Assembly: GCF_039596395.1 (NCBI RefSeq)
Contig: NZ_JBCNJT010000001.1
Location: 903,315 to 967,314 of the forward strand
Origin: Fluviicola sp.
GTDB taxonomy: Bacteria; Bacteroidota; Bacteroidia; Flavobacteriales_D; Crocinitomicaceae
Direction of reading: 5' to 3'
Length of the DNA stretch: 64,000 nucleotides
The position numbers and the translations under genes are program-made. Positions 1 through 64,000 of this stretch are shown here, in pieces. The notes under the pieces are model-generated. The model made no database searches. It was not told where the DNA came from and worked only from the letters and a program-made list of their open reading frames with translations. Numbering within the stretch: position 1 is the first letter of the stretch; every line of letters starts with the position of its first letter.

Positions 1-1606
1 ATCCACATGTTTGTGCGGAAACTGTCACATAAGCTGTATCAGAACAGTTTGCATCGTCATAAGCAACCAACATAATTACTGCATTACCGGAATAAGTGTG
101 GTTTTGAGTATTTGCGTTGTTTACGTTGATAACCGTTCCGTCACCAAAATCCCACAGGTAATGTGTTGAATTCTGACTATTGTTTTCAAATGCAACGTTG
201 AATGGTGTACAACCAGCCAACGGATCTGCATCGATAATGGCTACAGGAGCATTTTTAATGCTGATCTGAACGCTGTCCATATCCGAACAAACATCATCCG
301 TTACCATGAAGTAGTACCATCCCGGAGAACGGTTTGTCCAAACAGTTGAGTTGATGAATGAAGGATTCGTTGCTCCCGGTCCATGCCAGTTGTACATAGG
401 CTGGTTGTTTACAGCAGTAAGTCCTGAAACATAAGCTACAACAGCTCCGTCAGTCAAACATGAACTGGCATCATAAGCAACCAGTGAATCGATATTCAGG
501 ATTTTATTGACCACGAGGGTGACGCTATCCTGCCTGTTGAATCCACAACCGTCTGTAATGGTAACGTGATAAGTAATCGAATCATGTTCAGCACCACCTG
601 TAGGTAAAGCCTGCGGATTGCTGGTACTTGAAAGATCTGTCCAGTTAACAGAATATGGAGGAATTGATCCTGAAATGTTTGTTACCTGAACGGAAGGATT
701 TGTTGTAGGACAGTAAGAATAAGCGTAATCCTGCAAGTTGTATGTTAAGTTATCATCATACGAGTGAATAGTCACCGGTGAAGATGTACACTGTAACACG
801 CCGGATGAATCGTATACTGCAATTGTGAATGTTGAATCCGTACCTGCAGGTCCTGCAATGATATCATTGGAATCTCCTGTTAAACCGTTGCTCCAAAGCA
901 ATGTAAGGGCTGCAGAACAGTTTCCTCCCATCGCGTTAATAACGATGTTATCCAATCCCCAGTTGTCATACCCGTTTCCGGATGTGTTTTGCTGGTACCA
1001 TCTGAAAGCTGTGTTGGTAGTATTCGCTGCTGCAGGAATAGGAACCGTGTATGCTCCCCAAACTGACATAGATGTTGTACCTGTTGCATAGGGAGTCATA
1101 GTTGTAGGGATACTTGTTAAAACAGTTCCGTCCCATGTCCAGTAAGCCATAGTTATCCATGTAGCTCCGCCGTCAGTACTATACTGCAAAGCAACACCCT
1201 CATTCCACTGGTCAAGCTGCTCACATGGAGAAGAGATTGTATTCGCATAAATCATTTCGAAGTTTACATAACCACCCGGACAGTGAATATCGAAACCAGC
1301 CGTTGTAATACCCGGAGTCACACCCGATGAAGAGGTAGATGCCCAGTAGAACGGAGTTCCGTCAGGCGAAGCCGGAGCACATGAAGGTGTAAATCCAAGA
1401 CCTCCCACTGTTGACCAACCCGAAGGAATGGAACTTGTGTTGAAGTCGAAAGATTGGTTGGAGTTCAAAATGGATGCCAGTACGTCTACAGTTACAGGAG
1501 TACCCGGACAAACCGTTGTATCCAATGGTGAAACGGAAACGTAGCACTGACCGAATAATTGGCTTGAAGTGGCCAAAACACCGAAGAATAGTAATAATTT
1601 TTTCAT
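1..1606 (-). CDS. Secreted PKD-domain surface protein, C-terminus cut off by the window edge
   Basis: The reading frame stays open from an ATG at 1606 to the first base of the window (about 535 codons), so the C-terminus is missing. It begins with a Sec signal peptide (MKKLLLFFGVLATSSQLFGQ). Residues 30-270 contain a reelin-like beta-rich module with the motif NEGVALQYSTDGG. A PKD domain near the window edge shows WDFGDGT and ends in TAYVTVSA. Proteins of this build in Bacteroidota are large cell-surface or secreted proteins that usually end in a T9SS sorting domain or a gliding-motility-associated C-terminal domain; neither can be seen here. The gene starts 7 bases after the stop of the small secreted gene at 1614-2072, so the two are probably co-transcribed. 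The substrate is unknown; adhesion is the usual inference. Confidence 0.8.
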   Translation of the reverse strand, partial: MKKLLLFFGVLATSSQLFGQCYVSVSPLDTTVCPGTPVTVDVLASILNSNQSFDFNTSSIPSGWSTVGGLGFTPSCAPASPDGTPFYWASTSSSGVTPGITTAGFDIHCPGGYVNFEMIYANTISSPCEQLDQWNEGVALQYSTDGGATWITMAYWTWDGTVLTSIPTTMTPYATGTTSMSVWGAYTVPIPAAANTTNTAFRWYQQNTSGNGYDNWGLDNIVINAMGGNCSAALTLLWSNGLTGDSNDIIAGPAGTDSTFTIAVYDSSGVLQCTSSPVTIHSYDDNLTYNLQDYAYSYCPTTNPSVQVTNISGSIPPYSVNWTDLSSTSNPQALPTGGAEHDSITYHVTITDGCGFNRQDSVTLVVNKILNIDSLVAYDASSCLTDGAVVAYVSGLTAVNNQPMYNWHGPGATNPSFINSTVWTNRSPGWYYFMVTDDVCSDMDSVQISIKNAPVAIIDADPLAGCTPFNVAFENNSQNSTHYLWDFGDGTVINVNNANTQNHTYSGNAVIMLVAYDDANCSDTAYVTVSAQTCG

Positions 1607-1613
1607 AACTAAC

Positions 1614-2072
1614 TTATTTAATGATTAGGTTTTCCGTACTGATGTATAGAGGATTCCAACCATTTTTCTGATTGTGGTTGATCAAAAGTTCAGACAACGG
1701 AGAACGCCCGTTTGAAGGATTTCCTTCGATGGACGAATGTGCCGGAATAGTCAACGTTTTATAGTATTCACGGCTGCTGCAACCATTACAGCCCATATTG
1801 TAATGTACTGCCAAAGAATAAGCAACTGTTAAGTCTTTATCTGTTGTGTTTTCCAATTTAACGATAACATATTCCACATCTAAAGGCCCGCCTTCAGCTG
1901 TGTGGATTTCTTTTTTGGAAAAGAATTTGATTCCCTGTACTTCCTGGAAAAGGTTCCATTCATTTTTAATAGTAGTTACCGGTATCTTGCTTTGGGAAAA
2001 AACATTACCGCTCAACATCAGGAAACCCAGAGCCAGTAAGGTTAATTTTGCTAATACGCCTATTTTCTTCAT
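1614..2072 (-). CDS. Small secreted protein of unknown function
   Basis: This 152-residue protein has a clear signal peptide (lysines, then a Leu-rich core ending in NVFSQS), so it is exported. I do not recognise the mature part. It reads as a single beta-rich domain with a cysteine pair in MGCNGCSS and a C-terminal NLIIK, and it has no T9SS tail or lipobox. It lies just upstream of the large PKD protein with a 7-base gap, which suggests a two-gene operon in which it could be a chaperone or partner of the larger protein; that is inference from position only. The upstream 178 bases hold only AT-rich sequence, with a weak TACCTTCA -7-like box. Confidence 0.7.
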   Translation of the reverse strand: MKKIGVLAKLTLLALGFLMLSGNVFSQSKIPVTTIKNEWNLFQEVQGIKFFSKKEIHTAEGGPLDVEYVIVKLENTTDKDLTVAYSLAVHYNMGCNGCSSREYYKTLTIPAHSSIEGNPSNGRSPLSELLINHNQKNGWNPLYISTENLIIK

Positions 2073-2250
2073 AATCTCAAGTTTGATTCGTTGGTTATAA
2101 AACGAAATAATTAATTAATACGTTGCGTGAAGGTATGCATAATTTGAAAAAAAGGTTGTTTTGGCAGAGCTATTATGTTAAAATATAATGAATTTATGTC
2201 CTTCTGTTAGAAGTCTAAAAAAGGAACGTCAAATAACACATAGCTGATAG

Positions 2251-3171
2251 TTAGTGCTTTAGTTCTTCCAAACAAGCCCGGACAGTCGGGAATTCAAAAT
2301 GAAAATCTTCCTGTAGTAAATTTTCCGGAAATATGTACCTGCTCTTTAAAATCAATTCGGTTTCCGTTCCCAGAAAAACAACTCCCAATTGCAGCATCCA
2401 TTTGGGTTGATTGATGAAATAAGGAATGGCAAGACTATCGCGCAGTTCTTTTTGAAATACCTGGTTTCGAACCGGATCCGGAGAACCGAAATTATAAATA
2501 GCAGGAGGGTTTTCCTTTTCAGCTACAAAGAAAAGTGCCCTGCAAAAATCACGGATGTGTATCCAGCTGATCAGTTGATTTCCCGGCCCCATTTTTCCTC
2601 CCAATCCAAAACGCGCCAGTTTTTTCAGCACCGGGTAAACACCACCGTTTTTGCCCAGTACAATGGTAGAACGCAGGGCGATTTGTTTGGTAGGAAGATC
2701 TTTGAAGGCGAAGAATTCTTTTTCCCAGGCCTTACAAACGTTGACAGAAAAACCTTTCCCGATAATTCCGTTTGCTTCTGTGTTCGGATGGTCGAGGGAA
2801 TGTTCATAAATCGTGGCGCTTGCAACATTGATCCAGCAAACGGGTTTTTGTTCGCAATCCTGGATAGCCTCACCGATAATGCGGGTACTGTCCAACCTGG
2901 AAGCGAAAATAGCTGCTTTATTCTTTGCAGTATACCGGCAATTCACGGATTTTCCGGCAAGATTGATTACCAAATCAGCTCCTTCGAGCTCTTTTGCCCA
3001 GGGACCGGTTGTTTTTCCGTCCCATAACACATTCTTGATTCCTTCGGGAAGTTGCAGCATCGGTTTTCTGGATACGGCAACCAGCTGATAATCTTTTTGA
3101 TACTCGTTGGTATAATCGATGATGGATTCTCCGATGAACCCGTTTGCAGCGAAGAGAACGATTTTTTTCAT
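2251..3171 (-). CDS. TIGR01777-family NAD(P)-dependent epimerase-like protein
   Basis: At 306 residues this is full length for the TIGR01777 (YfcH-like) branch of the extended short-chain dehydrogenases. The N-terminal Rossmann motif reads FAANGFIGES, with Ala in place of the usual first Gly of GxxGxxG. The segment DLVINLAGKSVNCRY and a Tyr in SATIYEH match family positions. Residues 255-303 match the C-terminal DUF1731 module. The true substrate of this family is not established; some relatives are linked to cell division or chlorophyll metabolism. It is the last gene of an apparent operon with the DCC-type membrane protein (12-base gap) and the GbsR-like regulator upstream. A cytoplasmic NAD(P)H-linked role is inferred. 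Confidence 0.85.
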   Translation of the reverse strand: MKKIVLFAANGFIGESIIDYTNEYQKDYQLVAVSRKPMLQLPEGIKNVLWDGKTTGPWAKELEGADLVINLAGKSVNCRYTAKNKAAIFASRLDSTRIIGEAIQDCEQKPVCWINVASATIYEHSLDHPNTEANGIIGKGFSVNVCKAWEKEFFAFKDLPTKQIALRSTIVLGKNGGVYPVLKKLARFGLGGKMGPGNQLISWIHIRDFCRALFFVAEKENPPAIYNFGSPDPVRNQVFQKELRDSLAIPYFINQPKWMLQLGVVFLGTETELILKSRYIFPENLLQEDFHFEFPTVRACLEELKH

Positions 3172-3183
3172 AATAGCAAAGTT

Positions 3184-4011
3184 TTAAAGTTGGAAAACGA
3201 GCGGGTAAATGCACAATCGGAATAAAATCCAGCTGAGGCTTAATTTTTGACTCCAGTCTTTCAGTGCAAGCCGTCTTTTGTGCCCAAAGAACATGAATGC
3301 AACCGTTGTTCCGTAACAAACAACTGCCAGAAAGTCGGTGTGGATTCCGGTGAAGTCTAAAAATTTCAGTCCGATCCCAAAAACGAGCAGTGCAAGCGCT
3401 CCCAGGAAAGAAGTGAAGACCAGGTGCCCTAAATAATCATAACTGTTTTCCTGTCCCAGGGCAGTGAATGCCAGCCACTGAAAACCAATTTGAGCGAGTA
3501 GTAAAAGAATATCGTTTACAGGATTGAGTACCAGGTAATCAGTCAGAAAACTTTCGAAGTACCAATGAACGATCAGGTAAGTCAGATAACTCATCAGACC
3601 GATGAAAATGATTCGCCAGGTAAGAGATTTGGCAGGTTCGCATGCCACACATTCGAAGTTTCTTTTTTTAACCGGTGCGAAAATTCTCCGGTTGTAACTG
3701 AAGAGTAAATAAAGCAATTTGAGCAACCAGTTAATGGGTTTGAAATTTCCAAGAATACGTACGAGTATAAACCTTTTTCCCAGAAGAGCTACCAATCCGT
3801 CAATTCCGTAAAGAACTTCGTTTGTCTGGTGATTGAGACAGGCAATTTTTGTTTGCGCAATATTGGTATCTATGTCGTTGGGATGCGCTGCAACATATTG
3901 GTTGTAAGAAATCCGTCCGTCGGGTTCGATAATTCTGTATTTCACAAAGATGCGTGTGTACCAGCGGCACAGCGGACAATCTTCGTCGTAGAGTAGTGCA
4001 ATATTTTCCAT
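3184..4011 (-). CDS. DCC-family thiol-disulfide oxidoreductase-like membrane protein
   Basis: The N-terminus carries the DxxCPLC signature of the DCC (DUF393) family (YDEDCPLCRWYTRIFV, residues 7-22), a thioredoxin-like fold. A second Cys pair occurs in FECVACEP near residue 120. From about residue 130 the protein continues through five or six hydrophobic helices, so this is a fusion of a DCC domain to a membrane domain rather than the usual short soluble DCC protein of about 130 residues. It sits between the GbsR-like regulator and the TIGR01777 gene. A dyad resembling the one before the regulator lies 30-47 bases upstream of its start. Redox activity is plausible but unproven, and the substrate is unknown. 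Confidence 0.75.
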   Translation of the reverse strand: MENIALLYDEDCPLCRWYTRIFVKYRIIEPDGRISYNQYVAAHPNDIDTNIAQTKIACLNHQTNEVLYGIDGLVALLGKRFILVRILGNFKPINWLLKLLYLLFSYNRRIFAPVKKRNFECVACEPAKSLTWRIIFIGLMSYLTYLIVHWYFESFLTDYLVLNPVNDILLLLAQIGFQWLAFTALGQENSYDYLGHLVFTSFLGALALLVFGIGLKFLDFTGIHTDFLAVVCYGTTVAFMFFGHKRRLALKDWSQKLSLSWILFRLCIYPLVFQL

Positions 4012-4040
4012 GATATTTTTATTTATTATTAATTCAAAAC

Positions 4041-4058
4041 TTTCAATATATTTTGAAA
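4041..4058. promoter_or_regulatory. Candidate operator dyad before the DCC gene
   Basis: TTTCAA and TTGAAA are separated by six bases (TATATT). The shape matches the longer dyad at 4606-4627, and the site lies in the 78-base gap between the regulator gene and the DCC gene. I infer that it is a second binding site for the GbsR-like regulator; there is no direct evidence. Confidence 0.4.
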
Positions 4059-4089
4059 ATTAAATTCAAAAAAAGGGAACTAAGTCCTT

Positions 4090-4587
4090 CTATTTGAATA
4101 AATTCAATATTTTTCCAAAGAACACGTGTTCGTCTGCTTTCATTAAAGTGCTCGACAAAGAATCCAATCGGCTCACCAAACGTTCGATGTTTTCGATGGT
4201 AGCCACGAAGGAAATCGACTCGTAGGATTGTTCTACTTTTTTTAGTTCCGCCAAATGCTGCTGCAAAGGTTCAAGCTCTCTTCGCTTGCGTTCTTTTACA
4301 ATGCGTTTGGCCACTTCCCACATATCTTTTTCTGCCCGGAAATATTCTTTGCGGTCGCCGGCAATGCTCTCTTTGTAAATTAAATTCCAATTAGCCAATT
4401 CACGGATATTCATATTGGCATTCCCGCGTGAAATGGAAAGCCGCTCCATAATGTCTTCCGTACAAAGCGGACTGTCACTTACAATTAAAAGCGCATGGAC
4501 CTGGGCCATGGAACGATTGATTCCCCATTGAGTACCGAAGTTTCCCCATGTCTGAATGAATTGCTGCTTGGCTTGTTCTAATTCCAT
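4090..4587 (-). CDS. GbsR/MarR-like winged-helix transcriptional regulator
   Basis: This 165-residue protein is typical of the GbsR-like branch of MarR-fold regulators in Bacteroidota. It has WGNFGTQWGINRSMAQVHALLIV at residues 14-36, then the recognition region SISRGNANMNIRELANWNLI, a wing with GDRKEYFRAEKDMWEVAKRIV, and a C-terminal helical dimerisation region. Characterised GbsR proteins sense choline, but many relatives have unknown effectors. The ATG at 4587 is preceded almost immediately by a TATATTTG -7 box and a perfect 9-bp dyad, suggesting autoregulation and a very short leader. Downstream genes in the same direction encode the DCC membrane protein and the TIGR01777 protein, the likely targets. 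Confidence 0.85.
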   Translation of the reverse strand: MELEQAKQQFIQTWGNFGTQWGINRSMAQVHALLIVSDSPLCTEDIMERLSISRGNANMNIRELANWNLIYKESIAGDRKEYFRAEKDMWEVAKRIVKERKRRELEPLQQHLAELKKVEQSYESISFVATIENIERLVSRLDSLSSTLMKADEHVFFGKILNLFK

Positions 4588-4591
4588 GAAT

Positions 4592-4599
4592 CAAATATA
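4592..4599 (-). promoter_or_regulatory. -7 promoter box for the GbsR-like regulator
   Basis: The minus strand reads TATATTTG, an exact match to the Bacteroidota -7 consensus TAnnTTTG, four bases before the ATG. Transcription would begin at or very near the start codon, giving a leaderless or nearly leaderless mRNA. Confidence 0.5.
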
Positions 4600-4605
4600 T
4601 ACAAT

Positions 4606-4627
4606 ATTTTCAATAATAATTGAAAAT
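4606..4627. promoter_or_regulatory. Candidate GbsR-like operator (perfect 9-bp dyad)
   Basis: ATTTTCAAT and ATTGAAAAT form a perfect inverted repeat with a four-base spacer, lying just upstream of the -7 box of the regulator gene, where a bound dimer would block RNA polymerase. A related but weaker dyad stands at 4041-4058. Autorepression is inferred. Confidence 0.5.
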
Positions 4628-4633
4628 TGGAAT

Positions 4634-5611
4634 TTATTTTTTCAAAATATTCAACCTCTGTTGTTTACCGTTTTGAATGAGCTGCAATTGGTACATTCCG
4701 GTAGCAAAATCTTCCATGGAAATGAACGTTGAGTGGGTATGATTGGCTGTCAGCAATAATCGTCCGTCGGGAGCATACAGGTTTAAAATTGCTTCGCCGT
4801 TAAGGGTAACTTGGAGTTGATCGGTTGCTGGATTCGGGAATGCCTGTACATTCAAAGCTTCCAGGTCTGTCAATCCTAGCGTTCCATTGATAATACCGAT
4901 CGCTTCCAGGTCAAAACCGCCTGATTCGAAAGCTGTGGGATAAGGATCGTTGATAATCATCCCGAATTGATCGGTAGTTACATGACCCGAGATCGCACCG
5001 ATTGCATCAATGACTCTGACCAATGTTACGGCAGATTTGTTCAGGTCCGGGTCGTTTGGAAGATCACTCAGATCAAAAGGAGTTCCGTAGCCGATACGGT
5101 ATTTTCCCGCCAGGTTATTGATCATTCTGCAATCCGTATAGGAAGCGTTGGAAGCCTGTGTGACTGTCTGGACTTCACTGGTAGAGGGGAAACGGAAAAA
5201 GTGAACACCGTCGGAGCTGACTTCTACGTGAGCCATTTCAATGTAATCATCCATAAATCCATTCTCGAAAATGGCAAAATCGTAACCCGGGCCATCCATA
5301 ATGAATTGGTCGAAGCTTAAGGTTGCAATGCCACTGTCTCCCAGGGAAACAACATCAGTAACGGATCCGGTTGCAGGCCCCAACGCCAGGTTCAGGTTCC
5401 CGAAACTTGCCCGGTTTGATCCGCTTACTATAATGGTGGTATCCGCAATATCCAGATAACCTCTTTGAATTGTTCCTCCGCTTGCCCATGAAACAAAACA
5501 GGAACTGTCTTTTTTTATGGCATTCGTTCCAGGGTTTCCCGGAGCAGGATGAAAACTTTGAGCATTTACAAAGCCAGGCAGGATTAAAAGGAATAGAATG
5601 AGCTTATTCAT
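4634..5611 (-). CDS. T9SS-exported surface protein, last gene of the B12 operon
   Basis: This 325-residue protein has a signal peptide (ILFLLILPGFVNAQS) and a C-terminal T9SS type A sorting domain (VQAFPNPATDQLQV, final residues LNILKK), so it is predicted to be carried across the outer membrane. The central part contains GPGYDFAIFENGF and VEVSSDGVHFFRF, seen in a family usually annotated only as cell surface protein and often found beside BtuB-like receptors; that association is from memory. Its start overlaps the upstream beta-propeller gene by 8 bases, so it belongs to the cobalamin-riboswitch operon. I infer a role in capturing corrinoid at the cell surface, but the binding function is not proven. 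Confidence 0.8.
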   Translation of the reverse strand: MNKLILFLLILPGFVNAQSFHPAPGNPGTNAIKKDSSCFVSWASGGTIQRGYLDIADTTIIVSGSNRASFGNLNLALGPATGSVTDVVSLGDSGIATLSFDQFIMDGPGYDFAIFENGFMDDYIEMAHVEVSSDGVHFFRFPSTSEVQTVTQASNASYTDCRMINNLAGKYRIGYGTPFDLSDLPNDPDLNKSAVTLVRVIDAIGAISGHVTTDQFGMIINDPYPTAFESGGFDLEAIGIINGTLGLTDLEALNVQAFPNPATDQLQVTLNGEAILNLYAPDGRLLLTANHTHSTFISMEDFATGMYQLQLIQNGKQQRLNILKK

Positions 5612-6665
5612 AGATTAAAATGCTTGTTGGGTTTAATCCCACGTTATAACTTGTTTCAAAATTGCCGTTCGCAGAAAATACATGAACCTGTCCGGTCACG
5701 GTGTAATTTTTTGCATCCAGACAATAGACTTTGTTGGTGATGTTGGAATAGTAGATACCATACAATGTCTGGATTCCGGAAGTCGAAATGTATTGCGGGT
5801 TGACAATGGTTTCCGTATTGGTATCGAAGAGCGCAATGCGGTTATTTCCCGAACTGAAATCGTGGTAAGAGATCAGGAAGTTGTTAGTGAACCGCGAAAT
5901 TCCGCTGGCATCGAATGTGAAGGATTGCGCCAGTGTGTTCGTATTGGCATTGATGCGGTGCATGCGTGAAGGAATGGAGGCGTAATCACCGCGTGTGATG
6001 ACATACACATCTCCGCCCGGGTCCGTTTGAATGGATCCGGGGTTTTTACCGACTGTGATCCGGGTGATTTCCTGTAAACTTCCCAAATCAATGACGGAAA
6101 CGGTGCTGTCGACATTCGGGAAGTTCAATCCTCCTGAATTTGCAACAAACAATTTTCCGTTGCTAACTGTGAGCCCTTCCGGGTTTGCGCCGACCTGAAT
6201 GCGATTGGTAATACTCAATGAAGCGGTGTCCAATACGTCTACAAATCCATCATAACAAGTAATGTATGCTTTCGGTCCGTAGAAGGTAATGTAACGCGGC
6301 TGTTTTGGAGTTCCGTTGGCAATCATGGAAATCTGGCTGATGCTGTTCCCAGTGGAGGCGTCGAGTATTTCCAGCGTACTGGAAACATTCACAATGACGT
6401 AAATCTTTCCTCCGTAACGCTGCATGTCGTTTCCGGTGTCGCCCAGTGAACGATTGGTTTTTTGCTCGAAAAAATTGCTCGTATAAGCGTTTTCAGAAAA
6501 ACTGTACCAACCCAAAGTAGCATTGTTTTGCTGGAACAACCCTTCGTTCAGAACGAGCATTCCATGCTGAAGCGTTTGCGGGGCTTCCGGTTCTTCCACC
6601 TTTTTCTTTTTACAGGAAAATGCGAAAAGGGCAATCACGGGTATGAGAAGAATTTTAGAGTGCAT
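5604..6665 (-). CDS. YncE/DUF5074-type beta-propeller lipoprotein (BtuG-like)
   Basis: A lipobox (ALFAFSC, Cys18) followed by four lysines and an acidic stretch marks a lipoprotein. The rest is a run of beta-propeller blades with YncE-like repeats: IYVIVNVSSTLEILDASTG, AYITCYDGFVDVLDT, LFVANSGG and TVSVIDLGSLQEITRITVG. In Bacteroides the surface lipoprotein BtuG is a propeller of this kind that binds vitamin B12 very tightly and caps BtuB. The fold, the lipoprotein signal and the place directly after a TonB receptor in a riboswitch-controlled operon support the same role here. It overlaps the receptor gene by 11 bases and the next gene by 8. BtuG orthology is inferred, not shown. Confidence 0.8.
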   Translation of the reverse strand: MHSKILLIPVIALFAFSCKKKKVEEPEAPQTLQHGMLVLNEGLFQQNNATLGWYSFSENAYTSNFFEQKTNRSLGDTGNDMQRYGGKIYVIVNVSSTLEILDASTGNSISQISMIANGTPKQPRYITFYGPKAYITCYDGFVDVLDTASLSITNRIQVGANPEGLTVSNGKLFVANSGGLNFPNVDSTVSVIDLGSLQEITRITVGKNPGSIQTDPGGDVYVITRGDYASIPSRMHRINANTNTLAQSFTFDASGISRFTNNFLISYHDFSSGNNRIALFDTNTETIVNPQYISTSGIQTLYGIYYSNITNKVYCLDAKNYTVTGQVHVFSANGNFETSYNVGLNPTSILIYE

Positions 6666-8589
6666 ATTGAAGTCTGATATTAAAATGTGTTCCCGGCATT
6701 ACAAAGTAATTGATATAACTGTATTGCCTGTTGGTAATATTATTGACGCTCAGGCGAAGGGTGAGTTCGCTGGATTTTAATTTTTGCGTGTAAGAAGCTC
6801 CTGCATCCAGTAAGAAATAGCCTTCGAGCAAATTCGACGGAATATTCTGGTTCAGTGCATAGCGCTCACCCAAATAAGATCCCAGAACGTAGAAATTCAA
6901 CCTTTTCCAGGAATAATCGAGTTCCACGCTTCCGGAGTGCAGGGGCGAATAACTCAATAGGTGTCCGTAAGTCGGGCTGAGTGGATCGCTGATGTCCTGC
7001 GTGTACTGGAAGGTATAGTTGATGCGCATTCCTAAAGTATGTTGTTTGATCTTTTTCTGGATGAATTCGGTAAATTCCACTCCCCAGGCATCGGATATCC
7101 CGATGTTTTGAATGCTCCAGATGAAGAGGTTTTTGGTCGGAATTGCCAGGATTTTGTCGTAGACATATGAATAGAACGGCTGGATCATTGTTTGAGAAAT
7201 CCCCTTTTTGAAGGGAAGTGTCAGATCGTAACGCAGCGAAGCAATGTGTGCTTTTTCAGTCCGGAGTTTGGTGTTCCCGATTTGCTGGTAGTACAGTTCG
7301 CTGAAGGAAGGCTGCCGGCAAGTATACCGGTAAACGACCCCAATCCTGTTTTTGCTTCCAAGGTCGAAACTCCAGGAAGCGGCCGGTAATAAGTTCCATT
7401 GACTGTTGAGCGTGGTGTCGCGCTTTTCAAAAACACCCTGTAGTCCCACTTGGACCAGAATTTTCCCGATGGCTTTCCATTCAATCCCCAACAGGCTTTC
7501 GGAAGTATTCCGGTAAGGGTTCCCGACCAATGTTTTTCCTTTCAATTCTTCAGAAATGAAGGAACTTCCGATCAGTAAGTCTAATTTTTCCGTGATGGAA
7601 TAAGCAGCCTGTGATTGTGCATCAAATTGGGCCGAATAATAGCGTGAATCGAGATAGCCTTGTGAATTCAGGTAAGTGGAATCCAGGTATTGAAGGTTAT
7701 TCTTTTGATAATTGACCGAAGAAAATACATTCCAGCGGTTCTTTTGGAATTGATGGTTCAAAGCTCCGCTGAGTCCGTAACCGTTTAAATATTGCGCGGC
7801 GTTGCTGTTGTAGAAGATTACTGCTCCTGCCAGTTCTTTGCGGTATTCATTTCCGGAAACCCGGAGTTGAAAGCGGTGGTATTGATTGGGTGAAAACTGA
7901 ATGGAGGCGGTCCCGAAATATTCCAGTAAACTGTTGTTTTCTCTCCGGTCTTTGATGGTTGTATTGCCGTTCAGGTAGGTGTAAGGGTAGGATCCTCCGT
8001 ATGAACGGATTTTCCCGGTTAGTGTTCCGGCCCATTTTGCAGAACGTTTTTGCAGCATCAAATAACCTTCGTATTGATCAAACGATCCGGCTTGCGCACC
8101 AAGGATAAAATTTCGCTGGTTTGTGCCTACGTACGAATGAACGGATTCGACATTGACAACCACTCCGGCAAGTTTTGCATGAATGGGGATTTGAGTGCGG
8201 GTAGGGGAAAGGGTGATTAATTCCAGTTTTTCAATGAAATCAACAGGGAAGGAACTAAGATCTGCCTGGCCGCTTTGTGTGGTCGAAACGGAAGAATGGT
8301 CCTGGACCAAAGCGGTATGTCCGGCGCCCAAACTGCGAAAACTGACGGTTTTCAGTCCGCCGACATCTCCGTAGTTTTTAATTTGAAGTCCGGGAAGCAG
8401 GTTCAGGATCTGTCCCAGGTCATTGGCTAATTTGTTCTGGATTTTATCTTTCGATAATTCGATCTGAATGCTGTTTTCCTTTTCGTTGACCGGAGAAATA
8501 ACCACCTCTTCAATAGGTTTAACCTCCTGCCCGAAAACCGGACAAGAGGTTGCAATCAACAGGGTTGGTATGGAAAACCGTAAAAACAA
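6655..8589 (-). CDS. btuB: TonB-dependent receptor, probable cobalamin transporter (BtuB-like)
   Basis: At 644 residues this is within the size of BtuB-type receptors. A signal peptide ends near CPVFGQE. The plug domain follows, with VSFRSLGAGHTALVQDH (the ILxDG-like region) and the FIEKLELI segment. The remainder is a 22-strand-type barrel rich in aromatic residues, ending in the outer-membrane signature FNIRLQYAL. There is no carboxypeptidase-like N-terminal extension, so it is not a SusC-type protein. The start is TTG, directly abutting the stop of the upstream gene, so translation is probably coupled. The riboswitch upstream of the operon is the main reason to assign cobalamin as the substrate; the receptor sequence alone would not decide it. 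Confidence 0.8.
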   Translation of the reverse strand: MFLRFSIPTLLIATSCPVFGQEVKPIEEVVISPVNEKENSIQIELSKDKIQNKLANDLGQILNLLPGLQIKNYGDVGGLKTVSFRSLGAGHTALVQDHSSVSTTQSGQADLSSFPVDFIEKLELITLSPTRTQIPIHAKLAGVVVNVESVHSYVGTNQRNFILGAQAGSFDQYEGYLMLQKRSAKWAGTLTGKIRSYGGSYPYTYLNGNTTIKDRRENNSLLEYFGTASIQFSPNQYHRFQLRVSGNEYRKELAGAVIFYNSNAAQYLNGYGLSGALNHQFQKNRWNVFSSVNYQKNNLQYLDSTYLNSQGYLDSRYYSAQFDAQSQAAYSITEKLDLLIGSSFISEELKGKTLVGNPYRNTSESLLGIEWKAIGKILVQVGLQGVFEKRDTTLNSQWNLLPAASWSFDLGSKNRIGVVYRYTCRQPSFSELYYQQIGNTKLRTEKAHIASLRYDLTLPFKKGISQTMIQPFYSYVYDKILAIPTKNLFIWSIQNIGISDAWGVEFTEFIQKKIKQHTLGMRINYTFQYTQDISDPLSPTYGHLLSYSPLHSGSVELDYSWKRLNFYVLGSYLGERYALNQNIPSNLLEGYFLLDAGASYTQKLKSSELTLRLSVNNITNRQYSYINYFVMPGTHFNIRLQYAL

Positions 8590-9552
8590 TTAGATCTTGC
8601 TGATGCGAGTTCGTGCAATTCCTTCGGAAGTGCTTGTTTCAATCAGGTACGTTCCGGCCTGGACCGCGCTTAAATCAATTTCCTGGATTCCGTTTGTTTG
8701 TTGGGATAAGATCAATTCTCCCGACAAAGCGTAAACATTGATTTGTCCGTTGGCAGATTTAACCGTGAATTTTCCCGTAGAAGGGTTCGGATAAACTTCC
8801 TGGCTCGCAAGGCTTAATTTGTTCAGGGAAGCGGTTCCGTATGTGATATTATCCAAGGCAAAATAAGCCGGAGTATTGATTCCCCAGGAACCTACATCGG
8901 AAGATTCCAGTTCGAATTCCAGGAACTGAACTTCTCCCAGTGAAGTCAGGTCAACAGTTTGCCAGGTATTTACAATATAATCTTGTGCATTAGTTGCAAA
9001 ACGGTAATCTGCCAGGTAGAAAACAACCGTATCCGTTGTGTTGCTTTGAGCATCTTTCCCGATGATCAATAAACGGAACCAGTCCTCACCGTTTGTTCCG
9101 TCAGGATTTCCCTGAGCATTATTCGGTGAACCGAATACTTTCCCGAAAGCATCACCGTCGCGCATGGAAATAGCAGCGTATGTGGTATTTGTCAACTGAA
9201 TGCTGCTCAATACTTTTTCAGATCCGAAATCGATGGATGAGTTCCCGTAGTTGACAGCATAATTCTGGCTTCCGTTTCCTCCTGTTCCGGTAAAAGCGGA
9301 AAAGTCGTTGGTGTATCCGGCAGTAGTGACATCTGTGGAACTGGAGTAGATAAATCCTCCGGACCAGTAGCCGGAATAGCTGTTTTCAAAATAAACTCCA
9401 CCGGAAGTAAATCCTCCTGTAGAATCTGAACCGTCCCAATGTGTGTTGGGAGCAAGTGTTAAGTCGTCGAACGTAACAACCGTTTGGGCTTGTGTGTATT
9501 GGATGCAGAATACACTAACTGCAAGTAACATTTTTTTCATTGCCTTAAGCAT
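8590..9552 (-). CDS. DUF4465 T9SS surface protein (possible corrinoid-binding, BtuH-like)
   Basis: A signal peptide (ending YTQAQT) precedes a DUF4465 domain (residues 25-240), recognisable from FDDLTLAPNTHWDGSD, GGFIYSSSTDVTTAGY, GNGSQNYAVNYG and the calcium-site-like SWGINTPAYFALDNITYG. A T9SS type A tail (YPNPSTGKFTV, ending RTRISKI) follows. DUF4465 proteins often lie in B12-regulated loci, and I recall that some (BtuH in Bacteroides) bind B12 at the cell surface as lipoproteins. Here export by T9SS replaces lipidation. It is the first gene after the riboswitch, with a leader of about 100 bases. An alternative start at 9540 (MKKMLLAV) gives the same mature protein. Confidence 0.85.
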   Translation of the reverse strand: MLKAMKKMLLAVSVFCIQYTQAQTVVTFDDLTLAPNTHWDGSDSTGGFTSGGVYFENSYSGYWSGGFIYSSSTDVTTAGYTNDFSAFTGTGGNGSQNYAVNYGNSSIDFGSEKVLSSIQLTNTTYAAISMRDGDAFGKVFGSPNNAQGNPDGTNGEDWFRLLIIGKDAQSNTTDTVVFYLADYRFATNAQDYIVNTWQTVDLTSLGEVQFLEFELESSDVGSWGINTPAYFALDNITYGTASLNKLSLASQEVYPNPSTGKFTVKSANGQINVYALSGELILSQQTNGIQEIDLSAVQAGTYLIETSTSEGIARTRISKI

Positions 9553-9659
9553 TTAAATGTGAATAAATAAAAGCAAATGAAAAAATCAGAGAATAAGAAC
9601 AAACTGAGAGAAGGGTTCCCTCATATTCGAACTCGACTTTAATCTGAAGTCTTCATTCA

Positions 9660-9838
9660 ATTCATCGTTCCAGGCAGGTATTCTGACTTCTCTCCGGTTA
9701 CTTCTCCTTCCCATTCCCGCAGGTGCGGGATCAGTGGATTTATTGAAGACCGTTTGATAAGAGTTACAGCTGCAGATACAGTTTCGGATTCTCACCGAAT
9801 TCCCTATTGTCTTTTGTAAACTTACAATCGAACCTAAA
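9660..9838 (-). promoter_or_regulatory. Cobalamin (B12) riboswitch
   Basis: On the minus strand the conserved core GGGAATTCGGTGAGAATCCG lies at 9785-9804. It is followed by AAACTGTATCTGCAGCTGTAA, and the 3' element GTCAGAATACCTGCC lies at 9673-9687. These are the signature blocks of the cobalamin riboswitch (B12 box). It sits between a TAnnTTTG promoter and the DUF4465/BtuB/propeller operon, and should switch that operon off when adenosyl- or another cobalamin is abundant. The exact ends and the expression-platform mechanism cannot be fixed by eye. Confidence 0.9.
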
Positions 9839-9844
9839 ACGGGG

Positions 9845-9874
9845 CAAAGGTATCTTTTTTTTGTGAATTGCAAA
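9845..9874 (-). promoter_or_regulatory. Promoter of the B12 operon
   Basis: The minus strand shows TTTG at 9874-9871, an 18-base spacer, then TACCTTTG at 9852-9845, matching the Bacteroidota -33/-7 pattern. The predicted transcript start falls just before the riboswitch. Confidence 0.7.
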
Positions 9875-9906
9875 TTGCGAATGACGGATGCCTGATTATT
9901 TTGGAT

Positions 9907-10060
9907 GTTCAAATGTTCAAATGTTCAAATGTTCAAATACTTTTTTAAATAATTGTTTGCATCCATTTGATCATTGATCAATTGATAATTATCTTTTCAA
10001 TTTTCAATTCATTGAACTTTTGAACTGTTTTGAACCTTTTCAACCTTCTTCACATTCACC
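9907..10060. repeat. GTTCAAA/TTTGAAC intergenic hairpin 1, with four tandem 8-mers
   Basis: The left arm is four perfect tandem copies of GTTCAAAT (9907-9938). About 70 bases later the right arm carries the complementary words TTGAACTTTTGAAC and TTTTGAACC (about 10013-10041). The centre is AT-rich with TGATCATTGATCA. It fills the gap between the divergent B12 operon and the TPR gene. It is one of at least seven such elements in the window. Confidence 0.6.
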
Positions 10061-10097
10061 TTTTAATAAGTTTCAATTCCTAATTCGAAAAAAAGAT

Positions 10098-10105
10098 TAT
10101 TTTTG
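10098..10105 (+). promoter_or_regulatory. -7 promoter box for the TPR gene
   Basis: TATTTTTG matches TAnnTTTG, 22 bases before the ATG at 10128. No strong -33 element is seen. Confidence 0.45.
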
Positions 10106-10127
10106 CAACGCTTAAATAAATTTTCAA

Positions 10128-10757
10128 ATGGCAGGAACTACCAGTTTTAATGATATTAAACGTCAATTCAAAGACAACAAAAGACTTCGTTTGATCACTT
10201 ACGCAGTGGTTGGATTAATCGTTGTAATCCTTGGATACATTCTTTACAGACAATTTGTTTACGCTCCGAACAACCTAAAGGCAAACGAAGGTTACTACCG
10301 CGGGTTGAATCTGGCAGCGAAAGACTCAGTAGATGCAGCAATTGCAGAATTGGAACCGTTCGTTAAGAAAAATGACGGATATCAGGGTGGTGAAGTAGCT
10401 GAGTTTACATTGGCTCGTCAGTACATGGCTAAAGGAGATTTCCAGAAAGCATTGAAATTGCTGGAAGGTGTTAAACTGAAAGATACTTATGGTCCGGCAA
10501 TGGCACTTGGTTTACAGGGAGATTGCTACAGCGAATTGGGTAAATACAAGGATGCAATGGATATGTATATTGATGCTGCTGAAGCTAATGAGAATGAGTG
10601 GACAACACCAACTTATTTGTTCAAAGCAGGTCAGGTTGCAGAAGAAATCAAGGATTTCGAGAAAGCAAAAGAACTTTACGAAAGAATTAACAAGGATTAT
10701 TACATGTTCGGTCAACAAAAATCGATTGACAAATACATTGCAAGAGTATCCAATTAA
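10128..10757 (+). CDS. TPR membrane protein (YfgM-like topology)
   Basis: This 209-residue protein has a short cytoplasmic N-terminus (SFNDIKRQFKDNKRLR), one membrane helix at about residues 22-42, and a C-terminal domain of tetratricopeptide repeats (for example GGEVAEFTLARQYMAKGDFQKAL and YLFKAGQVAEEIKDFEKAKELYERI). The topology resembles YfgM-type ancillary proteins of the Sec translocon, but no specific motif proves that role. It lies 12 bases upstream of ribH in the same direction, a conserved neighbour arrangement in many Flavobacteriales as I recall, so they are probably co-transcribed. Confidence 0.8.
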   Translation: MAGTTSFNDIKRQFKDNKRLRLITYAVVGLIVVILGYILYRQFVYAPNNLKANEGYYRGLNLAAKDSVDAAIAELEPFVKKNDGYQGGEVAEFTLARQYMAKGDFQKALKLLEGVKLKDTYGPAMALGLQGDCYSELGKYKDAMDMYIDAAEANENEWTTPTYLFKAGQVAEEIKDFEKAKELYERINKDYYMFGQQKSIDKYIARVSN

Positions 10758-10769
10758 ATAATTAGAAAC

Positions 10770-11258
10770 GTGGCTACAAGTTTAAAAAACTTATCAGCGT
10801 TCGATAAAGATACAATTCCAAACGGTGCCGATTTTTCAATCGGCATTGTTGTTTCTGAATGGAACGGTCATATTACTTCCAAACTCCTGGAGGGAGCAAT
10901 GGAAACACTTCTGAACGCAGGAGTAAACCAATCAAACATTCATGTGAAGCAGGTTCCGGGGGCATTTGAATTGCCTTTGGGAGCTCAGTGGCTGGCGCAG
11001 AACGAACAAATCGACGGAGTGATTGCTATCGGTGTGGTCATCCAGGGAGAAACCAGGCATTTTGACTTTGTTTGTTCCGGAACAACACAGGGTATTGTAG
11101 ATGTTACCTTAAAGTACAACAAACCGGTAGGATTTTGTTTGCTGACAGACAATACGGAACAGCAATCCATTGACCGTGCAGGAGGAAAACACGGAAATAA
11201 AGGTGTGGAAGCTGCAGTGACGGTACTGCGAATGATCGAACTTAAAAGAGAATTATGA
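10770..11258 (+). CDS. ribH: 6,7-dimethyl-8-ribityllumazine synthase
   Basis: This enzyme makes the penultimate compound of riboflavin synthesis by joining 5-amino-6-ribitylamino-uracil with 3,4-dihydroxy-2-butanone 4-phosphate. At 162 residues it is the normal size. It shows VVSEWNGHIT near the N-terminus, QVPGAFELPLGA, the catalytic loop VIQGETRHFDFVCSGTTQG (His as the likely acid-base), and the C-terminal GGKHGNKGVEAAVTVLRMIEL. The start is GTG at 10770. It follows the TPR gene after 12 bases, and a GTTCAAA-type hairpin begins at its stop codon. No other riboflavin gene is in the window. Confidence 0.96.
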   Translation: MATSLKNLSAFDKDTIPNGADFSIGIVVSEWNGHITSKLLEGAMETLLNAGVNQSNIHVKQVPGAFELPLGAQWLAQNEQIDGVIAIGVVIQGETRHFDFVCSGTTQGIVDVTLKYNKPVGFCLLTDNTEQQSIDRAGGKHGNKGVEAAVTVLRMIELKREL

Positions 11259-11328
11259 ATTCAAAATTCAAAATTCAAAAGTTAGGACCTTCTCTTTTGC
11301 ATTTTGAATTTTACATTTTGAATTTGAA
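11257..11328. repeat. TTCAAAA/TTTTGAA intergenic hairpin 2
   Basis: The left arm has three copies of ATTCAAAA-type words (11258-11280), and the right arm has TTTTGCATTTTGAATTTTACATTTTGAATTT-type words (11294-11328) ending at the glmM ATG. It fills the whole 70-base gap between ribH and the mutase and could fold as one long AU-rich stem. Confidence 0.6.
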
Positions 11329-12714
11329 ATGACATTAATCAAATCTATTTCAGGAATCAGAGGAACCATCGGTGGTTCTCCGGGAGATAATTTAACTCCG
11401 ATCGATGCAGTTCAGTTTGCAGCTGCTTACGGAACCTGGCTTCGGTCCGTTTCAGGTACCGGAACATTGAAAGTAGTAGTGGGGAGAGATGCGCGCCTTT
11501 CCGGTGAAATGATTTCCACACTGGTTATTCAAACCCTTTCTGGACTCGGGATTGAAGTGATCGATTTGGGATTATCCACCACTCCGACAGTTGAAATGGC
11601 GGTTCCTTATCACCAGGCAAACGGGGGAATTATTCTGACAGCTTCACACAATCCGAAACAATGGAATGCCCTGAAGCTATTGAACAGCAAAGGAGAATTT
11701 ATTTCCGGTGCGGAAGGGGAATTGTTGCTGCAAATCGCTGCTGAAGGAAGCTTCGTTTTCGCGGAAGTGGATGATTTGGGGAAAGTAACGCCCGATACTG
11801 AAGCAATTGACAGACATATTGAAGCCATTTGCCAGCTTCCGGATGTGGATATTCCGGCAATTAAAAATGCGAACTTCAAAGTGGTTGTGGATGCCGTGAA
11901 CTCTACCGGAGGAATTTCTGTTCCGCAATTGCTGCGCAGGATAGGAGTCACCGATATCGTTGAAATGTATTGCGATCCGACAGGACATTTCCCGCATAAT
12001 CCGGAGCCTTTGAAGGAACACCTGGTAGAATTGTCTGCACGCGTGGTTTCGGAAGGCGCTCATTTGGGAATTACCGTAGATCCGGATGTGGACCGTTTGG
12101 CTTTGGTAAACGAGGACGGATCGATGTTCGGGGAAGAATATACACTGGTTGCCGTTTCGGAATACATCCTTTCGAAAAGAAAAGGCGCAACGGTTTCCAA
12201 TTTGAGTTCTACCAGAGCTTTGAGAGATATTACAGAAGAAGTAGGATGTAATTACCATGCTTCTGCAGTGGGAGAGGTGAATGTGGTAGTGAAAATGAAA
12301 GAAACCAACGCAGTAATCGGAGGCGAAGGAAATGGCGGGATCATTTACCCGGACTTACATTATGGAAGAGACTCTTTGGTTGGAATAGCCTTGTTCTTAT
12401 CGCATTTGGCGCATAAAAAAATGAGTATGACGGCGCTTCGTGCTTCTTACCCGAATTACGAAATGGCGAAGAAGAAAATCGATTTGACCCCGGGAATTGA
12501 CGTGGATGCAATCCTTGTGAAAATGGCCGACAACTATAAAAACGAAGAAGTGGATACCGTAGATGGTGTGAAAATCTATATCGGGAAAGAATGGGTACAC
12601 CTGCGTAAAAGCAATACGGAACCGATTATTCGTGTTTATACGGAAAGTAAAGATGCGCAGGCCGCTTCGGATCTGGCAGACCGCATTATCGGAGAGATAA
12701 AAGCACTGATTTGA
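11329..12714 (+). CDS. glmM: Phosphoglucosamine mutase-type alpha-D-phosphohexomutase
   Basis: At 461 residues it has all four domains of the phosphohexomutase superfamily. The phosphoserine loop is LTASHNP (Ser106), the metal loop is DPDVDRLALV, the sugar-specificity loop is GGEGNGG near 330, and the phosphate-binding loop is RKSNTEPIIRVYTE near the C-terminus. The likely reaction is glucosamine 6-phosphate to glucosamine 1-phosphate for peptidoglycan and lipopolysaccharide precursors. The N-terminus (LIKSISGIRGTIGG) and the GEGNGG loop are typical of the enzyme annotated as GlmM in Bacteroidota, but phosphomannomutase activity cannot be excluded. A second family member lies at 40591-42000. 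Confidence 0.85.
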   Translation: MTLIKSISGIRGTIGGSPGDNLTPIDAVQFAAAYGTWLRSVSGTGTLKVVVGRDARLSGEMISTLVIQTLSGLGIEVIDLGLSTTPTVEMAVPYHQANGGIILTASHNPKQWNALKLLNSKGEFISGAEGELLLQIAAEGSFVFAEVDDLGKVTPDTEAIDRHIEAICQLPDVDIPAIKNANFKVVVDAVNSTGGISVPQLLRRIGVTDIVEMYCDPTGHFPHNPEPLKEHLVELSARVVSEGAHLGITVDPDVDRLALVNEDGSMFGEEYTLVAVSEYILSKRKGATVSNLSSTRALRDITEEVGCNYHASAVGEVNVVVKMKETNAVIGGEGNGGIIYPDLHYGRDSLVGIALFLSHLAHKKMSMTALRASYPNYEMAKKKIDLTPGIDVDAILVKMADNYKNEEVDTVDGVKIYIGKEWVHLRKSNTEPIIRVYTESKDAQAASDLADRIIGEIKALI

Positions 12715-12716
12715 TA

Positions 12717-12750
12717 TCAAGGTCACTGAGCGCAGTCGAAGTGACCTTGA
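12717..12750. repeat. CACTGAGCG...GTCGAAGTG dyad, copy 1
   Basis: An 11-bp perfect outer stem (TCAAGGTCACT / AGTGACCTTGA) encloses GAGCGCAGTCGA. It lies three bases after the glmM stop and could act as its terminator. I recall this word as a dispersed intergenic repeat in many bacteria. Confidence 0.7.
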
Positions 12751-12780
12751 CAGTCTAAATCATGTATAAATAGTTTAAGG

Positions 12781-12809
12781 AGGGTTGTTGAGCAAGTCGA
12801 AATCACCCT
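12781..12809. repeat. CACTGAGCG...GTCGAAGTG dyad, degenerate copy 2
   Basis: AGGGTTGTTGAGC followed by AAGTCGAAATCACCCT keeps the core TGAGCNNAGTCGAA and a shorter stem (AGGGT/ACCCT). It is a diverged relative of the flanking copies. Confidence 0.5.
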
Positions 12810-12838
12810 GTCAAATAGGATGTCTTGAAACATTCAAA

Positions 12839-12871
12839 AAAGGTCACTGAGCGGAGTCGAAGTGACTTTTT
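12839..12871. repeat. CACTGAGCG...GTCGAAGTG dyad, copy 3, terminator-like
   Basis: AAAGGTCACT and AGTGACTTTT pair around GAGCGGAGTCGA. The hairpin is followed by a run of Ts (TTTTTTCTTTTTT), giving it the form of a rho-independent terminator on the plus strand. Confidence 0.65.
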
Positions 12872-12928
12872 TCTTTTTTGTTAAAATTCTTTTGAACGAA
12901 TTTTCCTTCCGGAAGTACTAAAGGGAAA

Positions 12929-14617
12929 TTGATTCCTATGAAAAGAGTAGTTATTGTCCTCCTGGCGATTCTCCCGAGTTTCCTCTCACTTGCAGCCAAC
13001 GACAAAGAAATTATTAAATCTTCCATCAGTGAAGTAACGGTTTATACCAGTGGTGCACAGATTTACCGCAAAGCAAATTTCAATGTAAAACCCGGTATTA
13101 CCGAACTGATCATCGAAGGTGTAAGTCCGAATATTGATCCGAAAAGTTTACAGGTCAAAGCTTTTGGCAATGTGGTGCTGATTGATTCCAAGTACCAGGT
13201 TTACTATCCGCAACCAGAAAAGATCAAATTGGAGGGGCTTCCGCTGAAAATCCGCAAAGACATTAACCTCTTGCAGGATTCCATCGACAATATCCAGTTC
13301 GACATCAAAGAGATCCAGGATGAGATCGATGTATTGAATACCTCCAAAACTATTCTGACCAACAACGGGGCGATTCGCGGACAAGGAAAAGTGAATGATT
13401 CCATCCAGTTATTGAAGCAGGCAATGGATTATTACCAGTTGAAGATGAACGAAATCAACAAAAAATTGCAGATACTCAACAAGCGGATAAAAGCAAAAAA
13501 CAACACTCTGCAGGAAATGAATACCCGCCTGACGGATCTTCAGAATTATCAATCATCGAATGCACCGAAAATTCCCGAGGGCCCGATTCACCGGATCATT
13601 GTGACATTGCAGTCCAAAGAAGTAGTTGCGGGAAGACTGGCCATTTCTTATTTGGCTTCCGGAGCTTCCTGGATTCCTACTTACGATATCCGCAGTGAAA
13701 TTACTTCCGGGAAGGTTAACCTGGCTTACAAGGCAAATATCCAGCAAAATACCGGTGAAGCGTGGAATGATGTACAATTGACCTTATCAACGAATGATCC
13801 GTACCAAAACAAGATCAAGCCCGATTTGCATCCGTGGTATGTGGATTATTACAACTTCGGAGCTATTAATGGTCGCATGAACAGTTACAGCCTGACTCCG
13901 GCGCCTTCTATACAATACGATAAAAAAGTGCTTAAAGAGGAAGCGGATGCCGAAACACTGGATATGGAAGGTGAAACTGCAGCAAACTTTACAACCGTTA
14001 TCAACCGCGTATTGTCTGCGGAATACAAGATAGATCTTCCGTATACGATTGAAAGTAATGATGAAAGTCATTTGGTTTTGGTCCGAAATGTAGACCTGAC
14101 GGCGAATTACCGTTATTACACCGTTCCTAAAATCGATCCGGGAGTATTCCTGATGGCAGAAGTGTTGAAACTGGAAGATTTACAACTGGTTCCTGCTAGC
14201 GCGAATATCTTCTTCGACGGAACTTATATCGGGGAAACATACATCGACCCTACAACCATGAACGATACCTTGAAGCTGAGTTTGGGGAAAGATCCGAACA
14301 TTGTGGCAAAACGCATTTTGCTGAAAAAAGATTACAAGGAAAAAGTGATTGGAAACGATATGGAGCGCACGTATGCTTATGAAATTTCGGTGAAGAACCT
14401 GAAAGCAAATACGATCGAATTGGTCATCGAGGACCAGATTCCTGTAACCAGTAACGGAGAAATCGTTATAGAAGCGATCAATACGGGGAAAGCTGATTAT
14501 GACAAAACGACTGGAAAATTAACCTGGACATTGGATCTGAAAACCAAAGTCACAGACAAATTTACCTACTCGTTTAAGATCAAATACCCGAAAGATCGAA
14601 ATGTCATCCTTCAATAA
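12929..14617 (+). CDS. DUF4139 (mucoidy inhibitor MuiA-like) secreted protein
   Basis: The 562-residue protein has a signal peptide (RVVIVLLAILPSFLSLAAN). The N-terminal DUF4140 module (residues 30-130) shows ISEVTVYTSGAQIYRKANF and GVSPNIDPKSLQVKAFG. A coiled-coil segment (about 105-200, with alternating Asp/Glu, Lys and Leu) follows, then the DUF4139 module (about 215-560) with SYLASGASWIPTYDIR and NTGEAWNDVQLTLST. MuiA-like proteins were named from a mucoidy phenotype; their biochemical role is unknown. Export to the periplasm or surface is predicted. It has its own terminator at 14640 and appears to be transcribed alone. Confidence 0.85.
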   Translation: MIPMKRVVIVLLAILPSFLSLAANDKEIIKSSISEVTVYTSGAQIYRKANFNVKPGITELIIEGVSPNIDPKSLQVKAFGNVVLIDSKYQVYYPQPEKIKLEGLPLKIRKDINLLQDSIDNIQFDIKEIQDEIDVLNTSKTILTNNGAIRGQGKVNDSIQLLKQAMDYYQLKMNEINKKLQILNKRIKAKNNTLQEMNTRLTDLQNYQSSNAPKIPEGPIHRIIVTLQSKEVVAGRLAISYLASGASWIPTYDIRSEITSGKVNLAYKANIQQNTGEAWNDVQLTLSTNDPYQNKIKPDLHPWYVDYYNFGAINGRMNSYSLTPAPSIQYDKKVLKEEADAETLDMEGETAANFTTVINRVLSAEYKIDLPYTIESNDESHLVLVRNVDLTANYRYYTVPKIDPGVFLMAEVLKLEDLQLVPASANIFFDGTYIGETYIDPTTMNDTLKLSLGKDPNIVAKRILLKKDYKEKVIGNDMERTYAYEISVKNLKANTIELVIEDQIPVTSNGEIVIEAINTGKADYDKTTGKLTWTLDLKTKVTDKFTYSFKIKYPKDRNVILQ

Positions 14618-14639
14618 TTGTTTTGTAGTTTGAAACAAG

Positions 14640-14674
14640 TCCCTCAGTTTGCCGGCTGGGGGATTTTTATTTTA
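14640..14674 (+). terminator. Rho-independent terminator after the DUF4139 gene
   Basis: TCCCTCAG and CTGGGGGA pair (one G-U wobble) around an eight-base loop and are followed by TTTTTATTTT, 22 bases after the stop at 14617. Confidence 0.85.
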
Positions 14675-14783
14675 GTTCAAAATGTTCAAAATGTTCAAAA
14701 TGTTCAAAATGTTCAAAATGTTCAAAATTGAGTCTTTAACTTTTGAGCCATTTTAACTCTTTGAACTTTCTTTGAACCTTTCA
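14675..14783. repeat. GTTCAAA/TTTGAAC hairpin 3, with six perfect tandem 9-mers
   Basis: Six exact copies of GTTCAAAAT run from 14675 to 14728. The complementary words (TTTTGAGCC, TTTGAACTTTC, TTTGAACC) follow at 14739-14780 and include the last codons of the minus-strand DUF983 gene. It sits between two convergent genes. Confidence 0.7.
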
Positions 14784-15169
14784 ATTGCTTCCGGATCATA
14801 CGAAAAGAAAATATTTGCCCAAATGATTTTCGACAAGGCATACAGGTAAGGACTCAGGAAAATGGAAAGCCCGGAAATGACGCAGATTTGCAGCCAGATG
14901 TTCGCTTGCGGCATAAATAAATTAAAGCTTACCCAGCAAGCTACAAAAAGTGCGACTCCCAAACCGTATGATACATACATGGCGCCGTAATAAAACCCGA
15001 TCTCTTTTTCGTATTTCAGACCACAGTTGGGGCAATATGTATAGGTTTTACCGATGTTTTTCATGGAATAGGGATGAGAAAGGAAAAAATCACCTTCCTG
15101 GCATCTGGGACATTTCATCTTGAAAATACTGTATAATCTCGATCCTTTTCCGAATAACATCTGTTGCAA
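14753..15169 (-). CDS. DUF983 zinc-ribbon membrane protein
   Basis: This 138-residue protein has two CxxC knuckles, CPRCQEGDFF (about residue 20) and CPNCGLKYEKEIGFYYGAMYVSYG (about residue 45), followed by two membrane helices (about 65-85 and 90-115). This is the standard layout of DUF983, a family widespread in Bacteroidota and Alphaproteobacteria and sometimes near cytochrome oxidase genes; its function is unknown. The C-terminal codons (FERFKESSKS) overlap the right arm of the neighbouring repeat hairpin. The ATG at 15169 is preceded by a TAACTTTG promoter box at 15190-15183. Confidence 0.85.
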   Translation of the reverse strand: MQQMLFGKGSRLYSIFKMKCPRCQEGDFFLSHPYSMKNIGKTYTYCPNCGLKYEKEIGFYYGAMYVSYGLGVALFVACWVSFNLFMPQANIWLQICVISGLSIFLSPYLYALSKIIWANIFFSYDPEAIERFKESSKS

Positions 15170-15182
15170 ATTTGAGCTGGAG

Positions 15183-15190
15183 CAAAGTTA
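15183..15190 (-). promoter_or_regulatory. -7 promoter box for the DUF983 gene
   Basis: The minus strand reads TAACTTTG, an exact TAnnTTTG match, 13 bases before the start codon. Confidence 0.5.
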
Positions 15191-15333
15191 GAAACACCCT
15201 ACAGAAGAAAAGGTGATTTACATCATGTTTTAATTTTTTTTCTGAAAAATAATCTTTTTTGAAACCTTTTGCCGGATCTCGCGTTAAGGGAAATAACGGA
15301 TCAATTATTAACATCTACAGGTTAAGGGAAAGA

Positions 15334-15369
15334 GGCTAAGTGCAGTTGCATTTGGCCTTTTTCTTTTCA
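15334..15369 (+). terminator. Orphan rho-independent terminator
   Basis: GGCTAAGTGCA and TGCATTTGGCC pair (two G-U wobbles) across a two-base loop, followed by TTTTTTCTTTTC. No plus-strand gene lies within 700 bases upstream, so it may end a small RNA transcribed from the 15190-15330 interval; the rest of this gap shows nothing else recognisable. Confidence 0.6.
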
Positions 15370-15457
15370 GATACTTGGTGTTACTCCCAGTAGGTATATG
15401 TTAATTATTCAGCTTGTTTGGTTATAATCAGTAAATTGGGAGAGCTAAAACAATAAA

Positions 15458-17680
15458 ATGAAAAAAACTCTCCTCCTTTGCTCCATGCTATGTGGATCCT
15501 TTCTTTCCAATGCGCAAAGTTTCCAGTTGAAGTCGGAAGACTCCAAAGTGATTGAACTGACGCAGCAATTTACAGAAAAACCTTTTGAATTCAAGGAAAT
15601 CAACGGGCAGAACATGATTGATTTCTCCCGATCATTCCTGGTTTTATCCCGGGAAAAAGGTGCTCCGGCCCTTCCTTTATTCCACACAACCGTTCAGCTT
15701 CCTGAAACCGGGAATCCTGAAATCGAACTAACATTTGACGAAGTAACGATTTACGATAACATGTTGGTAGCTCCGTCAAAAGGAGTTCTCAAGCGAAATG
15801 TAGTGCCTTCCTCGGTTGCATATACATTCGGTACGGCTTACAACACCAATGATTTTTATCCGTCTTCCATAGCAACGGTGAAAACTCCGTTTATCTGGAG
15901 ATCCATGCGTGGTGCGGTGATAGAAGTTTCTCCTTATCAATACAACCCGGTAACCAAACAATTGATCGTTTACAAAGGCATTCACATTACTGTAAAAAAG
16001 AATACGGAGATTACCGGAGTGAATGAATTGAACGGTCAAACAGATCCGGTGATGCAGTCGGCTCAGCAGAAATTTGTCTTGAATCCTAAAACGGAGAAAT
16101 ACTCACCGATGGAAGAGAGTGGAAGCATGCTGTTCATTGCTGCTCCGGCTTTAATAGAAGAAATCACGCCGTTGGTGAACTGGAAGAACCAAAAAGGAAT
16201 CCGGTCTGCACTGGTTTCTACCACTACGACAGGAACAAACGATACCGATATTCAGGCATATATCCAAAATTACTACGCGGCACATCCCGATCTGGTTTAT
16301 GTGCTTTTGGTCGGAGATCACGACGATATTCCTGCACATACTTATGGCATGTCGGGCGGTGAGAATTTGTATTCGGATTCTTATTACGGCCAATTATCCG
16401 GCGGAGATTATTACCCCGAATTGTTTGTGGGCCGTTTTTCCGGTTCGGAAGCAAATATTACAACGATGGTTGACCGCACCCTGGAGTACGAAAAGAACCC
16501 GATGGCAGGCGACTGGATGGAAAAAGCGATTGGTTTGGGATCGAATGAAGGCGACGGAATCGGTGACGACGACGAACCGGATTGGCAGCATCTGAGAAAT
16601 ATCCGTACTGTTTTAATGGATTACGGATACTCAGAAGTTTCTGAATTTTATGATGGTTCTCACGGTGGTTCGGATGCTGCCGGAAGCCCGAATTCAGGAA
16701 TTATTCTTCCTGCAGTAAACAATGGAGTAGGTCTGTTTAATTACACCGGTCATGGCGACGTGAATTTATGTGTAACCGGGAATTTCCAAAGCACACATGT
16801 AAACCAGGCGACAAACAATGGAAAATATCCGTTTGTAATCTCTGTTGCCTGTAATAACGGGACTTTCACTTCCGGAACTTGTATTTCTGAGGCATGGACA
16901 AGAGCTACTAAAAACGGAACACCATCCGGTGCAATCGGTGCGGCAGGTTCCTCGATTTTGATGGCCTGGGCCGAACCGATGCAAACGCAGGACGAAATGG
17001 CGGCAATTATCGGAGAAACATATCCAGCGAATCACAAAACAACATTGGGTGGCTTGTTCTACAATTCACAGATGTCAATGCTGGAAGAATATCCTTCCGG
17101 AAGCGGTGTGGAAGTGATGCAAACCTGGGTACTGTTCGGAGACCCTTCGGCGCAGTTCAGAAATAAGCAAACCTTGCCGATTACGGTGACACATACCGGA
17201 AATGTTCCCGTGGGTACAACTTCCATTACTGCAACATGCGATGTGGAAGGAGCTTTGGTTGCTGTTTCTCAAAACAATGTGCTTTTGGGTTCTGCAATTG
17301 CTTCAGGCGGGCAAGCGGTAATTACTTTTCCGGCCTTAACGACGGATGATTACCTGGTGGTTACGGCAACGAAGCAGAATTATGCAACTTATCAGCATGC
17401 TGTACAGGTAGCGAACGGTCCTTTGGGATTGAATGAGCTGCAAATGGAATTGTCGGTATACCCGAATCCGGCAAATGATGAATTGCACTTACTTGTTTCA
17501 AACGGTGCAGCGGAATCCTTCCGTATCATTAGCCTGGATGGAAAAGAAGTATTAACGAAACAGTTTTCTAACGGAAACCAGGAGACAATCAATACAGCTT
17601 CATTGAGAGCCGGATCCTATATTGTGGAGATTCTTTCCGCGGGACAAAGCGTGCGAAAGAACATCCAGATTTTACACTAA
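15458..17680 (+). CDS. Gingipain-like C25 cysteine protease with T9SS tail
   Basis: The 740-residue protein has a signal peptide (LLCSMLCGSFLSNAQS), a pro-region of about 200 residues (including QLPETGNPEIELTFDEVTIYD, typical of the C25 propeptide), and a C25 caspase-fold catalytic domain (about 225-560). It shows DLVYVLLVGDHDDIPAH, the catalytic His432 in NYTGHGDVNL and the catalytic Cys465 in ISVACNNGTF. An Ig-like domain (about 570-650) follows, then a T9SS type A tail (VYPNPANDELHLLVS). Family members are secreted or surface proteases with Arg- or Lys-type specificity; this one cannot be assigned. It stands alone, with a terminator at 17754. Confidence 0.92.
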   Translation: MKKTLLLCSMLCGSFLSNAQSFQLKSEDSKVIELTQQFTEKPFEFKEINGQNMIDFSRSFLVLSREKGAPALPLFHTTVQLPETGNPEIELTFDEVTIYDNMLVAPSKGVLKRNVVPSSVAYTFGTAYNTNDFYPSSIATVKTPFIWRSMRGAVIEVSPYQYNPVTKQLIVYKGIHITVKKNTEITGVNELNGQTDPVMQSAQQKFVLNPKTEKYSPMEESGSMLFIAAPALIEEITPLVNWKNQKGIRSALVSTTTTGTNDTDIQAYIQNYYAAHPDLVYVLLVGDHDDIPAHTYGMSGGENLYSDSYYGQLSGGDYYPELFVGRFSGSEANITTMVDRTLEYEKNPMAGDWMEKAIGLGSNEGDGIGDDDEPDWQHLRNIRTVLMDYGYSEVSEFYDGSHGGSDAAGSPNSGIILPAVNNGVGLFNYTGHGDVNLCVTGNFQSTHVNQATNNGKYPFVISVACNNGTFTSGTCISEAWTRATKNGTPSGAIGAAGSSILMAWAEPMQTQDEMAAIIGETYPANHKTTLGGLFYNSQMSMLEEYPSGSGVEVMQTWVLFGDPSAQFRNKQTLPITVTHTGNVPVGTTSITATCDVEGALVAVSQNNVLLGSAIASGGQAVITFPALTTDDYLVVTATKQNYATYQHAVQVANGPLGLNELQMELSVYPNPANDELHLLVSNGAAESFRIISLDGKEVLTKQFSNGNQETINTASLRAGSYIVEILSAGQSVRKNIQILH

Positions 17681-17753
17681 GCATCGGTTCGTAATTTAGC
17701 AAACCGGCAAATGAGCAAATTTGTAAACTTACGAAGAGACAGTTAAACGATAG

Positions 17754-17788
17754 AAAGACCTTTCGGATATCCGGGAGGTCTTTTTTTC
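17754..17788 (+). terminator. Rho-independent terminator after the C25 protease gene
   Basis: AAAGACCT and AGGTCTTT pair around a self-complementary CGGATATCCG loop region and are followed by seven Ts. The stem end is only 17 bases upstream of the next start codon. Confidence 0.85.
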
Positions 17789-17804
17789 TGCTTACTTTTG
17801 ACCC

Positions 17805-19034
17805 ATGAAAGAATTGGATGTTTTAGTAATCGGTGCCGGAGCGGCAGGTTGTTTTTCGGCAATCAAGGCTTCGGAAAACCATAAACATGCAAAAATTGCC
17901 ATTCTGGAAAGAAGCTCCAAACCTTTGGCTAAGGTCAAAATATCGGGAGGCGGAAGGTGCAATGTTACCAATGTCATTTCCGAACCGGAAGCATTATCCA
18001 AACATTACCCGAGAGGAGAACGCTTCCTGAAAAAAGCATTCTACCAGTTTTCAAGTTCAGATATGAAAAACTGGCTGGAAAACAGGAACGTTCCGTTGAA
18101 GCTTTATCCAGACGGATGTTACTTTCCGCTGAGCAATGATTCACAAACGATCATCGACTGTTTCCTGGGCGAATTAAAGAAGAACGGAGTTCAATTATTG
18201 TTGAATCAGCGGGTCGAATCCATTAAAAAGCTCGATTCCGGCTTATTTGAAGTTCAAACTCCTGAAGAACTGTTTCGTTCCAAAGCAGTCATTGTAACAA
18301 CCGGCGGACAGCCAAAGCTATCCGGGTTTGAATTATTGAAAGCCTTTGATCTGAAGATCGTTTCACCGGTTCCTTCGCTTTTTACTTTCAACATGCCAAA
18401 CGAACCCATTAAGGAACTGATGGGAATTGTCCAGGAAAATGCCGTAGTGAAGATTATCGGGGAGAAATGGACTTCAAACGGACCGTTATTGATCACACAT
18501 TGGGGAATGAGCGGCCCGGCGGTATTGAAATCATCGGCATTCGGCGCAAGGATCCTTGAAACAAAGGGATACAAATCCCAAATTGCAGTTAACTGGACAG
18601 GAGAGGAGAACCAGGAATCGGTGCGCGAAGTGATCCGGGAATTTGTAAAATCCAATAAATTAGTTGTAAATACGCCACTTTATTCCCTGAAATCGAGATT
18701 ATGGACGTACCTTGTAGAGAAAGCAGGGATTCCAAATCAGTTCAAATGTTCGGAATTGACATCCAAACACCAGAATAAATTGGTGGAAGTCCTGGTAAAT
18801 GACTTGTATTCCATGGAAGGAAAAACAACCTTTAAGGAAGAATTCGTAACAGCGGGCGGAGTAGATCTGAATGAGATCAACGTACAAACGATGGAAGCGA
18901 AGAAAGTTCCCGGGCTCTTTTTTGCCGGTGAAACTTTGGATATCGACGGAGTAACCGGCGGATTCAATTTTCAGGCTGCATGGACTACCGCTGCTATTGC
19001 CGGAAAAAACGTATTAAAAACCATTCAGGAATGA
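17805..19034 (+). CDS. HI0933/YhiN-family FAD-dependent oxidoreductase
   Basis: At 409 residues it matches the HI0933-like flavoprotein family. The N-terminal dinucleotide motif is VIGAGAAGCFSAIKASE (residues 7-23), followed by the family signature KVKISGGGRCNVTN, then VIVTTGGQPKLSG. The C-terminal FAD-contact region is FFAGETLDIDGVTGGFNFQAAWTTAAIAG. The physiological substrate is not known; some relatives act on tRNA or RNA-linked chemistry, but I would not transfer that. The stop overlaps the start of the downstream lipoprotein gene by ATGA, suggesting translational coupling. Confidence 0.9.
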   Translation: MKELDVLVIGAGAAGCFSAIKASENHKHAKIAILERSSKPLAKVKISGGGRCNVTNVISEPEALSKHYPRGERFLKKAFYQFSSSDMKNWLENRNVPLKLYPDGCYFPLSNDSQTIIDCFLGELKKNGVQLLLNQRVESIKKLDSGLFEVQTPEELFRSKAVIVTTGGQPKLSGFELLKAFDLKIVSPVPSLFTFNMPNEPIKELMGIVQENAVVKIIGEKWTSNGPLLITHWGMSGPAVLKSSAFGARILETKGYKSQIAVNWTGEENQESVREVIREFVKSNKLVVNTPLYSLKSRLWTYLVEKAGIPNQFKCSELTSKHQNKLVEVLVNDLYSMEGKTTFKEEFVTAGGVDLNEINVQTMEAKKVPGLFFAGETLDIDGVTGGFNFQAAWTTAAIAGKNVLKTIQE

Positions 19035-19384
19035 TTCGAATAGCCCTTTTAACCTTGGTTCTTGGATTGGTGGCTTCGTGCCATCCTCCAAAAGATGTGT
19101 CTGTTGCTCAACCGCAGCCGGAAACAAAAACCGGTAATCCTCAACCGGTTGTAACGGACAATGGAATCTATTTTCTGGGAGAAGTACAGATACTCGATTG
19201 CGGAGTTGTTATTCAGGTTTTCTCCGGTGAAACACAGCATAAGTATTCTCCCTTGAACTTAGATCCTAAATTTCATGTCGATAAATTGCGCCTGAAACTG
19301 AAGTTTGTAGAATTGGACGAACAAGCAACGATTTGTTCCGAGTTCCGGGCAATCGATATCAAAGAAGCTTTTGCCGTTCGCTGA
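19031..19384 (+). CDS. Small lipoprotein of unknown function
   Basis: I chose the ATG at 19031 because it gives a classical lipoprotein signal (IRIALLTLVLGLVASC, Cys17) and an ATGA overlap with the flavoprotein gene. A longer frame from 18980 would put an unlikely basic stretch first. The mature protein of about 100 residues has a Pro-rich linker (PPKDVSVAQPQPETKTGNPQP) and then a small beta-rich domain. It is not a family I recognise. It should be anchored in a membrane facing the periplasm or surface. The gene ends exactly where the convergent M42 peptidase gene ends. Confidence 0.7.
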   Translation: MIRIALLTLVLGLVASCHPPKDVSVAQPQPETKTGNPQPVVTDNGIYFLGEVQILDCGVVIQVFSGETQHKYSPLNLDPKFHVDKLRLKLKFVELDEQATICSEFRAIDIKEAFAVR

Positions 19385-20323
19385 TTACAATTGGTCCATC
19401 AAAACACGGTATAATTCGATCATCGATTCGATATCCTTCTTGTAAACCTTTTCATTCGGAGTATGCACATTGTCTTCCGCTGCCCCGATAAAGCACCAGT
19501 CGATAGGAAGGTCTGATTTCTGTAATACAGAACCGTCGCTTCCTCCGGCAGATTCTACTTCCAATTGATGTTTGATCCCGGATTCTCTGGCAATATTCAG
19601 AATCTTGTTCAGGTATTTTCTTCTGGGGATCATGCTGTCGCGCATGGAAATTGCCACTCCGCCTTTGTGAACAACTCCGTGAGTAACCCACGTAATGTCG
19701 CAGATTAAAGCTTGCAGCACATCATAAGTGTTCATCAGGTATTTGGCACAAGCTCCGACGGAATTTCCTCCGTGCTCCTCATAAGTTGAAAATACGATTG
19801 CTCCGTTTTCCATCGTTTCAGCCAGTTGCAGCGCTACATAAACCCCTAAACGGTTGTCGAGGTAGGGAGACTGAACGTATTCCTTTGTTTCTTTGAAATT
19901 GGGTTTGAATGAAAGCAATGTACCGCGATCAACAGTACGGTCGCACGATAACTGAAGGCGCTGTTGATTGTATTCATTCTCAAAGATCATCAGTTCGCCT
20001 TCCACAATTCCCTGTGAATCATTTCCGACCAATTGTGTTCCGTCGATATTTTTCGGTCCTCCTACACGGATCAATTCATTCTCATAACCAACGGAATAGC
20101 CGATTGTGTCCATATGCGCATAAACAGCCGTTCGTGGATTTCCGAAAACCAGGATCATGGCGTCCTGGAAACCTGCTCCATCAATAATGTGCGGCTTCGA
20201 TTTCCATGTTCCCTGGTTTCTGAGTACATAGTCTTTGATAAATGACTTGATACGTGATTCATCGCTTGCAAGTCCCTGCACGCTGATAAGATCCTGGAGT
20301 AATTGACTATTGGATAATTCCAT
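19385..20323 (-). CDS. M42-family metallo-aminopeptidase
   Basis: At 312 residues it is slightly shorter than typical M42 (glutamyl aminopeptidase/PepA-like) enzymes of about 340. It carries the expected metal ligands and catalytic residues in order: VYAHMDTIG (His, then the supporting Asp), YLDNRLG (bridging Asp), FSTYEEHGG (catalytic Glu, then the metal Glu), LICDITW and, near the C-terminus, AAEDNVHTPNE (His). The enzyme should remove N-terminal residues from peptides in the cytoplasm as a di-metal enzyme and large oligomer. Its start overlaps the end of the upstream YigZ gene by 17 bases, so the two form an operon. Confidence 0.85.
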   Translation of the reverse strand: MELSNSQLLQDLISVQGLASDESRIKSFIKDYVLRNQGTWKSKPHIIDGAGFQDAMILVFGNPRTAVYAHMDTIGYSVGYENELIRVGGPKNIDGTQLVGNDSQGIVEGELMIFENEYNQQRLQLSCDRTVDRGTLLSFKPNFKETKEYVQSPYLDNRLGVYVALQLAETMENGAIVFSTYEEHGGNSVGACAKYLMNTYDVLQALICDITWVTHGVVHKGGVAISMRDSMIPRRKYLNKILNIARESGIKHQLEVESAGGSDGSVLQKSDLPIDWCFIGAAEDNVHTPNEKVYKKDIESMIELYRVLMDQL

Positions 20324-20939
20324 GGTTTTCTATTCTGATATGTTTTTCTTCCGGAAGCAACAAATTTAATGCTGCAAACTGATCCAGAAGCCCCGATTCC
20401 GAAACCGGTAATTGAATACTTAGTTGACAAGATAACTGAAAATCCTGGTTAATGATTTTCGCAGGACTATTTTTTAATAATGCCATGACCTGTGGCATTT
20501 CATTGTAATCGTAGAATAGTGTGACACGAATTTCGTCTTCCTGTTCGATAATCCGAGCACTTTCCAAAGCTTCTTTGGAGGCTGTGCGATAAGCATTGAT
20601 CAAACCGCCGACGCCCAGGTTGACTCCACCGTAATAACGTACCACTGCAATAAGGATGTTTGTAAGATCGAATGATTGGATCTGTCCCAGGATCGGAGCT
20701 CCTGCTGAATTGGAAGGTTCACCGTCGTCACTGGCCCGGTATTTTTTCTTATCACTTCCCAAACGGAATGCAGAACAAACATGCACAGCCTGGTAGTGCT
20801 CCTTCCGAAGGCGTTGGATATGTTCTTTGATCTCTTCTTCGGTTTTGCACGGAATGGCAAATGCAAGGAATTTAGATCCCTTCTCTTTGTAGAATCCTTC
20901 GCTTGGTGCTGTAATTGTTTTGAATTTGCTTTCGGGCAT
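20307..20939 (-). CDS. YigZ/IMPACT-family protein
   Basis: This 210-residue protein has the UPF0029 N-terminal domain with KGSKFLAFAIPCKTEEEI, HYQAVHVCSAFRLG, RASDDGEPSNSAGAPILGQIQ (the family signature) and VVRYYGGVNLGVGGLINAYR, followed by the small ferredoxin-like C-terminal domain. Eukaryotic IMPACT proteins act on the GCN2 pathway; the bacterial role is unsettled, with links to translation. It overlaps the M42 peptidase gene by 17 bases, which ties both to protein or peptide turnover. A TATCTTTG promoter box lies 8-15 bases before its ATG. Confidence 0.9.
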   Translation of the reverse strand: MPESKFKTITAPSEGFYKEKGSKFLAFAIPCKTEEEIKEHIQRLRKEHYQAVHVCSAFRLGSDKKKYRASDDGEPSNSAGAPILGQIQSFDLTNILIAVVRYYGGVNLGVGGLINAYRTASKEALESARIIEQEDEIRVTLFYDYNEMPQVMALLKNSPAKIINQDFQLSCQLSIQLPVSESGLLDQFAALNLLLPEEKHIRIENHGIIQ

Positions 20940-20946
20940 AGGGTTA

Positions 20947-20954
20947 CAAAGATA
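20947..20954 (-). promoter_or_regulatory. -7 promoter box for the YigZ-M42 operon
   Basis: The minus strand reads TATCTTTG, an exact TAnnTTTG match, seven bases before the start codon. Confidence 0.5.
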
Positions 20955-21122
20955 GGAAGAATGAGATTTTAGAGATTAATTAAAGGGAATACCAAATTTC
21001 TTGCTTAAACAGTTTTTATTTAAATACTGATAATCAGGTGTTTAAATAAATATCTGTTCATATCTTTGCGAAGAAGCGAATTCCCGAATTTGCGACTTCT
21101 CAAAGAATTGTTTCATAAAACA

Positions 21123-21150
21123 AAATGGCCTCCGTTTCGGGAAGCCATTT
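21123..21150 (-). terminator. Rho-independent terminator after dnaA
   Basis: On the minus strand AAATGGCTTCC and GGAGGCCATTT pair (one wobble) around CGAAAC and are followed by TGTTTTAT. It begins five bases after the dnaA stop. Confidence 0.85.
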
Positions 21151-21154
21151 ACTA

Positions 21155-22585
21155 TTATTGAATTGTCAATTTCTTTTCCAAATCTTCCAGGTAAACCCGG
21201 AATTGTTTGTCTGTTTCCGAAAGGTTAATAACCGTTCTGCAAGCGTGCAATACAGTTGCGTGGTCTTTTCCTCCACAATGCGCTCCGATGCTGGCCAACG
21301 ATGATTTCGTCATTTTCTTGGAGAAATACATGGAAATCTGACGAGCCTGAACAACTTCACGCTTACGTGTTTTCGATTTCAGCATTTCGATCGGTAAATC
21401 GAAGTAATCACAAACTACTTTCTGGATGTAATCGATAGAAACTTCGCGAGCGGTGTTTTTCACGAACTTGTCGATCATTTGTTTCGCCAGGTCCAGCGTA
21501 ATTGCTTTCTTGTTCAACGAAGCCTGTGCAAGCAGGGAAGTCATCGCACCTTCCATTTCACGGATGTTTGTGTTGATACTGTAAGCAAGGTATTCAACAA
21601 CTTCACGTGGAAGTTCGATACCGCTGCCATACATTTTCTTCTCCATGATTGCAATACGTGTCTCCAGGTCCGGAGTAGAAAGGTCTGCAGATAATCCCCA
21701 TTTGAAACGGGACAGCAAACGCTGCTCCATTCCCTGCATTTCAACCGGCGGTTTATCCGAAGTCAAAATGATCTGTTTTCCATTTTGGTGCAAATGGTTG
21801 AAGATATGGAAGAAAACGTCCTGTGTCTTTTCTTTTCCGGAGAAGAATTGCACATCATCGATGATCAATACGTCGATCATTTGATAGAAGTGAATGAAAT
21901 CATTCGTTGTCTGATTGCGGACAGCATCAATGAACTGGTGCGCAAATTTCTCAGAGCTTACATAAAGCACCGTTTTATTCGGAAATTGGTTCTTAACACC
22001 GATACCGATAGAATGAGCCAAATGCGTTTTACCCAAACCGACACCTCCGTAAATTAACAAAGGATTAAAAGCAGTTCCTCCGGGTTTGTTTGCAACAGCA
22101 TATCCTGCTGAGCGAGCCAAACGGTTGCAGTCGCCTTCCACGAAATTCTCGAAGGAATAGGCAGGGTTCAGGTTCGAATCCACATTTACCTTCTTCAATC
22201 CCGGGATAATGAACGGGTTTTTAATCGGGTTGTCGCTGATGTTCAAAGGCATGTTTACAGGCGCATTCTTCACCGCTTTCTTGTTCGAAGCCGGAAGTTT
22301 AACCGTGTAAGGATTGGAATTGCTGGCAGAATTTTCCATCACAATACTGTATTCCAAATGACCTTCCTGGCCTAGCTCTTTTTTGATTACTTTTTTCAAT
22401 AAAGTAATGTAATGCTCTTCCAACCATTCATAAAAGAAGTGAGATGGAACTTGTATTGTCAGAATGTTGTTTTCAAGCTTTACGGGAACAATCGGCTCAA
22501 ACCAGGTTTTGTAGGCTTGAATCGGTAAATTATCCTTGATAACTTTCAGACAGGAATTCCAAATAGCGTCATGGTTGGCACTCAT
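21155..22585 (-). CDS. dnaA: Chromosomal replication initiator DnaA
   Basis: At 476 residues it has the four-domain DnaA layout. The N-terminal interaction domain contains AYKTWFEPIVPV. A variable linker covers about residues 85-145. The AAA+ domain has Walker A GGVGLGKTHLAHSIG (about 180-190) and Walker B VLIIDDVQFFSGKEKTQ. The helix-turn-helix domain IV ends with the DnaA-box signature GGKDHATVLHACRTV. It opens the origin and recruits the helicase. Unlike in many bacteria, dnaN and recF do not follow: the upstream neighbour is the divergent thioesterase gene and the downstream ones are yigZ and the peptidase. A likely -7 box lies about 300 bases upstream, so the mRNA leader is long. Confidence 0.98.
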   Translation of the reverse strand: MSANHDAIWNSCLKVIKDNLPIQAYKTWFEPIVPVKLENNILTIQVPSHFFYEWLEEHYITLLKKVIKKELGQEGHLEYSIVMENSASNSNPYTVKLPASNKKAVKNAPVNMPLNISDNPIKNPFIIPGLKKVNVDSNLNPAYSFENFVEGDCNRLARSAGYAVANKPGGTAFNPLLIYGGVGLGKTHLAHSIGIGVKNQFPNKTVLYVSSEKFAHQFIDAVRNQTTNDFIHFYQMIDVLIIDDVQFFSGKEKTQDVFFHIFNHLHQNGKQIILTSDKPPVEMQGMEQRLLSRFKWGLSADLSTPDLETRIAIMEKKMYGSGIELPREVVEYLAYSINTNIREMEGAMTSLLAQASLNKKAITLDLAKQMIDKFVKNTAREVSIDYIQKVVCDYFDLPIEMLKSKTRKREVVQARQISMYFSKKMTKSSLASIGAHCGGKDHATVLHACRTVINLSETDKQFRVYLEDLEKKLTIQ

Positions 22586-23017
22586 TTAGCAGGGTATTTA
22601 AAAGTTTATAATAATTTGTTAATAAAAAAATAATCGGCGTAATAGATTCATAGCTCAAGCGTTAAGCCTCTGAATTTTTTAGTGAGCAAATATTCTCATA
22701 AAAAAGTGAAAAAAAAAGTTGTTTAGGGGTTGATTATTTGAAAAGTTTTGCTTTGTGTTGAAGTAATCCTTTAACATCTTCTTTTAATTATCTTAAAACT
22801 TACTGATTGTTCGATGAATAAGTAAATTTTATAGTTTAATGTTAAAAAATCCTGTTTAAATGAAAATAAAATCGCCTCTCTCAAAGGTACGAAATTAGAT
22901 TCCAATAACAGTGAATTAATACTGTTGAAATATACTTTTTAACACCTTGGGATTCTAACTCAAAATCTGAAAAATAGTTACGACATTTAACGGCATTTAT
23001 TTAGAATTTACAATTTC
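22586..23017. other. AT-rich gap between dnaA and the thioesterase gene; no clear origin
   Basis: These 432 bases separate two divergent genes and are strongly AT-rich, with runs such as AAAAAAAAAGTTG. I looked for the DnaA box TTATCCACA and close variants on both strands and found none; TGTTAATAA at about 22614 differs at two positions. A TACCTTTG box on the minus strand (22889-22882) is the best dnaA promoter candidate. I cannot support an oriC call here. Confidence 0.5.
22882..22889 (-). promoter_or_regulatory. Candidate -7 promoter box for dnaA
   Basis: The minus strand reads TACCTTTG, matching TAnnTTTG; a TTG lies 14 bases upstream, which is closer than the usual spacing. If it is used, the dnaA leader is about 290 bases long. 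Confidence 0.4.
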
Positions 23018-23434
23018 ATGAAAACTTCATTTGAATTCCCGACGAAAGTGCGTGTGAGATATGGTGAAACGGATCAGATGGGCTATTGCTATTACGGAAA
23101 TTACGCAGCATATTTTGAAGTTGGAAGGGTGGAGGCAATGCGTTCCCTGGGAATGAGCTACCGGGAATTGGAAGAAAGCGGCGTGATGTTGCCTGTGAGT
23201 CATTTCGAAGTGGATTACTTCAAGCCGGCTTTATACGACGATGAACTGACGATTGTTACTGCAATAACCGAACTGAAAGGTCCGCGCTTATTTTTTGAAT
23301 ACACGCTTTATAATGAAAAGCAGGAATGCCTGAGTAAGGCAAAAACAACCCTGGTCTTTGTTTCGAAAGAGAATATGAGGCCGATACAGCCGCCGCGCGC
23401 TTTTGTTGAACTAATGGAAAAACACCATGCTTGA
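23018..23434 (+). CDS. Acyl-CoA thioesterase, YbgC/4HBT hot-dog fold
   Basis: This 138-residue protein has the 4-hydroxybenzoyl-CoA thioesterase signature RVRYGETDQMGYCYYGNYAAYFEVGRVEAMRSLG (residues 11-45, with the catalytic Asp in ETDQMG), followed by SHFEVDYFKPALYDDELTI and a final beta strand KTTLVFVSKE. It should hydrolyse acyl-CoA thioesters in the cytoplasm; the chain-length preference is unknown. The next gene (arginase fold) begins eight bases before its stop, so the pair is translationally coupled, although no metabolic link is obvious. Confidence 0.9.
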   Translation: MKTSFEFPTKVRVRYGETDQMGYCYYGNYAAYFEVGRVEAMRSLGMSYRELEESGVMLPVSHFEVDYFKPALYDDELTIVTAITELKGPRLFFEYTLYNEKQECLSKAKTTLVFVSKENMRPIQPPRAFVELMEKHHA

Positions 23435-24410
23435 GTCGACTTATTTTAAGCTGAAGTTTCCGGCAGAAGCGGATTTGAAAAACTGGCTGACGGAACGGGA
23501 CGGAGAAATCCGTATCGGGCAAAATGTACTTTTCAGAGGAGATTCGGAGAATTGGAAGGAGAAAAAATTCCATATTCTCGGGATCAGGGAAGATGTCGGA
23601 CCGAGATTAAATGCCGGCAGAGGAGGATCGCATGCGGCGTTTGATGCTTTCATTCCCCGCTTTTTGGGAGTACAGTCGAACCAGTTCCTGAATGGGAATT
23701 CGATTTGTGTGCATGGAGTGATTGATTTGAAAGAACCGATTGATGCCATTGCCAGTATGCACATAGATGATCTGGATTACCTGGTTTCTGGTTGGGTAAA
23801 AGAGGTAGTCGATTGCGGAGGTATTCCGGTGGTGATCGGTGGCGGACACAACAATGCGTATCCGATTATTAAAGGGGTTTCGGAATCGCTCGGCCTGGCA
23901 ATATCGGTGGTGAACCTGGATCCGCATGCAGACACACGTGCTATGGAAGGAAGGCATTCCGGAAATCCGTTCTCCTACGCGTATGAATATGGTTTCCTCG
24001 GGCATTATTCGGTGCTTGGACTGCATGAATCTTACAATAACCAGTTTATCCTGAATAGTTTGCAGGACATGAAGGCGTTTTTTACGTTTTACGAGTCGTG
24101 GCTGGAAAAACCGTTCAAATTCCAGGCGGATATCGATAAAGTGTATGATTCGCATTATCAAACGGTGATGGGAGTGGAACTGGATATGGATTCGATTGCA
24201 TACATGCCGTCCAGCGCGTTTACTCCTTCGGGAATTTCGGTGGACCAGGCGCGGATTTATGTTCGCAAGATGGCTTCGCTGGAAAAAGTCTGCTACCTGC
24301 ATTTGCCGGAAGCGGCCCCTAAAAGCGAGACGGATGAGATCATAGCCGGGAAAGCCTTAACGTACCTGGTGACAGATTTTGTGAAAGAGTATCAAAAATA
24401 CCATCATTAA
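23427..24410 (+). CDS. Arginase/formimidoylglutamase-family enzyme
   Basis: This 327-residue protein has the ureohydrolase fold with its manganese ligands in order: VIGGGHNNAYP (His), NLDPHADTR (Asp, His, Asp) and GVELDMDSIAYMPSSAF (two Asp). In Bacteroidota the family is usually annotated as formimidoylglutamase, which splits N-formimidoyl-glutamate in histidine breakdown. The EGRHSGNPFSYA segment, with Arg after the metal loop, fits that branch, but agmatinase or arginase activity cannot be ruled out. It overlaps the thioesterase gene by eight bases. No hut genes are nearby. Confidence 0.75.
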   Translation: MLESTYFKLKFPAEADLKNWLTERDGEIRIGQNVLFRGDSENWKEKKFHILGIREDVGPRLNAGRGGSHAAFDAFIPRFLGVQSNQFLNGNSICVHGVIDLKEPIDAIASMHIDDLDYLVSGWVKEVVDCGGIPVVIGGGHNNAYPIIKGVSESLGLAISVVNLDPHADTRAMEGRHSGNPFSYAYEYGFLGHYSVLGLHESYNNQFILNSLQDMKAFFTFYESWLEKPFKFQADIDKVYDSHYQTVMGVELDMDSIAYMPSSAFTPSGISVDQARIYVRKMASLEKVCYLHLPEAAPKSETDEIIAGKALTYLVTDFVKEYQKYHH

Positions 24411-24427
24411 TTCGTAATATTGGGTTT

Positions 24428-26692
24428 GTGGCTGCACTCCGAAATATTACCTCCCAAACGTTTCAATTTATAAGGGTATTTTTTCCCTTGGTTTTATTGG
24501 CTCATCATTTAAAGCACAACCTGCTTGCATTCTTTTATTGGGTGTTTTTCTTTTTGCTGATTTCAGATAAAGTTGGAATTGGTTTCGGCCTGTCTTACCT
24601 CTTTTTATCTCCCGAATACCAAGGGAATACCAGTTTTTTTTCTTTTTTACTGATCGGTTTCTCGTTTGGAGGACTTACGATGGCATTTCATTCGTATTCA
24701 TACATGCGATTGGCTTCCCGTTTTTCCTTCCTGGCAATGGTTAACAAACCTTTTGTCCGTTTTTGTATCAATAACAGCATCATTCCAACGACTTTCATCC
24801 TGTTTTTCATAATCCGGGTGGTTCGTTTTCAGCGTATGGAGGAATTTGAGTCCTGGATAAACGTCTTTTTCTTTGTTTCGGGGTTTTTGGTGGGCTTTTT
24901 CCTGTTTGTGGGAGTTGCATTGCTTTATTTCTTCCCGATCAACAAGAATTTATTCGAGTTGAAGCGCTTCGATGAGAACAGTTCGGTGCGTACGACCCGC
25001 TGGTTGCGTTTCGGGAAACGGAACCGTATTAAGGTAAAAGGATCGAACAGGCAACGCTTGTATTGGTATATTGGAAGAGGATTGCGGGTACAGCAATGCC
25101 GTTCTACCAAACATTATGCACAATCCCTGCTGCAGTCTGTTTTTGATCAGAACCGGATTTCCACCACTATTTTTGAGATTGCGACGATTGTCACGTTTAT
25201 TCTCATCGGGCTTTTCGGTGGAAAAACCTTCCTGGATGTTCCTGCAGGGGTAAGTGTGGTTTTGTTGTTGACTATTATTATGATGCTGCTGAGCGCCTTG
25301 CAATCCTGGCTGCGTGTTTGGGCGTATCCGGTTCTCATTCTGTGTTTTCTGCTCATGAACTATTTGTCGAAAACGATGAATGTGTTCAAATTCCAGACCC
25401 AGGCCTATGGCTTGTCGTATGATCAGCCGGCTGTTTACAGCGATTCGGCTATCTATGAAATGAGTAAGGATTGGGAGGTACGTGAGGACGATTACGAAAA
25501 TTACATTTCCTACCTGGAAAATTGGAAAAAGCAAACGGGAGAGAAGAAACCGGTATTGGTGGTGGTAAACACTTCCGGAGGAGGTTCGCGCAGTGCTTCC
25601 TGGGTTTTCCAGGTGCTGCGCATGTGTGATTCCCTGACGGATTTCAGGTCGTCGAAACACATTGCCATGATAACGGGAGCTTCCGGTGGTACGGTGGGCG
25701 CGTCGTATTACCGTTCTTTGTTGCTGGAGAATTACCAGACCCAAAAGGTAGATTTCAACGATAAAAAATATTTCGAAGAGATTTCACAGGATTTATTGAA
25801 TAAATTGTCTTTTGCGGCATCCACCAACGATCTGTTTTTCCGCTATCAATCTTCCTTTGAGGACTCAGAATACAGTTATGACCGGGCAATGGCGTTTGAA
25901 TCCGATTTGAATGAGAATACCGGGGAGCGTATGAATAAACCGCTGCGCTACTTCCGGGCCTTTGAAAAGAAAGGAATTATTCCGAATCTCATTTTGACAC
26001 CTTCGGTGGTGAATGACGGCAGAAGGATCATGATTTCGTCACTGGGACTGAGTTTCTTAATGGATTCCGCTTCGCCTTCGCCGGAAAACAATCATGTGCA
26101 GGAAAATATTGATATTCACCTGCTGCTGAAAAGACAGCAATCGGAAAAACTGCGCTTGTCTTCTGCTTTGCGCATGAATGCGTCCTTTCCATATGTACTT
26201 CCGATGACGAGTTTGCCCACTGTTCCGGAGATTCAGGTGATGGATGCAGGCGCAAGGGATAATTTCGGGACTAAAATTACGGTTCAGTGGCTTATGCGAC
26301 TGGAATCCTGGATCAGTAAAAACACGAGTGGAGTAGTAATCCTGCAGATCAGGGATAACAAACGGATCATGTACAATGAACAAACGCGTTCTTTCGGGCT
26401 TTTCGATAAGTTTACGGCGCCCATTTCAAATGTGTTCACCAATTTCCCGCGTATCCAGGATTACGACCAGGACGAATTGATGCGTGTGATTATGGATAAA
26501 TATGGCGTTCCGGTTAAAACGGTGAACCTGAACCTGAGAGAATTGCAAAAAGACCGCATCAGTCTTTCCTGGCATTTGACCCAGCACGAAAAATTGAAAG
26601 TCCTGGCAGCTATCCGGCGTTCGTCAAACGTAAAAGAGTTTAATCGCTACCAAAAATTAATTCAAAATTCAACATTCAAAATTCAGAAATGA
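24428..26692 (+). CDS. Patatin-like phospholipase with a multi-helix membrane region
   Basis: The 754-residue protein starts with GTG at 24428, 17 bases after the previous stop. About eight hydrophobic helices fill residues 1-320, including three closely spaced ones near 260-320. A patatin domain follows: VVVNTSGGGSRSA (oxyanion loop, residues 377-390), the nucleophile Ser419 in TGASGGTVG, and Asp606 in the DAG-type motif VMDAGARDNFG. It should be a membrane-anchored lipid acyl hydrolase. The last dozen residues (QNSTFKIQK) come from a TTCAAAA-type repeat that also supplies the stop codon, so the natural C-terminus may have been altered by the repeat. Confidence 0.85.
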   Translation: MAALRNITSQTFQFIRVFFPLVLLAHHLKHNLLAFFYWVFFFLLISDKVGIGFGLSYLFLSPEYQGNTSFFSFLLIGFSFGGLTMAFHSYSYMRLASRFSFLAMVNKPFVRFCINNSIIPTTFILFFIIRVVRFQRMEEFESWINVFFFVSGFLVGFFLFVGVALLYFFPINKNLFELKRFDENSSVRTTRWLRFGKRNRIKVKGSNRQRLYWYIGRGLRVQQCRSTKHYAQSLLQSVFDQNRISTTIFEIATIVTFILIGLFGGKTFLDVPAGVSVVLLLTIIMMLLSALQSWLRVWAYPVLILCFLLMNYLSKTMNVFKFQTQAYGLSYDQPAVYSDSAIYEMSKDWEVREDDYENYISYLENWKKQTGEKKPVLVVVNTSGGGSRSASWVFQVLRMCDSLTDFRSSKHIAMITGASGGTVGASYYRSLLLENYQTQKVDFNDKKYFEEISQDLLNKLSFAASTNDLFFRYQSSFEDSEYSYDRAMAFESDLNENTGERMNKPLRYFRAFEKKGIIPNLILTPSVVNDGRRIMISSLGLSFLMDSASPSPENNHVQENIDIHLLLKRQQSEKLRLSSALRMNASFPYVLPMTSLPTVPEIQVMDAGARDNFGTKITVQWLMRLESWISKNTSGVVILQIRDNKRIMYNEQTRSFGLFDKFTAPISNVFTNFPRIQDYDQDELMRVIMDKYGVPVKTVNLNLRELQKDRISLSWHLTQHEKLKVLAAIRRSSNVKEFNRYQKLIQNSTFKIQK

Positions 26693-26733
26693 TTGGTTTT
26701 TGCATTTTGCATTCATCATTTTGAATTAATTCG
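26659..26733. repeat. TTCAAAA/TTTTGAA hairpin 4, overlapping the patatin gene end
   Basis: The left arm (AATTCAAAATTCAACATTCA-type words, 26659-26686) is coding and ends in the stop of the patatin gene. The right arm (TTTTGCATTTTGCATTC, ATTTTGAATTAATTC) runs from 26698 to 26733. Confidence 0.6.
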
Positions 26734-26749
26734 ATATTCAAATTCGTAA

Positions 26750-27340
26750 TTAGTCATGATCCCATTTTCGTTTGATTGATCCCGGTGTTGATGTAATTTT
26801 CCATCCTTTTTTCGTTGCCTCCTTAAACAGGAATTTCCGAAATTTCCGCGGGTAAAAGAATTTCCAGGTCATACTGCTTCTCGATCGGTCTTTCGTTACG
26901 TCAGCCAGCGACAATAAGTGGTAGCAGGCCGCCGCACAGCGCATCCCGAAAAATGCATACGGATATGGGGCTGCTTTCAGGAAAGGGCCGGAATCTTTGA
27001 GTAATTGCTGTTTTTGAGCAGGAGTAACCGGGATGAAAATGCGGCAGGTTTTGGTGGTGTCGCAATAGAAAGTACGGTAAAATTGCCTGCTACTCGATAG
27101 AAGGTATTTACCGGTGTCCGAATTGATGTTGGTAGCAGCAACTCTTCCGCCGGGAACAAAGTGCATCACACTGTCATTTCCGATTCTCAGACCGATGTGT
27201 CCGCCCAATTTTCCTCCGAACCAATGCCGCTCACTCTTTTCAATGGGTTTCGATCCGTAAATAACTTCAACAACAAGTGTGTCTGTTTGAGAAACTGCCC
27301 GAAAGGGAAGCAAAATCAGAATGATCAGAAGCGATTTCAT
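26750..27340 (-). CDS. Secreted papain-like (permuted NlpC/P60-type) protein, tentative
   Basis: This 196-residue protein has a signal peptide (LLIILILLPFRAVSQT). I see no name-level family match, but the order of likely active-site residues fits circularly permuted NlpC/P60-type folds: His in KLGGHIGLRIGNDSVMHF (about residue 48) and later Cys in FFGMRCAAACYHLL (about residue 134). The region between them is beta-rich, and the C-terminus is basic (SIKRKWDHD). If active, it would cleave amide bonds outside the cytoplasm, perhaps in cell wall material. It is convergent with the patatin gene and divergent from corA. Confidence 0.6.
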   Translation of the reverse strand: MKSLLIILILLPFRAVSQTDTLVVEVIYGSKPIEKSERHWFGGKLGGHIGLRIGNDSVMHFVPGGRVAATNINSDTGKYLLSSSRQFYRTFYCDTTKTCRIFIPVTPAQKQQLLKDSGPFLKAAPYPYAFFGMRCAAACYHLLSLADVTKDRSRSSMTWKFFYPRKFRKFLFKEATKKGWKITSTPGSIKRKWDHD

Positions 27341-27473
27341 AAGGTTGTTTTCTCAATGATACAATTCTTTGTTTGCCGGGTTCAAAATAATATCTGATCC
27401 GTGGCTGGAATTGATTCAGATGTGCCTGATATCAATTCGCAATTCTTAATTCGAAAATGATTATTTTCGTTAT

Positions 27474-28484
27474 ATGTCTCAAGCAGCACAACTTTACAAG
27501 TATAATCTCGATGCTTTTACGCTGGAGAAGAACACGGAAGATTATTTCGCGGAAAACTTCAATCCGTTTGAGGATATGAATTCGACTTATTGGCTGAATT
27601 TTCATTCCATGAAGAATAAGGCGGCGATCAATAAACTGTGTGATAAATTGTGTATCGACAGGTTGCTCCAGGAGGATTTGTTTGCGGAAAATAAGCGCAC
27701 ACGACTGGAAGAATATTCGGATTACGTTTTCTTCAGTATCATTTCCGCACTCCCCAAGGAAGGTCCGAACCATTACGACCTGAACAAAGAGCGTATCAGT
27801 TTCATAATCGGGGATAATTACCTGATTTCCTTCCAGGAAAAACCTTCGGATCACTTTCCGGAAGTGCGTGAGCGGATTGAGTACAAACGCGGGAAAGTGC
27901 GTTACAAAGGACCTGACTTCTTGTTGTTCCGCATGCTGGAAGCGATTATCGACAACTATACGGAAGTTGTTGAGCAGATTGCTCTGAACATTGAAAGGCT
28001 GGATAAGATCGTGCTCCGGAACCCGCAAAGTGAGGTGCTTCGGAAAGTGGAATGGGAAAAACGGAAATTACTCGATTTACGAAAGATCGTATTCCCGATG
28101 AAAGAACTGATGGGGCAGCTGGATCGTGTGGAAAATGAAATGATCATCGAAGATAATATTCATTATTTCCGGGAACTGAAAGATACCTGCTTCAGTTTGA
28201 TCGATGAAATCGAAGCGCAAAAACAGATGCTGGATGGTATTGCGAACCTCTATTATGCAATTCAGGGCCAGCGCATGAACGAAGTTATGAAAGTGTTGAC
28301 GGTAACCAGCGCGATTTTCATTCCTTTGACCTTTATTGTCGGGGTGTACGGGATGAATTTCGAAAATATGCCGGAACTGAAATCGCGTAACGGTTATTAC
28401 ATGGTTTGGGGGCTCATGATCCTGATAACTGCCGTTTTGGTATTTGTTTTCTGGAAAAGAGGCTGGCTGAAACGCAATAATTAA
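27474..28484 (+). CDS. corA: CorA-type magnesium/divalent-cation transporter
   Basis: At 336 residues it has the CorA layout: a large N-terminal cytoplasmic domain with a long stalk helix (about 200-285) and two C-terminal membrane helices. The first helix ends with the selectivity motif YGMNFENMPEL, and the second is followed by the basic tail KRGWLKRNN. It forms a pentameric channel for magnesium (possibly cobalt or nickel). The loop sequence NMPEL between the helices is the expected acidic loop. Its stop overlaps the stop of the convergent DUF6686-like gene by four bases. Confidence 0.95.
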   Translation: MSQAAQLYKYNLDAFTLEKNTEDYFAENFNPFEDMNSTYWLNFHSMKNKAAINKLCDKLCIDRLLQEDLFAENKRTRLEEYSDYVFFSIISALPKEGPNHYDLNKERISFIIGDNYLISFQEKPSDHFPEVRERIEYKRGKVRYKGPDFLLFRMLEAIIDNYTEVVEQIALNIERLDKIVLRNPQSEVLRKVEWEKRKLLDLRKIVFPMKELMGQLDRVENEMIIEDNIHYFRELKDTCFSLIDEIEAQKQMLDGIANLYYAIQGQRMNEVMKVLTVTSAIFIPLTFIVGVYGMNFENMPELKSRNGYYMVWGLMILITAVLVFVFWKRGWLKRNN

Positions 28485-28801
28485 GCCTGGTCAATCAATT
28501 CGTTAGCGTACAGCATAAACCGGGATTCTTCCAATAACTGGTAAAGTTTGATCCATTCCCTGTGGTTGAAAGCCAGTACCATTTTGGAGGTGTCGGTATG
28601 CATGTAGATTTTCTCACCGGTTTCCTTCTTTTCCTCGTAATGCATGGTGTGAATGTTGTGAACCTGGTCTGAAAACCGCATGAATTCGTCGTAGGAAAGG
28701 ATGAGTACCACATTACCGAACCCCAAATGGAATTGTTCGCAGTTTTTACATTGAATGAGGCAGCCGAAGGAGTTGTTGCTGATTGTTTTGTAATGACACA
28801 T
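28481..28801 (-). CDS. DUF6686-like small cytoplasmic protein
   Basis: This 106-residue protein has no signal peptide. It starts MCHYKTISNNSFGCLIQCKNCEQFHLGFGNVVL, with a CxxC pair (IQCKNC) suggesting metal binding, and continues as an alpha/beta domain ending in ELIDQA. It resembles the uncharacterised DUF6686 family that I associate with Bacteroidota. Its end overlaps corA by four bases tail to tail. No function can be assigned. Confidence 0.7.
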   Translation of the reverse strand: MCHYKTISNNSFGCLIQCKNCEQFHLGFGNVVLILSYDEFMRFSDQVHNIHTMHYEEKKETGEKIYMHTDTSKMVLAFNHREWIKLYQLLEESRFMLYANELIDQA

Positions 28802-28942
28802 CGGGTTTGTTTTGAGGTAAAATTATTATCTGGAATCATTCTAAACAATACCCGGAAAACGGTATAATTTTCTGCCACGAAATTAACCTTTCATCGTTCA
28901 TAACTCGTAACAAATCATGGTTTAAACAAGCCTTTTCGTGAC

Positions 28943-28950
28943 TATCTTTG
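28943..28950 (+). promoter_or_regulatory. -7 promoter box for parE
   Basis: TATCTTTG is an exact TAnnTTTG match, 24 bases before the ATG at 28975. It also argues against the longer frame from 28948, which would begin inside the promoter. Confidence 0.6.
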
Positions 28951-28974
28951 ATACTTCGCAAAGAATCCGTTATT

Positions 28975-30876
28975 ATGGCTGAAAATCAATATACTGAAGA
29001 CAATATACGATCTCTGGACTGGAAGGAGCATATTCGCCTGCGACCTGGTATGTACATCGGGAAGTTGGGAGATGGTTCTTCTGCCGATGACGGGATCTAT
29101 ATTTTGGTGAAGGAGATTGTCGACAATTCCATTGATGAATTTGTCATGGGAAATGGAAAACGTATCGACATCAAGGTGAAGGACGGGAAAGTTTCTGTCC
29201 GTGATTACGGACGTGGAATTCCCCTGGGAAAGGTAATTGATTGTGTTTCTCAGATCAATACCGGGGGGAAATACGATTCCAAAGCCTTTAAGAAATCTGT
29301 CGGACTGAACGGAGTGGGAACAAAAGCGGTAAACGCATTGAGTGATCATTTCATGGTTTATTCGGTGCGGGATGGTGAGAAGAAACAGGCTACTTTTTCG
29401 AGAGGGGAATTGGTTGAGGATTCAAAATTGGAAAAAACAACCGAGGCAAATGGGACATACTTTGAGTTTATCCCGGATGAATCGATCTTCAAAAAGTTTG
29501 CATTCAAAATGCCTTACCTGATCAAGATGTTCTGGAATTACTGTTACCTGAACCGTGGACTGGCGATCTACTTCAACGGGGAGAAGTACCAGTCGAAAGA
29601 TGGATTGAAAGATTTGCTGGAAGACAACATGGACGGAGATCCGCTTTACCCGATCATTCATTTGGAAGGCGAAGACATCGAGGTGGCATTTACACACGGG
29701 AAAACTTACGGGGAAGATTACTATTCCTTCGTGAACGGCCAGCATACAACTCAGGGTGGAACGCACCAAAGCGCATTCCGCGAATCGATTGCGAAAGTAA
29801 TCCGTGATTTCTACAAAAAAGATTACGATGCTTCGGATATTCGCCAGTCGATTGTAGCTGCAATTGCAGTGAAAGTAATCGAGCCGGTTTTTGAATCCCA
29901 GACCAAAACGAAATTGGGTTCACAGGAAATCGAGCCGGAAGGAAAATCCATGCGGGCGTTCATTAACGACTTCCTGAAAGATAAACTCGACAATTACCTG
30001 CACCGTCACCCGGATGTGGCAGACACCCTGGAAAAGAAAATCAAGCAATCCGAGCGCGAACGGAAAGAACTCTCCGGAATTCGTAAGCTGGCGCGCGACA
30101 GGGCGAAGAAAGCCAGTTTGCACAATAAGAAACTGCGCGACTGCCGGGTTCACTTAACCGATTTGAAAGACGATAAACGCGAGTTGACAACCTTGTTCAT
30201 TACCGAGGGAGATTCGGCGAGCGGGTCGATTACGAAATCGCGGGACGTCAATACGCAGGCGGTGTTCTCATTGCGTGGAAAGCCTTTGAACTGTTACGGA
30301 CTGACGAAGAAAGTGGTATACGAAAACGAAGAATTTAACCTCGTTCAGGCAGCTTTGGATATCGAAGAAGACATGGATAACCTGCGTTACAACAACATTG
30401 TGATCGCAACCGATGCCGATGTCGATGGAATGCACATCCGTTTGCTGTTATTGACCTTCTTCCTGCAATTCTTCCCGGACCTGGTGAAGCGAAATCACGT
30501 TTACGTGCTTCAAACGCCATTGTTCCGTGTTCGAAACAAGAAAAAGACCATTTACTGTTACTCGGAAGAAGAACGGAGAGCAGCCATTGCAGAATTGGGA
30601 AAAAATCCGGAGATCACACGATTTAAGGGATTGGGAGAAATTTCCCCGGATGAGTTCAAGCACTTTATCGGTGACGATATTCGCCTGGAACCGGTTATCC
30701 TTACAAAAAATGCTTCCATTGATTCCATTTTGTCCTATTTCATGGGGAAAAACACCCCGGAACGCCAGGATTTCATCATAGAGAACCTACGCGTAGAGAA
30801 AGACGATGAGAAGAGTGTGGAGTTGGATACTCCCGATTCAGGAGAAGAAAATACAGAAATAGAAAAAGCTTCTTAA
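28975..30876 (+). CDS. parE: DNA topoisomerase IV subunit B
   Basis: The ATG at 28975 gives 633 residues. The GHKL ATPase motifs are [20 protein letters not shown] and [14 protein letters not shown]. The transducer domain follows, and the TOPRIM domain has [22 protein letters not shown] and the C-terminal [13 protein letters not shown]. It powers decatenation and relaxation of DNA together with ParC. It is one of two type II topoisomerases expected; pairing with a parC-like gene downstream supports ParE over GyrB, as does the short length without the GyrB insertion. A decayed nuclease gene fragment lies between it and parC. The acidic C-terminus ([16 protein letters not shown]) may itself be extended. 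Confidence 0.95.
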
Positions 30877-30885
30877 GAGTAGTTG

Positions 30886-31123
30886 ATGCAGTATATCCAG
30901 GATATAAAGAGGGTTTTCGGAAAGGAATATCCGAATTTTCGGCAGTTTTATTTGATATCCCTGAAGTGAAAAATGGAAAACACTGTCTGCCAAATTGAAC
31001 TGGTCACATGAACAACTGTTTGCTACAAAATACCTTCCATATTTACCAACGGAAGAGGAATTGATTGATGAAATCGAAAAAGAAAAATTGAAGTTCAAAC
31101 TTAATAACGAAGAACGACAATGA
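30886..31123 (+). pseudogene. Decayed YhcG-type (DUF1016, PDDEXK) nuclease fragment
   Basis: Two out-of-frame pieces read as parts of one protein. The first (30886-30969) gives IKRVFGKEYPNFRQFYLISL then a stop, resembling the DUF1016 N-terminal helix region. The second (30974-31123) gives KTLSAKLNWSHEQLF, close to the family word LSWSHY, and then jumps to YLPYLPTEEELIDEIEKEK, which resembles the extreme C-terminus of the family. The nuclease core between them is missing, so this is a frameshifted and internally deleted relic. Its stop overlaps the parC ATG as ATGA. Family recognition is from memory of the motifs. Confidence 0.65.
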
Positions 31124-33840
31124 GTGAAGACGAAATTGGACCGGTAGATCCGGAAAACGATGATCTGAATAACGAAGAAGGAGGAGAAGAAGAATCTTCT
31201 TTTGGGACGGATGATCACAAACATACGGACGAAAATATCATTCCGCTAAGTGGTTTGTATGAGAATTGGTTCCTGGATTATGCATCTTATGTAATCCTGG
31301 AGCGTGCAGTTCCTTCCCTGCACGATGGTTTTAAACCGGTTCAGCGAAGAATTTTGCATTCCATGAAGGAATTGGATGACGGACGTTACAACAAGGTAGC
31401 GAACGTGATCGGGAACACCATGAAGTATCACCCGCATGGAGATGCTTCTATCGGTGATGCATTGGTTCAACTCGGACAAAAAGAATTATTGATCGATTGC
31501 CAGGGAAACTGGGGAAATACACTGACCGGTGACGGTGCGGCTGCTCCGCGTTACATCGAAGCACGGCTTTCCAAGTTTGCCAACCATGTGGTATTCAATC
31601 CGAAAACCACCAACTGGTTGTTAAGCTACGACGGACGGAACAAAGAACCGGACAATTTACCGGTAAAATTCCCGATTCTTTTGGCTCAGGGAGCAGAAGG
31701 AATTGCAGTGGGAATGGCTTGTAAAATCCTTCCTCACAATTTCAATGAACTGATCGAACAGTCGATCAACCATTTGCGGGGTAAAAAAGTAGAGATCTTC
31801 CCGGACTTCCTCAACGGAGGAATGGCGGATTTCACCAATTACAACGACGGGTTAAGAGGTGGAAAAGTACGTGTTCGCGCAAAGATTAAAAAGGTTGATA
31901 ATAAAACCCTGACGATCAATGAGATTCCTTTCGGATGTACAACCAGTTCGTTGATTGAAAGTATCATCAAAGCAAACGATAAGGGGAAGATTAAAGTCAA
32001 AAAAATCGAAGACAATACGGCTGCAGAAGCTGAAATTGTGATCCATCTGGCTCCGGGTGTTTCTCCGGATAAAACTATCGATGCTTTGTACGCCTTTACG
32101 GATTGTGAAGTTTCCATTTCACCGAATGCTTCCGTGATTGACGGAGATACTCCTCGATTTATGGGCGTGTCGGAAATTCTGAAAGTAAATACAGACAACA
32201 CGCTTCAGCTCCTGAAAAGAGAATTGGAGATCCGTTTGTCGGAACTGGAAGCACAATGGCATTTTTCCACGTTGGAGAAGATCTTCATCCGCGAAGAAAT
32301 GTACATCGACTTTAAGTTGTACTCCGACAAGGAAAACTTATTCCAGTACATGTATAAGCGTTTCGAAAAGTTTAAGAAACAGTTTATCCGCGAAATTGTA
32401 GACGAAGATTTACAACGTTTGACCCAAATTCCAATGATCCGCATCACGCGCTTCGATTCGGATAAAGCCGATGAACTGATCGCGAAGCTGGAAGCTGAAA
32501 TGGAAGAGGTTAAAAAGAATTTGGCAAACCTGGTGGAATATGCCATCGAGTACTTCAAAGATCTGAAAAAACGCTTCGGGGCCGGGAAGGAACGTCGTAC
32601 TGAAATGAAAGTGTTCGACAACATTGCTGCTACGAAAGTTATTATTGCCAACCGCAAATTATATGTCGATGTTGAAGAAGGATTCATTGGTTGGGGCTTG
32701 AAAAAGACCGAAGCAGTCAACGATTGTTCTGAGATTGACGATATCATCGTCTTCTTCGATACCGGTAAATTTATTGTGACCAAAGTTGCCGAGAAAAAAT
32801 TCGTAGGGAAGGGAATTGTTCATGCGGATGTCTGGAAGAAAGGCGATAAACGCACGATTTACCACGTCATGTACCAGGATGGTGCCGGTGGCGCTACGAT
32901 GATGAAACGTTTCTTCGTGAACTCGGTAACACGGGATACGGAATACGATCTGACACGTGGAATCAAAGGATCGAAACTGTTGTACTTCTCGGTTCACCCG
33001 AACGGAGAGCGGGAAGTGGTTACGGTAATGCTTCGTCCGCGTCCGCATTTAAAACGCCTGCGCTGGGATGTGGATTTAGGCGATTTATTGATCAAAGGCC
33101 GCCAATCTGCCGGAAATCGCGTAACGAAAGAGATCGTACAAAAGATTACCCAAAAAGAGGTCGGAGGTTCTACGCTTGCTGCGCGTAAGATTTGGTACGA
33201 TACCGTTGTAGGACGTTTGAACGACGAAGGAAGAGGAAAATTCCTGGGCTCTTTCAAAGGAGAAGACCGTATTTTGACCTTGTATAAAAACGGGGATTAC
33301 CGCTTGTCTACATTCGATTTGGCAACTCACTACGATGAAGATATGATCCACATTGAAAAGTGGGTTCCGGAAAGACCGATTTCAGCGGTTTACTACGACG
33401 GAGACAAAGATCTGCACTATGTGAAACGTTTTACCTGTGAAATCACTTCCGATAAACGCGTTTCCTACATTTCGGAATCCGAAGGCTCGTACCTGGATTG
33501 TGTTTCCACAGCCTACAGGCCGGTTGTTCGTATCGTTTATAACAAGTTACTGAAAGAAACGAAAAACCTTCCGGACAATGAAGTTGCTTTGGCAGATTTC
33601 ATTGACGTAAAAGGAATGAAGGCACAGGGCAACCAGCTGACAAAGTTGAAAGTGAAAGAAGTCGTTCTGACACATGAGATCGAAGGATCAGAACCGTGGC
33701 CGGATGAAGAACCGCTGGAACTGGAAATCGACAATTCGGAAGATTCCGATGGAGATACCGAAAATACGGATGGGGAAAGCCCGACGATCGAATGGGATAT
33801 GACCAAAGATCCGGATGATCCCGAACCGACATTGTTTTAA
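31120..33840 (+). CDS. parC: DNA topoisomerase IV subunit A
   Basis: The 906-residue protein has an acidic N-terminal extension (about 1-40), the breakage-reunion domain with MKYHPHGDASIGDALVQLG and the catalytic Tyr145 in AAPRYIEARL, a coiled-coil arm (about 360-470), a C-terminal beta-pinwheel region from about 520, and an acidic tail rich in Asp, Glu and Pro. It cleaves and passes DNA with ParE to decatenate daughter chromosomes. The position that is a quinolone-contact Ser in E. coli GyrA/ParC is Ala109 here. The ATG overlaps the stop of the nuclease relic, which separates it from parE by 243 bases. Confidence 0.95.
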   Translation: MSEDEIGPVDPENDDLNNEEGGEEESSFGTDDHKHTDENIIPLSGLYENWFLDYASYVILERAVPSLHDGFKPVQRRILHSMKELDDGRYNKVANVIGNTMKYHPHGDASIGDALVQLGQKELLIDCQGNWGNTLTGDGAAAPRYIEARLSKFANHVVFNPKTTNWLLSYDGRNKEPDNLPVKFPILLAQGAEGIAVGMACKILPHNFNELIEQSINHLRGKKVEIFPDFLNGGMADFTNYNDGLRGGKVRVRAKIKKVDNKTLTINEIPFGCTTSSLIESIIKANDKGKIKVKKIEDNTAAEAEIVIHLAPGVSPDKTIDALYAFTDCEVSISPNASVIDGDTPRFMGVSEILKVNTDNTLQLLKRELEIRLSELEAQWHFSTLEKIFIREEMYIDFKLYSDKENLFQYMYKRFEKFKKQFIREIVDEDLQRLTQIPMIRITRFDSDKADELIAKLEAEMEEVKKNLANLVEYAIEYFKDLKKRFGAGKERRTEMKVFDNIAATKVIIANRKLYVDVEEGFIGWGLKKTEAVNDCSEIDDIIVFFDTGKFIVTKVAEKKFVGKGIVHADVWKKGDKRTIYHVMYQDGAGGATMMKRFFVNSVTRDTEYDLTRGIKGSKLLYFSVHPNGEREVVTVMLRPRPHLKRLRWDVDLGDLLIKGRQSAGNRVTKEIVQKITQKEVGGSTLAARKIWYDTVVGRLNDEGRGKFLGSFKGEDRILTLYKNGDYRLSTFDLATHYDEDMIHIEKWVPERPISAVYYDGDKDLHYVKRFTCEITSDKRVSYISESEGSYLDCVSTAYRPVVRIVYNKLLKETKNLPDNEVALADFIDVKGMKAQGNQLTKLKVKEVVLTHEIEGSEPWPDEEPLELEIDNSEDSDGDTENTDGESPTIEWDMTKDPDDPEPTLF

Positions 33841-33850
33841 ATAAATTTAA

Positions 33851-33881
33851 TAGTAGGGGTGAAAATTTTTCACCCCTACTA
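33851..33881. repeat. GTAGGGG palindrome, copy A, after parC
   Basis: TAGTAGGGGTGAAAA and TTTTCACCCCTACTA form a perfect 15-bp stem around one base. It lies 11 bases after the parC stop and could terminate transcription in both directions. It is a member of the GTAGG...CCTAC family. Confidence 0.8.
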
Positions 33882-33902
33882 CATTTGAAATAAATTAAAT
33901 TG

Positions 33903-33944
33903 TACCACCAGGTATTATACTAGTTGGTATAATACCTGGTGGTA
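33903..33944. repeat. Perfect 18-bp inverted repeat before the ATPase gene
   Basis: TACCACCAGGTATTATAC and its exact reverse complement flank the six-base loop TAGTTG. There is no T-run, so it is not a standard terminator. Each arm also contains a GGTATTATAC/GTATAATACC half-dyad. It stands 69 bases before the ATPase start, where it could be an operator, an RNA leader element or a mobile repeat. Confidence 0.8.
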
Positions 33945-34012
33945 TAAATAGCGTGTTGTTATCTTTCTTTTATCCGGTAAAAGCCGTATATTTAAGTATA
34001 AATTGACACACC

Positions 34013-35185
34013 ATGCAAGAACTCTATTCACCCTTTATTTTTGGTAATACTGTAAGCACGGAAGCGTATACGAACCGGGAAAACGAAGCGCACCGGTTGA
34101 AACAGAACCTGTTGGGAGGAATCAACACCATTTTGATCTCACCACGTCGCTGGGGTAAATCTTCGCTTGTAGAACGGGTGTTGATCGATATCAATAAATC
34201 GGATAAGAAGTGTAAAACGGTCTTGCTGGATCTCTTTACAGTCAATAGTGAAGTGGATTTCTTTGAATTGTTCACCCGGGAGGTTATCAAAGCAACTTCT
34301 ACCAAATGGGAAGATTGGGTACGCGACACGAAAACCTTTTTAGCGCAGCTGGTTCCTACTGTTCATGTTGGAGTGAATCCGCACCTGGATTTTACGATCA
34401 AGTACGAGCAGGAGAAAGTTCGGGAGTTTGCGGATGAAATACTGAATTTGCCCGAACGCATTGCAACCGAAAAAGGAATCCGGATGGTAATTTGCCTCGA
34501 TGAATTCCAAAATCTTACCAATCTTGTCGAATACGAACCGCTGGAAAAGAAAATGCGTGCAATCTGGCAGCGCCAAAAACTGGTTTCTTACTGTTTATTT
34601 GGCAGTAAACGCCACATGCTTGAAGCCATTTTCAACAATCCGTCTAAGCCCTTTTACCGTTTTGGCGATTTAATGTTGCTTCCGAAAATCAAAGAAGAAG
34701 CCTGGGTGAAGTTTATCCAATCGAGTTTCCGGAAGTCAGGGAAACAGATCCCGAAAGAAATTGCCACCATGGTTCCCCGCCTGATGAAAAACCATTCCTG
34801 GTATGTTCAGCAATTATCCCATTATGTCTGGAACCAAAACCGGGGAGGAGAGCCGGTCGACAAACAAATCATCCAACACGCCTTAACGGAATTGATCTTC
34901 GCGAATCAACCCTTGTACCAGCGCGAAATTGAAGGAATGAGTACCACACAGATCAATTTACTGAAAGCAATTTATCAGAAAGAAAAACAACTCACTGCAT
35001 CGGCGGTGATGCGAAACTACGCATTGGGAACTCCGCGGAATGTTTCCAAAAACCGCTCTATCCTCGAAGGACGCGATATGATTATCAAAGATGAATCGGG
35101 GATTTACGAGTTTTTAGATCCCGCTTTCGAATTGTGGTTCGGGAAGCAGTATTTTCAAACACCCTGGATTTCAGCAGTGGAATAG
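34013..35185 (+). CDS. Stand-alone AAA-type ATPase (archaeal ATPase-like)
   Basis: This 390-residue protein starts with SPFIFGNTVSTEAYTNRENEAHRLKQNL, typical of the family in which a Glu of NRE precedes the P-loop. The Walker A motif is ILISPRRWGKSSLVERV (about residues 42-57) and Walker B is VICLDEFQNL (about 162). Later come a sensor-like GSKRHML and a C-terminal winged-helix-like region (SASAVMRNYALGTPRNVSKNRSILEGRDMI). Such single-gene ATPases are common in archaea and Bacteroidota and have no settled function; STAND-like signalling or mobile-element maintenance has been suggested. It is monocistronic, preceded by an 18-bp inverted repeat and followed by a repeat hairpin. Confidence 0.85.
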   Translation: MQELYSPFIFGNTVSTEAYTNRENEAHRLKQNLLGGINTILISPRRWGKSSLVERVLIDINKSDKKCKTVLLDLFTVNSEVDFFELFTREVIKATSTKWEDWVRDTKTFLAQLVPTVHVGVNPHLDFTIKYEQEKVREFADEILNLPERIATEKGIRMVICLDEFQNLTNLVEYEPLEKKMRAIWQRQKLVSYCLFGSKRHMLEAIFNNPSKPFYRFGDLMLLPKIKEEAWVKFIQSSFRKSGKQIPKEIATMVPRLMKNHSWYVQQLSHYVWNQNRGGEPVDKQIIQHALTELIFANQPLYQREIEGMSTTQINLLKAIYQKEKQLTASAVMRNYALGTPRNVSKNRSILEGRDMIIKDESGIYEFLDPAFELWFGKQYFQTPWISAVE

Positions 35186-35210
35186 TTCTAACTGTTTCTG
35201 ACGTGGCAGA

Positions 35211-35264
35211 TTCAAATGTTCAAATTGAACCATTTGAACTCTCTTTTTTGAACTCTTTGAACGT
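35211..35264. repeat. GTTCAAA/TTTGAAC hairpin 5, after the ATPase gene
   Basis: TTCAAATGTTCAAATTGAAC is followed by TTTGAACTC, TTTTGAACTC and TTTGAACGTT. It sits between the convergent ATPase and desaturase genes and nearly reaches the desaturase stop. Confidence 0.55.
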
Positions 35265-35266
35265 TC

Positions 35267-36361
35267 TTACTTCTCCACCTGCAACTGAAGCGCACATTTC
35301 TTGCCCAAACGCTTCATATGCCTGAAATGAGAGGCCAATGCCTGCCCGGCGCTCGGATATGAATAGTAATTCACCCCGAATTCTTCACAGGTTTTAGCCA
35401 CGATCTTTTGAATAGCCGGATAATGAATGTGGGAAATGCGCGGGAATAAATGATGTTCGACCTGGTAATTCAATCCACCGACAAACCAGCTTACAATTTT
35501 GCTGTCAACCGCAAAATCGCTTGTTGTAGCCAGTTGATGCACGGCCCATTCGTTCTCAACCACCAGTTCTTTGCAGTGACAATGTTCAAACTCCACGTTT
35601 TCAACCACGTGTGCCAACTGGAATACGAAAGACATCGTTAAACCGAGCATCGCATGCATCACCGTAAATCCAAGAATGGTCCAGCCGATTCCCCAAACGA
35701 ATGAAGGAAGTACCAAATACAATCCGAAATAAACGACACGCGTCACCCAGAACATTACGTGATCAAACGGTTTCATGCGGCAAACTTCCACGTTGAAACG
35801 GGAACCTAAGATGTAATCTTCGAAATCCTTTACTAAAACCCAGTAAATAGTAGAAATACTGTATAAGAACGGCAAATAGATATGTTGAAAACGGTGAGCC
35901 TTGAAACGTGGCTGGGATTCGCTCATTCTCAGGAATGGAGTTTTAGCAATATCGTCATCAATTCCGTCGATATTGGTATATGTGTGGTGAACCAGGTTGT
36001 GTTTCTGGCGCCACATAAAGGAATCGCTTCCCAATGCGTTCATTGACAATCCGAAGAAATAATTCACGCTTTTCTTTTTTGAAAAAGCCTCGTGACAAGC
36101 ATCATGCATGATATTGAAACCGACCAAAGCCTGCACAAATCCCAACAATCCGGACAAGATCAAAGCCAGGTATCCGGGGATCGGAAGCAGCATGACAGTA
36201 CAATAGATAGCAATATAAAAAGTAATGATGATAAAGGCTTTTAGATAGAGTTTCCAGTTTCCGGAAGTTTCCAATTGATTTTCATCAAAGTAATTCTGGA
36301 CAGATTTCCTTAGGGTACAGAAGAATTCGCCCTGAGGCTTGGAAAATTGAACTTTTTTCAA
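35267..36361 (-). CDS. Membrane fatty acid desaturase (acyl-CoA or acyl-lipid type)
   Basis: This 364-residue membrane protein has the three histidine boxes of the front-end/linoleoyl-CoA-desaturase-like group: NIMHDACHEAF (box 1, about residue 88), RQKHNLVHHTYTN (box 2, about 123), and QVEHHLFPRISH (box 3, about 305, with Gln replacing the first His). Four or more hydrophobic helices surround them. It inserts a double bond into acyl chains using a di-iron centre and reduced ferredoxin or cytochrome b5; no b5 domain is fused. The regiochemistry is unknown. It probably adjusts membrane fluidity. A TAGCTTTG promoter box lies 25-32 bases before its ATG. Confidence 0.9.
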   Translation of the reverse strand: MKKVQFSKPQGEFFCTLRKSVQNYFDENQLETSGNWKLYLKAFIIITFYIAIYCTVMLLPIPGYLALILSGLLGFVQALVGFNIMHDACHEAFSKKKSVNYFFGLSMNALGSDSFMWRQKHNLVHHTYTNIDGIDDDIAKTPFLRMSESQPRFKAHRFQHIYLPFLYSISTIYWVLVKDFEDYILGSRFNVEVCRMKPFDHVMFWVTRVVYFGLYLVLPSFVWGIGWTILGFTVMHAMLGLTMSFVFQLAHVVENVEFEHCHCKELVVENEWAVHQLATTSDFAVDSKIVSWFVGGLNYQVEHHLFPRISHIHYPAIQKIVAKTCEEFGVNYYSYPSAGQALASHFRHMKRLGKKCALQLQVEK

Positions 36362-36385
36362 ACGGCACGTATTTAAAATTCAATG

Positions 36386-36393
36386 CAAAGCTA
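36386..36393 (-). promoter_or_regulatory. -7 promoter box for the desaturase gene
   Basis: The minus strand reads TAGCTTTG, an exact TAnnTTTG match, 24 bases before the start codon. Confidence 0.55.
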
Positions 36394-36491
36394 CGAAATA
36401 AAAGCGTTGGTTCCGGATTAATTGATTGACAGGTCAATGGATAGCGCAGATTCCGATGCAAAAAACGCTTTTTTTAACCTGAATAATTATT

Positions 36492-36499
36492 TATCTTTG
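36492..36499 (+). promoter_or_regulatory. -7 promoter box for rocD
   Basis: TATCTTTG is an exact TAnnTTTG match. Transcription from here gives a leader of about 90 bases that contains two mini-ORFs. Confidence 0.55.
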
Positions 36500-36511
36500 C
36501 TGCTCCCAGGG

Positions 36512-36570
36512 ATGATTTCTCTCCTGCGACCGCAAATGAGGAAAGGATGATTGCTCTCCGCGACGAGTGA
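36512..36570 (+). promoter_or_regulatory. rocD leader with two coupled mini-ORFs in a direct repeat
   Basis: An ATG at 36512 opens MISLLRPQMRKG and stops at 36550; its TGA overlaps a second ATG at 36547 that opens MIALRDE and stops at 36570. The DNA around the two starts is a direct repeat (GGATGATTTCTCTCC at 36510, GGATGATTGCTCTCC at 36545). Both peptides place Arg soon after the start, upstream of an enzyme of arginine/ornithine metabolism. I infer a possible leader-peptide control of rocD; translation of these ORFs is unproven. Confidence 0.35.
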
Positions 36571-36593
36571 TAGTAGCTTAAAAAAAGATTATT

Positions 36594-37835
36594 ATGGAAA
36601 CACTGGACAAATTGTCATCGGAAGAATTGATGCAATTGGAAGATCGCTATGGAGCGCACAATTATCACCCGCTTCCGGTTGTACTTGCTAAAGGAGAAGG
36701 AGTATATGTTTGGGATGTGGAAGGGAAAAAGTATTTCGACTTCCTGTCTGCTTATTCAGCAGTGAACCAGGGACATTGTCACCCGAAAATTGTAAAAGCA
36801 TTGACAGACCAGGCGCAAACCCTGACTTTAACTTCCCGCGCTTTCTATAACGACACTTTGGGAGTTTACGAAAAATTCGTAGCTGAGTACTTCGGCTTCG
36901 ATAAGGTACTTCCGATGAATACCGGTGCTGAAGCAGTTGAAACAGCGATTAAAATTGCCCGCAAATGGGGATATGAAAAGAAAGGGGTTGCTGAAAACCA
37001 GGCGCAGATCATTGTGTGTGAGCAAAACTTCCACGGAAGAACCACAACCATTGTTTCATTCTCCAGCGATCCGGATGCAAATACCAATTTCGGTCCGTTT
37101 ACACCGGGGTTTATCCGCATTCCGTACAATGATTTGGATGCATTGGCAGAAGCGGCAAAACAACCGAATGTTATCGGGTTCCTGGTTGAACCGATTCAGG
37201 GAGAAGCCGGAGTATATGTTCCGGATGACGGTTACCTGGCCGGGGCAAAAGAAATTTGTTCGAAGAATAACGTTCTGTTTATTGCCGATGAGGTTCAGAC
37301 AGGAATTGCACGTACCGGGAAATTATTGGCGGTTGATCATGAAAATGTAAAACCGGACATTTTAATTCTTGGTAAGGCAATTTCCGGCGGAGTTTACCCG
37401 GTTTCAGCAGTTTTTGCAAACGATGAGATTATGATGGTGATCAAGCCCGGACAACACGGTTCTACTTTTGGAGGAAACCCGTTGGCTGCGAAAGTTGCTA
37501 TTGCGGCTCTGGAAGTGGTAAAAGACGAGAAACTGGCAGAAAATGCCGAAAGATTGGGGAAACTGTTCCGTGCGGAAATGAACCGTATTATTGAACAAAC
37601 CGATTTGATCGTGAAAGTACGCGGAAAAGGATTGCTGAATGCAATTATCGTAAACGACACCGAGCAAAGTAAAACAGCCTGGAACTTGTGTGTGGAATTG
37701 AAGAATAATGGCCTTCTGGCAAAACCTACTCACGGAAACATCATTCGATTTGCACCACCGTTGGTGATGACTGAACAACAACTGATGGGATGTGTTGCCA
37801 TCATTGAAAAAACAATCCTGAATTTCAAAAAATAA
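36594..37835 (+). CDS. rocD: Ornithine aminotransferase
   Basis: At 413 residues it is the normal size for ornithine-oxo-acid transaminase, which converts ornithine and 2-oxoglutarate to glutamate semialdehyde and glutamate. It shows the family N-terminal word [16 protein letters not shown], the cofactor phosphate site [20 protein letters not shown], the Asp of [15 protein letters not shown] that contacts the pyridine nitrogen, and the PLP-binding Lys261 in LGKAISGG. The N-terminal region with Tyr and HNYHP separates OAT from acetylornithine aminotransferase. It is followed by a terminator at 37875 and appears to be transcribed alone behind a leader with two mini-ORFs. Confidence 0.95.
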
Positions 37836-37874
37836 GAGGACTGATTCATTGAATAATTCCTGAAATGAAGCTCT

Positions 37875-37907
37875 AAAATCCTTTCACTCAAGTGGAGGGA
37901 TTTTTTA
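37875..37907 (+). terminator. Rho-independent terminator after rocD
   Basis: AAAATCCTTTCAC and GTGGAGGGATTTT pair with wobbles around TCAA and run into a T-run, ending at the stop of the convergent hydrolase gene. Confidence 0.75.
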
Positions 37908-38849
37908 GTTGACCGAACACCGTTTATCTATCCAATTCCGGATGTCGTCAAATACTTGTTCTCTTACTTCCTCATTTAAGATTTCATGACGCATTTTAGG
38001 GTACAAAAACACCCCGACATTTGAAAAACCATCTGCTTCCATATTCTTAACGGTTGTTGTAACTCCTTTCCCGAAATCTCCGATCGGATCTTCGGCGCCG
38101 CTTACAAACAGGAATGGAAGTTCTCTGGAAATATTTTCCGCCCAGTCTTTTTTGGTCGATCGGATGTTCAGGTCAAGCAACGTATGAAAACCGTTATTGG
38201 TAAAGGGAATACCGCACAATTCATCTTCTATGAAAGCCTGTTGGTTTGCTTTGTTCACGCTTAGCCACCTTGTTTCTGCCGATTCGTTTTTGAACCGCTT
38301 ATTATTCAGGTTGCTGAAAAAACGGTTCAATCTTCCGCTTCTTTTTTGTGGTGCAAGCGTATTCAGGATGGAGAATACAAACCGGGCAAACGGTGCAATG
38401 GCTTGTTTTCCACCTGTTCCCACCACAACAGCGCCGTCAAAACGGTGATGTGCCTGTTGCAGCAAACAGCGCGTAATGAAAGAACCCATCGAATGCCCGA
38501 GCACAAAATGCGGGACTCCCCGAAATTTCTTTTCCAGGAAACCGTCCATCTTTTCAGCATCGTCTACCACGCGTTTGGCAGCTCTGGTTGCATGGAAAAA
38601 ACCGTGATCGGATTTCAGGACAGCCGTTTTGCCATGACCTGCATGATCGTAAGTAAGAACTGCATATCCGTTTGCAGCCAGGAAGCGCGCAAATTCTGCA
38701 TAACGCCCGCTGTGTTCCTGCATGCCGTGCAAGACAAGAATGGTAGCTTTTACCGGCTGTTCCAGGGGATGGAAAAGGGTGTGAAAAATGGCCTGTTCCG
38801 TTCCTGAGTTGGTTAGCTTATCTGTAAAATCACTGGTCTCTTTGATCAT
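37905..38849 (-). CDS. Alpha/beta hydrolase, monoacylglycerol lipase-like
   Basis: I chose the ATG at 38849 (MIKETSDF), giving 314 residues; a longer frame would start only 13 bases from the divergent LemA gene, inside its promoter region. The lid-less Hydrolase_4 layout is clear: LVLHGMQEHSGRYAEFARFL (oxyanion loop), YDHAGHGKT, the nucleophile Ser120 in LGHSMGSF, an Asp in VSGAEDPIGD and the His in KMRHEILNE. It likely cleaves monoacylglycerols or lysophospholipids in the cytoplasm. It has no signal peptide. Confidence 0.85.
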   Translation of the reverse strand: MIKETSDFTDKLTNSGTEQAIFHTLFHPLEQPVKATILVLHGMQEHSGRYAEFARFLAANGYAVLTYDHAGHGKTAVLKSDHGFFHATRAAKRVVDDAEKMDGFLEKKFRGVPHFVLGHSMGSFITRCLLQQAHHRFDGAVVVGTGGKQAIAPFARFVFSILNTLAPQKRSGRLNRFFSNLNNKRFKNESAETRWLSVNKANQQAFIEDELCGIPFTNNGFHTLLDLNIRSTKKDWAENISRELPFLFVSGAEDPIGDFGKGVTTTVKNMEADGFSNVGVFLYPKMRHEILNEEVREQVFDDIRNWIDKRCSVN

Positions 38850-38996
38850 ATGATTGCGTTTTAATATCAGGATCCTTGCTAAGGAAGAAGTAAGGTAGTT
38901 ATAAGAAAGAAATAAAATAACTGCCGGGTTCAAAAAATAGGTGAAATTTCGGTCAGTTTTTAGCAGTCTGATTATCTTCGGCAAAAAATTACCTAT

Positions 38997-39512
38997 ATGC
39001 TATTGATCATTATTTTAGTTGCTGTCCTTATTCTGATCCCTTTGATCGCTGTCATAGTTATCAAAAACGGACTGGTTGCCAAAGAAAACCAGGTTGAAAA
39101 TGCCTTTGCATCTGTGGACGTCATGTTGAAAAAACGCTTCGACCTGATCCCTCAGCTGACTTCCTGCGTGAGCGGATACATGACTCACGAAAAAGAACTC
39201 CTGGAAAAATTGACTGCTCTTAGATCAGGTTCCCGTGATACGGAAGCATTGGCGCAGGGAAACCACGAATTGCAGAACCAGTTCAGCCAGTTTTTAATCA
39301 AAGCGGAAGCTTACCCGGATTTAAAGGCAAGCGAGCAATTCATCATGCTGCAAAGAAGTATGAACGAAATGGAAGAGCAATTGGCGGCTTCGAGAAGGAC
39401 GTATAATATGTCTATCGAGATCTTCAATAACGCCGTATTGCAGTTTCCGTCATCGGTAATTGCGAAGCGCAACAATATGAGCAAAAAAGAATACCTGAAA
39501 TTCAACGACTAA
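38997..39512 (+). CDS. LemA-family membrane protein
   Basis: This 171-residue protein has a single N-terminal membrane helix (about 1-23) followed by KNGLVAKENQVENAFASVDVMLKKRFDLIPQL, the core LemA signature, and a long helical bundle ending RNNMSKKEYLKFND. LemA proteins face outward or the periplasm, and their function is unknown. The usual partner in many bacteria is an M48 protease or TPM protein; here the partner three bases downstream is a DUF3137 protein, a frequent alternative. The two are surely co-transcribed. Confidence 0.9.
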   Translation: MLLIIILVAVLILIPLIAVIVIKNGLVAKENQVENAFASVDVMLKKRFDLIPQLTSCVSGYMTHEKELLEKLTALRSGSRDTEALAQGNHELQNQFSQFLIKAEAYPDLKASEQFIMLQRSMNEMEEQLAASRRTYNMSIEIFNNAVLQFPSSVIAKRNNMSKKEYLKFND

Positions 39513-39515
39513 ATC

Positions 39516-40496
39516 ATGGAAATTAATTTTGCACAACTTCAGGCGGATATGATTGCCGGAGATTTAGGAGTTCTGGAAGCAGAAAGAAAAGCATATGTGA
39601 AACGTTTCTGGACGGGCTTTTTCATTTTTTTAGGAGCACTTGGGGCCGTATGTGCTGCATGGCTCACGATCGGAAGAATGAATCCGGTTCCTTATCTGGT
39701 GGCAGCCGTTGTGGTTTTCCTGGCGGGTTTGGTTATTATGATTGTCAGACACCAGAGATTCTACAAGAATTTTAAGAATCAATTCAAGGGCAAAGTGATT
39801 CCTGCAGTTGTAAAATTCGTAGATGAACGCCTGCAATACGATCCGAACAGGGGATTGATGTCCGAATATGCCGAAAGCCGGATATTTACACAACGTTACG
39901 ACCGTTATAAGGCAGAAGATACGATTTCCGGTAAGTTCGACCTGACCGATTTTGCATTCGGGGAAATCCACACGGAATACAAAACTGTTTCAACGGATAG
40001 TAAAGGAAACCGCCAGGAACATTGGCACACCATCTTCAAAGGAATGTTCTTTGTGAGTGATTTTCATAAGAATTTCCAGGGTGAAACCATGATCGATGTG
40101 GATACCATGGAGCGTTATTTGGGGAAATTGGGTCGTAAATTCCAGCAATGGAATCCAAGCCGTCCGGGAAACCTCGTGAAATTGGAAAACCCGGAATTCG
40201 AGAAGAAATTTGCCGTTTACAGCACCGACGAACAGGAATGCCGCTATATCCTGACACCTTCCATGATGGAAAGATTGCTGGATATGACCAAACGAATCAA
40301 TTTCAAAGTTGCGATTTCTTTTCGCAACAACCAGGTTTTTATCGCTGTTTTCAACAACATGGACCTGTTCGAACCATCCGTTTTCGGTTCTTTGCTGAAA
40401 GAAGAAGATTACCGGATTATCATAAACATGATGAAACTGATGACAGGTATCATTGAAGATTTGAATCTGAATACACGAATCTGGACGAAGGAATAA
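39516..40496 (+). CDS. DUF3137 membrane protein, LemA partner
   Basis: This 326-residue protein starts three bases after the LemA gene. Two membrane helices lie at about residues 33-50 and 58-77. The large C-terminal DUF3137 domain includes YAESRIFTQRYDRYKAEDTISG, FAFGEIHTEYKTV, FKGMFFVSDFHKNFQG and a final segment ISFRNNQVFIAVFNNMDLFEPSVF. DUF3137 proteins are of unknown function and often lie beside LemA. A joint membrane-stress or envelope role is inferred from position only. Confidence 0.85.
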   Translation: MEINFAQLQADMIAGDLGVLEAERKAYVKRFWTGFFIFLGALGAVCAAWLTIGRMNPVPYLVAAVVVFLAGLVIMIVRHQRFYKNFKNQFKGKVIPAVVKFVDERLQYDPNRGLMSEYAESRIFTQRYDRYKAEDTISGKFDLTDFAFGEIHTEYKTVSTDSKGNRQEHWHTIFKGMFFVSDFHKNFQGETMIDVDTMERYLGKLGRKFQQWNPSRPGNLVKLENPEFEKKFAVYSTDEQECRYILTPSMMERLLDMTKRINFKVAISFRNNQVFIAVFNNMDLFEPSVFGSLLKEEDYRIIINMMKLMTGIIEDLNLNTRIWTKE

Positions 40497-40560
40497 TCGA
40501 TTTAGTAATCTTTTAATTGAATTCTAACGCCTGATTTCTCATTGGAAACATCGCATTAAC

Positions 40561-40568
40561 TATATTTG
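40561..40568 (+). promoter_or_regulatory. -7 promoter box for the second phosphohexomutase
   Basis: TATATTTG matches TAnnTTTG, with TTG 16 bases upstream (40542-40544). The start codon is 22 bases downstream. Confidence 0.55.
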
Positions 40569-40590
40569 AAGCAACAAAAACAGAATCGAT

Positions 40591-42000
40591 TTGGCAACAA
40601 AAATAAAATTTGGAACAGATGGTTGGAGAGCAATCATCGCAGATGAATTTACAGTAGAAAACGTCGCAAGAGTAGCCTATGCAACAGCACAGTGGTTGAA
40701 GAAATCTGACTGGAACTCAAAAATCGCATTGGGTCACGATTGCCGTTTCGCAGGAGAGCTTTTTGCTGAAACTGTTGCTAAAGTGCTTTTGCACGAAGGA
40801 ATTGAGGTATTGATGTCGAAAGGATTTGTTTCCACACCGATGATTTCTCTGGCTGCAAACCAATTGGGCTGCGGTTTGGGAGTTATTCTGACTGCAAGCC
40901 ACAATCCGCCGTCATACAACGGCTACAAGTTGAAAGCACATTACGGCGGGCCGTTAACGCCTGAGTTGGTGCAGGAAATCGAAGATATTATCCCGGAATC
41001 CCTTCCGTTTGATTACAAATCGGTTGATTTGAGCCAGTTTGAGAAATCCGGAAAACTGGAAATCGTAGATTTTGAAACACGCTATATACAGCATATTGAA
41101 AAGAACTTCGATTTGGAGGCAATCCGCAAATCAGGGTTGAACCTCGTATACGATGCGATGTACGGTGCAGGACAAAATGTGATCAGACGTATTCTTCCGG
41201 ATGTTCAATTGCTGCATTGCGATTACAATCCTTCTTTCATGGGACAGGCTCCTGAGCCGATCCAGAAAAACCTGCAGGAACTGGAGCGTTATATCATCTC
41301 CAAAGGAAATATTCACTGTGCACTGGCAACGGATGGAGATGCAGACCGTATCGGGCTTTACAATGGGAAAGGTGAATTCATCGATTCTCACCACATCATT
41401 TTGTTGCTTTTGCATTATTTGGTGAGCAACAAAGGAATGAGCGGAAAAGTCGTTACGGCATTCAGTACCACACCACGCGTGAAAAAATTGGCGGAACATT
41501 ACGGTTTGGATTACGAAGTGGTTAAAATCGGTTTCAAATACATAGCCGGTATCATGGTCGATGAAGATGTATTGATCGGTGGAGAAGAATCCGGGGGTAT
41601 TGCTGTGAAAGGACATATTCCTGAGCGCGACGGGATCTGGATGGGACTGATCATTTGGGAATACATGGCAAAATCGGGTAAAACTCTCGATCAACTGATC
41701 GAAGAAGTGTATGCGATCGTCGGTGCGTTTAAATTCGAACGGAATGATTTGCATTTGACGGAAGAGAAAAAGCAGGCCATCGTTGCAAAATGCAGTAATA
41801 ACGAATACAAGCAATTCGGAAAATATACGGTAAGTGAAGTGGGCACGATCGACGGATGGAAATTCTTTTTCGACGATAACCGCTGGATGATGATCCGCGC
41901 ATCCGGAACAGAACCGGTTTTGAGAACTTACGCAGAAGCACCGACTCTGGAAGAAGTAAGGGAAATCCTGAAAGTAACCGAGGAAACAATTTGTAAATAA
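40591..42000 (+). CDS. Phosphoglucomutase/phosphomannomutase-family enzyme
   Basis: The start codon is TTG (MATKIKFGTDGWRAIIADEF), giving 469 residues. It carries the superfamily loops: the phosphoserine loop LTASHNPP (Ser103), the metal loop DGDADRIGL, the sugar loop GGEESGGI, and the phosphate loop RASGTEPVLRTYAEA. The EESGG sugar loop matches phosphoglucomutase/phosphomannomutase enzymes that take glucose- or mannose-phosphates, unlike the EGNGG loop of the enzyme at 11329. It therefore probably makes glucose 1-phosphate or mannose 1-phosphate for glycogen and surface sugars. It ends at a bidirectional terminator. Confidence 0.88.
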   Translation: MATKIKFGTDGWRAIIADEFTVENVARVAYATAQWLKKSDWNSKIALGHDCRFAGELFAETVAKVLLHEGIEVLMSKGFVSTPMISLAANQLGCGLGVILTASHNPPSYNGYKLKAHYGGPLTPELVQEIEDIIPESLPFDYKSVDLSQFEKSGKLEIVDFETRYIQHIEKNFDLEAIRKSGLNLVYDAMYGAGQNVIRRILPDVQLLHCDYNPSFMGQAPEPIQKNLQELERYIISKGNIHCALATDGDADRIGLYNGKGEFIDSHHIILLLLHYLVSNKGMSGKVVTAFSTTPRVKKLAEHYGLDYEVVKIGFKYIAGIMVDEDVLIGGEESGGIAVKGHIPERDGIWMGLIIWEYMAKSGKTLDQLIEEVYAIVGAFKFERNDLHLTEEKKQAIVAKCSNNEYKQFGKYTVSEVGTIDGWKFFFDDNRWMMIRASGTEPVLRTYAEAPTLEEVREILKVTEETICK

Positions 42001-42002
42001 AA

Positions 42003-42030
42003 AAAAACGTCAGCCTGAACTGACGTTTTT
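42003..42030. terminator. Bidirectional rho-independent terminator
   Basis: AAAAACGTCAG and CTGACGTTTTT form an 11-bp stem around CCTGAA, with As on one side and Ts on the other. It serves the convergent mutase gene and the His/Tyr-rich protein gene. Confidence 0.9.
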
Positions 42031-42033
42031 CTT

Positions 42034-42612
42034 TTAATGGTGTCCGTGACCTCTTCCGTGACCCGGATGATGACTAGGTCCGGGTCCGTGATGAGGGCCA
42101 CGACCACGTTCTTTCACTATTACTGTGCGTTCTTCTACGTAAACCGGTCTTTCCACATAAACGGGTCTTCTTTCGATATAAACCGGTCGCGGATGCGGTG
42201 CAGAATTAATTTCTACATGAAAACTAACATTCGGTTTAGGTCTGCTTTCTGCATAAACTCTTACTGCACGTGCCGGTGGCGGCGCAGGAGCGCGGTATTC
42301 CACATAAGCTCTTCGATGCTCTACATTGTAATAATAAGGGTGTTCCGATGCTATCCACATTTCAATGCGTGGAGAATCGGAATAGGTAAAATAACTGGCT
42401 GACCAATAATAATGCGGTACAGGTTTCCAGTAATTATGGTCCCAAACGAAGTAAACACTTTCAACGGGATCGTAATAAACGTTTTGTCTCGGGTAATAAT
42501 AATACCGGTGTTTTTTCGGTGGATGCCCGGGATGCGCATACGAGTTCCCTGTCATGCTTAAAGCGAAACAAAGCATCAATATGCGGGCTGCGAATTTCAT
42601 TGAATTTTTCAT
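42034..42612 (-). CDS. Secreted His/Tyr/Pro-rich low-complexity protein
   Basis: This 192-residue protein has a signal peptide ending in GNSYA. The mature protein is unusual: a Tyr/Trp-rich first half (HRYYYYPRQNVYYDP, WDHNYWKPVPHYYW), a middle of repeated PVYVERRPVYVERPVYVEE words, and a tail in which His, Gly, Pro and Arg dominate (GPHHGPGPSHHPGHGRGHGHH). No enzyme motif is seen. The His-rich tail suggests metal binding and the VYVER repeats suggest an extended fibrous segment; both are inference. An inner start (MKFAARIL) four residues later would give the same mature protein. Confidence 0.8.
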   Translation of the reverse strand: MKNSMKFAARILMLCFALSMTGNSYAHPGHPPKKHRYYYYPRQNVYYDPVESVYFVWDHNYWKPVPHYYWSASYFTYSDSPRIEMWIASEHPYYYNVEHRRAYVEYRAPAPPPARAVRVYAESRPKPNVSFHVEINSAPHPRPVYIERRPVYVERPVYVEERTVIVKERGRGPHHGPGPSHHPGHGRGHGHH

Positions 42613-42820
42613 GACTAAGTGTTTTTGATTCGTACCGGGAAATAGTCAAGTGCTTTGCCAATTCCACCCGATAAGCCTGTTAAAAAAATGAAAATGCCTT
42701 TAAAATCGAGGGAAGCAAAAAAACAATTCTATTGATAAATAATAATGCGCGGTTACTGCTTTGTTTCAAAATGAATAACGTATTTTCAAATTGAAAAAAG
42801 TTTAGAATTAGAAACAAAAG

Positions 42821-42851
42821 GAAGAGACCAGATGCATCGCGTCCTCTCTTT
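42821..42851. repeat. Decayed GTAGGGACGCGATGCATCGCGTCCCTAC palindrome, before aroC
   Basis: GAAGAGACCAGATGCATCGC then GTCCTCTCTT keeps the core GATGCATCGCGTCC of the perfect palindrome at 58532-58563 but has lost pairing at several positions. It ends five bases before the aroC -7 box. Confidence 0.55.
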
Positions 42852-42855
42852 TGAT

Positions 42856-42863
42856 TATTTTTG
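42856..42863 (+). promoter_or_regulatory. -7 promoter box for aroC
   Basis: TATTTTTG matches TAnnTTTG, 22 bases before the ATG at 42886. Confidence 0.5.
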
Positions 42864-42885
42864 GGAGTATCATTGAATTAAAGGC

Positions 42886-43953
42886 ATGGCAGGTTCAAGT
42901 TTTGGAAACATTATTCGCTTAAGCACCTTCGGGGAATCTCACGGCGTAGCTGTCGGAGGTATTCTGGAAGGAATTCCTGCCGGATTTTTAATTGATTTGG
43001 AGGCCATTCAAAAAGAACTCGACCGTAGAAGGCCAGGACAATCGGCAATTGTTACGCAACGAAAAGAGTCTGATAAAGTGCGTTTTCTCTCCGGGATTTT
43101 CGAAGGAAAAACCCTGGGAACTCCCATTGGTTTCCTGGTTGAAAACGAAGATCAGAGATCGGCTGATTACAACGAATTGGAGAAAGCATTCAGGCCTTCA
43201 CATGCAGATTTTACGTACCAGCAGAAATACGGCATTCGCGATTACCGCGGTGGTGGACGTTCCTCAGCGCGGGAAACCGTTTCAAGGGTAGTTGCAGGTG
43301 CAATTGCCAAACAGGTATTGGCACACGAAGGAATTCGGATCGATGCTTTTGTGGATAAAATTGGTCCGTTGGAGTGGACCGGAACCTGGAATCCGGAATT
43401 GAAAGATATCAGTGAATCAACCGTTGTGCGCGTTCCTTCGTTAGAGTTGGCAGAACAAATGGAAGCATTGATTCGCGAGGTACGGAAAGAAGGTGATACC
43501 ATCGGAGGACGTATCCGCTGTGTCATAGAAGGAGTTCCTGCCGGACTTGGAGAGCCCGTTTTTGATAAATTGCATGCAGAATTGGGAAAAGCAATGCTTT
43601 CCATCAATGCCGTAAAAGGTTTTGAGATTGGTTCCGGCTTCGGTTCGGTAACCATGAAGGGTTCTGAGCACAATGATCTATTTACGACCGACGGAAAAAC
43701 AAAAACCAATCATTCCGGCGGTATTCAGGGAGGAATTTCCAACGGCATGCCGATCGACTTCCGGGTTGCATTTAAACCGGTAGCAACGATTATGCAAACG
43801 CAGGAAACGATCAACGAATCCTTTGAACCTGTTTCCCTGAGTGGAAAAGGCCGTCACGATCCATGTGTGGTCCCAAGAGCAGTTCCCATCGTGGAAACCA
43901 TGGCTGCACTCGTTATCCTTGATTACCTGTTTATCCAAAAAGCCTATCACTAA
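42886..43953 (+). CDS. aroC: Chorismate synthase
   Basis: At 355 residues it is the usual size for chorismate synthase, the last shikimate-pathway enzyme, which turns 5-enolpyruvylshikimate 3-phosphate into chorismate with reduced FMN. The three family signatures are present: [18 protein letters not shown] near the start, [22 protein letters not shown] (about residue 122), and [22 protein letters not shown] near the end. [14 protein letters not shown] is also typical. Its stop is followed with no gap by a membrane protein gene, an unusual partner for aroC. Confidence 0.97.
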
Positions 43954-45753
43954 ATGACGCAAGGTTTAGAAAAAATCCTGGCTAAGAGATGGATGATTTT
44001 CCTGTTGTTCCTCTCATTGACCTATTTATTCGGAACGAAATCAGACAGGAGATACGGCTGGACGAAAACGGTAGCCAAACAAGTCATACCAATTTCTTCG
44101 GATGCTGCCGGATACTATGCATTCCTGCCCGAATGGTTTATTTATGAAGGAAACAATTTCGCGTTCCACGACAGTATCCGCGATAAATATCCGAAAGCCG
44201 GATTTGAGGATGGCGTTGAAAGAAATGAAGACGGAACATACCACGACAAGTATTTCACAGGAACCGCTCAATGCCTGACACCATTTTTCCTGATCGGGCA
44301 CGCACATGCACATATCATTGGTGTAGATACCGACGGATACACCTGGCCGTATATTTTCTGGCTGAACATCGGAATGGGATTTTATGCCATGATCGGGCTC
44401 ATAGCCTTATTCTTGCTGTTGAGGCGTTTGAAAATAGGTTATTTCGGATGTTACATTGCCGTACTTTCTGTTGCATTGGGAACCAATTTCAGCTATTATG
44501 TTTACGCGGAAATTCCTTATTCACACATTTTCTGTTTTTCGATCGTCAATGTATGCCTGCTGCAGGGAGTGAAATGGATACAGGAAAATAAAACGAAGAA
44601 TTTATGGTTTTTCGGTTTTTTGCTGGGACTTTGTTTGATGATTCGCCCCACAAATGCATTAATCCTTGTCCTGATCCCGTTTTTATTTTCTTCCAATAAA
44701 GAGTTCGCCGGCAGAATGGCCGGGCTTTTCAAAGCATGGAAACACCTGCTGGTGATGCTGCTGTTGTTCGTGATCCCCGTTATTATTCAAATGTGGTTCT
44801 TCTACCTGCAAATGGGAAAGATCGGGTTGAATGCTTACTCCGACGAAGGATTCACAAACTGGAATGATCCGTATTTCCTGGAAATACTGTTCGGTTTCCG
44901 CAGGGGAATTTTTATTTACGGCCCCGTCATGTTGTTACTGATACCGGGATTGGTATGGATGTTCTTTAAAAAAAGGAGAATGTTTGCCGGAATCCTGCTG
45001 TTTATCTTGTTGTCAACTTATGTATTATCATCCTGGTGGTGCTGGTGGTACGGCGGTTCGTTTGGATTCCGCCCGATCGTGGACTTTTGTGGAATCTGGA
45101 TCATCCCGGTTGCCTTTCTGGCACATCATGCGAAAACCTGGGGACGGATGCTCATCCTTATTTTGGTCGCAGGTTTTGTATGGGTGTATCAGACTTATGA
45201 GTTCCAACGGAAAAAAGACATCATTCATTACGATTACGTGAATTATGGAATGTGGAAAGAGACGTTTATGCAAACGGATTCGAGGTTCAATTTTGCATTC
45301 TATTCGGATGTAGACACTTTACCGGCAAAAAAAGTACAAGTCGGAAGCCCGGTTGATTTTTACGAAGGAGACAGGAAGCTTGTTCCCGGGAAAATTTACG
45401 GATATAACGGGAAACAATTCGTTCCTGAGAGAGCCGTTGCTGTTAAACATGTGCAGGTAAAAGATTCGAACGCTTTTGCCGGATTACGGATTACATTCCA
45501 GGGGTATTTGAATTCCGGGGAAGAGAACCCGTTTGTGAGAACGCAATACTTTAAGAATGGCAATTTGGTAATGGAAAAGGACATGTTGGCCGGATGGCGG
45601 TTTCCCCGGGTAAAAACCTGGCAGAATATCAGCATCGATGTTATTCCGGATCGCAAATGGAGCGAAATAGATTCGGTGAAATGCAGTTTCTTAATGGGAG
45701 AGAAAGCAATGAAATTCAAGGACTTGCAACTGCGTCTTTTCAAGCTGAAATAG
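43954..45753 (+). CDS. Multi-pass membrane protein, GT-C glycosyltransferase-like
   Basis: The 599-residue protein starts directly after the aroC stop. It has about ten hydrophobic helices between residues 10 and 430. The first luminal loop holds acidic residues (SSDAAGYYAFLPEWFIYEGN), and a later stretch FLLGLCLMIRPTNALILVLIPF resembles the GT-C/PMT-type RPTN motif region. A soluble beta-rich C-terminal domain covers about 440-599. I do not recognise a named family. A sugar-transfer role on lipid-linked donors at the inner membrane is a reasonable guess from the topology and the RPTN word. Confidence 0.75.
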   Translation: MTQGLEKILAKRWMIFLLFLSLTYLFGTKSDRRYGWTKTVAKQVIPISSDAAGYYAFLPEWFIYEGNNFAFHDSIRDKYPKAGFEDGVERNEDGTYHDKYFTGTAQCLTPFFLIGHAHAHIIGVDTDGYTWPYIFWLNIGMGFYAMIGLIALFLLLRRLKIGYFGCYIAVLSVALGTNFSYYVYAEIPYSHIFCFSIVNVCLLQGVKWIQENKTKNLWFFGFLLGLCLMIRPTNALILVLIPFLFSSNKEFAGRMAGLFKAWKHLLVMLLLFVIPVIIQMWFFYLQMGKIGLNAYSDEGFTNWNDPYFLEILFGFRRGIFIYGPVMLLLIPGLVWMFFKKRRMFAGILLFILLSTYVLSSWWCWWYGGSFGFRPIVDFCGIWIIPVAFLAHHAKTWGRMLILILVAGFVWVYQTYEFQRKKDIIHYDYVNYGMWKETFMQTDSRFNFAFYSDVDTLPAKKVQVGSPVDFYEGDRKLVPGKIYGYNGKQFVPERAVAVKHVQVKDSNAFAGLRITFQGYLNSGEENPFVRTQYFKNGNLVMEKDMLAGWRFPRVKTWQNISIDVIPDRKWSEIDSVKCSFLMGEKAMKFKDLQLRLFKLK

Positions 45754-45847
45754 TTCTCAACCCCGACTCATAAAAAATGTTTTTTTCCATACAAAAACAG
45801 TAGAAAATGTAATCCTTTTTCGGGCATTAATGCTTAAATTCATAGGC

Positions 45848-47122
45848 ATGGAACGAAAAAAAGTAGTCATCATAGGTGGTGGCTTTGCGGGATTAAATCT
45901 CGCCCGTAAATTGGCTAAGTCCGATTGTGAAATAGTCCTGGTGGATAAACAGAACCACCACATGTTTCAACCTTTGTTTTACCAGGTGGCAAGCGCACGC
46001 CTGGAACCTTCCAATATTTCCTTCCCGTTCAGGGCCATTTTCAAACGAAGGAAAAATGTTGATTTCAGGTATGCAACCGTAAAACGGATCCGTCCGGAAG
46101 AGAATATCATCGAAACCTCGATGGGCGAAATTCCCTACGATGAACTGATTATCGCAACAGGTTGCAGAACCAACTTTTTCGGGGATCCGGAATTGGAGAA
46201 AAATACGCTGGCCATGAAAACAACCCAGCAAACAATCCATATTCGGAATACCATCCTTGCCAAGTTTGAAAAGATCATGTTTGTGAATACCCAGAAGGAA
46301 AAAGACGAATTGATGAACCTGGTAATTGTGGGGGCAGGCCCAACAGGTGTGGAACTTTCCGGGGCTTTTGCAGAAATGAAATCCAAAGTTCTTCCGCACG
46401 ATTACCCGCATTATGATTTTTCCAAACTGAAGATCACTTTGCTGGAAGGAAGCCCGAATACCCTGAACGCAATGAGCGATAAATCCCGGACATGGTCCCG
46501 GAAATATTTGGAGAAAATGGGAGTGGAAGTAAGAACATCAACCGTTGTTTCTTCCTATGATGGCCATAATCTGACCTTGAAATCCGGAGAAATAATCCCG
46601 ACTCAAACGGTTATTTGGGCGGCAGGAGTGCAGGGAAATGTGATTCCGGGACTGGAAAAGGCAACGATGGTCAGAGCGCGTTATACTGTCGACAGACACT
46701 CATTGATTAAAGGTTACGACAATGTTTATGCTATTGGAGATATTTCCTACATGGAAACGGAGAAATATCCGCAAGGGCATCCACAATTAGCGAATGTAGC
46801 GATCAATCAGGGGAAAACATTGGCTAATAACTTTCGTGCACGCTGGTCCGGAGGAAAGATGACTCCGTTTGAGTACAAAGACAAGGGAACAATGGCAACG
46901 GTCGGAAAACACAAAGCTGTAGTAGAATTGCCGAATTTCAAATTCCAGGGATACTTTGCCTGGATGGTTTGGATGGTGCTTCACCTGATGCTGATCCTGA
47001 GTATTCGAAACAAGATCGCCGTATTTTTCAATTGGGCGTGGAGATATATTACCGGAGATACTTCGTTGCGTTTGATCCTGCGGGATGAAAAAGACCGGGA
47101 ACTCACCAGGAGCAATGATTAG
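45848..47122 (+). CDS. Type II NADH dehydrogenase-like flavoprotein
   Basis: I chose the ATG at 45848 (MERKKVVIIGGG), giving 424 residues; an ATG six codons earlier is also possible. Two dinucleotide folds are clear: VVIIGGGFAGLNLARKLA for FAD at the N-terminus and LVIVGAGPTGVELSGAFAEM for NADH at about residue 160. QTVIWAAGVQGNVIPGL and VYAIGDISYMETEKYPQGHPQLANVAINQG are the quinone-oxidoreductase signatures. The C-terminal hydrophobic segment WMVWMVLHLMLILSIRNKIAVFFNWAWRYIT provides membrane attachment. It passes electrons from NADH to quinone without pumping protons. Confidence 0.92.
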   Translation: MERKKVVIIGGGFAGLNLARKLAKSDCEIVLVDKQNHHMFQPLFYQVASARLEPSNISFPFRAIFKRRKNVDFRYATVKRIRPEENIIETSMGEIPYDELIIATGCRTNFFGDPELEKNTLAMKTTQQTIHIRNTILAKFEKIMFVNTQKEKDELMNLVIVGAGPTGVELSGAFAEMKSKVLPHDYPHYDFSKLKITLLEGSPNTLNAMSDKSRTWSRKYLEKMGVEVRTSTVVSSYDGHNLTLKSGEIIPTQTVIWAAGVQGNVIPGLEKATMVRARYTVDRHSLIKGYDNVYAIGDISYMETEKYPQGHPQLANVAINQGKTLANNFRARWSGGKMTPFEYKDKGTMATVGKHKAVVELPNFKFQGYFAWMVWMVLHLMLILSIRNKIAVFFNWAWRYITGDTSLRLILRDEKDRELTRSND

Positions 47123-47126
47123 AGAG

Positions 47127-47188
47127 CGTTTAAAAAGTTTAAGAGTTCAATTGTTTAAACTTTGAACCCGTTTAAACCTATTGAACTA
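47127..47188. repeat. GTTCAAA/TTTGAAC hairpin 6
   Basis: GTTTAAAAAGTTTAAGAGTTCAA is followed by TTTGAACCCG, TTTAAACC and TTGAACTATTTG. It fills the gap between the NADH dehydrogenase gene and the sensor kinase gene and overlaps the assumed TTG start of the kinase. Confidence 0.5.
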
Positions 47189-50100
47189 TTTGATACTTAA
47201 TCTTAAAACCGTAGTTTTGATTCTCAATCAAAGCTGCGGTTTGCTGTTCAATCAATATATTTTTAGTCCGCCCGGGTGGATATTCTCAATCGTCTTATGG
47301 CTTTCGTTTGGTGCTTTCGGGCAACCAGGCAACGGTCAGTTCATGAATTACGGAGTGAAAGACGGGTTGTGCGAAGCGATCTGCAGTGGCATTGTCCAGG
47401 ACAGCCGCGGATTTTACTGGATTTCAACCCAGGGAGGTATCAGCCGTTTCGACGGAACGAACTTCAAGTCTTACTATCCGAGTGAAATGCTCGGGGAAAA
47501 ACAAGTGCTGGATAACTCGCGGGTTTTCTTCGAAGTATCACCGAATCGCCTGTTGGTTACTTTGGGGAACGGACAAGCTTTTATATTGAATTGCATATCA
47601 CAAAAGTTTACGCCGGTAGAAAGTTTGAAGAACCGTTATAGCCTCAATATCGAACGGATACCGGGTAACCGCTACCTGGTTTCTTCAACAGACACCCTTT
47701 TTGTTCTCGATGGTTCGTTGAAGATAATTGAATCTATTGTTCCGCCCTTAAAAAAGAAACATTTTGAAATCCGGATGCAGATGCTTGATGATTCCAGGTT
47801 CCTGGTGTCATCTACCAAAGAATTTTTCCTGTTTGACTTTAAATCCCGGAAGTTTGAGCCTTTTAAACCCGAATTACCGCAAGACGGTTTATTCAATACC
47901 GGGTACGAGATTTTGTACGTGGACCGCTACCGGAAACGGATCTATTTCCTCAATTTCTTCAAAGGAATGATAGAAACCGATTATCAGGGGAAAGTCATGT
48001 TCCACTGGGAATCCGGTGTGCTGCAGAGAGATTTGTGTGGTTTGCTGAAACAAATGATCCCGGATGGAAATAATCAACACATGGTTTGGGTTTGCGGAAA
48101 CCAGGGGGTTGCTCATCTAAACCTTGTTTCGCGGCAGGCAACTGTATTTAAACACGATCCGTTGGTCCCGTTTTCCATTGCAAGCGGATTGGTTACCGGT
48201 TTGTTTTTGGACCGTTACCAAAACTTGTGGGCCACAACCTACAAAGGAATCAGTGTGATGAACAAAAACAGCATCCTGATCGATGAATGGGATTTTAAAA
48301 CCAGTCCGGATGAACCGTTTATGAATATGTGCCGCATATCGGATCATGAATTGCTTGCGGTTAAATACGGTTCCGGGGTTTTCCGGCTTTCAGAGAAAAC
48401 CAATCGCTTTGAACCTTATCACGAAAAAGCATTGCACTATTGGTTTGCATTCAGGAATGGTGATCAGGTTATTAATGGTGGAAGAGGCACGGTTTTGAAA
48501 GTGGTGAATCTCAAGACAAACCAGGTAAAGGATTTAAACTTTTTAAAGCCCTATTTTAAACAATCGGAATTGGTTTGCCTGGGATTCCGCAGCACGGGCG
48601 GAGCTTGGTGGTTCAGTGGGAATTCCGGTGGAGGTTTGGTCAGGTATGATCCGGTAAGTCAAAAAGCAGTTCATTTTTCGCGGGATAAAAAATCATTTTC
48701 AGGATCTTATTTTACGAATTGGTCGGAAGCGCCGAATGGGGATCTCTGGTTTTCCAGCAATAAAACACAGGTAGTCACGCATTGGATCAAAGCAAGTGAC
48801 CGGTTCGAAGAAATAGACTTTGCGAAAATTTTCGAAAAACAGCATCAAAGTATTATTCAGTGCCTGGCTGCCGACAAGAAGGGAAATATTTGGCTCGGAT
48901 TTGAAGGGACAGGATTGGTGTGCTACAACATTCAGTCGCAGAAAACAACCTTTTACGGGAAGAAGGAAGGAATTACGTCCAATTTCGTTTACAACCTGGT
49001 CTTTGATGATCAGCAGCGGTTGTGGGTCGGTACAAAGAAAGGGCTGGCCTGTCTTGGTGCAGATCGAAAAACCGTACAGTATTTCGGGTTGGCGAATGGC
49101 TTTCCGTCTGAACATTTTGACCAAAGTTCCTGGTTTGATCCCAAAAACGGCATGTTGTGGATTGCCTCGGACAACTATTTACTGCGTTTTTTCCCGGATA
49201 ACCTATTGAAAACAGAAAACCGCAATTTGCAGATCTTCCTGGATGAATTCCTCGTATCGAACGAAAAACAACCACTAGAACAGGACAATGCATATGATTT
49301 TCGTCCCGATCAAAATACCGTTCAATTTACGTTTTCTACCCTGAATCCTTTGGGAAAGGAGCAGATCGAGTACAGTTATTTGCTGGAAGGATCGGATGGC
49401 AAATGGATTTCCCTGGGAACACATTCCAGTGTTATTTTCCCGTCTTTACCTTCCGGAATATACCGGTTTCATCTTCGGGCCAAAATCCCGGGAACCAAAA
49501 AATGGATTTACCTGCAGGACCCGGTCCGTTTTGAGATTGCAACTCCCTGGTTCCGTTCCTGGTGGTTCAAATTGATCGTTATCCTGTTAAGTGCAGGTAT
49601 CATCTTTCTGATAACACGCATTTATTTTCAGCGTAAGATCGAAAAGCAACGTGCGATATTGGAACGGCAGCGCGCTGTACAGAATGAACGGGACCGCATT
49701 GCTTATGACATGCACGACGACCTGGGTAGCGGACTCACCAAAATTTCGTACCTGAGCAAAGAAGCCATCCGGAAGGCCGAAAACCGTGCGGAACTGGATC
49801 GCATTAACGAAACTTCCGTTGAATTGGTGAAAAACATGAGCGAATTGATTTGGGCCATGAAAGTGGAAAACGATTCGCTTGCTGATTTGATGAGCTACCT
49901 GCGCCGCTACGCGATGGAATATTTTGAGACCAGCCAGATCGCTGTTCAAATGGAAGCGGATGAATTTGAAGAGGACCGCCAGATTTCGGGTGAGATCCGT
50001 CGACAGGTGTTTTTGATCTTTAAAGAAGCACTGCACAACATTGTCAAACATGCAAATACAGAGCGCGTGTTTATTCAGATCCGGGTGAACCAGCAATTGC

Positions 50101-50267
50101 AAATACGGATCAGGGATTATGGCTTAGGGTTAAAACCGGAAGCAGAAAGGAACAGGAGCGGAAATGGAATGAAGACCATGCAGGAGCGGACACGCCGTTT
50201 AAAAGGCCGCATGGAATTGAAGAATCATGAAAACGGAGTGGAATTGTTTTTTGAAATACCACTTTAA
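47181..50267 (+). CDS. SMP-propeller sensor histidine kinase
   Basis: The 1,028-residue protein has an N-terminal signal or anchor (WIFSIVLWLSFGAFGQ), then a two-component propeller of SMP blades (for example CSGIVQDSRGFYWISTQGGISRFDG, GLVTGLFLDRYQNLWATTYKG, VYNLVFDDQQRLWVGTKKGL), a Y_Y_Y domain (about 715-775), one membrane helix (about 790-812), and a HisKA_3/HATPase kinase. The phosphorylated His is His845 in AYDMHDDLGSGLTK, and IRDYGLGLKPEAERNRSGNGMKTM forms the ATP lid. It senses an unknown extracellular ligand. The start is uncertain: the frame opens with TTG at 47181 inside a repeat; the first ATG would remove the signal peptide. Its partner regulator follows at 50363. Confidence 0.88.
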   Translation: MNYLILNLKTVVLILNQSCGLLFNQYIFSPPGWIFSIVLWLSFGAFGQPGNGQFMNYGVKDGLCEAICSGIVQDSRGFYWISTQGGISRFDGTNFKSYYPSEMLGEKQVLDNSRVFFEVSPNRLLVTLGNGQAFILNCISQKFTPVESLKNRYSLNIERIPGNRYLVSSTDTLFVLDGSLKIIESIVPPLKKKHFEIRMQMLDDSRFLVSSTKEFFLFDFKSRKFEPFKPELPQDGLFNTGYEILYVDRYRKRIYFLNFFKGMIETDYQGKVMFHWESGVLQRDLCGLLKQMIPDGNNQHMVWVCGNQGVAHLNLVSRQATVFKHDPLVPFSIASGLVTGLFLDRYQNLWATTYKGISVMNKNSILIDEWDFKTSPDEPFMNMCRISDHELLAVKYGSGVFRLSEKTNRFEPYHEKALHYWFAFRNGDQVINGGRGTVLKVVNLKTNQVKDLNFLKPYFKQSELVCLGFRSTGGAWWFSGNSGGGLVRYDPVSQKAVHFSRDKKSFSGSYFTNWSEAPNGDLWFSSNKTQVVTHWIKASDRFEEIDFAKIFEKQHQSIIQCLAADKKGNIWLGFEGTGLVCYNIQSQKTTFYGKKEGITSNFVYNLVFDDQQRLWVGTKKGLACLGADRKTVQYFGLANGFPSEHFDQSSWFDPKNGMLWIASDNYLLRFFPDNLLKTENRNLQIFLDEFLVSNEKQPLEQDNAYDFRPDQNTVQFTFSTLNPLGKEQIEYSYLLEGSDGKWISLGTHSSVIFPSLPSGIYRFHLRAKIPGTKKWIYLQDPVRFEIATPWFRSWWFKLIVILLSAGIIFLITRIYFQRKIEKQRAILERQRAVQNERDRIAYDMHDDLGSGLTKISYLSKEAIRKAENRAELDRINETSVELVKNMSELIWAMKVENDSLADLMSYLRRYAMEYFETSQIAVQMEADEFEEDRQISGEIRRQVFLIFKEALHNIVKHANTERVFIQIRVNQQLQIRIRDYGLGLKPEAERNRSGNGMKTMQERTRRLKGRMELKNHENGVELFFEIPL

Positions 50268-50362
50268 AAATTCAAAGAGCTAGTCTTGATAATTAATAAT
50301 TAGCAAAAATCAACCGTTTGTTTCATTGTTCTTTAAAGAGCAAAGTGCGTAATTTGTAACCG

Positions 50363-50983
50363 ATGATTGGTATTTGCATCATAGAAGATATTGTCGATAT
50401 ACAACAGGGGTTGCGTTCTGTGATAGAAAGCGATGACCGGCTGCATTGGATTCGTTCGTTCGAAACAGCAGAAGAAGCCATTGAATGGATACCTAGATTA
50501 ACTCCGGATGTAGTCATTACCGATATCAATTTGCCCGGAAAGAATGGTATTGAATGTGTCCTCGAACTGAAGAACATGAATCCGGCCATTCAATTCATCA
50601 TGTTTACCATTTATGAGGACAACGACCAGGTTTTCGAAGCTTTGAAAGCAGGGGCAACCGGTTATATTCTTAAAAACACTGTACCCGAGAAAATTGTGGA
50701 GGCAATCCTCGAATTGCATGAAGGCGGAAGTCCCATGTCGCCCAAAATAGCCAGGAAAGTATTGCAGTCGTTCAGCAAAACGGAAAACCCGGTGCTGCAG
50801 CTGATTTCCAAGAGGGAACGGGAAGTCCTCGATTTACTGAGCAAAGGATACCTTTACAAGGAGATTGCCGACAAACTGAATATCACTTTAAGTACGGTAA
50901 AACGCCACCTGAACCACATCTACGAAAAATTGCAGGTCCAGAACAAAACCGAAGCGGTGAATAAACTGTACGGGAAAGGTTAA
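50363..50983 (+). CDS. NarL/LuxR-type response regulator
   Basis: This 206-residue protein has a receiver domain with the acidic pocket (IIEDIVDI), the phosphorylated Asp54 in VVITDINLPGKNG, Thr in MFTIYE and Lys in GYILKNT. A LuxR-type helix-turn-helix follows, SKREREVLDLLSKGYLYKEIADKLNITLSTVKRHLNHIYEKLQVQNKTEAVNKL. It lies 95 bases after the SMP-propeller kinase and is its natural partner. Target genes are not evident; neither the neighbours upstream nor the lipoprotein downstream shows an obvious link. Confidence 0.93.
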   Translation: MIGICIIEDIVDIQQGLRSVIESDDRLHWIRSFETAEEAIEWIPRLTPDVVITDINLPGKNGIECVLELKNMNPAIQFIMFTIYEDNDQVFEALKAGATGYILKNTVPEKIVEAILELHEGGSPMSPKIARKVLQSFSKTENPVLQLISKREREVLDLLSKGYLYKEIADKLNITLSTVKRHLNHIYEKLQVQNKTEAVNKLYGKG

Positions 50984-51092
50984 ACGTTCAAAAAGTTCAA
51001 ACGTTTAAAAGTTCAGATTTCGATAGTTATCGGGATAAAATTTTGGTTAGAACTTTTGAACTATTTGAACCCATTGAAACTTTTTAAACTCT
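50983..51092. repeat. GTTCAAA/TTTGAAC hairpin 7
   Basis: The left arm AACGTTCAAAAAGTTCAAAC and TTTAAAAGTTC (50983-51015) and the right arm GAACTTTTGAAC, ATTTGAACCC and TTTTTAAACTCTTC (51050-51092) flank a centre with CGATAGTTATCGGGAT, itself a small dyad. It lies just after the response regulator gene. Confidence 0.6.
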
Positions 51093-51160
51093 TCAAAATG
51101 AACCTAACGGTTGATTGACAGGTGCTTATTCACCATCTAATTTTGCTCAAAACAAAGTTT

Positions 51161-52276
51161 ATGAAGAGAAAGATGAGAGTAGTGAAGTGGGCGGTTTTGC
51201 CACTGATGTTGGTGTTTGTTTCCTGTAAAAAGAATAACCCGGAGCCGGAGGAAACTCCGCAAAACCCAACTCCGACGCCGACTAATTGTAACGTGATTGA
51301 AGTGAGCAATACGATTTCCAATCCTACAACCTGGACTTCCGGGAACGTATATGTCGTAACCACCTGGATTGATATCGATGCTCCTTTGATGATTGAACCA
51401 GGCGTGATCGTGAAATTCAAGCCCGTTGCCGGCTTGCAGGTGTATGCGAAAGTAACTGCGGATGCTTCTGCAAGCAATCCGATCATTTTTACTTCCTGGA
51501 AAGATGATAATTATTGCGGGGATAATAACGGAGATGGCACTGCCACTACAGCAAGTAAAGGAGATTGGGGATACATCAATATGAGAGGCGACCAGCATGG
51601 TTCACTTTTCAGGTATTGCAAATTCTTCTATGGAGGAGGAGATGGTGGCGGACGTGTTGTAAGAGCCGATTCAGGTACCGGGAATATTCACGATTTCACT
51701 TTCGATCATTGTACTTTCGCTCATACTTATGGCGGTACCAACTATTACACTGCTGCTTTTGACGGAGCTGAAATGAAGGATCCTTCCGTGAGTATTGTAA
51801 CGAACAATGTTTTTTATGATAATGCAATTCCGATTTTAGTAAAAGGTTATTACGCATTGGATGCAAGTAACAGTTATCACAATCCCGACAATACAAGTGA
51901 AACCAATAAATACAACGGTATTGCGGTTTATGGTTCCGGAATGCTCAACACAACGGTTATTTATTCCGAAACAGAAGTACCTTATGTGCTAAATGTAGGC
52001 GGAAATAATTACCTGAGTTCTAACGGAAGTGAACTGCTTGTGATAGGAGCGGGGGTAACTCTGAAATTCAGTTCCGGTGGAGGAATCTCCGGATCAAGCG
52101 CAGCCAATTTTACGATTGATCCTTCTGCCGTATTCACTTCTTCCAGAGACGATGCACATGGTGGGGATTCCAATGGTGACGGAAGTGTTTCTATGCCTGC
52201 AACCGGCGATTGGGATGGTGTGAGCAGAGGATCTGATGGCTGGTACTCCACCAATGTTTTTTACAGCCTGCACTAA
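51161..52276 (+). CDS. Beta-helix-like surface lipoprotein
   Basis: I chose the ATG at 51161, which gives a lipoprotein signal with Cys22 in VLPLMLVFVSCKK; a longer frame begins with GTG at 51122. The mature protein has a Pro/Glu-rich linker (PEPEETPQNPTPTPT) and a Gly-, Asn- and aromatic-rich body with repeats typical of right-handed beta-helices. It also has two Asp/Asn loops of calcium-binding look (DNNGDGTATTASKGDWG and DSNGDGSVSMPATGDWDG). The function is unknown; a surface-anchored adhesin or polysaccharide-related protein is inferred. A terminator follows at 52349. Confidence 0.8.
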   Translation: MKRKMRVVKWAVLPLMLVFVSCKKNNPEPEETPQNPTPTPTNCNVIEVSNTISNPTTWTSGNVYVVTTWIDIDAPLMIEPGVIVKFKPVAGLQVYAKVTADASASNPIIFTSWKDDNYCGDNNGDGTATTASKGDWGYINMRGDQHGSLFRYCKFFYGGGDGGGRVVRADSGTGNIHDFTFDHCTFAHTYGGTNYYTAAFDGAEMKDPSVSIVTNNVFYDNAIPILVKGYYALDASNSYHNPDNTSETNKYNGIAVYGSGMLNTTVIYSETEVPYVLNVGGNNYLSSNGSELLVIGAGVTLKFSSGGGISGSSAANFTIDPSAVFTSSRDDAHGGDSNGDGSVSMPATGDWDGVSRGSDGWYSTNVFYSLH

Positions 52277-52348
52277 TTATTTTCAATTAAAAGACTAAAG
52301 CTATGACTCGATTTCCCACTTTAGTTTAAGTATAACGGTTAGGTAGCA

Positions 52349-52391
52349 GCGAGCGGTCGGATTATTGTAAGTGGTCCGGCCGTTTGCTTTT
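52349..52391 (+). terminator. Rho-independent terminator after the lipoprotein gene
   Basis: GCGAGCGGTCGGA and TCCGGCCGTTTGC pair with wobbles around a 13-base loop and run into TTTTAT. The stem end reaches the stop of the convergent gene at 52390. Confidence 0.75.
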
Positions 52392-53277
52392 ATCCGTTTT
52401 TCACCACGCGTACCGTTTCCCTGAATGCTTTCGACTGGATAATGATGAGGTATAAGCCGCTGTTCAAGTCGTTCAGATCAATTACCTGACGGAATGTTCC
52501 CCGGGCAATCTTGCCGGAATGGATTTCGCGGATAAACTTCCCGCTTGCATCGTATAGTCGAATATCCATGCGTTCTTTTTCAGGAGCCTGGATTTCCAGC
52601 GTGGTGGTTTCTACCGCAGGATTCGGGAACGCAAGGGCCTTGAATTCGGTTGGATAAGGATCGCCGTTTTCGTCCAGTTCCACATTTGTTGTCGTTTCTT
52701 CCAGGAAAGTCCCGTAATAGACAGGACCGATCCCACCGACCATGATTTCCGGCTCGATTTCTACTTCGGGTTCAGGTGGTGGTGCCTGTACAAACGACAC
52801 TTCGTAAGCACCCATAATGTAATTTTCTTCTACCAAAATTTCCGGAGGTGGCGGAAGAGCAATGACAGAATCCGTAACCGGAGCAAGCTCCATTTTATCA
52901 GCCTGGTCAGAAGCGATATTGTAAGCAATTTGCTGCACAGATTCGATTCTTTGCTGGTCTCTTTCATCTTCGCAGCTGAATAATGTCAGGCCGAAAACGA
53001 TCAGTAAAGCCGCGATAAACAATTGTTGCGGATTGCGTTTCTTCTGAGAAATCCAGGCTTTGAATTCTGCATTCAACGCATCTTCCTGGCTGGTAGTCAT
53101 GCGGACGCAAACGGTCTGATTGCTTAATTCCAATAAGGTTGATTTGATTTCGTTTATGGATTTATTACTGAAATCGTGCACGTGTTTGGCACATTTCTGG
53201 CAGAAAGCCCCTTTTTCAGAAGGAGTCATTTTGGTCCAGTCTTCAGAACAAGGTGTTTGGATTCCGATCGTTTTCAT
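52390..53277 (-). CDS. Zinc-finger-like protein with internal membrane segment and T9SS-type tail
   Basis: This 295-residue protein begins with a likely zinc-binding module (Cys10, Cys26 and Cys29 in TPCSEDW and FCQKCAKHVHDFS) found at the N-terminus of several Bacteroidota proteins. A hydrophobic helix at 86-101 follows basic residues and ends in LTLFSC, which resembles a lipobox (Cys102). The rest is an acidic, Pro-rich linker and a C-terminal T9SS type A-like domain (ALAFPNPAVETTTLEIQ, ending RVVKNG). There is no N-terminal Sec signal. It may be a membrane-anchored protein with a cytoplasmic zinc module and an exported beta domain; the function is unknown. Confidence 0.75.
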   Translation of the reverse strand: MKTIGIQTPCSEDWTKMTPSEKGAFCQKCAKHVHDFSNKSINEIKSTLLELSNQTVCVRMTTSQEDALNAEFKAWISQKKRNPQQLFIAALLIVFGLTLFSCEDERDQQRIESVQQIAYNIASDQADKMELAPVTDSVIALPPPPEILVEENYIMGAYEVSFVQAPPPEPEVEIEPEIMVGGIGPVYYGTFLEETTTNVELDENGDPYPTEFKALAFPNPAVETTTLEIQAPEKERMDIRLYDASGKFIREIHSGKIARGTFRQVIDLNDLNSGLYLIIIQSKAFRETVRVVKNG

Positions 53278-53423
53278 AGCAGCTGCTTTTGGTTTCTAAT
53301 TTGTTGCAGGTAAGCAAGATGCAAGCTAAAAGGATTTTCCACACACATTCTTAAAAAGATTTAAAGGTTCGGATTTCATTGATTAAAATGTGGCGGAATA
53401 GAATTGAAACGAATCTAAAATGG

Positions 53424-53431
53424 TAACTTTG
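53424..53431 (+). promoter_or_regulatory. Promoter of the DUF4293 gene
   Basis: TTG at 53404-53406, a 17-base spacer and TAACTTTG match the Bacteroidota -33/-7 pattern closely. The start codon is 19 bases downstream. Confidence 0.65.
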
Positions 53432-53450
53432 AGAACAAATTACTGAAAAC

Positions 53451-53915
53451 ATGATCCAACGCATACAAACCGTTTACTTTTTATTGGCAGCTTTACTTGT
53501 TGCATCAACACTTTTCGGAACAGACCTGTTTGCTTATCACCAGGGAGATGATTTTCACGCAACAGCTTATACCTTGTTCCGCGGGGAAGAAGTGGTGAAG
53601 AAGGTTGATTTCTGGATGCTTTCTGCTGTACAGATCGTTTTCGCACTGATGATCATCTTTTCCTTCAAAATGCGTCACCGCCAGATTTTCCTTGGATGGA
53701 TCCTGTTAATCCTGAACATTTTCAGTTCTGCATGGATTGTATTAGGCGGAGTTGTAGAACCTTCACAGTGTACAACTTGTGGGGAAGTAGCAACTAATTT
53801 ATCATTCGGGATCACATTTTATGCCCATGCGCTTGCATTCGTCCTGGTATTCCTGGGAATCCGCGGTGTGAGAAAAGACAAGAAGACGATTGATTCTTTG
53901 AATCGATTGAGATAA
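53451..53915 (+). CDS. DUF4293 four-helix membrane protein
   Basis: This 154-residue protein starts MIQRIQTVYFLLAALLVAS, the hallmark N-terminus of DUF4293, and has four membrane helices (about 6-24, 57-75, 80-100 and 117-137). The family is nearly restricted to Bacteroidota and has no known function. A CTTCGE-type pair (TTCGEVA, preceded by SQC) lies between helices three and four. It has its own promoter and is followed by a GTAGGGG palindrome before the ABC-F gene. Confidence 0.85.
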   Translation: MIQRIQTVYFLLAALLVASTLFGTDLFAYHQGDDFHATAYTLFRGEEVVKKVDFWMLSAVQIVFALMIIFSFKMRHRQIFLGWILLILNIFSSAWIVLGGVVEPSQCTTCGEVATNLSFGITFYAHALAFVLVFLGIRGVRKDKKTIDSLNRLR

Positions 53916-53940
53916 TAAATCCAAACAAATTTAAAAATAG

Positions 53941-53974
53941 AACGTAGGGGGTGAAAAATTTTCGCCCCCACGTT
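53941..53974. repeat. GTAGGGG palindrome, copy B
   Basis: AACGTAGGGGGTGAA and TTCGCCCCCACGTT pair with one bulged A and one G-U wobble. It lies between the DUF4293 and ABC-F genes and could be a terminator for the first. Confidence 0.75.
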
Positions 53975-53997
53975 CAAAAAAACAACAAGCAATTATC

Positions 53998-55872
53998 ATG
54001 AATTTTCTTTCCGTTGAAAACCTGACGAAATCCTTCGGGGATCGCATCATCTTCTCAGATATTACCTTTGGAATCGATCAGGGAGACAAAGTTGCCATTG
54101 TGGCCAAAAACGGAAATGGTAAAACCACGTTGCTGCGTTGTTTGATGAACCTGGAGCAAATTGATTCCGGGCGTGTTGTTTACAGGAACGATTTGCGTGT
54201 TGCGTTTATGCAGCAAACAGAAAACCTGGATGAGAACCACACGATCCTGGAAGCCGTTTTTTCGCACGATATGCCGGAGTTGCAGATTGTGAAAAAGTAC
54301 AACCAGGCCCTTCGCGAAGGGAATGAAGAAGCCATTCATGCCTGTTACGAAGAATTGACGGAGTTGAATGCCTGGGACATGGAAGTGAAAGTGAACCAGA
54401 TCCTTTCCGTGTTGAAATTGAACGATACGAGTTTGTTGGTCGGAAGTCTTTCCGGTGGACAGAAAAAACGCGTGGCGCTGGCGCAGGTATTAGTTGCGGA
54501 AGCCGATTTTTTAATCCTGGATGAGCCTACGAATCACCTGGATTTGGATATGATCGAATGGCTGGAAGAATACCTGTCCAAATCGAAATCCACGATCCTG
54601 ATGGTGACTCACGACCGCTATTTCCTGGAAGTAGTTTGTGATACGATCTACGAATTGGAAGACAAAACGATCTACAAATACAAGGGAAATTTCTCTTACT
54701 ATTTGGAGAAAAAAGCAGAACGCCAGGAGCAATTGCAATCGACTATCGATAAAGCAAGAAATACCTTTAAGAAAGAATTGGATTGGATCCGAAGACAACC
54801 CAAAGCTCGTGGAACGAAGCAAAAAGCCCGGATCGAGAACTTCCAGGATGTTAAGAAAGTAGCCAGTCAGCGCATTGATGAAGATGAGATCGACATTCCG
54901 GTGAAAATGGAACGTTTGGGTTCGAAAATTCTTGAATTGCATAAAATCGGGAAAGCTTATGGCGATAAGGTAATCCTGGAGAATTTCTCTTACAACTTCC
55001 AGCGCAAGGAGCGTTTGGGAATTGTTGGAAACAACGGAACAGGTAAATCCACCTTCCTGAACATGATCCAGGGAAGGGAAGAGGTTGATAAAGGAAAGGT
55101 GGTAACGGGCGAAACGGTTGTTTTCGGTTACTACAGCCAGGAACTGATCAAAGTAGACGAAGACAAGAAAGTGATCGATGTGATTCGCGACATTGCTGAG
55201 TTCATTCCTTTGGAAAAAGGCCGCCAGCTTTCTGCTGCGCAATTCCTGGAAAAATTCCTGTTTCCGCGCAGTATGCATTACAACTTCGTACACAAATTGA
55301 GCGGAGGTGAAAAGCGCCGGTTGAAACTGATGACCGTTTTGATGGCCAACCCGAATTTCCTGATCCTGGATGAGCCTACGAATGATCTGGACATCTTCGT
55401 AATGAGCGTTCTGGAAGACTATTTGAGAACGTTTGAAGGATGTTTGATCGTGGTTTCGCACGACCGTTATTTCATGGATAAAATGGTGGATCACCTCTTC
55501 GTTTTTGAAGGTCAGGGTGCGATCAAAGATATCATCGGAAATTACACCGAATACCGGAAACAAACCGCAGCCGATTATAAAAAGGAAAAGCAGGTGGATG
55601 ACAAACCGGTTGAAGTAGTGAAAGTAAAGCAAATCTCGGAAGAAGCTCCCAAAGAAAAACGCAAGTTGTCTTTCAAGGAAAAAAGCGAGTTCGATCAAAT
55701 CGAAAAAGACCTGGAACGCCTGGAAGAAGAAAAGGTCAAATGGACCAATGTACTTTCGGATTCTTCTGCTACAACCCAGCAATTGATGGAAGCCGGAGAG
55801 AAATTAAATGCGATTGTTTCCGAGATCGATCAGAAAACAGAGCGCTGGATTGAACTTTCGGAGTTTGCGTAA
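53998..55872 (+). CDS. ABC-F family ATPase (Uup/EttA-like)
   Basis: The 624-residue protein has two ABC ATPase domains and no membrane region. Domain 1: Walker A AKNGNGKTTLLR, signature LSGGQKKRVALAQVL, Walker B LILDEPTNHLDLDM. The PtIM-type linker (about 230-310) is rich in Lys and Glu. Domain 2: Walker A GNNGTGKSTFLNM, signature LSGGEKRRLKLMTVL, Walker B LILDEPTNDLD. A C-terminal coiled coil (about 560-620) resembles the DNA- or RNA-binding tail of Uup. ABC-F proteins act on ribosomes to resolve stalls or confer antibiotic protection; the Uup-like tail favours a housekeeping role. The exact subclass is not certain. Confidence 0.92.
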   Translation: MNFLSVENLTKSFGDRIIFSDITFGIDQGDKVAIVAKNGNGKTTLLRCLMNLEQIDSGRVVYRNDLRVAFMQQTENLDENHTILEAVFSHDMPELQIVKKYNQALREGNEEAIHACYEELTELNAWDMEVKVNQILSVLKLNDTSLLVGSLSGGQKKRVALAQVLVAEADFLILDEPTNHLDLDMIEWLEEYLSKSKSTILMVTHDRYFLEVVCDTIYELEDKTIYKYKGNFSYYLEKKAERQEQLQSTIDKARNTFKKELDWIRRQPKARGTKQKARIENFQDVKKVASQRIDEDEIDIPVKMERLGSKILELHKIGKAYGDKVILENFSYNFQRKERLGIVGNNGTGKSTFLNMIQGREEVDKGKVVTGETVVFGYYSQELIKVDEDKKVIDVIRDIAEFIPLEKGRQLSAAQFLEKFLFPRSMHYNFVHKLSGGEKRRLKLMTVLMANPNFLILDEPTNDLDIFVMSVLEDYLRTFEGCLIVVSHDRYFMDKMVDHLFVFEGQGAIKDIIGNYTEYRKQTAADYKKEKQVDDKPVEVVKVKQISEEAPKEKRKLSFKEKSEFDQIEKDLERLEEEKVKWTNVLSDSSATTQQLMEAGEKLNAIVSEIDQKTERWIELSEFA

Positions 55873-55904
55873 AGAAACTCACCAAGCATTTTTAAGTATA
55901 TCCA

Positions 55905-55942
55905 ACAAAGTAGGCGCGCGATTAATCGTGCGCCTACTTTGT
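55905..55942. repeat. GTAGGCGC palindrome, copy C
   Basis: ACAAAGTAGGCGCGCGATT and AATCGTGCGCCTACTTTGT pair over 19 bp with one mismatch and no loop. It lies 32 bases after the ABC-F stop and just upstream of the receptor promoter, so it could act as the terminator. Confidence 0.8.
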
Positions 55943-55969
55943 TATTATTTAGATTGTTTTTAAAATAAA

Positions 55970-55987
55970 TTTTAGACAAGACTAAAA
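55970..55987. promoter_or_regulatory. Candidate metal-regulator operator before the TonB receptor
   Basis: TTTTAG and CTAAAA are separated by ACAAGA. The shape TTTAGN6CTAAA resembles DtxR/MntR-type boxes. It overlaps the expected -33 region of the TATATTTG promoter. The regulator is not in the window, and the identity is inferred. Confidence 0.4.
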
Positions 55988-55994
55988 ATAGTTT

Positions 55995-56002
55995 TATATT
56001 TG
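55995..56002 (+). promoter_or_regulatory. -7 promoter box for the TonB receptor
   Basis: TATATTTG is an exact TAnnTTTG match. Because it covers 56000, the reading frame cannot sensibly start with the TTG there; GTG at 56018 is preferred. Confidence 0.6.
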
Positions 56003-56017
56003 TGCAAAATAATTTTT

Positions 56018-58099
56018 GTGCGGTATATAGTTTTATCTGTTTTCTTAAGTGTTGCTTCTCTGTCAATGAGTCAAAATCCCGTTGTTGATTCACTAAGAAC
56101 GCTTCCGGATTCGCTCAAAGAGATTGAAGAAGTAACAGTTACCGGAAGCCGCATCGAACAATCCCAAAAAAACAGTGTTGTTTCTGTTTCGACTTTAGAC
56201 CAGAAATTATTCCGGGCCATTTCTGCTTCATCTATTTCCGATGCCCTGAAGTTTTCTCCCGGAATTCGTATGGAAACCAATTGTCAGACCTGCAATTACA
56301 CACAGGTTCGGATGAATGGCCTGGGAGGTTCTTATTCCCAGATACTGATTAACGGAAGGCCTCTGTTTTCATCCCTGATGGGACTTTACGGGTTGGAACA
56401 GATTCCCACGAACATCGTGGACCGCATTGAGGTAGTGAATGGTGGCGGATCCGTGCTCTATGGTTCAAATGCCATTGCCGGAACAATCAATATCATTACC
56501 AAACACCCCGAATATAATTTCATCGAAGTGTCGGATAAATTTTCACTTACTCCGAAAGGACCGGTAGAACAGGCGGTGCAGTTGAACGGTGCGTTTGTCT
56601 CCAAATCCAAAAAGAGCGGGTTTTTATTTTCGGGAATGAACAAAATCCGCGACGGATACGACCGCAACGGAGATGGTTTTACCGAAATTCCGAGAGTGAA
56701 TAACTCTCTGTTGGGAATCAATGGGTTTCAGAACCTGGGCAAGTCCATTGAATTGCATGCCGATTTTTGGATCCTGCACGAACAGCGGCAGGGTGGACAA
56801 TTGTGGAACGGAGATCCGCAGCAGGCAGATCAAAGCGAGTTCCGGAACCAGATAACCAGCATCGGTCAGTTTTCCGGGGTGTGGAAATCGAGGAATAAGA
56901 AATGGAATGTACAGGCGTATACCGGCTACCAAAAAACGAACCGGCATCATTACACAGGTGTCGATCATGCGGAAGCTTGGGGAAAAACGGATAATGTGAC
57001 TTTGCAGTCGGGAGTTCAGTTCAGTTTTCTGCAACGTTTCGGGGAAAAGAGCAAATCCACGCTGATCGGTGGAGCAGAACACTATTACGATGCTATCCGG
57101 GATGAAATCCGGGGATATGACTATTACATCGACCAAAACATTACGCAATTCGCCGGATTTTTACAGGAACAACTGGATTTGGGACAGAAGTGGTCGTTTG
57201 TTGCCGGTGTGCGTACAACCAGCCATTCGAAGGTCCGGAACCTGATCGTAACTCCGAGAGCTGCCGTTTTGTTCAAACCGAACGGACAATGGCAGTTCCG
57301 TTTGTCATACGGCAACGGATTTAAGGCCCCACAGGTTTTTGAAACCGATATGCACATTGCTTTTGCCAACGGCGGGATTTCCCAGATCCGTGTGGATAAG
57401 AACCTGAGAAGTGAACAGTCGCATGCTTATTCGGCGCAGGTCAATTGGAGCAGAAGAAGAAAACGGATGCTGTATTCCTCCGAATTCACGCTATTTCACA
57501 CGCAATTGCTCCATTCTTTCGTGCTGAACGAAATCCAGAGTGATGATCCGGATAAAACGTTGCTTCTAAGAACAAATGGCTCCAATGCGGAAGTAAGCGG
57601 TTTGAGTGAATCGGTGCGTTTGCGCTGGGATAAGTATGTGCAGATCGATTTAAATGTGACTTACCAGGAATCACGGTATACAGAAGCGCAGCAATGGTCG
57701 CTGGAAGTAGAACCGATCAAAGGATTTCTGCGCACACCGAATGTTTACGGTTCTTCCACCATTTCGATCTTCCCGGAAGGAAGCTGGTCCGGATCAATCA
57801 GCTGTGTGTACACCGGAAGCATGCTGGTGCCGCATTTTGGCGGAGCTCCGGAACTGGATTACGATGTTATCCTGAAAACGAAGTCTTTTTGGGATGTCGG
57901 AATCCGGGCAGAGCGTGCCATTCACATTCATCGATTTGAGCAAACGGTTCGCATCGGGATCGGGATACAAAACCTGTTTGATAGTTATCAGAGCGACTTC
58001 GATACATCCAAGTACCGCGACAGCAATTTCATTTACGGGCCTCCGAAACCACGAACTGTTTTTGTGGATTTAAAGTGGGTAATCGGCGGGAAACATTGA
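56018..58099 (+). CDS. TonB-dependent outer-membrane receptor, probably metal or metal-chelate
   Basis: I chose the GTG at 56018 (MRYIVLSVFLSVASLSMSQ), giving 693 residues with a good signal peptide, because the TTG at 56000 lies in the promoter. The plug domain has EEVTVTGSRIEQSQ, the Cys pair METNCQTCNYTQVRMNGLGGSYSQILINGRPL, and IVDRIEVVNGGGSVLYGSNAIAGTINIIT. The barrel follows and ends with PRTVFVDLKWVIGGKH. The NCQTCN insertion marks a group of receptors I associate with metal uptake in Bacteroidota, and the dyad before its promoter fits metal-dependent control. No periplasmic or inner-membrane transporter gene adjoins it. Confidence 0.85.
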   Translation: MRYIVLSVFLSVASLSMSQNPVVDSLRTLPDSLKEIEEVTVTGSRIEQSQKNSVVSVSTLDQKLFRAISASSISDALKFSPGIRMETNCQTCNYTQVRMNGLGGSYSQILINGRPLFSSLMGLYGLEQIPTNIVDRIEVVNGGGSVLYGSNAIAGTINIITKHPEYNFIEVSDKFSLTPKGPVEQAVQLNGAFVSKSKKSGFLFSGMNKIRDGYDRNGDGFTEIPRVNNSLLGINGFQNLGKSIELHADFWILHEQRQGGQLWNGDPQQADQSEFRNQITSIGQFSGVWKSRNKKWNVQAYTGYQKTNRHHYTGVDHAEAWGKTDNVTLQSGVQFSFLQRFGEKSKSTLIGGAEHYYDAIRDEIRGYDYYIDQNITQFAGFLQEQLDLGQKWSFVAGVRTTSHSKVRNLIVTPRAAVLFKPNGQWQFRLSYGNGFKAPQVFETDMHIAFANGGISQIRVDKNLRSEQSHAYSAQVNWSRRRKRMLYSSEFTLFHTQLLHSFVLNEIQSDDPDKTLLLRTNGSNAEVSGLSESVRLRWDKYVQIDLNVTYQESRYTEAQQWSLEVEPIKGFLRTPNVYGSSTISIFPEGSWSGSISCVYTGSMLVPHFGGAPELDYDVILKTKSFWDVGIRAERAIHIHRFEQTVRIGIGIQNLFDSYQSDFDTSKYRDSNFIYGPPKPRTVFVDLKWVIGGKH

Positions 58100-58127
58100 A
58101 AATTGTATTTTTATAAAAAAACGGAAC

Positions 58128-58511
58128 ATGATTAATCCTTTATTTGAAGCTGCTATGGAAGGTGATATTGCAGGTGTTGAACAAGCAATTGCAGACGGAA
58201 TTTCACCAAATTCAACAGATGAATCGGGAAGAACCCCATTAATGGTTGCTGTTTATAAGAATCGGGCGATGCTTGCTGAAACTCTTATCCAACATGGTGC
58301 AAATGTAAATGCCAAAGACAAGGAAGGATATTCAGTCATTTATTATGCCGGAGCACATGGAAATTTCGAATCATTGATTTCATTGTATGAGAACGGTGCT
58401 TTTTTTGACAAGAACGATCCCTCATTTGTTGAAACGTTGGAGATTGCAAAAGAAAATGGTCATACACATGTTGTTGAACTGCTGATTGCTGCAGAAGCGA
58501 AAAATAAATAA
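58128..58511 (+). CDS. Ankyrin-repeat protein
   Basis: This 127-residue protein without signal peptide consists of about three and a half ankyrin repeats: NPLFEAAMEGDIAGVEQAIADG, SGRTPLMVAVYKNRAMLAETLIQHGANVN and EGYSVIYYAGAHGNFESLISLYENGA. It is a probable protein-binding module in the cytoplasm with no recognisable catalytic domain. It lies 28 bases after the TonB receptor gene. Ankyrin proteins near catalase or receptor genes have been linked to oxidative stress elsewhere, but nothing in the sequence supports that here. A 32-bp perfect palindrome follows its stop. Confidence 0.85.
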   Translation: MINPLFEAAMEGDIAGVEQAIADGISPNSTDESGRTPLMVAVYKNRAMLAETLIQHGANVNAKDKEGYSVIYYAGAHGNFESLISLYENGAFFDKNDPSFVETLEIAKENGHTHVVELLIAAEAKNK

Positions 58512-58531
58512 TTGGATAGGAATATGCAGGT

Positions 58532-58563
58532 ATGTAGGGACGCGATGCATCGCGTCCCTACAT
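58532..58563. repeat. Perfect 32-bp GTAGGGACGCGATG palindrome, copy D
   Basis: ATGTAGGGACGCGATG is followed directly by its exact reverse complement. It lies between the convergent ankyrin and phosphatase genes, and can fold as a 16-bp stem or as cruciform DNA. It is the best preserved member of the family. Confidence 0.85.
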
Positions 58564-58576
58564 GAGTTATTTTCAA

Positions 58577-60547
58577 TCAAATTCTTATTCCGATCACACA
58601 AACATCATCCACCTGTTCCAGCGCGCCTTTCCAATTTTCAAAAGTTGTTTCCAGGTGTTCTTTTTGTTCATCCATCGGACGGTCGTGAATAGCAAGAATC
58701 GATTCCTTGAACTGTTTGTATTTGAATTTCTTTCCGTGTTCACCTCCGAATTGATCGGCATAACCGTCGGTAAACAAATAGATCGTTGTTTTCGGTTCAA
58801 GAATCATCGAACGGGTATTGAAAGGCTTTTCATCTGCGTAAGTTCCGATAGGCTGCTTGTCGGGTTTCCATTCGATAATTTCGTTGCTTTGTGCAGGAAC
58901 AATCCATAAGGGATTATTCGCCCCGGACCACAGTAATTCCTTCGTTTTAACGTTTAAACATCCCAGACTGATATCCATTCCGTCCTTCACGTTTTCCACA
59001 CTTTTGTTGAAAGTGGAAATCACTAATTCGCGGGTTTTATCCAGGATTTTCCCGGGTTCAACCAGGTTGAATTCCAAAACGGAACGATTCAGTGCATTGC
59101 AGCAAATAACACTCACCATTGCTCCCGGAACACCGTGCCCGGTACAATCTGCGGCTGCAAAGAACAAATAATCTTCAGAAACTGTCCCATTGCTGACCGT
59201 ATGAGTTTCCAGCCAGTAAAAATCTCCGGCAACGATGTCTTTCGGTTTGTAAAGAATAAAACTTTCCGGTAAAGTTTGGTGCCAGTAATCAACTGCCGGA
59301 AGAATGGCATCCTGCAAGCGTTTTGCATAGGTGATCGAATCGAGGATTTCCCGGTTTTTGTGTTCCAGCGCATCTTTTTGGTCTTCCACGACATTCTTTT
59401 GTTCCAAAATGATTTTATTGGCCCTGTTCTGCTGCTTCAATGACCGGAATAGCAGGAATCCAAGCCCGATGAAAACGATCATACTTCCTGCAAAAAAATA
59501 CTTTTGATTTTGCTCGCTTTTGATCTGTTTCTTTTGATTCTCAATTTGAATCTGTTTCTTTTCGGACTTGTATTTTTCGGTCAGTTCGGAAAGCTGATGT
59601 GCATTTTTCAGGGAAAAAATGGAATCCTTAATCCGGATATATGTTTTTAAGATGCCAAAAGCCGCCCGGTCATTTCCCATGGCATGATGCACGTTTGCCA
59701 GGTGCATGTGCGTAGCCATCACATTTGCGTTGTAAATGTTATTGGCGTTTTTAATACTGGCTTCAATGAGCGGAAGTGCTTTGGCATATTGCTTTTGTTC
59801 GTAGTAGGCCAGGCCCAGGTTGTCTGTCCAGGTAATCCCTTTCGAAGAAGAACCGACAATGGCAATGGCCTTTTCATAGTATTCGATCGCTTTCGGGTAG
59901 TTTTTCTGCTTCATGAAAATATTGGCATAATTGCCGTAAACATCCGGCTCAACGGTTCCCAGCCGGTTCATGATATCCATGGCTTTTTTGATGTAGACCG
60001 TTGCGGAATCCAATTGATTTTCAAACTCATAGCAGATGCTGATGTTTTCATAAATAATCAATTGTCCCTGCAGGAAATTGTTTTTGATAAATACCTTGTT
60101 GGAAGCATGGAATTTTTCGATCGCTTCTTTATTGCGTTTTTGGTCGCGGTAAAGGATTCCGATGTTGGCTTCGCTTTTTGCGACTCCCATTTCGTCGTGT
60201 GCTTTTTTGTAGTAGCGGATGGAAAGCTGGTAACATTCGATGGATTTAGAGATATTCCCCGCTTCGTCCATCAGGATTCCCAGGTTCTTGTATGCCAAAG
60301 CAATTCCGGGATTGTATTTGAGGCTTTTGGCAAGTTTCACATTCCCGAAAAGTAGTTTTTCCATTTGTTTGGGATGTGAATATTTGAAAGACCAGGAAAT
60401 CTCGTTTTGGAAAATGACTTTATTCGTATCATCTTTCATTTTTGAACAGACATTCAGGATGGAATCAAGTTGTTTTTCTGTTTGGGAGAAGGAAAATGTA
60501 CCGAGTAATGTAAAAAATACCGCAAGAGCAAATCTGCTTTGTTTCAT
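58577..60547 (-). CDS. TPR-SpoIIE protein phosphatase (PP2C-type)
   Basis: The 656-residue protein has a signal peptide (LAVFFTLLGTFSFSQTE), six or more tetratricopeptide repeats (about 40-310, for example PGIALAYKNLGILMDEAGNISKSIECYQLSIRYYKKA), a helix (about 348-368) crossing the membrane, a coiled coil (about 375-400), and a C-terminal SpoIIE domain. The phosphatase metal sites are DIVAGDFYWLE, FFAAADCTGHGVPGAMVSVI and LFTDGYADQFGGEHG. It should dephosphorylate Ser/Thr of an anti-sigma antagonist or similar partner, driven by a signal read by the periplasmic repeats. No anti-sigma or STAS gene is adjacent. Confidence 0.9.
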   Translation of the reverse strand: MKQSRFALAVFFTLLGTFSFSQTEKQLDSILNVCSKMKDDTNKVIFQNEISWSFKYSHPKQMEKLLFGNVKLAKSLKYNPGIALAYKNLGILMDEAGNISKSIECYQLSIRYYKKAHDEMGVAKSEANIGILYRDQKRNKEAIEKFHASNKVFIKNNFLQGQLIIYENISICYEFENQLDSATVYIKKAMDIMNRLGTVEPDVYGNYANIFMKQKNYPKAIEYYEKAIAIVGSSSKGITWTDNLGLAYYEQKQYAKALPLIEASIKNANNIYNANVMATHMHLANVHHAMGNDRAAFGILKTYIRIKDSIFSLKNAHQLSELTEKYKSEKKQIQIENQKKQIKSEQNQKYFFAGSMIVFIGLGFLLFRSLKQQNRANKIILEQKNVVEDQKDALEHKNREILDSITYAKRLQDAILPAVDYWHQTLPESFILYKPKDIVAGDFYWLETHTVSNGTVSEDYLFFAAADCTGHGVPGAMVSVICCNALNRSVLEFNLVEPGKILDKTRELVISTFNKSVENVKDGMDISLGCLNVKTKELLWSGANNPLWIVPAQSNEIIEWKPDKQPIGTYADEKPFNTRSMILEPKTTIYLFTDGYADQFGGEHGKKFKYKQFKESILAIHDRPMDEQKEHLETTFENWKGALEQVDDVCVIGIRI

Positions 60548-60693
60548 AAGTTTGTAGCGCTAAATAGTAATTCGAACTAAAAATACTAAAAAGGTCTTCA
60601 ATCCGTGGCGGCTGGTATGGATTTCTTTTTTTAACGGAAAGTTTCTCATCATTGCTGTAAATCTGTTGGATTTTATACTTTTAAAAGAAAAAC

Positions 60694-61245
60694 ATGATCT
60701 CCCGAATTGTCGTCTTGATACTCTTCTTTCAATCCTCTTTCTTGTTTGCCCAGGTTTCAGATGCTGAAATGGAAAAATTAAAAACCAAATGGCGTGCCGA
60801 GCTCAGACAGAAAGGCCATGAACTGGCAGGGAAAACAGAAATAGTACAGGGAAAGAGTGAGTTTTCAGATTCGATCCGGCGCTTATTTTTGGAAGATACA
60901 TTCGTGGTGGAAAACCTGCACCGGAAACAACTGGAGAAAGACCTGACCAACCTGGGTATGAATAAGGCCAATTTGGCTTGTGCATCCGAATATGAGCTTT
61001 TGGTTGATAAATACTACGGAATACTTTTGTCAAAAATGAAGCCGGATGATAAAGAGTTGCTCATTTCCTGGCAGCAATCCTGGAAGGCGCTTATGGATAA
61101 AGAGCGTGTCCTGATCGGAAAATTCATGCAGGAAGCATACAGCGGAGGCGGAAGCGTACAATCATTGACCTATACCAGCCGGTTGATGCATGGGCAGAAA
61201 GACCATTTGATCCTGCTGATGAATTACTTGTCGGAATTAATTTAA
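60694..61245 (+). CDS. Secreted LprI-like (DUF1311) protein
   Basis: This 183-residue protein has a signal peptide (VVLILFFQSSFLFAQV). From residue 95 it reads like the lysozyme-inhibitor LprI (DUF1311) domain: CASEYELLVDKYYGILLSKMKPDDKELLISWQQSWKALMDKERVLIGK and then GGSVQSLTYTSRLMHGQKDHLILLMNYL. Canonical members have three or four conserved Cys; here only Cys92 remains, so the disulfides are absent. A protective or inhibitor role in the envelope is conceivable but not supported directly. It lies four bases before the lipase gene and is co-transcribed with it. Confidence 0.6.
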   Translation: MISRIVVLILFFQSSFLFAQVSDAEMEKLKTKWRAELRQKGHELAGKTEIVQGKSEFSDSIRRLFLEDTFVVENLHRKQLEKDLTNLGMNKANLACASEYELLVDKYYGILLSKMKPDDKELLISWQQSWKALMDKERVLIGKFMQEAYSGGGSVQSLTYTSRLMHGQKDHLILLMNYLSELI

Positions 61246-61249
61246 TCTC

Positions 61250-62335
61250 ATGAAAAATACACTGACTCTCTTATTGGTTTTGTTTTCGGCTTTGGCATCT
61301 TCACAGACTTCCTTGAAACCCGGGTACGATAAGCGTGAAGCAGCAGAATTGCTGAAGGTGAATTTCCGTTTCGCGGATTCGTTGATGTGGGATTCCTTGC
61401 CGGGCCCGGAACGTTTTCAGTTCAAATACCGTTCGCCCACATTGGGGTTCGACAATAAATGGGATTATTGGGAAGACAAAGATGGAGTAGGAGTGTTGTC
61501 TTTGCGCGGCACAACAGCTAAGCCTACCAGCTGGGGAGCTAATTTTTATGCAGGAATGATACCTGCCAAAGGCTGGATCAAAACAAGCGAAAAGGACACG
61601 TTCTATTACGAATTGTCAAAAGACCCGAAAGCATTGGTGCATGTGGGCTGGACGACAGCGCTCGGATGTTTGTGGCAGGATATGGATTCCCTGCTTTTTG
61701 CACAAATCGACCGGGGAAAGAAAGATTTTTACATCACCGGGCACAGCCAGGGCGGTGCATTGGCTTATTTGCTGACGGCGCATTTGCTCATCATGCAGGA
61801 AAACGGGATTATTCCAAAAGATGTTCGCTTTAAGACTTACTGCAGTGCGGCACCAAAGCCCGGGAATTTATACTTCGCGTATTATTACGAAAAAATGACC
61901 CAGAGCGGCTGGGCGTATAACACCGTAAACGCGCTGGATTGGGTACCGGAATCGCCGTTCTCGATTCAAACTGTCAACGACTTTAATGCAATCAATCCGT
62001 TCAGGGATGCAAAAAAAGCCATGAAGAAATTGCCGTTTTTTCCCAGGCTGATCGTCCGGAGTATGTACAATCAAATGGACCGTCCTTCCCGGAAAACGCA
62101 ACGGCGCTTTGAGAAGAACCTGGGGAAAAAGATCGGGAAGTTGCTGACTAAAAACCTTACCGGATTTGAACCGCCGCAACTCGCTGAATCCTCTTCTTTT
62201 ACGCGTTGTGGAAACTACATTATTTTGTACCCGGATGTGGATTATTACGCAAAGTTCCCGCAAGACCGGAAAGCGATTTTTTTGAATCATCAGCTGGAAC
62301 CGTATTTGTTTATGCTGGACAAACTGCCGAAATAA
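61250..62335 (+). CDS. Class 3 lipase-family secreted hydrolase
   Basis: This 361-residue protein has a signal peptide (TLLLVLFSALASSQT). The lipase class 3 fold shows VGVLSLRGTTAKPTSWGANFYAGM (oxyanion region), the nucleophile Ser166 in YITGHSQGGALAYLL, CSAAPKPGNLYFAYYYE and NALDWVPESPF (with the likely catalytic Asp), and a C-terminal RCGNYIILYPDVDYY. It probably hydrolyses triacylglycerols or lipids outside the cytoplasm. It starts four bases after the LprI-like gene and is convergent with the gene at 62337, with only one base between the stops. Confidence 0.9.
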   Translation: MKNTLTLLLVLFSALASSQTSLKPGYDKREAAELLKVNFRFADSLMWDSLPGPERFQFKYRSPTLGFDNKWDYWEDKDGVGVLSLRGTTAKPTSWGANFYAGMIPAKGWIKTSEKDTFYYELSKDPKALVHVGWTTALGCLWQDMDSLLFAQIDRGKKDFYITGHSQGGALAYLLTAHLLIMQENGIIPKDVRFKTYCSAAPKPGNLYFAYYYEKMTQSGWAYNTVNALDWVPESPFSIQTVNDFNAINPFRDAKKAMKKLPFFPRLIVRSMYNQMDRPSRKTQRRFEKNLGKKIGKLLTKNLTGFEPPQLAESSSFTRCGNYIILYPDVDYYAKFPQDRKAIFLNHQLEPYLFMLDKLPK

Positions 62336-62336
62336 T

Positions 62337-63728
62337 TTAACGGACTTTTTTGCCGTTCATTACCTTTTCTGTCCGTACCAGTTTTGAATAGCTATCGTAA
62401 TAGTCAATTTTTCCGTTGAAGAGTTTTTCTCCTTTAAAAACCCCCGTTTCTTCGGTGTAAGGAATCTGGAATTCAACAGGCATTTCCATATTCATTTTAT
62501 ATCCGAATTTAGGTCCTGTTTTGCGGATGACTTTCCCGTTTTGATAATATAGTTCTGTTTGATCGGAATAGTTTTTACGAATAATCTCTCCAGGAACTGT
62601 ATTTGAAAAAGTAATTAAAAAGTTGTCAAATCTTGACATGTTCGTGTATTGATAGAATTCCGACATTTTTAAACCGTTGGGGTAAAATTTGCGGGTTATC
62701 CGGAAAGTAGAATCTGCTGAGAAGAATTTTGTTTCGGACAAACGGCCGGTTAGGTCATAGGTGAAAATAGTATCCGGTTCTTTGCTATTCCGGCGAAAAT
62801 AGAATTGCATGCAAACGTCACAATCGAGCAGGTATTGCCAGTTTATCGAATAATCGCACTGTCTCCCCGTAAGAATCCAGTAGCCTGTTTTCTGGCCTGA
62901 AGGAGTATATTTATTGACAATCCTTCCCTTAAAAAGGGTATCTGTGTTTTTCCCGTCCACCACATTTATGGAATAACTAAGATGAAGGCGGTCATAATAA
63001 ACACTACGCTTTCCGCTTTTCAGGAAGTCATTCTCAAAAGTACCCTCATCTTGTATGGCATATGTGCGATTGTTCTCAGTGAGTTCAGTTCGTATCGAAA
63101 TAAGTTCACAGTTTTTGTAAAAGTATTCGATCCGTTTGTTGGGTTCCATCTCTACTATATGAGAAGCACAGTTCTGGGATTCATCGTAAGTACTTATACG
63201 ATTTTCGTCCTTAATTATTTTTGGAAATTCGGACTTAACCTGTTCATAATTTTCAGGATTTTCGGGAACTTTTTCCCGAATGTAGTTCTCGTCCATTATT
63301 CCCCAGGTTGATACATGAAGTAACCGGATCGTTCCATCGATTTCATATTCGATCTCCAGTGGTCGGGAGAAAGGTGTGTGAACGAATTGTGCTTTTGCTG
63401 AAATGATAAGAGATTCACCGGGTTTAAGAACGATATTTCCACTGCCCAGGAAACTAATTCTGCCATCGGGATTGGGAACACGGATCACCTTAATTTGTTT
63501 GCTTGTATTGTTTGTTGCAAAAATTTTTAAAGTATTCAATTGGTGATTTTTCGGTAGTGTATTCCAGTAAATGCCTTGCGTTTTACCCGTAAAGTTGAGG
63601 TGTATTTCTTTTGTGATACCATCGGTGTACTCAATCACGGTATCTATGGAATTATACCGGTCTTTTTGTGTATATCCGTTAAAAACACATAGTACAAAGA
63701 GTATTTTTAAAATGTATATAATTTTCAT
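62337..63728 (-). CDS. Secreted DUF1573-like protein with C-terminal antitoxin-like repeats
   Basis: I chose the ATG at 63728 (MKIIYILKILFVLCVFNGYTQ), giving 463 residues and a clear signal peptide; a longer frame from 63800 adds a non-hydrophobic leader. The N-terminal region (about 60-165) resembles DUF1573: LNTLKIFATNNTSKQIKVIRV and VLKPGESLIISAKAQF, then EYEIDGTIRLLHVSTWG. The C-terminal half contains loosely repeated words of the MORN/YwqK type (FYPNGLKMSEFYQY, LYYQNGKVIRKTGP, FNGKIDYYDSY). The function is unknown. Export to the periplasm or surface is predicted. Confidence 0.75.
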   Translation of the reverse strand: MKIIYILKILFVLCVFNGYTQKDRYNSIDTVIEYTDGITKEIHLNFTGKTQGIYWNTLPKNHQLNTLKIFATNNTSKQIKVIRVPNPDGRISFLGSGNIVLKPGESLIISAKAQFVHTPFSRPLEIEYEIDGTIRLLHVSTWGIMDENYIREKVPENPENYEQVKSEFPKIIKDENRISTYDESQNCASHIVEMEPNKRIEYFYKNCELISIRTELTENNRTYAIQDEGTFENDFLKSGKRSVYYDRLHLSYSINVVDGKNTDTLFKGRIVNKYTPSGQKTGYWILTGRQCDYSINWQYLLDCDVCMQFYFRRNSKEPDTIFTYDLTGRLSETKFFSADSTFRITRKFYPNGLKMSEFYQYTNMSRFDNFLITFSNTVPGEIIRKNYSDQTELYYQNGKVIRKTGPKFGYKMNMEMPVEFQIPYTEETGVFKGEKLFNGKIDYYDSYSKLVRTEKVMNGKKVR

Positions 63729-63908
63729 AATGAGAAGTGATTCACCAGGTTGCCTGTGACAGACGGGGTTAATGACAGTAAATTTCCGATATTGAGTCAA
63801 ATTTAAGATAGAATTAATCCAAATAATGTTATATTTGAGTTAACACTAAATGACTCACTTGATGCTATTCACTTTACTAAATGAAACCGCTTTTACCGGC
63901 AGGTAGTA

Positions 63909-64000
63909 CTAATCTAGTTCTTGTTTGAAAATAGCGTCATCAGGTTTGAACCTTTTGATAGTTGATGTGTGTGGAATCGTTTCGGGTGCTTTAACAGGCA
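63909..64000 (-). CDS. C-terminal end of a gene cut off by the window edge
   Basis: A minus-strand frame enters from the right edge and stops with TAG at 63911-63909, giving about 29 residues ending in RFKPDDAIFKQELD. The composition looks protein-like, and the frame has no earlier stop in the window. No family can be assigned. It could also be chance; only the adjoining sequence can decide. Confidence 0.35.
   Translation of the reverse strand, partial: PVKAPETIPHTSTIKRFKPDDAIFKQELD

Follow-up and report, generated by a model that had tools for sequence, protein, structure and literature searches.

The BtuBGHJ system of gut Bacteroides captures B12 at the cell surface. The fold of BtuH differs from that of BtuJ/DUF4465, and the residues Asn399 and Phe401 of BtuH2 contact the phosphate and the lower ligand of B12 (PMC8941943). 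In B. theta, the BtuH domain is fused to BtuG1 (PMC10404256), and the DUF4465 family has been assigned to BtuJ (PMC12751083). The binding of B12 by DUF4465 proteins is already known, as it was demonstrated for eight diverse members including Fluta from Fluviicola taffensis; the same work put the share of lipoproteins among DUF4465 proteins at over 70% and called the remainder periplasmic, with the type IX secretion system (T9SS) unmentioned (PMC13398666).

The stretch of DNA analysed here, called the window (64,000 nucleotides of a Fluviicola genome), has on its minus strand an operon in the order promoter, riboswitch, J, B, G and H. It probably serves to scavenge cobalamin in the manner of the BtuBG operons of Bacteroides, with the capture proteins J and H routed through the T9SS. 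Its features, in positions of the window, are listed below.

9845-9874, minus strand: Bacteroidota-type promoter pattern TTTG-N18-TACCTTTG, a script pattern match only
9656-9852, minus strand: cobalamin riboswitch RF00174 (cmscan 89.7 bits, gathering cut-off 31.5, E 7.3e-21)
9605-9623, minus strand: terminator-like hairpin with a T-rich tail, between the aptamer and J, from a consensus scan
8590-9552, minus strand: J gene, DUF4465 protein with a T9SS tail
8596-8796, minus strand: T9SS type A sorting domain of J, residues 253-319 (TIGR04183 42.5 bits, PF18962 43.3 bits)
6655-8589, minus strand: B gene, BtuB-type TonB-dependent cobalamin receptor, TTG start
5604-6665, minus strand: G gene, BtuG-type beta-propeller surface lipoprotein, lipobox AFSC
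4634-5611, minus strand: H gene, 325 aa, predicted secreted protein of the BtuH superfamily with a T9SS tail
4892-5554, minus strand: BtuH-like domain of H, residues 20-240 (AlphaFold2 pLDDT 93.1, pTM 0.92)
5255-5269, minus strand: FENGF motif of H, residues 115-119, aligned with GNAF of BtuH2
4637-4840, minus strand: T9SS type A sorting domain of H, residues 258-325 (TIGR04183 31.7 bits, cut-off 23)

The genes are tightly packed: the J stop abuts the B start, and there are overlaps of 11 bp between B and G and of 8 bp between G and H. The riboswitch is the sole Rfam match within the 64-kb window and is aligned over its full length (RF00174 model positions 1-189, cmscan). The promoter pattern occurs five times across both strands of the window and is weak evidence on its own; the copy listed coincides with the riboswitch's 5' edge. 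An earlier sequence-only reading of this DNA had described a promoter, a B12 riboswitch and four abutting or overlapping genes; this description is borne out by the gene coordinates and by the covariance-model search it proposed, which returned the full-length aptamer far above the gathering cut-off. The hairpin between the aptamer and J is a possible expression platform, suggestive only, as comparable site numbers appear in shuffled sequence. Just upstream of the promoter lies a short tandem repeat of TGTTCAAA-like units (window 9905-9940). Downstream of H, a MarR-type regulator (4090-4587, minus strand) begins 46 bp past the gene and is accompanied by a DCC1-like protein (3184-4011, minus strand). 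Both stay beside H in most Fluviicola-like relatives and were not found at the more distant H loci scanned; hence they are treated as neighbours rather than as parts of the operon.

The core of the operon resembles one solved complex. The nearest solved protein to B is BtuB1 (PDB 8BLW_A, E 4.5e-52, residues 40-638), and B carries a TonB plug and a match to the TonB-B12 receptor model TIGR01779 of 64 bits, which is under the equivalog cut-off of 600. Likewise, the nearest solved protein to G, a DUF5074/YVTN propeller whose lipobox is as in Bacteroides, is the BtuG1 propeller (G-domain of 8BLW_B, E 6.4e-70, residues 33-350). Since both match partner chains of 8BLW, B and G are regarded as a BtuB1-BtuG1-type pair.

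J matches PF14717 (DUF4465) with 173.6 bits against a cut-off of 25, and in the PDB it matches 9FCT, the BtuJ1 of B. theta (E 1.8e-21). It has a type-I-like signal peptide without a lipobox, and it retains the HI-loop motif NTPAYF (INTPAYF; family form G/N-TPAYF), which holds the key B12-binding tyrosine. The sequence-only reading had taken DUF4465 to be BtuH-related. This is wrong, as the 9FCT match and the literature place DUF4465 in the BtuJ family (PMC12751083, PMC13398666). J would thus be a BtuJ-type B12-binding protein, to judge from the cobamide binding published for family members. There is a single DUF4465 gene in the genome of the window, and its relatives are Fluviicola; hence Fluta is an ortholog of J, or possibly J itself.

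The identity of H is less apparent. Pfam detects the tail of this protein and no other domain, the family being without a Pfam model, and the tail scores 26.3 bits with PF18962, just under the cut-off of 27. Relatives of H were gathered from 31 loci, and further ones from a sample of 395 Bacteroidota genomes, 48 of which hold the family (nine close members, with the own genome included, and 39 distant). A single-sequence search of H against the PDB gave no match, and a profile of the close relatives only gave T9SS tails and nothing else. The link to BtuH emerged only once the distant relatives had entered the profile. Across the whole PDB, the profile of close and distant relatives together matches one protein, through the C-terminal BtuH domain of BtuG1 (8BLW_B, E 2.1e-5); the distant-relative profile finds this domain again together with BtuH2 (7BIZ, E 0.29). 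Similarly, profile-profile comparison (hhalign) of the H family with seven Bacteroidales BtuH-type domains gives 97.5% probability over 52 columns. The AlphaFold model of the H domain, whose input alignment held no BtuH sequence, has 7BIZ, 8BLW and 7BIZ as its top three matches in the whole PDB (E 3.6e-4, 6.2e-4 and 1.2e-3), and 7BIZ_B and 8BLW_B are the only matches at E < 0.001. The Foldseek matches of the full-length H model, to jelly-roll and Ig enzymes, proved misleading and were set aside in favour of the domain-only model. On the strength of the profile searches and the confident AlphaFold model, H is a distant member of the BtuH superfamily. The proposal of the sequence-only reading that the 4634 protein represents a further B12-binding family therefore stands in part: H looks like a B12-capture protein, though one that is not wholly new, as it falls within the BtuH superfamily (8BLW_B, 7BIZ). 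Overall, what that reading described is real and was mostly interpreted correctly, with the labels BtuH and BtuJ exchanged (9FCT for J, 8BLW/7BIZ for H).

The relationship of H to BtuH is distant: the TM-score is only about 0.42, and detectable sequence similarity is limited to about 52-70 residues. The aligned block includes the FENGF motif, where the equivalents of BtuH2 Asn399 and Phe401 are invariant (Asn) or nearly so (Phe) in 27 close relatives; the BtuH2 numbering was placed by a single offset, which fits the residue types of all eight published contacts. The other six contacts (Gln333, His476, Tyr510, Trp511, Trp577 and Leu578) fall in regions that are not alignable with H. For these reasons the way in which H binds B12 may differ from that of BtuH, its ligand may be another corrinoid, or it may not bind at all. 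The last case can be put more concretely, with H as an operon accessory (for instance for docking, as a spacer or as a vesicle factor) that has the BtuH fold and has lost cobamide binding. The alignment of the Asn399/Phe401 block and of no other part of the BtuH2 site would agree with such a loss, and there are precedents in the B. theta loci, where BtuL and BtuK2 did not bind B12 and a vesicle role was proposed for BtuL (PMC12751083). However, the H family keeps 47 invariant columns among 27 relatives across Bacteroidota, the aligned Asn included, and it persists next to cobalamin riboswitches and occurs fused to DUF4465, as set out below; a non-binding H is accordingly rated unlikely.

The association of H with B12 genes is seen well outside the window. 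A cobalamin riboswitch lies upstream on the same strand in 25 of the 28 H-family loci scanned, which is every intact one (25/25), as the contigs of the other three end before the expected riboswitch position. In the independent sample of genomes, 6/8 close and 20/39 distant members have a same-strand riboswitch no more than 6 kb upstream, where the density of riboswitches, for a genome size taken as 3.2 Mb, would lead one to expect about 0.015 (close) and 0.04 (distant); as the sampled genomes are related, these counts are not independent events. About half of the distant members are without a nearby riboswitch, many, not all, of them on fragmented contigs. The 4634 family thus does occur together with cobalamin riboswitches, a link that the sequence-only reading had suggested checking. 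The full order riboswitch-J-B-G-H recurs in L001, L002, L003, L013 and L006, while L004 and L005 agree as far as their contigs reach. Related Fluviicola-like genomes preserve this order, as does one more Flavobacteriales MAG, so the arrangement is more than chance. One of these loci (L003, CP034120.1) is named Glaciecola amylolytica, after a gammaproteobacterial genus; it has the entire operon with 72% protein identity to Fluviicola, and the name is probably wrong.

The J and H genes also adjoin in loci L022 and L027, and in a member of the Cytophagales (L024) they form a single protein with DUF4465 at residues 67-237, then the H domain, then the T9SS tail. The H-type domain is therefore fused to two different B12 proteins, DUF4465 in L024 and BtuG1 in B. 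theta, which is strong evidence of a shared role. It could be argued that J and H are surface proteins of unrelated function whose genes lie downstream of a B12 riboswitch by chance, since at least 150 proteins of the genome have T9SS tails and a T9SS neighbour is not rare. Yet DUF4465 is a demonstrated B12-binding family (PMC13398666), and synteny, fusion and riboswitch linkage extend across orders, which leaves chance a very improbable explanation.

Some further arrangements were observed among the H-family loci. In L059 (1309-3429), a distant H relative stands directly behind a cobalamin riboswitch and is followed at once by a gene for a TonB-dependent receptor, whose plug resembles that of the BtuB of the window (YGGYAGLKTxSxRxL). 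In the Bacteroidales loci L007, L009, L011, L015, L017, L020 and L025, the H domain lies behind repeats with the consensus YWVGxGSNxxVVxVxW. These repeats match DUF4430 weakly (E 0.004 in L009), a domain related to transcobalamin, and could be an additional B12-binding module controlled by the same riboswitches.

A T9SS type A substrate may stay anchored or be shed, and TIGR04183 tails are generally cleaved off as the protein is joined to A-LPS. The sorting domains of both J and H exceed the TIGR04183 cut-off of 23, and the signal peptides of both are without a lipobox. The own genome encodes the T9SS translocon SprA (2384 bits). In a survey of 17 Bacteroidota DUF4465 proteins (lipobox by pattern, tails by HMM), 11 have a T9SS tail and 6 a lipobox, while none has both and none has neither. 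Among the close H relatives, tails are found in 23/27, some of the sequences being incomplete, and in three more as full-length copies; the one close relative without a tail (L026) starts with a lipoprotein signal, AAAC. The two routes hence alternate, as lipobox and tail never meet in a DUF4465 protein and the lipoprotein signal of L026 replaces the tail of the H family. This supports the sequence-only reading on two points: a BtuB/BtuG operon that is regulated by B12 and includes two proteins with T9SS tails, for which the riboswitch, the 8BLW matches and the TIGR04183 tails speak, and T9SS export in place of lipoprotein anchoring. In these lineages, T9SS export would replace lipid anchoring, with the surface location itself predicted. 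It follows that the T9SS-tailed DUF4465 proteins found here should be secreted or surface-bound and not periplasmic. Within the open-licence literature searched, no publication was found that joins the T9SS to B12 capture.

The tails of J and H could equally lead to release into the medium. J and H would then be soluble B12 binders, not fixed to the cell surface, that work in a siderophore-like way. Such release would suit the want of a lipobox in either protein and the shedding known for type A substrates, and BtuJ of B. theta works from vesicles (PMC12751083). On the other hand, the usual A-LPS attachment of TIGR04183 proteins, the cost of loss by diffusion in dilute habitats and the lipid anchoring of G make release of both proteins possible but rather improbable.

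Under the preferred reading of a T9SS-routed scavenging operon, plentiful B12 would let the riboswitch repress the operon, as the class of the riboswitch implies. Under B12 scarcity, the cell would make the BtuB importer, the lipid-anchored lid BtuG, and the capture proteins J and H. The role of BtuG as the lid of BtuB is suggested by close homology to the solved BtuB1G1 complex. Sec would carry J and H across the inner membrane and the T9SS across the outer one; going by their sorting tails, they would end attached to surface A-LPS or released. Outside the cell they would bind cobamides, an activity published for the DUF4465 family and presumed for H, and cobamide would pass from J and H to BtuG and then to BtuB.

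The genome has two other cobalamin riboswitches. One (G000 contig C3:327355-327546, plus strand, 112.6 bits) lies directly upstream of a 649-aa protein (L077:633-2579) with a propeller-like N-terminal part, HYR repeats and a T9SS tail. This protein is a candidate for a further T9SS-exported B12 protein; its sequence has no detectable similarity to BtuG or to any solved structure. The third, weaker riboswitch (G000 contig C1:1774007-1774150, minus strand, L078 about 9008-9151, 63 bits) precedes small genes, the first of which encodes an 82-aa cysteine-rich protein.

The H family also touches a lipoprotein family of Leptospira. NCBIfam NF033170 (LIC_13355 family lipoprotein) is matched by 16/16 distant and 19/27 close H relatives examined, with scores far under the cut-off (up to 38 of 120 bits, single scans); hence the H family comprises relatives of NF033170 and not members. 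The literature describes LIC_13355 as a surface lipoprotein that binds laminin and plasminogen, with B12 unmentioned (PMC11891782), and the published riboswitches of L. interrogans lie near LIC12374 and LIC20135, not LIC13355 (PMC3953431). A B12 role for LIC_13355 is only a hypothesis. It is doubtful that H defines a large unnamed superfamily of BtuH-like cobamide-capture proteins, across phyla and anchoring systems, in which LIC_13355 is included and primarily captures B12. Searches of plasmids for H relatives found none.

The Fluviicola operon would be a variant of the Bacteroides BtuBGHJ system, with B12 binding and a surface location expected for J and H. Surface B12 capture, known from gut Bacteroides, would thereby reach into free-living Flavobacteriales and further Bacteroidota, and its capture modules would be able to move between lipoprotein export and the T9SS as routes of delivery to the surface. 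The variant would also correct the published view of non-lipoprotein DUF4465 proteins as periplasmic, supply a widely distributed protein family with a function that can be tested, and raise a new question about a Leptospira surface lipoprotein.

The comparison with known systems can be summarized as follows. Like B12 locus 1 of B. theta (BtuB1, BtuG1 = BtuGH, BtuH1, BtuJ1, BtuK1/2; 8BLW, 9FCT), the Fluviicola operon has cobalamin riboswitch control, a BtuB1-/BtuG1-type core, a BtuJ and a BtuH-type domain. It differs in that J and H have T9SS tails rather than lipoboxes, the order is J-B-G-H, and H is a separate, highly diverged gene that adjoins and overlaps btuG instead of being fused to it; no BtuK gene was seen in the operon, whereas the B. 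theta locus has BtuK1/2. J belongs with the DUF4465/BtuJ family (IPR027828, PF14717) by its full domain match and the NTPAYF loop, and by its sorting tail it is the T9SS-exported form; BtuJ of B. theta is lipid-anchored, and the anchor varies among members and does not define the family. The LIC_13355 family shares a core block with the H family, while the Leptospira protein is a lipoprotein. BtuH (PDB 7BIZ) is the top structural match of H in the whole PDB, and the two are linked by profile similarity, the Asn399/Phe401 block and a B12-locus context. The domain of H is shorter (about 220 residues against about 270) with little identity elsewhere, and H is without PKD/Ig domains and carries a T9SS tail where BtuH has a lipid anchor.

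Follow-up and report, generated by a model that had tools for sequence, protein, structure and literature searches.

A Fluviicola protein with a type IX secretion tail, an apparently undescribed four-cysteine head and a candidate internal signal

A 295-aa open reading frame (ORF) of Fluviicola sp. appears from its sequence to encode a variant of both type IX secretion system (T9SS) cargo and lipoproteins, one whose signal lies inside the chain and whose head domain has apparently not been described. The helix in its interior is rather likely a cleavable Sec signal, mostly for signal peptidase II (SPII) across the family, that would leave the head in the cytoplasm and turn the passenger behind it into a lipoprotein or secreted protein. 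We regard this as the best reading because peptidase-like sites recur at the end of the helix and because sister genes carry ordinary signal peptides instead. Our statements on metal binding by the head, on the membrane topology, cleavage and lipidation of this protein, and on its arrival at the surface, are inferences.

Architecture of the protein and its T9SS setting

The ORF runs from ATG to stop within a window of 64,000 nucleotides (the whole stretch of DNA analyzed) and is divided as follows, a slash in a motif marking a proposed or apparent cleavage site:

52390-53277, minus strand: the complete 295-aa ORF
53068..53277, minus strand: N-terminal four-cysteine head, residues 1-70 (C10, C26, C29, C57), predicted to be cytoplasmic
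52975..53028, minus strand: apolar helix, residues 84-101, the hydropathy maximum and a modelled helix; proposed internal Sec signal (h-region)
52972..52974, minus strand: Cys102 of the lipobox-like LTLFS/C, a conserved Cys column; proposed site of SPII cleavage and lipidation
52642..52971, minus strand: linker, residues 103-212, starting EDERD, later Pro/Glu-rich, mostly weakly modelled
52393..52641, minus strand: T9SS type A C-terminal domain, residues 213-295 (PF18962, TIGR04183, fold match)

The first-pass annotation, made from the sequence letters, had reported this ORF with Cys10, Cys26, Cys29 and Cys102, and all four residues are present as described. Its zinc module was incomplete, with a fourth invariant cysteine (Cys57) overlooked, and the choice of zinc was drawn from cysteine spacing only. 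The internal hydrophobic helix ending in LTLFSC that it noted is borne out: residues 84-101 are the sole strongly apolar stretch of the protein (Kyte-Doolittle maximum 1.99 over 19 aa), AlphaFold models a helix at residues 83-99, KKR precedes the apolar helix, and EDERD comes after Cys102. Across the 295 residues, the same hydropathy scan detected no apolar stretch near the N-terminus that could represent a Sec signal peptide, no window that begins within residues 1-30 scoring above -0.41. Residues 127-184 of the linker were modelled at pLDDT < 50, and residues 211-295 at pLDDT ~95-98. The T9SS type A-like tail proposed earlier was likewise recovered, exceeding the curated cut-offs of Pfam PF18962 (E = 2.3e-10; 41 bits against 27) and TIGR04183 (E = 4.1e-11; 42.7 bits against 23), and its model matched, in a Foldseek search of the PDB, the C-terminal domain of mirolase (8qb1), a T9SS protein, and a T9SS NucA-substrate complex (8glk_D).

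The host genome encodes a PorU sortase (1212.9 bits against a cut-off of 420), along with T9SS type A tails in at least 150 ORFs, and in this respect the protein shares the setting of ordinary type A cargo as well as its C-terminal domain, by both profile and fold. Forty tail-bearing ORFs, hand-picked from 150 so as to spread along the list and biased to shorter frames, all had an N-terminal hydrophobic stretch according to a crude script; by eye, 39 of the 40 did (L252 was doubted) and the majority ended the signal in x-A-Q or a similar site. The missing N-terminal signal, also pointed out in the first-pass annotation, is thus exceptional in this genome. It is also at odds with the statement of a review that all T9SS effectors possess an N-terminal Sec signal peptide (PMC10202324). 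We therefore call the protein a variant of T9SS type A cargo rather than a standard member, since an internal signal-like helix takes the place of the N-terminal signal, with the apparent signal some 80 residues inside, behind the four-cysteine head, and ending in an SPII-like site. A lipobox on a protein with a T9SS tail is itself odd and counts against our reading: none of the 40 sampled ordinary T9SS-tail ORFs had a clear lipobox signal peptide.

Judged as a lipoprotein, the protein has a lipobox cysteine at the end of the helix, by consensus pattern only, but the helix begins near residue 84 rather than at the N-terminus. The L-F-S-C ending and the acidic EDE directly after the cysteine are shared with Bacteroidota lipoproteins, whereas the internal position of the signal and the T9SS tail, an extra targeting element, are not. 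The acidic residues after C102 may resemble the Bacteroidota lipoprotein export signal (LES); an LES pathway is described for F. johnsoniae (PMC11885536). Among 22 full-length relatives, the Cys102 column is at least 90% conserved, and one T9SS-tail relative has GLNA/Q in place of the cysteine.

A constrained head with changing passengers

The genome contains six copies of the head: the one in the window, a tandem of three, and two single genes. When 60 genomes of the taxonomic family were queried with the full protein, 17 (including this one) returned a near-full-length match, and 54 of 60 returned some match when hits to the tail alone were counted. The head itself was detected at E up to 1e-8 in 42 of 296 genomes spread over the phylum. 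A named genome collection yielded at least 521 confirmed relatives, from which 79 loci were kept, including loci of Flavobacterium, Tenacibaculum, Winogradskyella and Polaribacter; the nearest named relatives belong to metagenome-assembled genomes labelled Fluviicola and Flavobacteriales (79-81% identity). The first-pass annotation had recommended collecting proteins with the same module and C-terminal domain, and doing so recovered this large Bacteroidota family, in which the passengers vary. Pfam assigned the passengers of 89 full-length proteins to the T9SS tail (29), CarbopepD_reg_2 (17), TonB_C (16) and CarboxypepD_reg (15), counts that overlap because these families can share members.

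The head thus reads as a recurrent Bacteroidota module with changing passengers (T9SS tail, TonB_C, CarbopepD_reg). Its bearers are annotated after the C-terminal domain alone, as "energy transducer TonB" or "carboxypeptidase-like regulatory domain-containing protein"; these share the head and the internal helix with the Fluviicola protein (and, in the TonB forms, a cleavage-like site) but carry another passenger.

Relative to the two nearest relatives, dN/dS was 0.08 and 0.07 for residues 1-70, 0.04 and 0.05 for residues 71-102, and 0.08 and 0.05 for the tail, with the linker (residues 103-205) the fastest-evolving part (0.19 and 0.18; 0.18-0.21 overall). Against a further relative (L021) the head gave 0.10, and against another (L110) synonymous change was saturated and the ratio not computable. 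Ratios of about 0.07-0.08 argue that the head is translated and kept, under strong purifying selection like the tail. They also bear on the possibility, which the first-pass annotation had raised against its own reading, that the start is mis-called or the head a fusion artefact, with a true start near M60 giving a long but ordinary lipoprotein signal peptide. An in-frame ATG60 does occur in the Fluviicola gene and in the four near relatives compared. However, Met is found at this position in only 6 of 22 T9SS-tail relatives, the cysteines are invariant across the family, and head dN/dS remains at 0.07-0.10. We therefore reject a downstream start, to which we assign almost no probability.

With a 56-row alignment, AlphaFold modelled the head as a beta hairpin followed by helices at residues 41-50 and 62-79 (mean pLDDT 80.6, pTM 0.57); the model was poor with the 22-row full-length alignment. 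No curated Pfam or NCBIfam model could be assigned to the head among the 89 members, and NCBIfam held none for the head alone. Fold searches returned a best Foldseek E of 2.2 (none up to 0.001) and a best VIA-align Z of 2.9, and the best sequence match in the PDB was to HMG proteins (E 0.081). A search of the open-licence literature found no paper that describes the head, and none on T9SS cargo whose signal is internal. The head family is apparently unnamed and undescribed, and the head probably binds metal.

In zinc-binding anti-sigma factors a Cys-rich domain in the cytoplasm precedes a single membrane helix, a layout also predicted for the Fluviicola protein, but its cysteine order and spacing differ from the anti-sigma motif. 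We rejected this identity because no sigma gene lies near the six head copies: the genome has 25 sigma-70 region 2 matches, none within ~60 kb of any copy.

A free-standing version of the head (107 aa; L195:2947-3270) is encoded on plasmid4 of the cyanobacterium Calothrix brevissima, without helix or passenger (E 1e-9, reached by way of a more distant head, L191). Its existence suggests a use for the head in the cytoplasm in its own right. At another locus (L188:1491-2015, genome G173), a 79-aa head ORF with the fourth Cys replaced by Ser ends at TGA, after which a separate ATG in the same frame opens an ordinary-looking lipoprotein signal (FLIG/C); this appears to be a split or decayed gene.

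Helix-end sites and exchange with ordinary signal peptides

Helix ends were compared across 187 module proteins that are non-identical in their first 60 residues, after removal of module ORFs < 110 aa, partial coverage of the module and first-60-residue duplicates. The 79 named loci contributed 98 new rows out of 119 module ORFs found; the search that yielded these loci had been started from the T9SS form. All 187 proteins have the four-Cys pattern. By consensus patterns rather than a trained predictor, and among related rows that include many tandem paralogues, a lipobox-like Cys lay in the 18-residue helix-end window of 157 of 187, with Leu at position -3 in 134 and Ser at position -1 in 135. 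Of the remaining 30, 27 had a signal peptidase I (SPI)-like site of the A-x-A/Q type ([AVSGTILNK]-x-[AGSYT]-Q), and 184 of 187 therefore carried one class or the other. In the label table the lipobox count is 156 rather than 157, as L105 was moved by hand to the SPI class; L100 was once scored as lipobox from a Cys inside the helix, and its helix end reads SPI-like.

Windows taken 30 aa further on contained the two patterns in 7 and 11 of 187 proteins, and shuffled site windows in 45 of 187 (lipobox-like) and 5 of 30 (SPI-like). Cysteine was tenfold more frequent per residue in the site window (0.0484) than in the rest of the passenger (0.0049). The SPI-like sites obey the Bacteroidetes Q-rule: Gln after the SPI site is a hallmark of the group, with a mean Q-value of 71% over species (PMC5837995). 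The occurrence of two peptidase-site classes at one place argues for a cleaved signal rather than a mere anchor.

Counts of the two peptidase classes differed between passengers when these were labelled by home-made profiles, with SPII:SPI counts of 72:4 for T9SS, 59:1 for TonB_C and 3:19 for CarbopepD-type forms. A tree built from the 78-residue module was weak, with at least 10 class changes on the best tree but only three independent pairs on starred branches, and a sign test of class against passenger, with only these three pairs, was too weak. The T9SS forms had a mean net charge of +1.43 before and -1.79 after the helix (72 proteins), in keeping with N-in/C-out insertion. In contrast, the 59 TonB_C forms averaged +0.68 before and +1.31 after, and in only 22% of them was the N flank more positive than the C flank; this failure of the charge rule counts against the proposed internal signal.

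Natural exchanges with ordinary signal peptides would be expected if head and helix together did the job of a signal peptide. Within module clusters at two loci (L061 and L067), genes share the C-terminal half behind the ordinary signals MKIPQLIILSLSLISIQISAYA/Q and MNSRFYLFAFLFFSTPSFS/Q: L061:9391-9924 has a signal peptide ending AYA/Q, and L067:4851-5543, with a signal ending SFS/Q, shares 51% identity with a module protein across 104 aa. In a third such gene (L061:8748-9386) the signal peptide is less clear. On plasmid pAT1 of Aureibacter, three adjacent genes are annotated "energy transducer TonB"; one of these TonB_C-like genes has an ordinary signal (LLA/Q), and its two neighbours have the head and an internal AEA/Q. 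Five tandem head proteins with TonB_C-like ends in Flavobacterium reichenbachii (L179:382-4792) read TTLFS/C in four cases and TTLFS/Q in one, where the alignment shows no Cys codon; if lipidated, the members of this array could hardly be classic membrane-anchored TonB.

The L061 locus as a whole (G026 contig 11, 134000-150000) is a tandem cluster of four head proteins and two headless T9SS-tail genes. This mixture suggests that the head has been gained and lost.

The first-pass annotation had left two readings side by side, an internal signal or a membrane-anchored receptor with a cytoplasmic sensor. The first is favored by the peptidase-like sites, the passenger swaps and the short apolar run (median 16 residues in the module family). 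The second would make it an uncleaved type II membrane protein, its head acting in the cytoplasm as sensor or output domain while the periplasmic linker and the tail monitor the T9SS (PorV binding being one way) and report secretion status to the cytoplasm, by analogy with PorA, which acts upstream of PorXY-SigP. This reading accounts for neither the alternating sites nor the swaps, and we consider it unlikely. It has in its favor that a conserved cytoplasmic head sits on an export-linked protein, and that a response regulator (50363-50983), preceded by a long sensor-like ORF, is encoded nearby. It could further draw on PorA of Porphyromonas gingivalis, which is, like the Fluviicola protein, a small T9SS C-terminal domain (CTD) protein outside the classic effector role; PorA is described as a CTD protein that can feed T9SS gene control, comprising a signal peptide, an Ig-like domain and a CTD that can be crosslinked to PorV (PMC7712824), with no cytoplasmic head. 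Against the receptor reading, a lipobox or A-x-A/Q site ends the helix in 184 of 187 module proteins, ordinary signal peptides can stand in for head and helix, the run of apolar residues is short, and a relative of the response regulator adjoins the gene in only 1 (L057) of 20 related stretches.

Proposed processing, gene context and significance

If the internal Sec signal operates as we propose, residues 1-70 would fold and remain in the cytoplasm, binding metal, while helix 84-101 would act as a signal-anchor and insert N-in/C-out into the Sec translocon. LTLFS/C102 would then undergo diacylglyceryl transfer and cleavage by SPII, yielding an N-terminally lipidated passenger with an acidic EDERD start and a T9SS type A tail that would bring it to PorV and the T9SS, or hold it there. 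In paralogues with a helix ending A-x-A/Q, SPI would release the passenger.

The same cleavage could also serve to signal, with the leftover head-plus-helix fragment telling the cytoplasm that the passenger had been exported. Constraint on the head matches that on the tail even though the head would be discarded, several unrelated passengers carry it, and the Calothrix relative shows it free-standing and without the helix, all of which are compatible with such a role; no partner gene was found, however: the flanking genes differ between genera, and the sigma-70 region 2 domain was not detected within ~60 kb of the six copies. We rate this export-coupled release as quite improbable. A role for the head in timing or permitting export of the passenger, by gating or reporting, is a guess and the most speculative part of our proposal. 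Extended to the phylum, the idea would describe a class of envelope precursors with a folded, metal-binding domain in the cytoplasm ahead of a cleavable Sec signal. Cleavage would both mature the passenger (lipidated T9SS, TonB_C or other) and free a conserved cytoplasmic fragment, and a head sensitive to metal or redox state would gate export or report on it; we offer this as a tentative and doubtful generalization.

Gene context was variable. No single partner recurs across the window and 20 related stretches, and a fixed operon partner was rejected. Adjacent to the ORF lies a conventional lipoprotein gene (51122-52276; VFVS/C) that matched no Pfam or NCBIfam family over cut-off and also sits beside a relative of the ORF in one stretch (L057). 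Beyond it, the interval 47181-50983 holds a long ORF that reads as sensor-kinase-like, then the LuxR-type response regulator at 50363-50983; such a pair also lies next to the T9SS-tail gene in L057. T9SS-tail module genes often lie between a probable rpe and a nucleotide-sugar epimerase-like gene, and in an alternative context they lie beside DUF4293 and ABC-F genes; these recurrent neighbors look like local synteny rather than a system. No match to a Bacteroidota -33/-7-type promoter was found upstream of the ORF.

Should these proteins prove to be exported, a whole class of precursors, both T9SS and lipoprotein, escapes searches that rely on N-terminal signals, and the picture of type IX cargo in which the signal comes first may have an exception. 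The family is a test bed for this, with tandem paralogues that differ in passenger, peptidase class or presence of the head. It also raises the question of why a constrained four-cysteine domain is kept on a part of the precursor that would be discarded.
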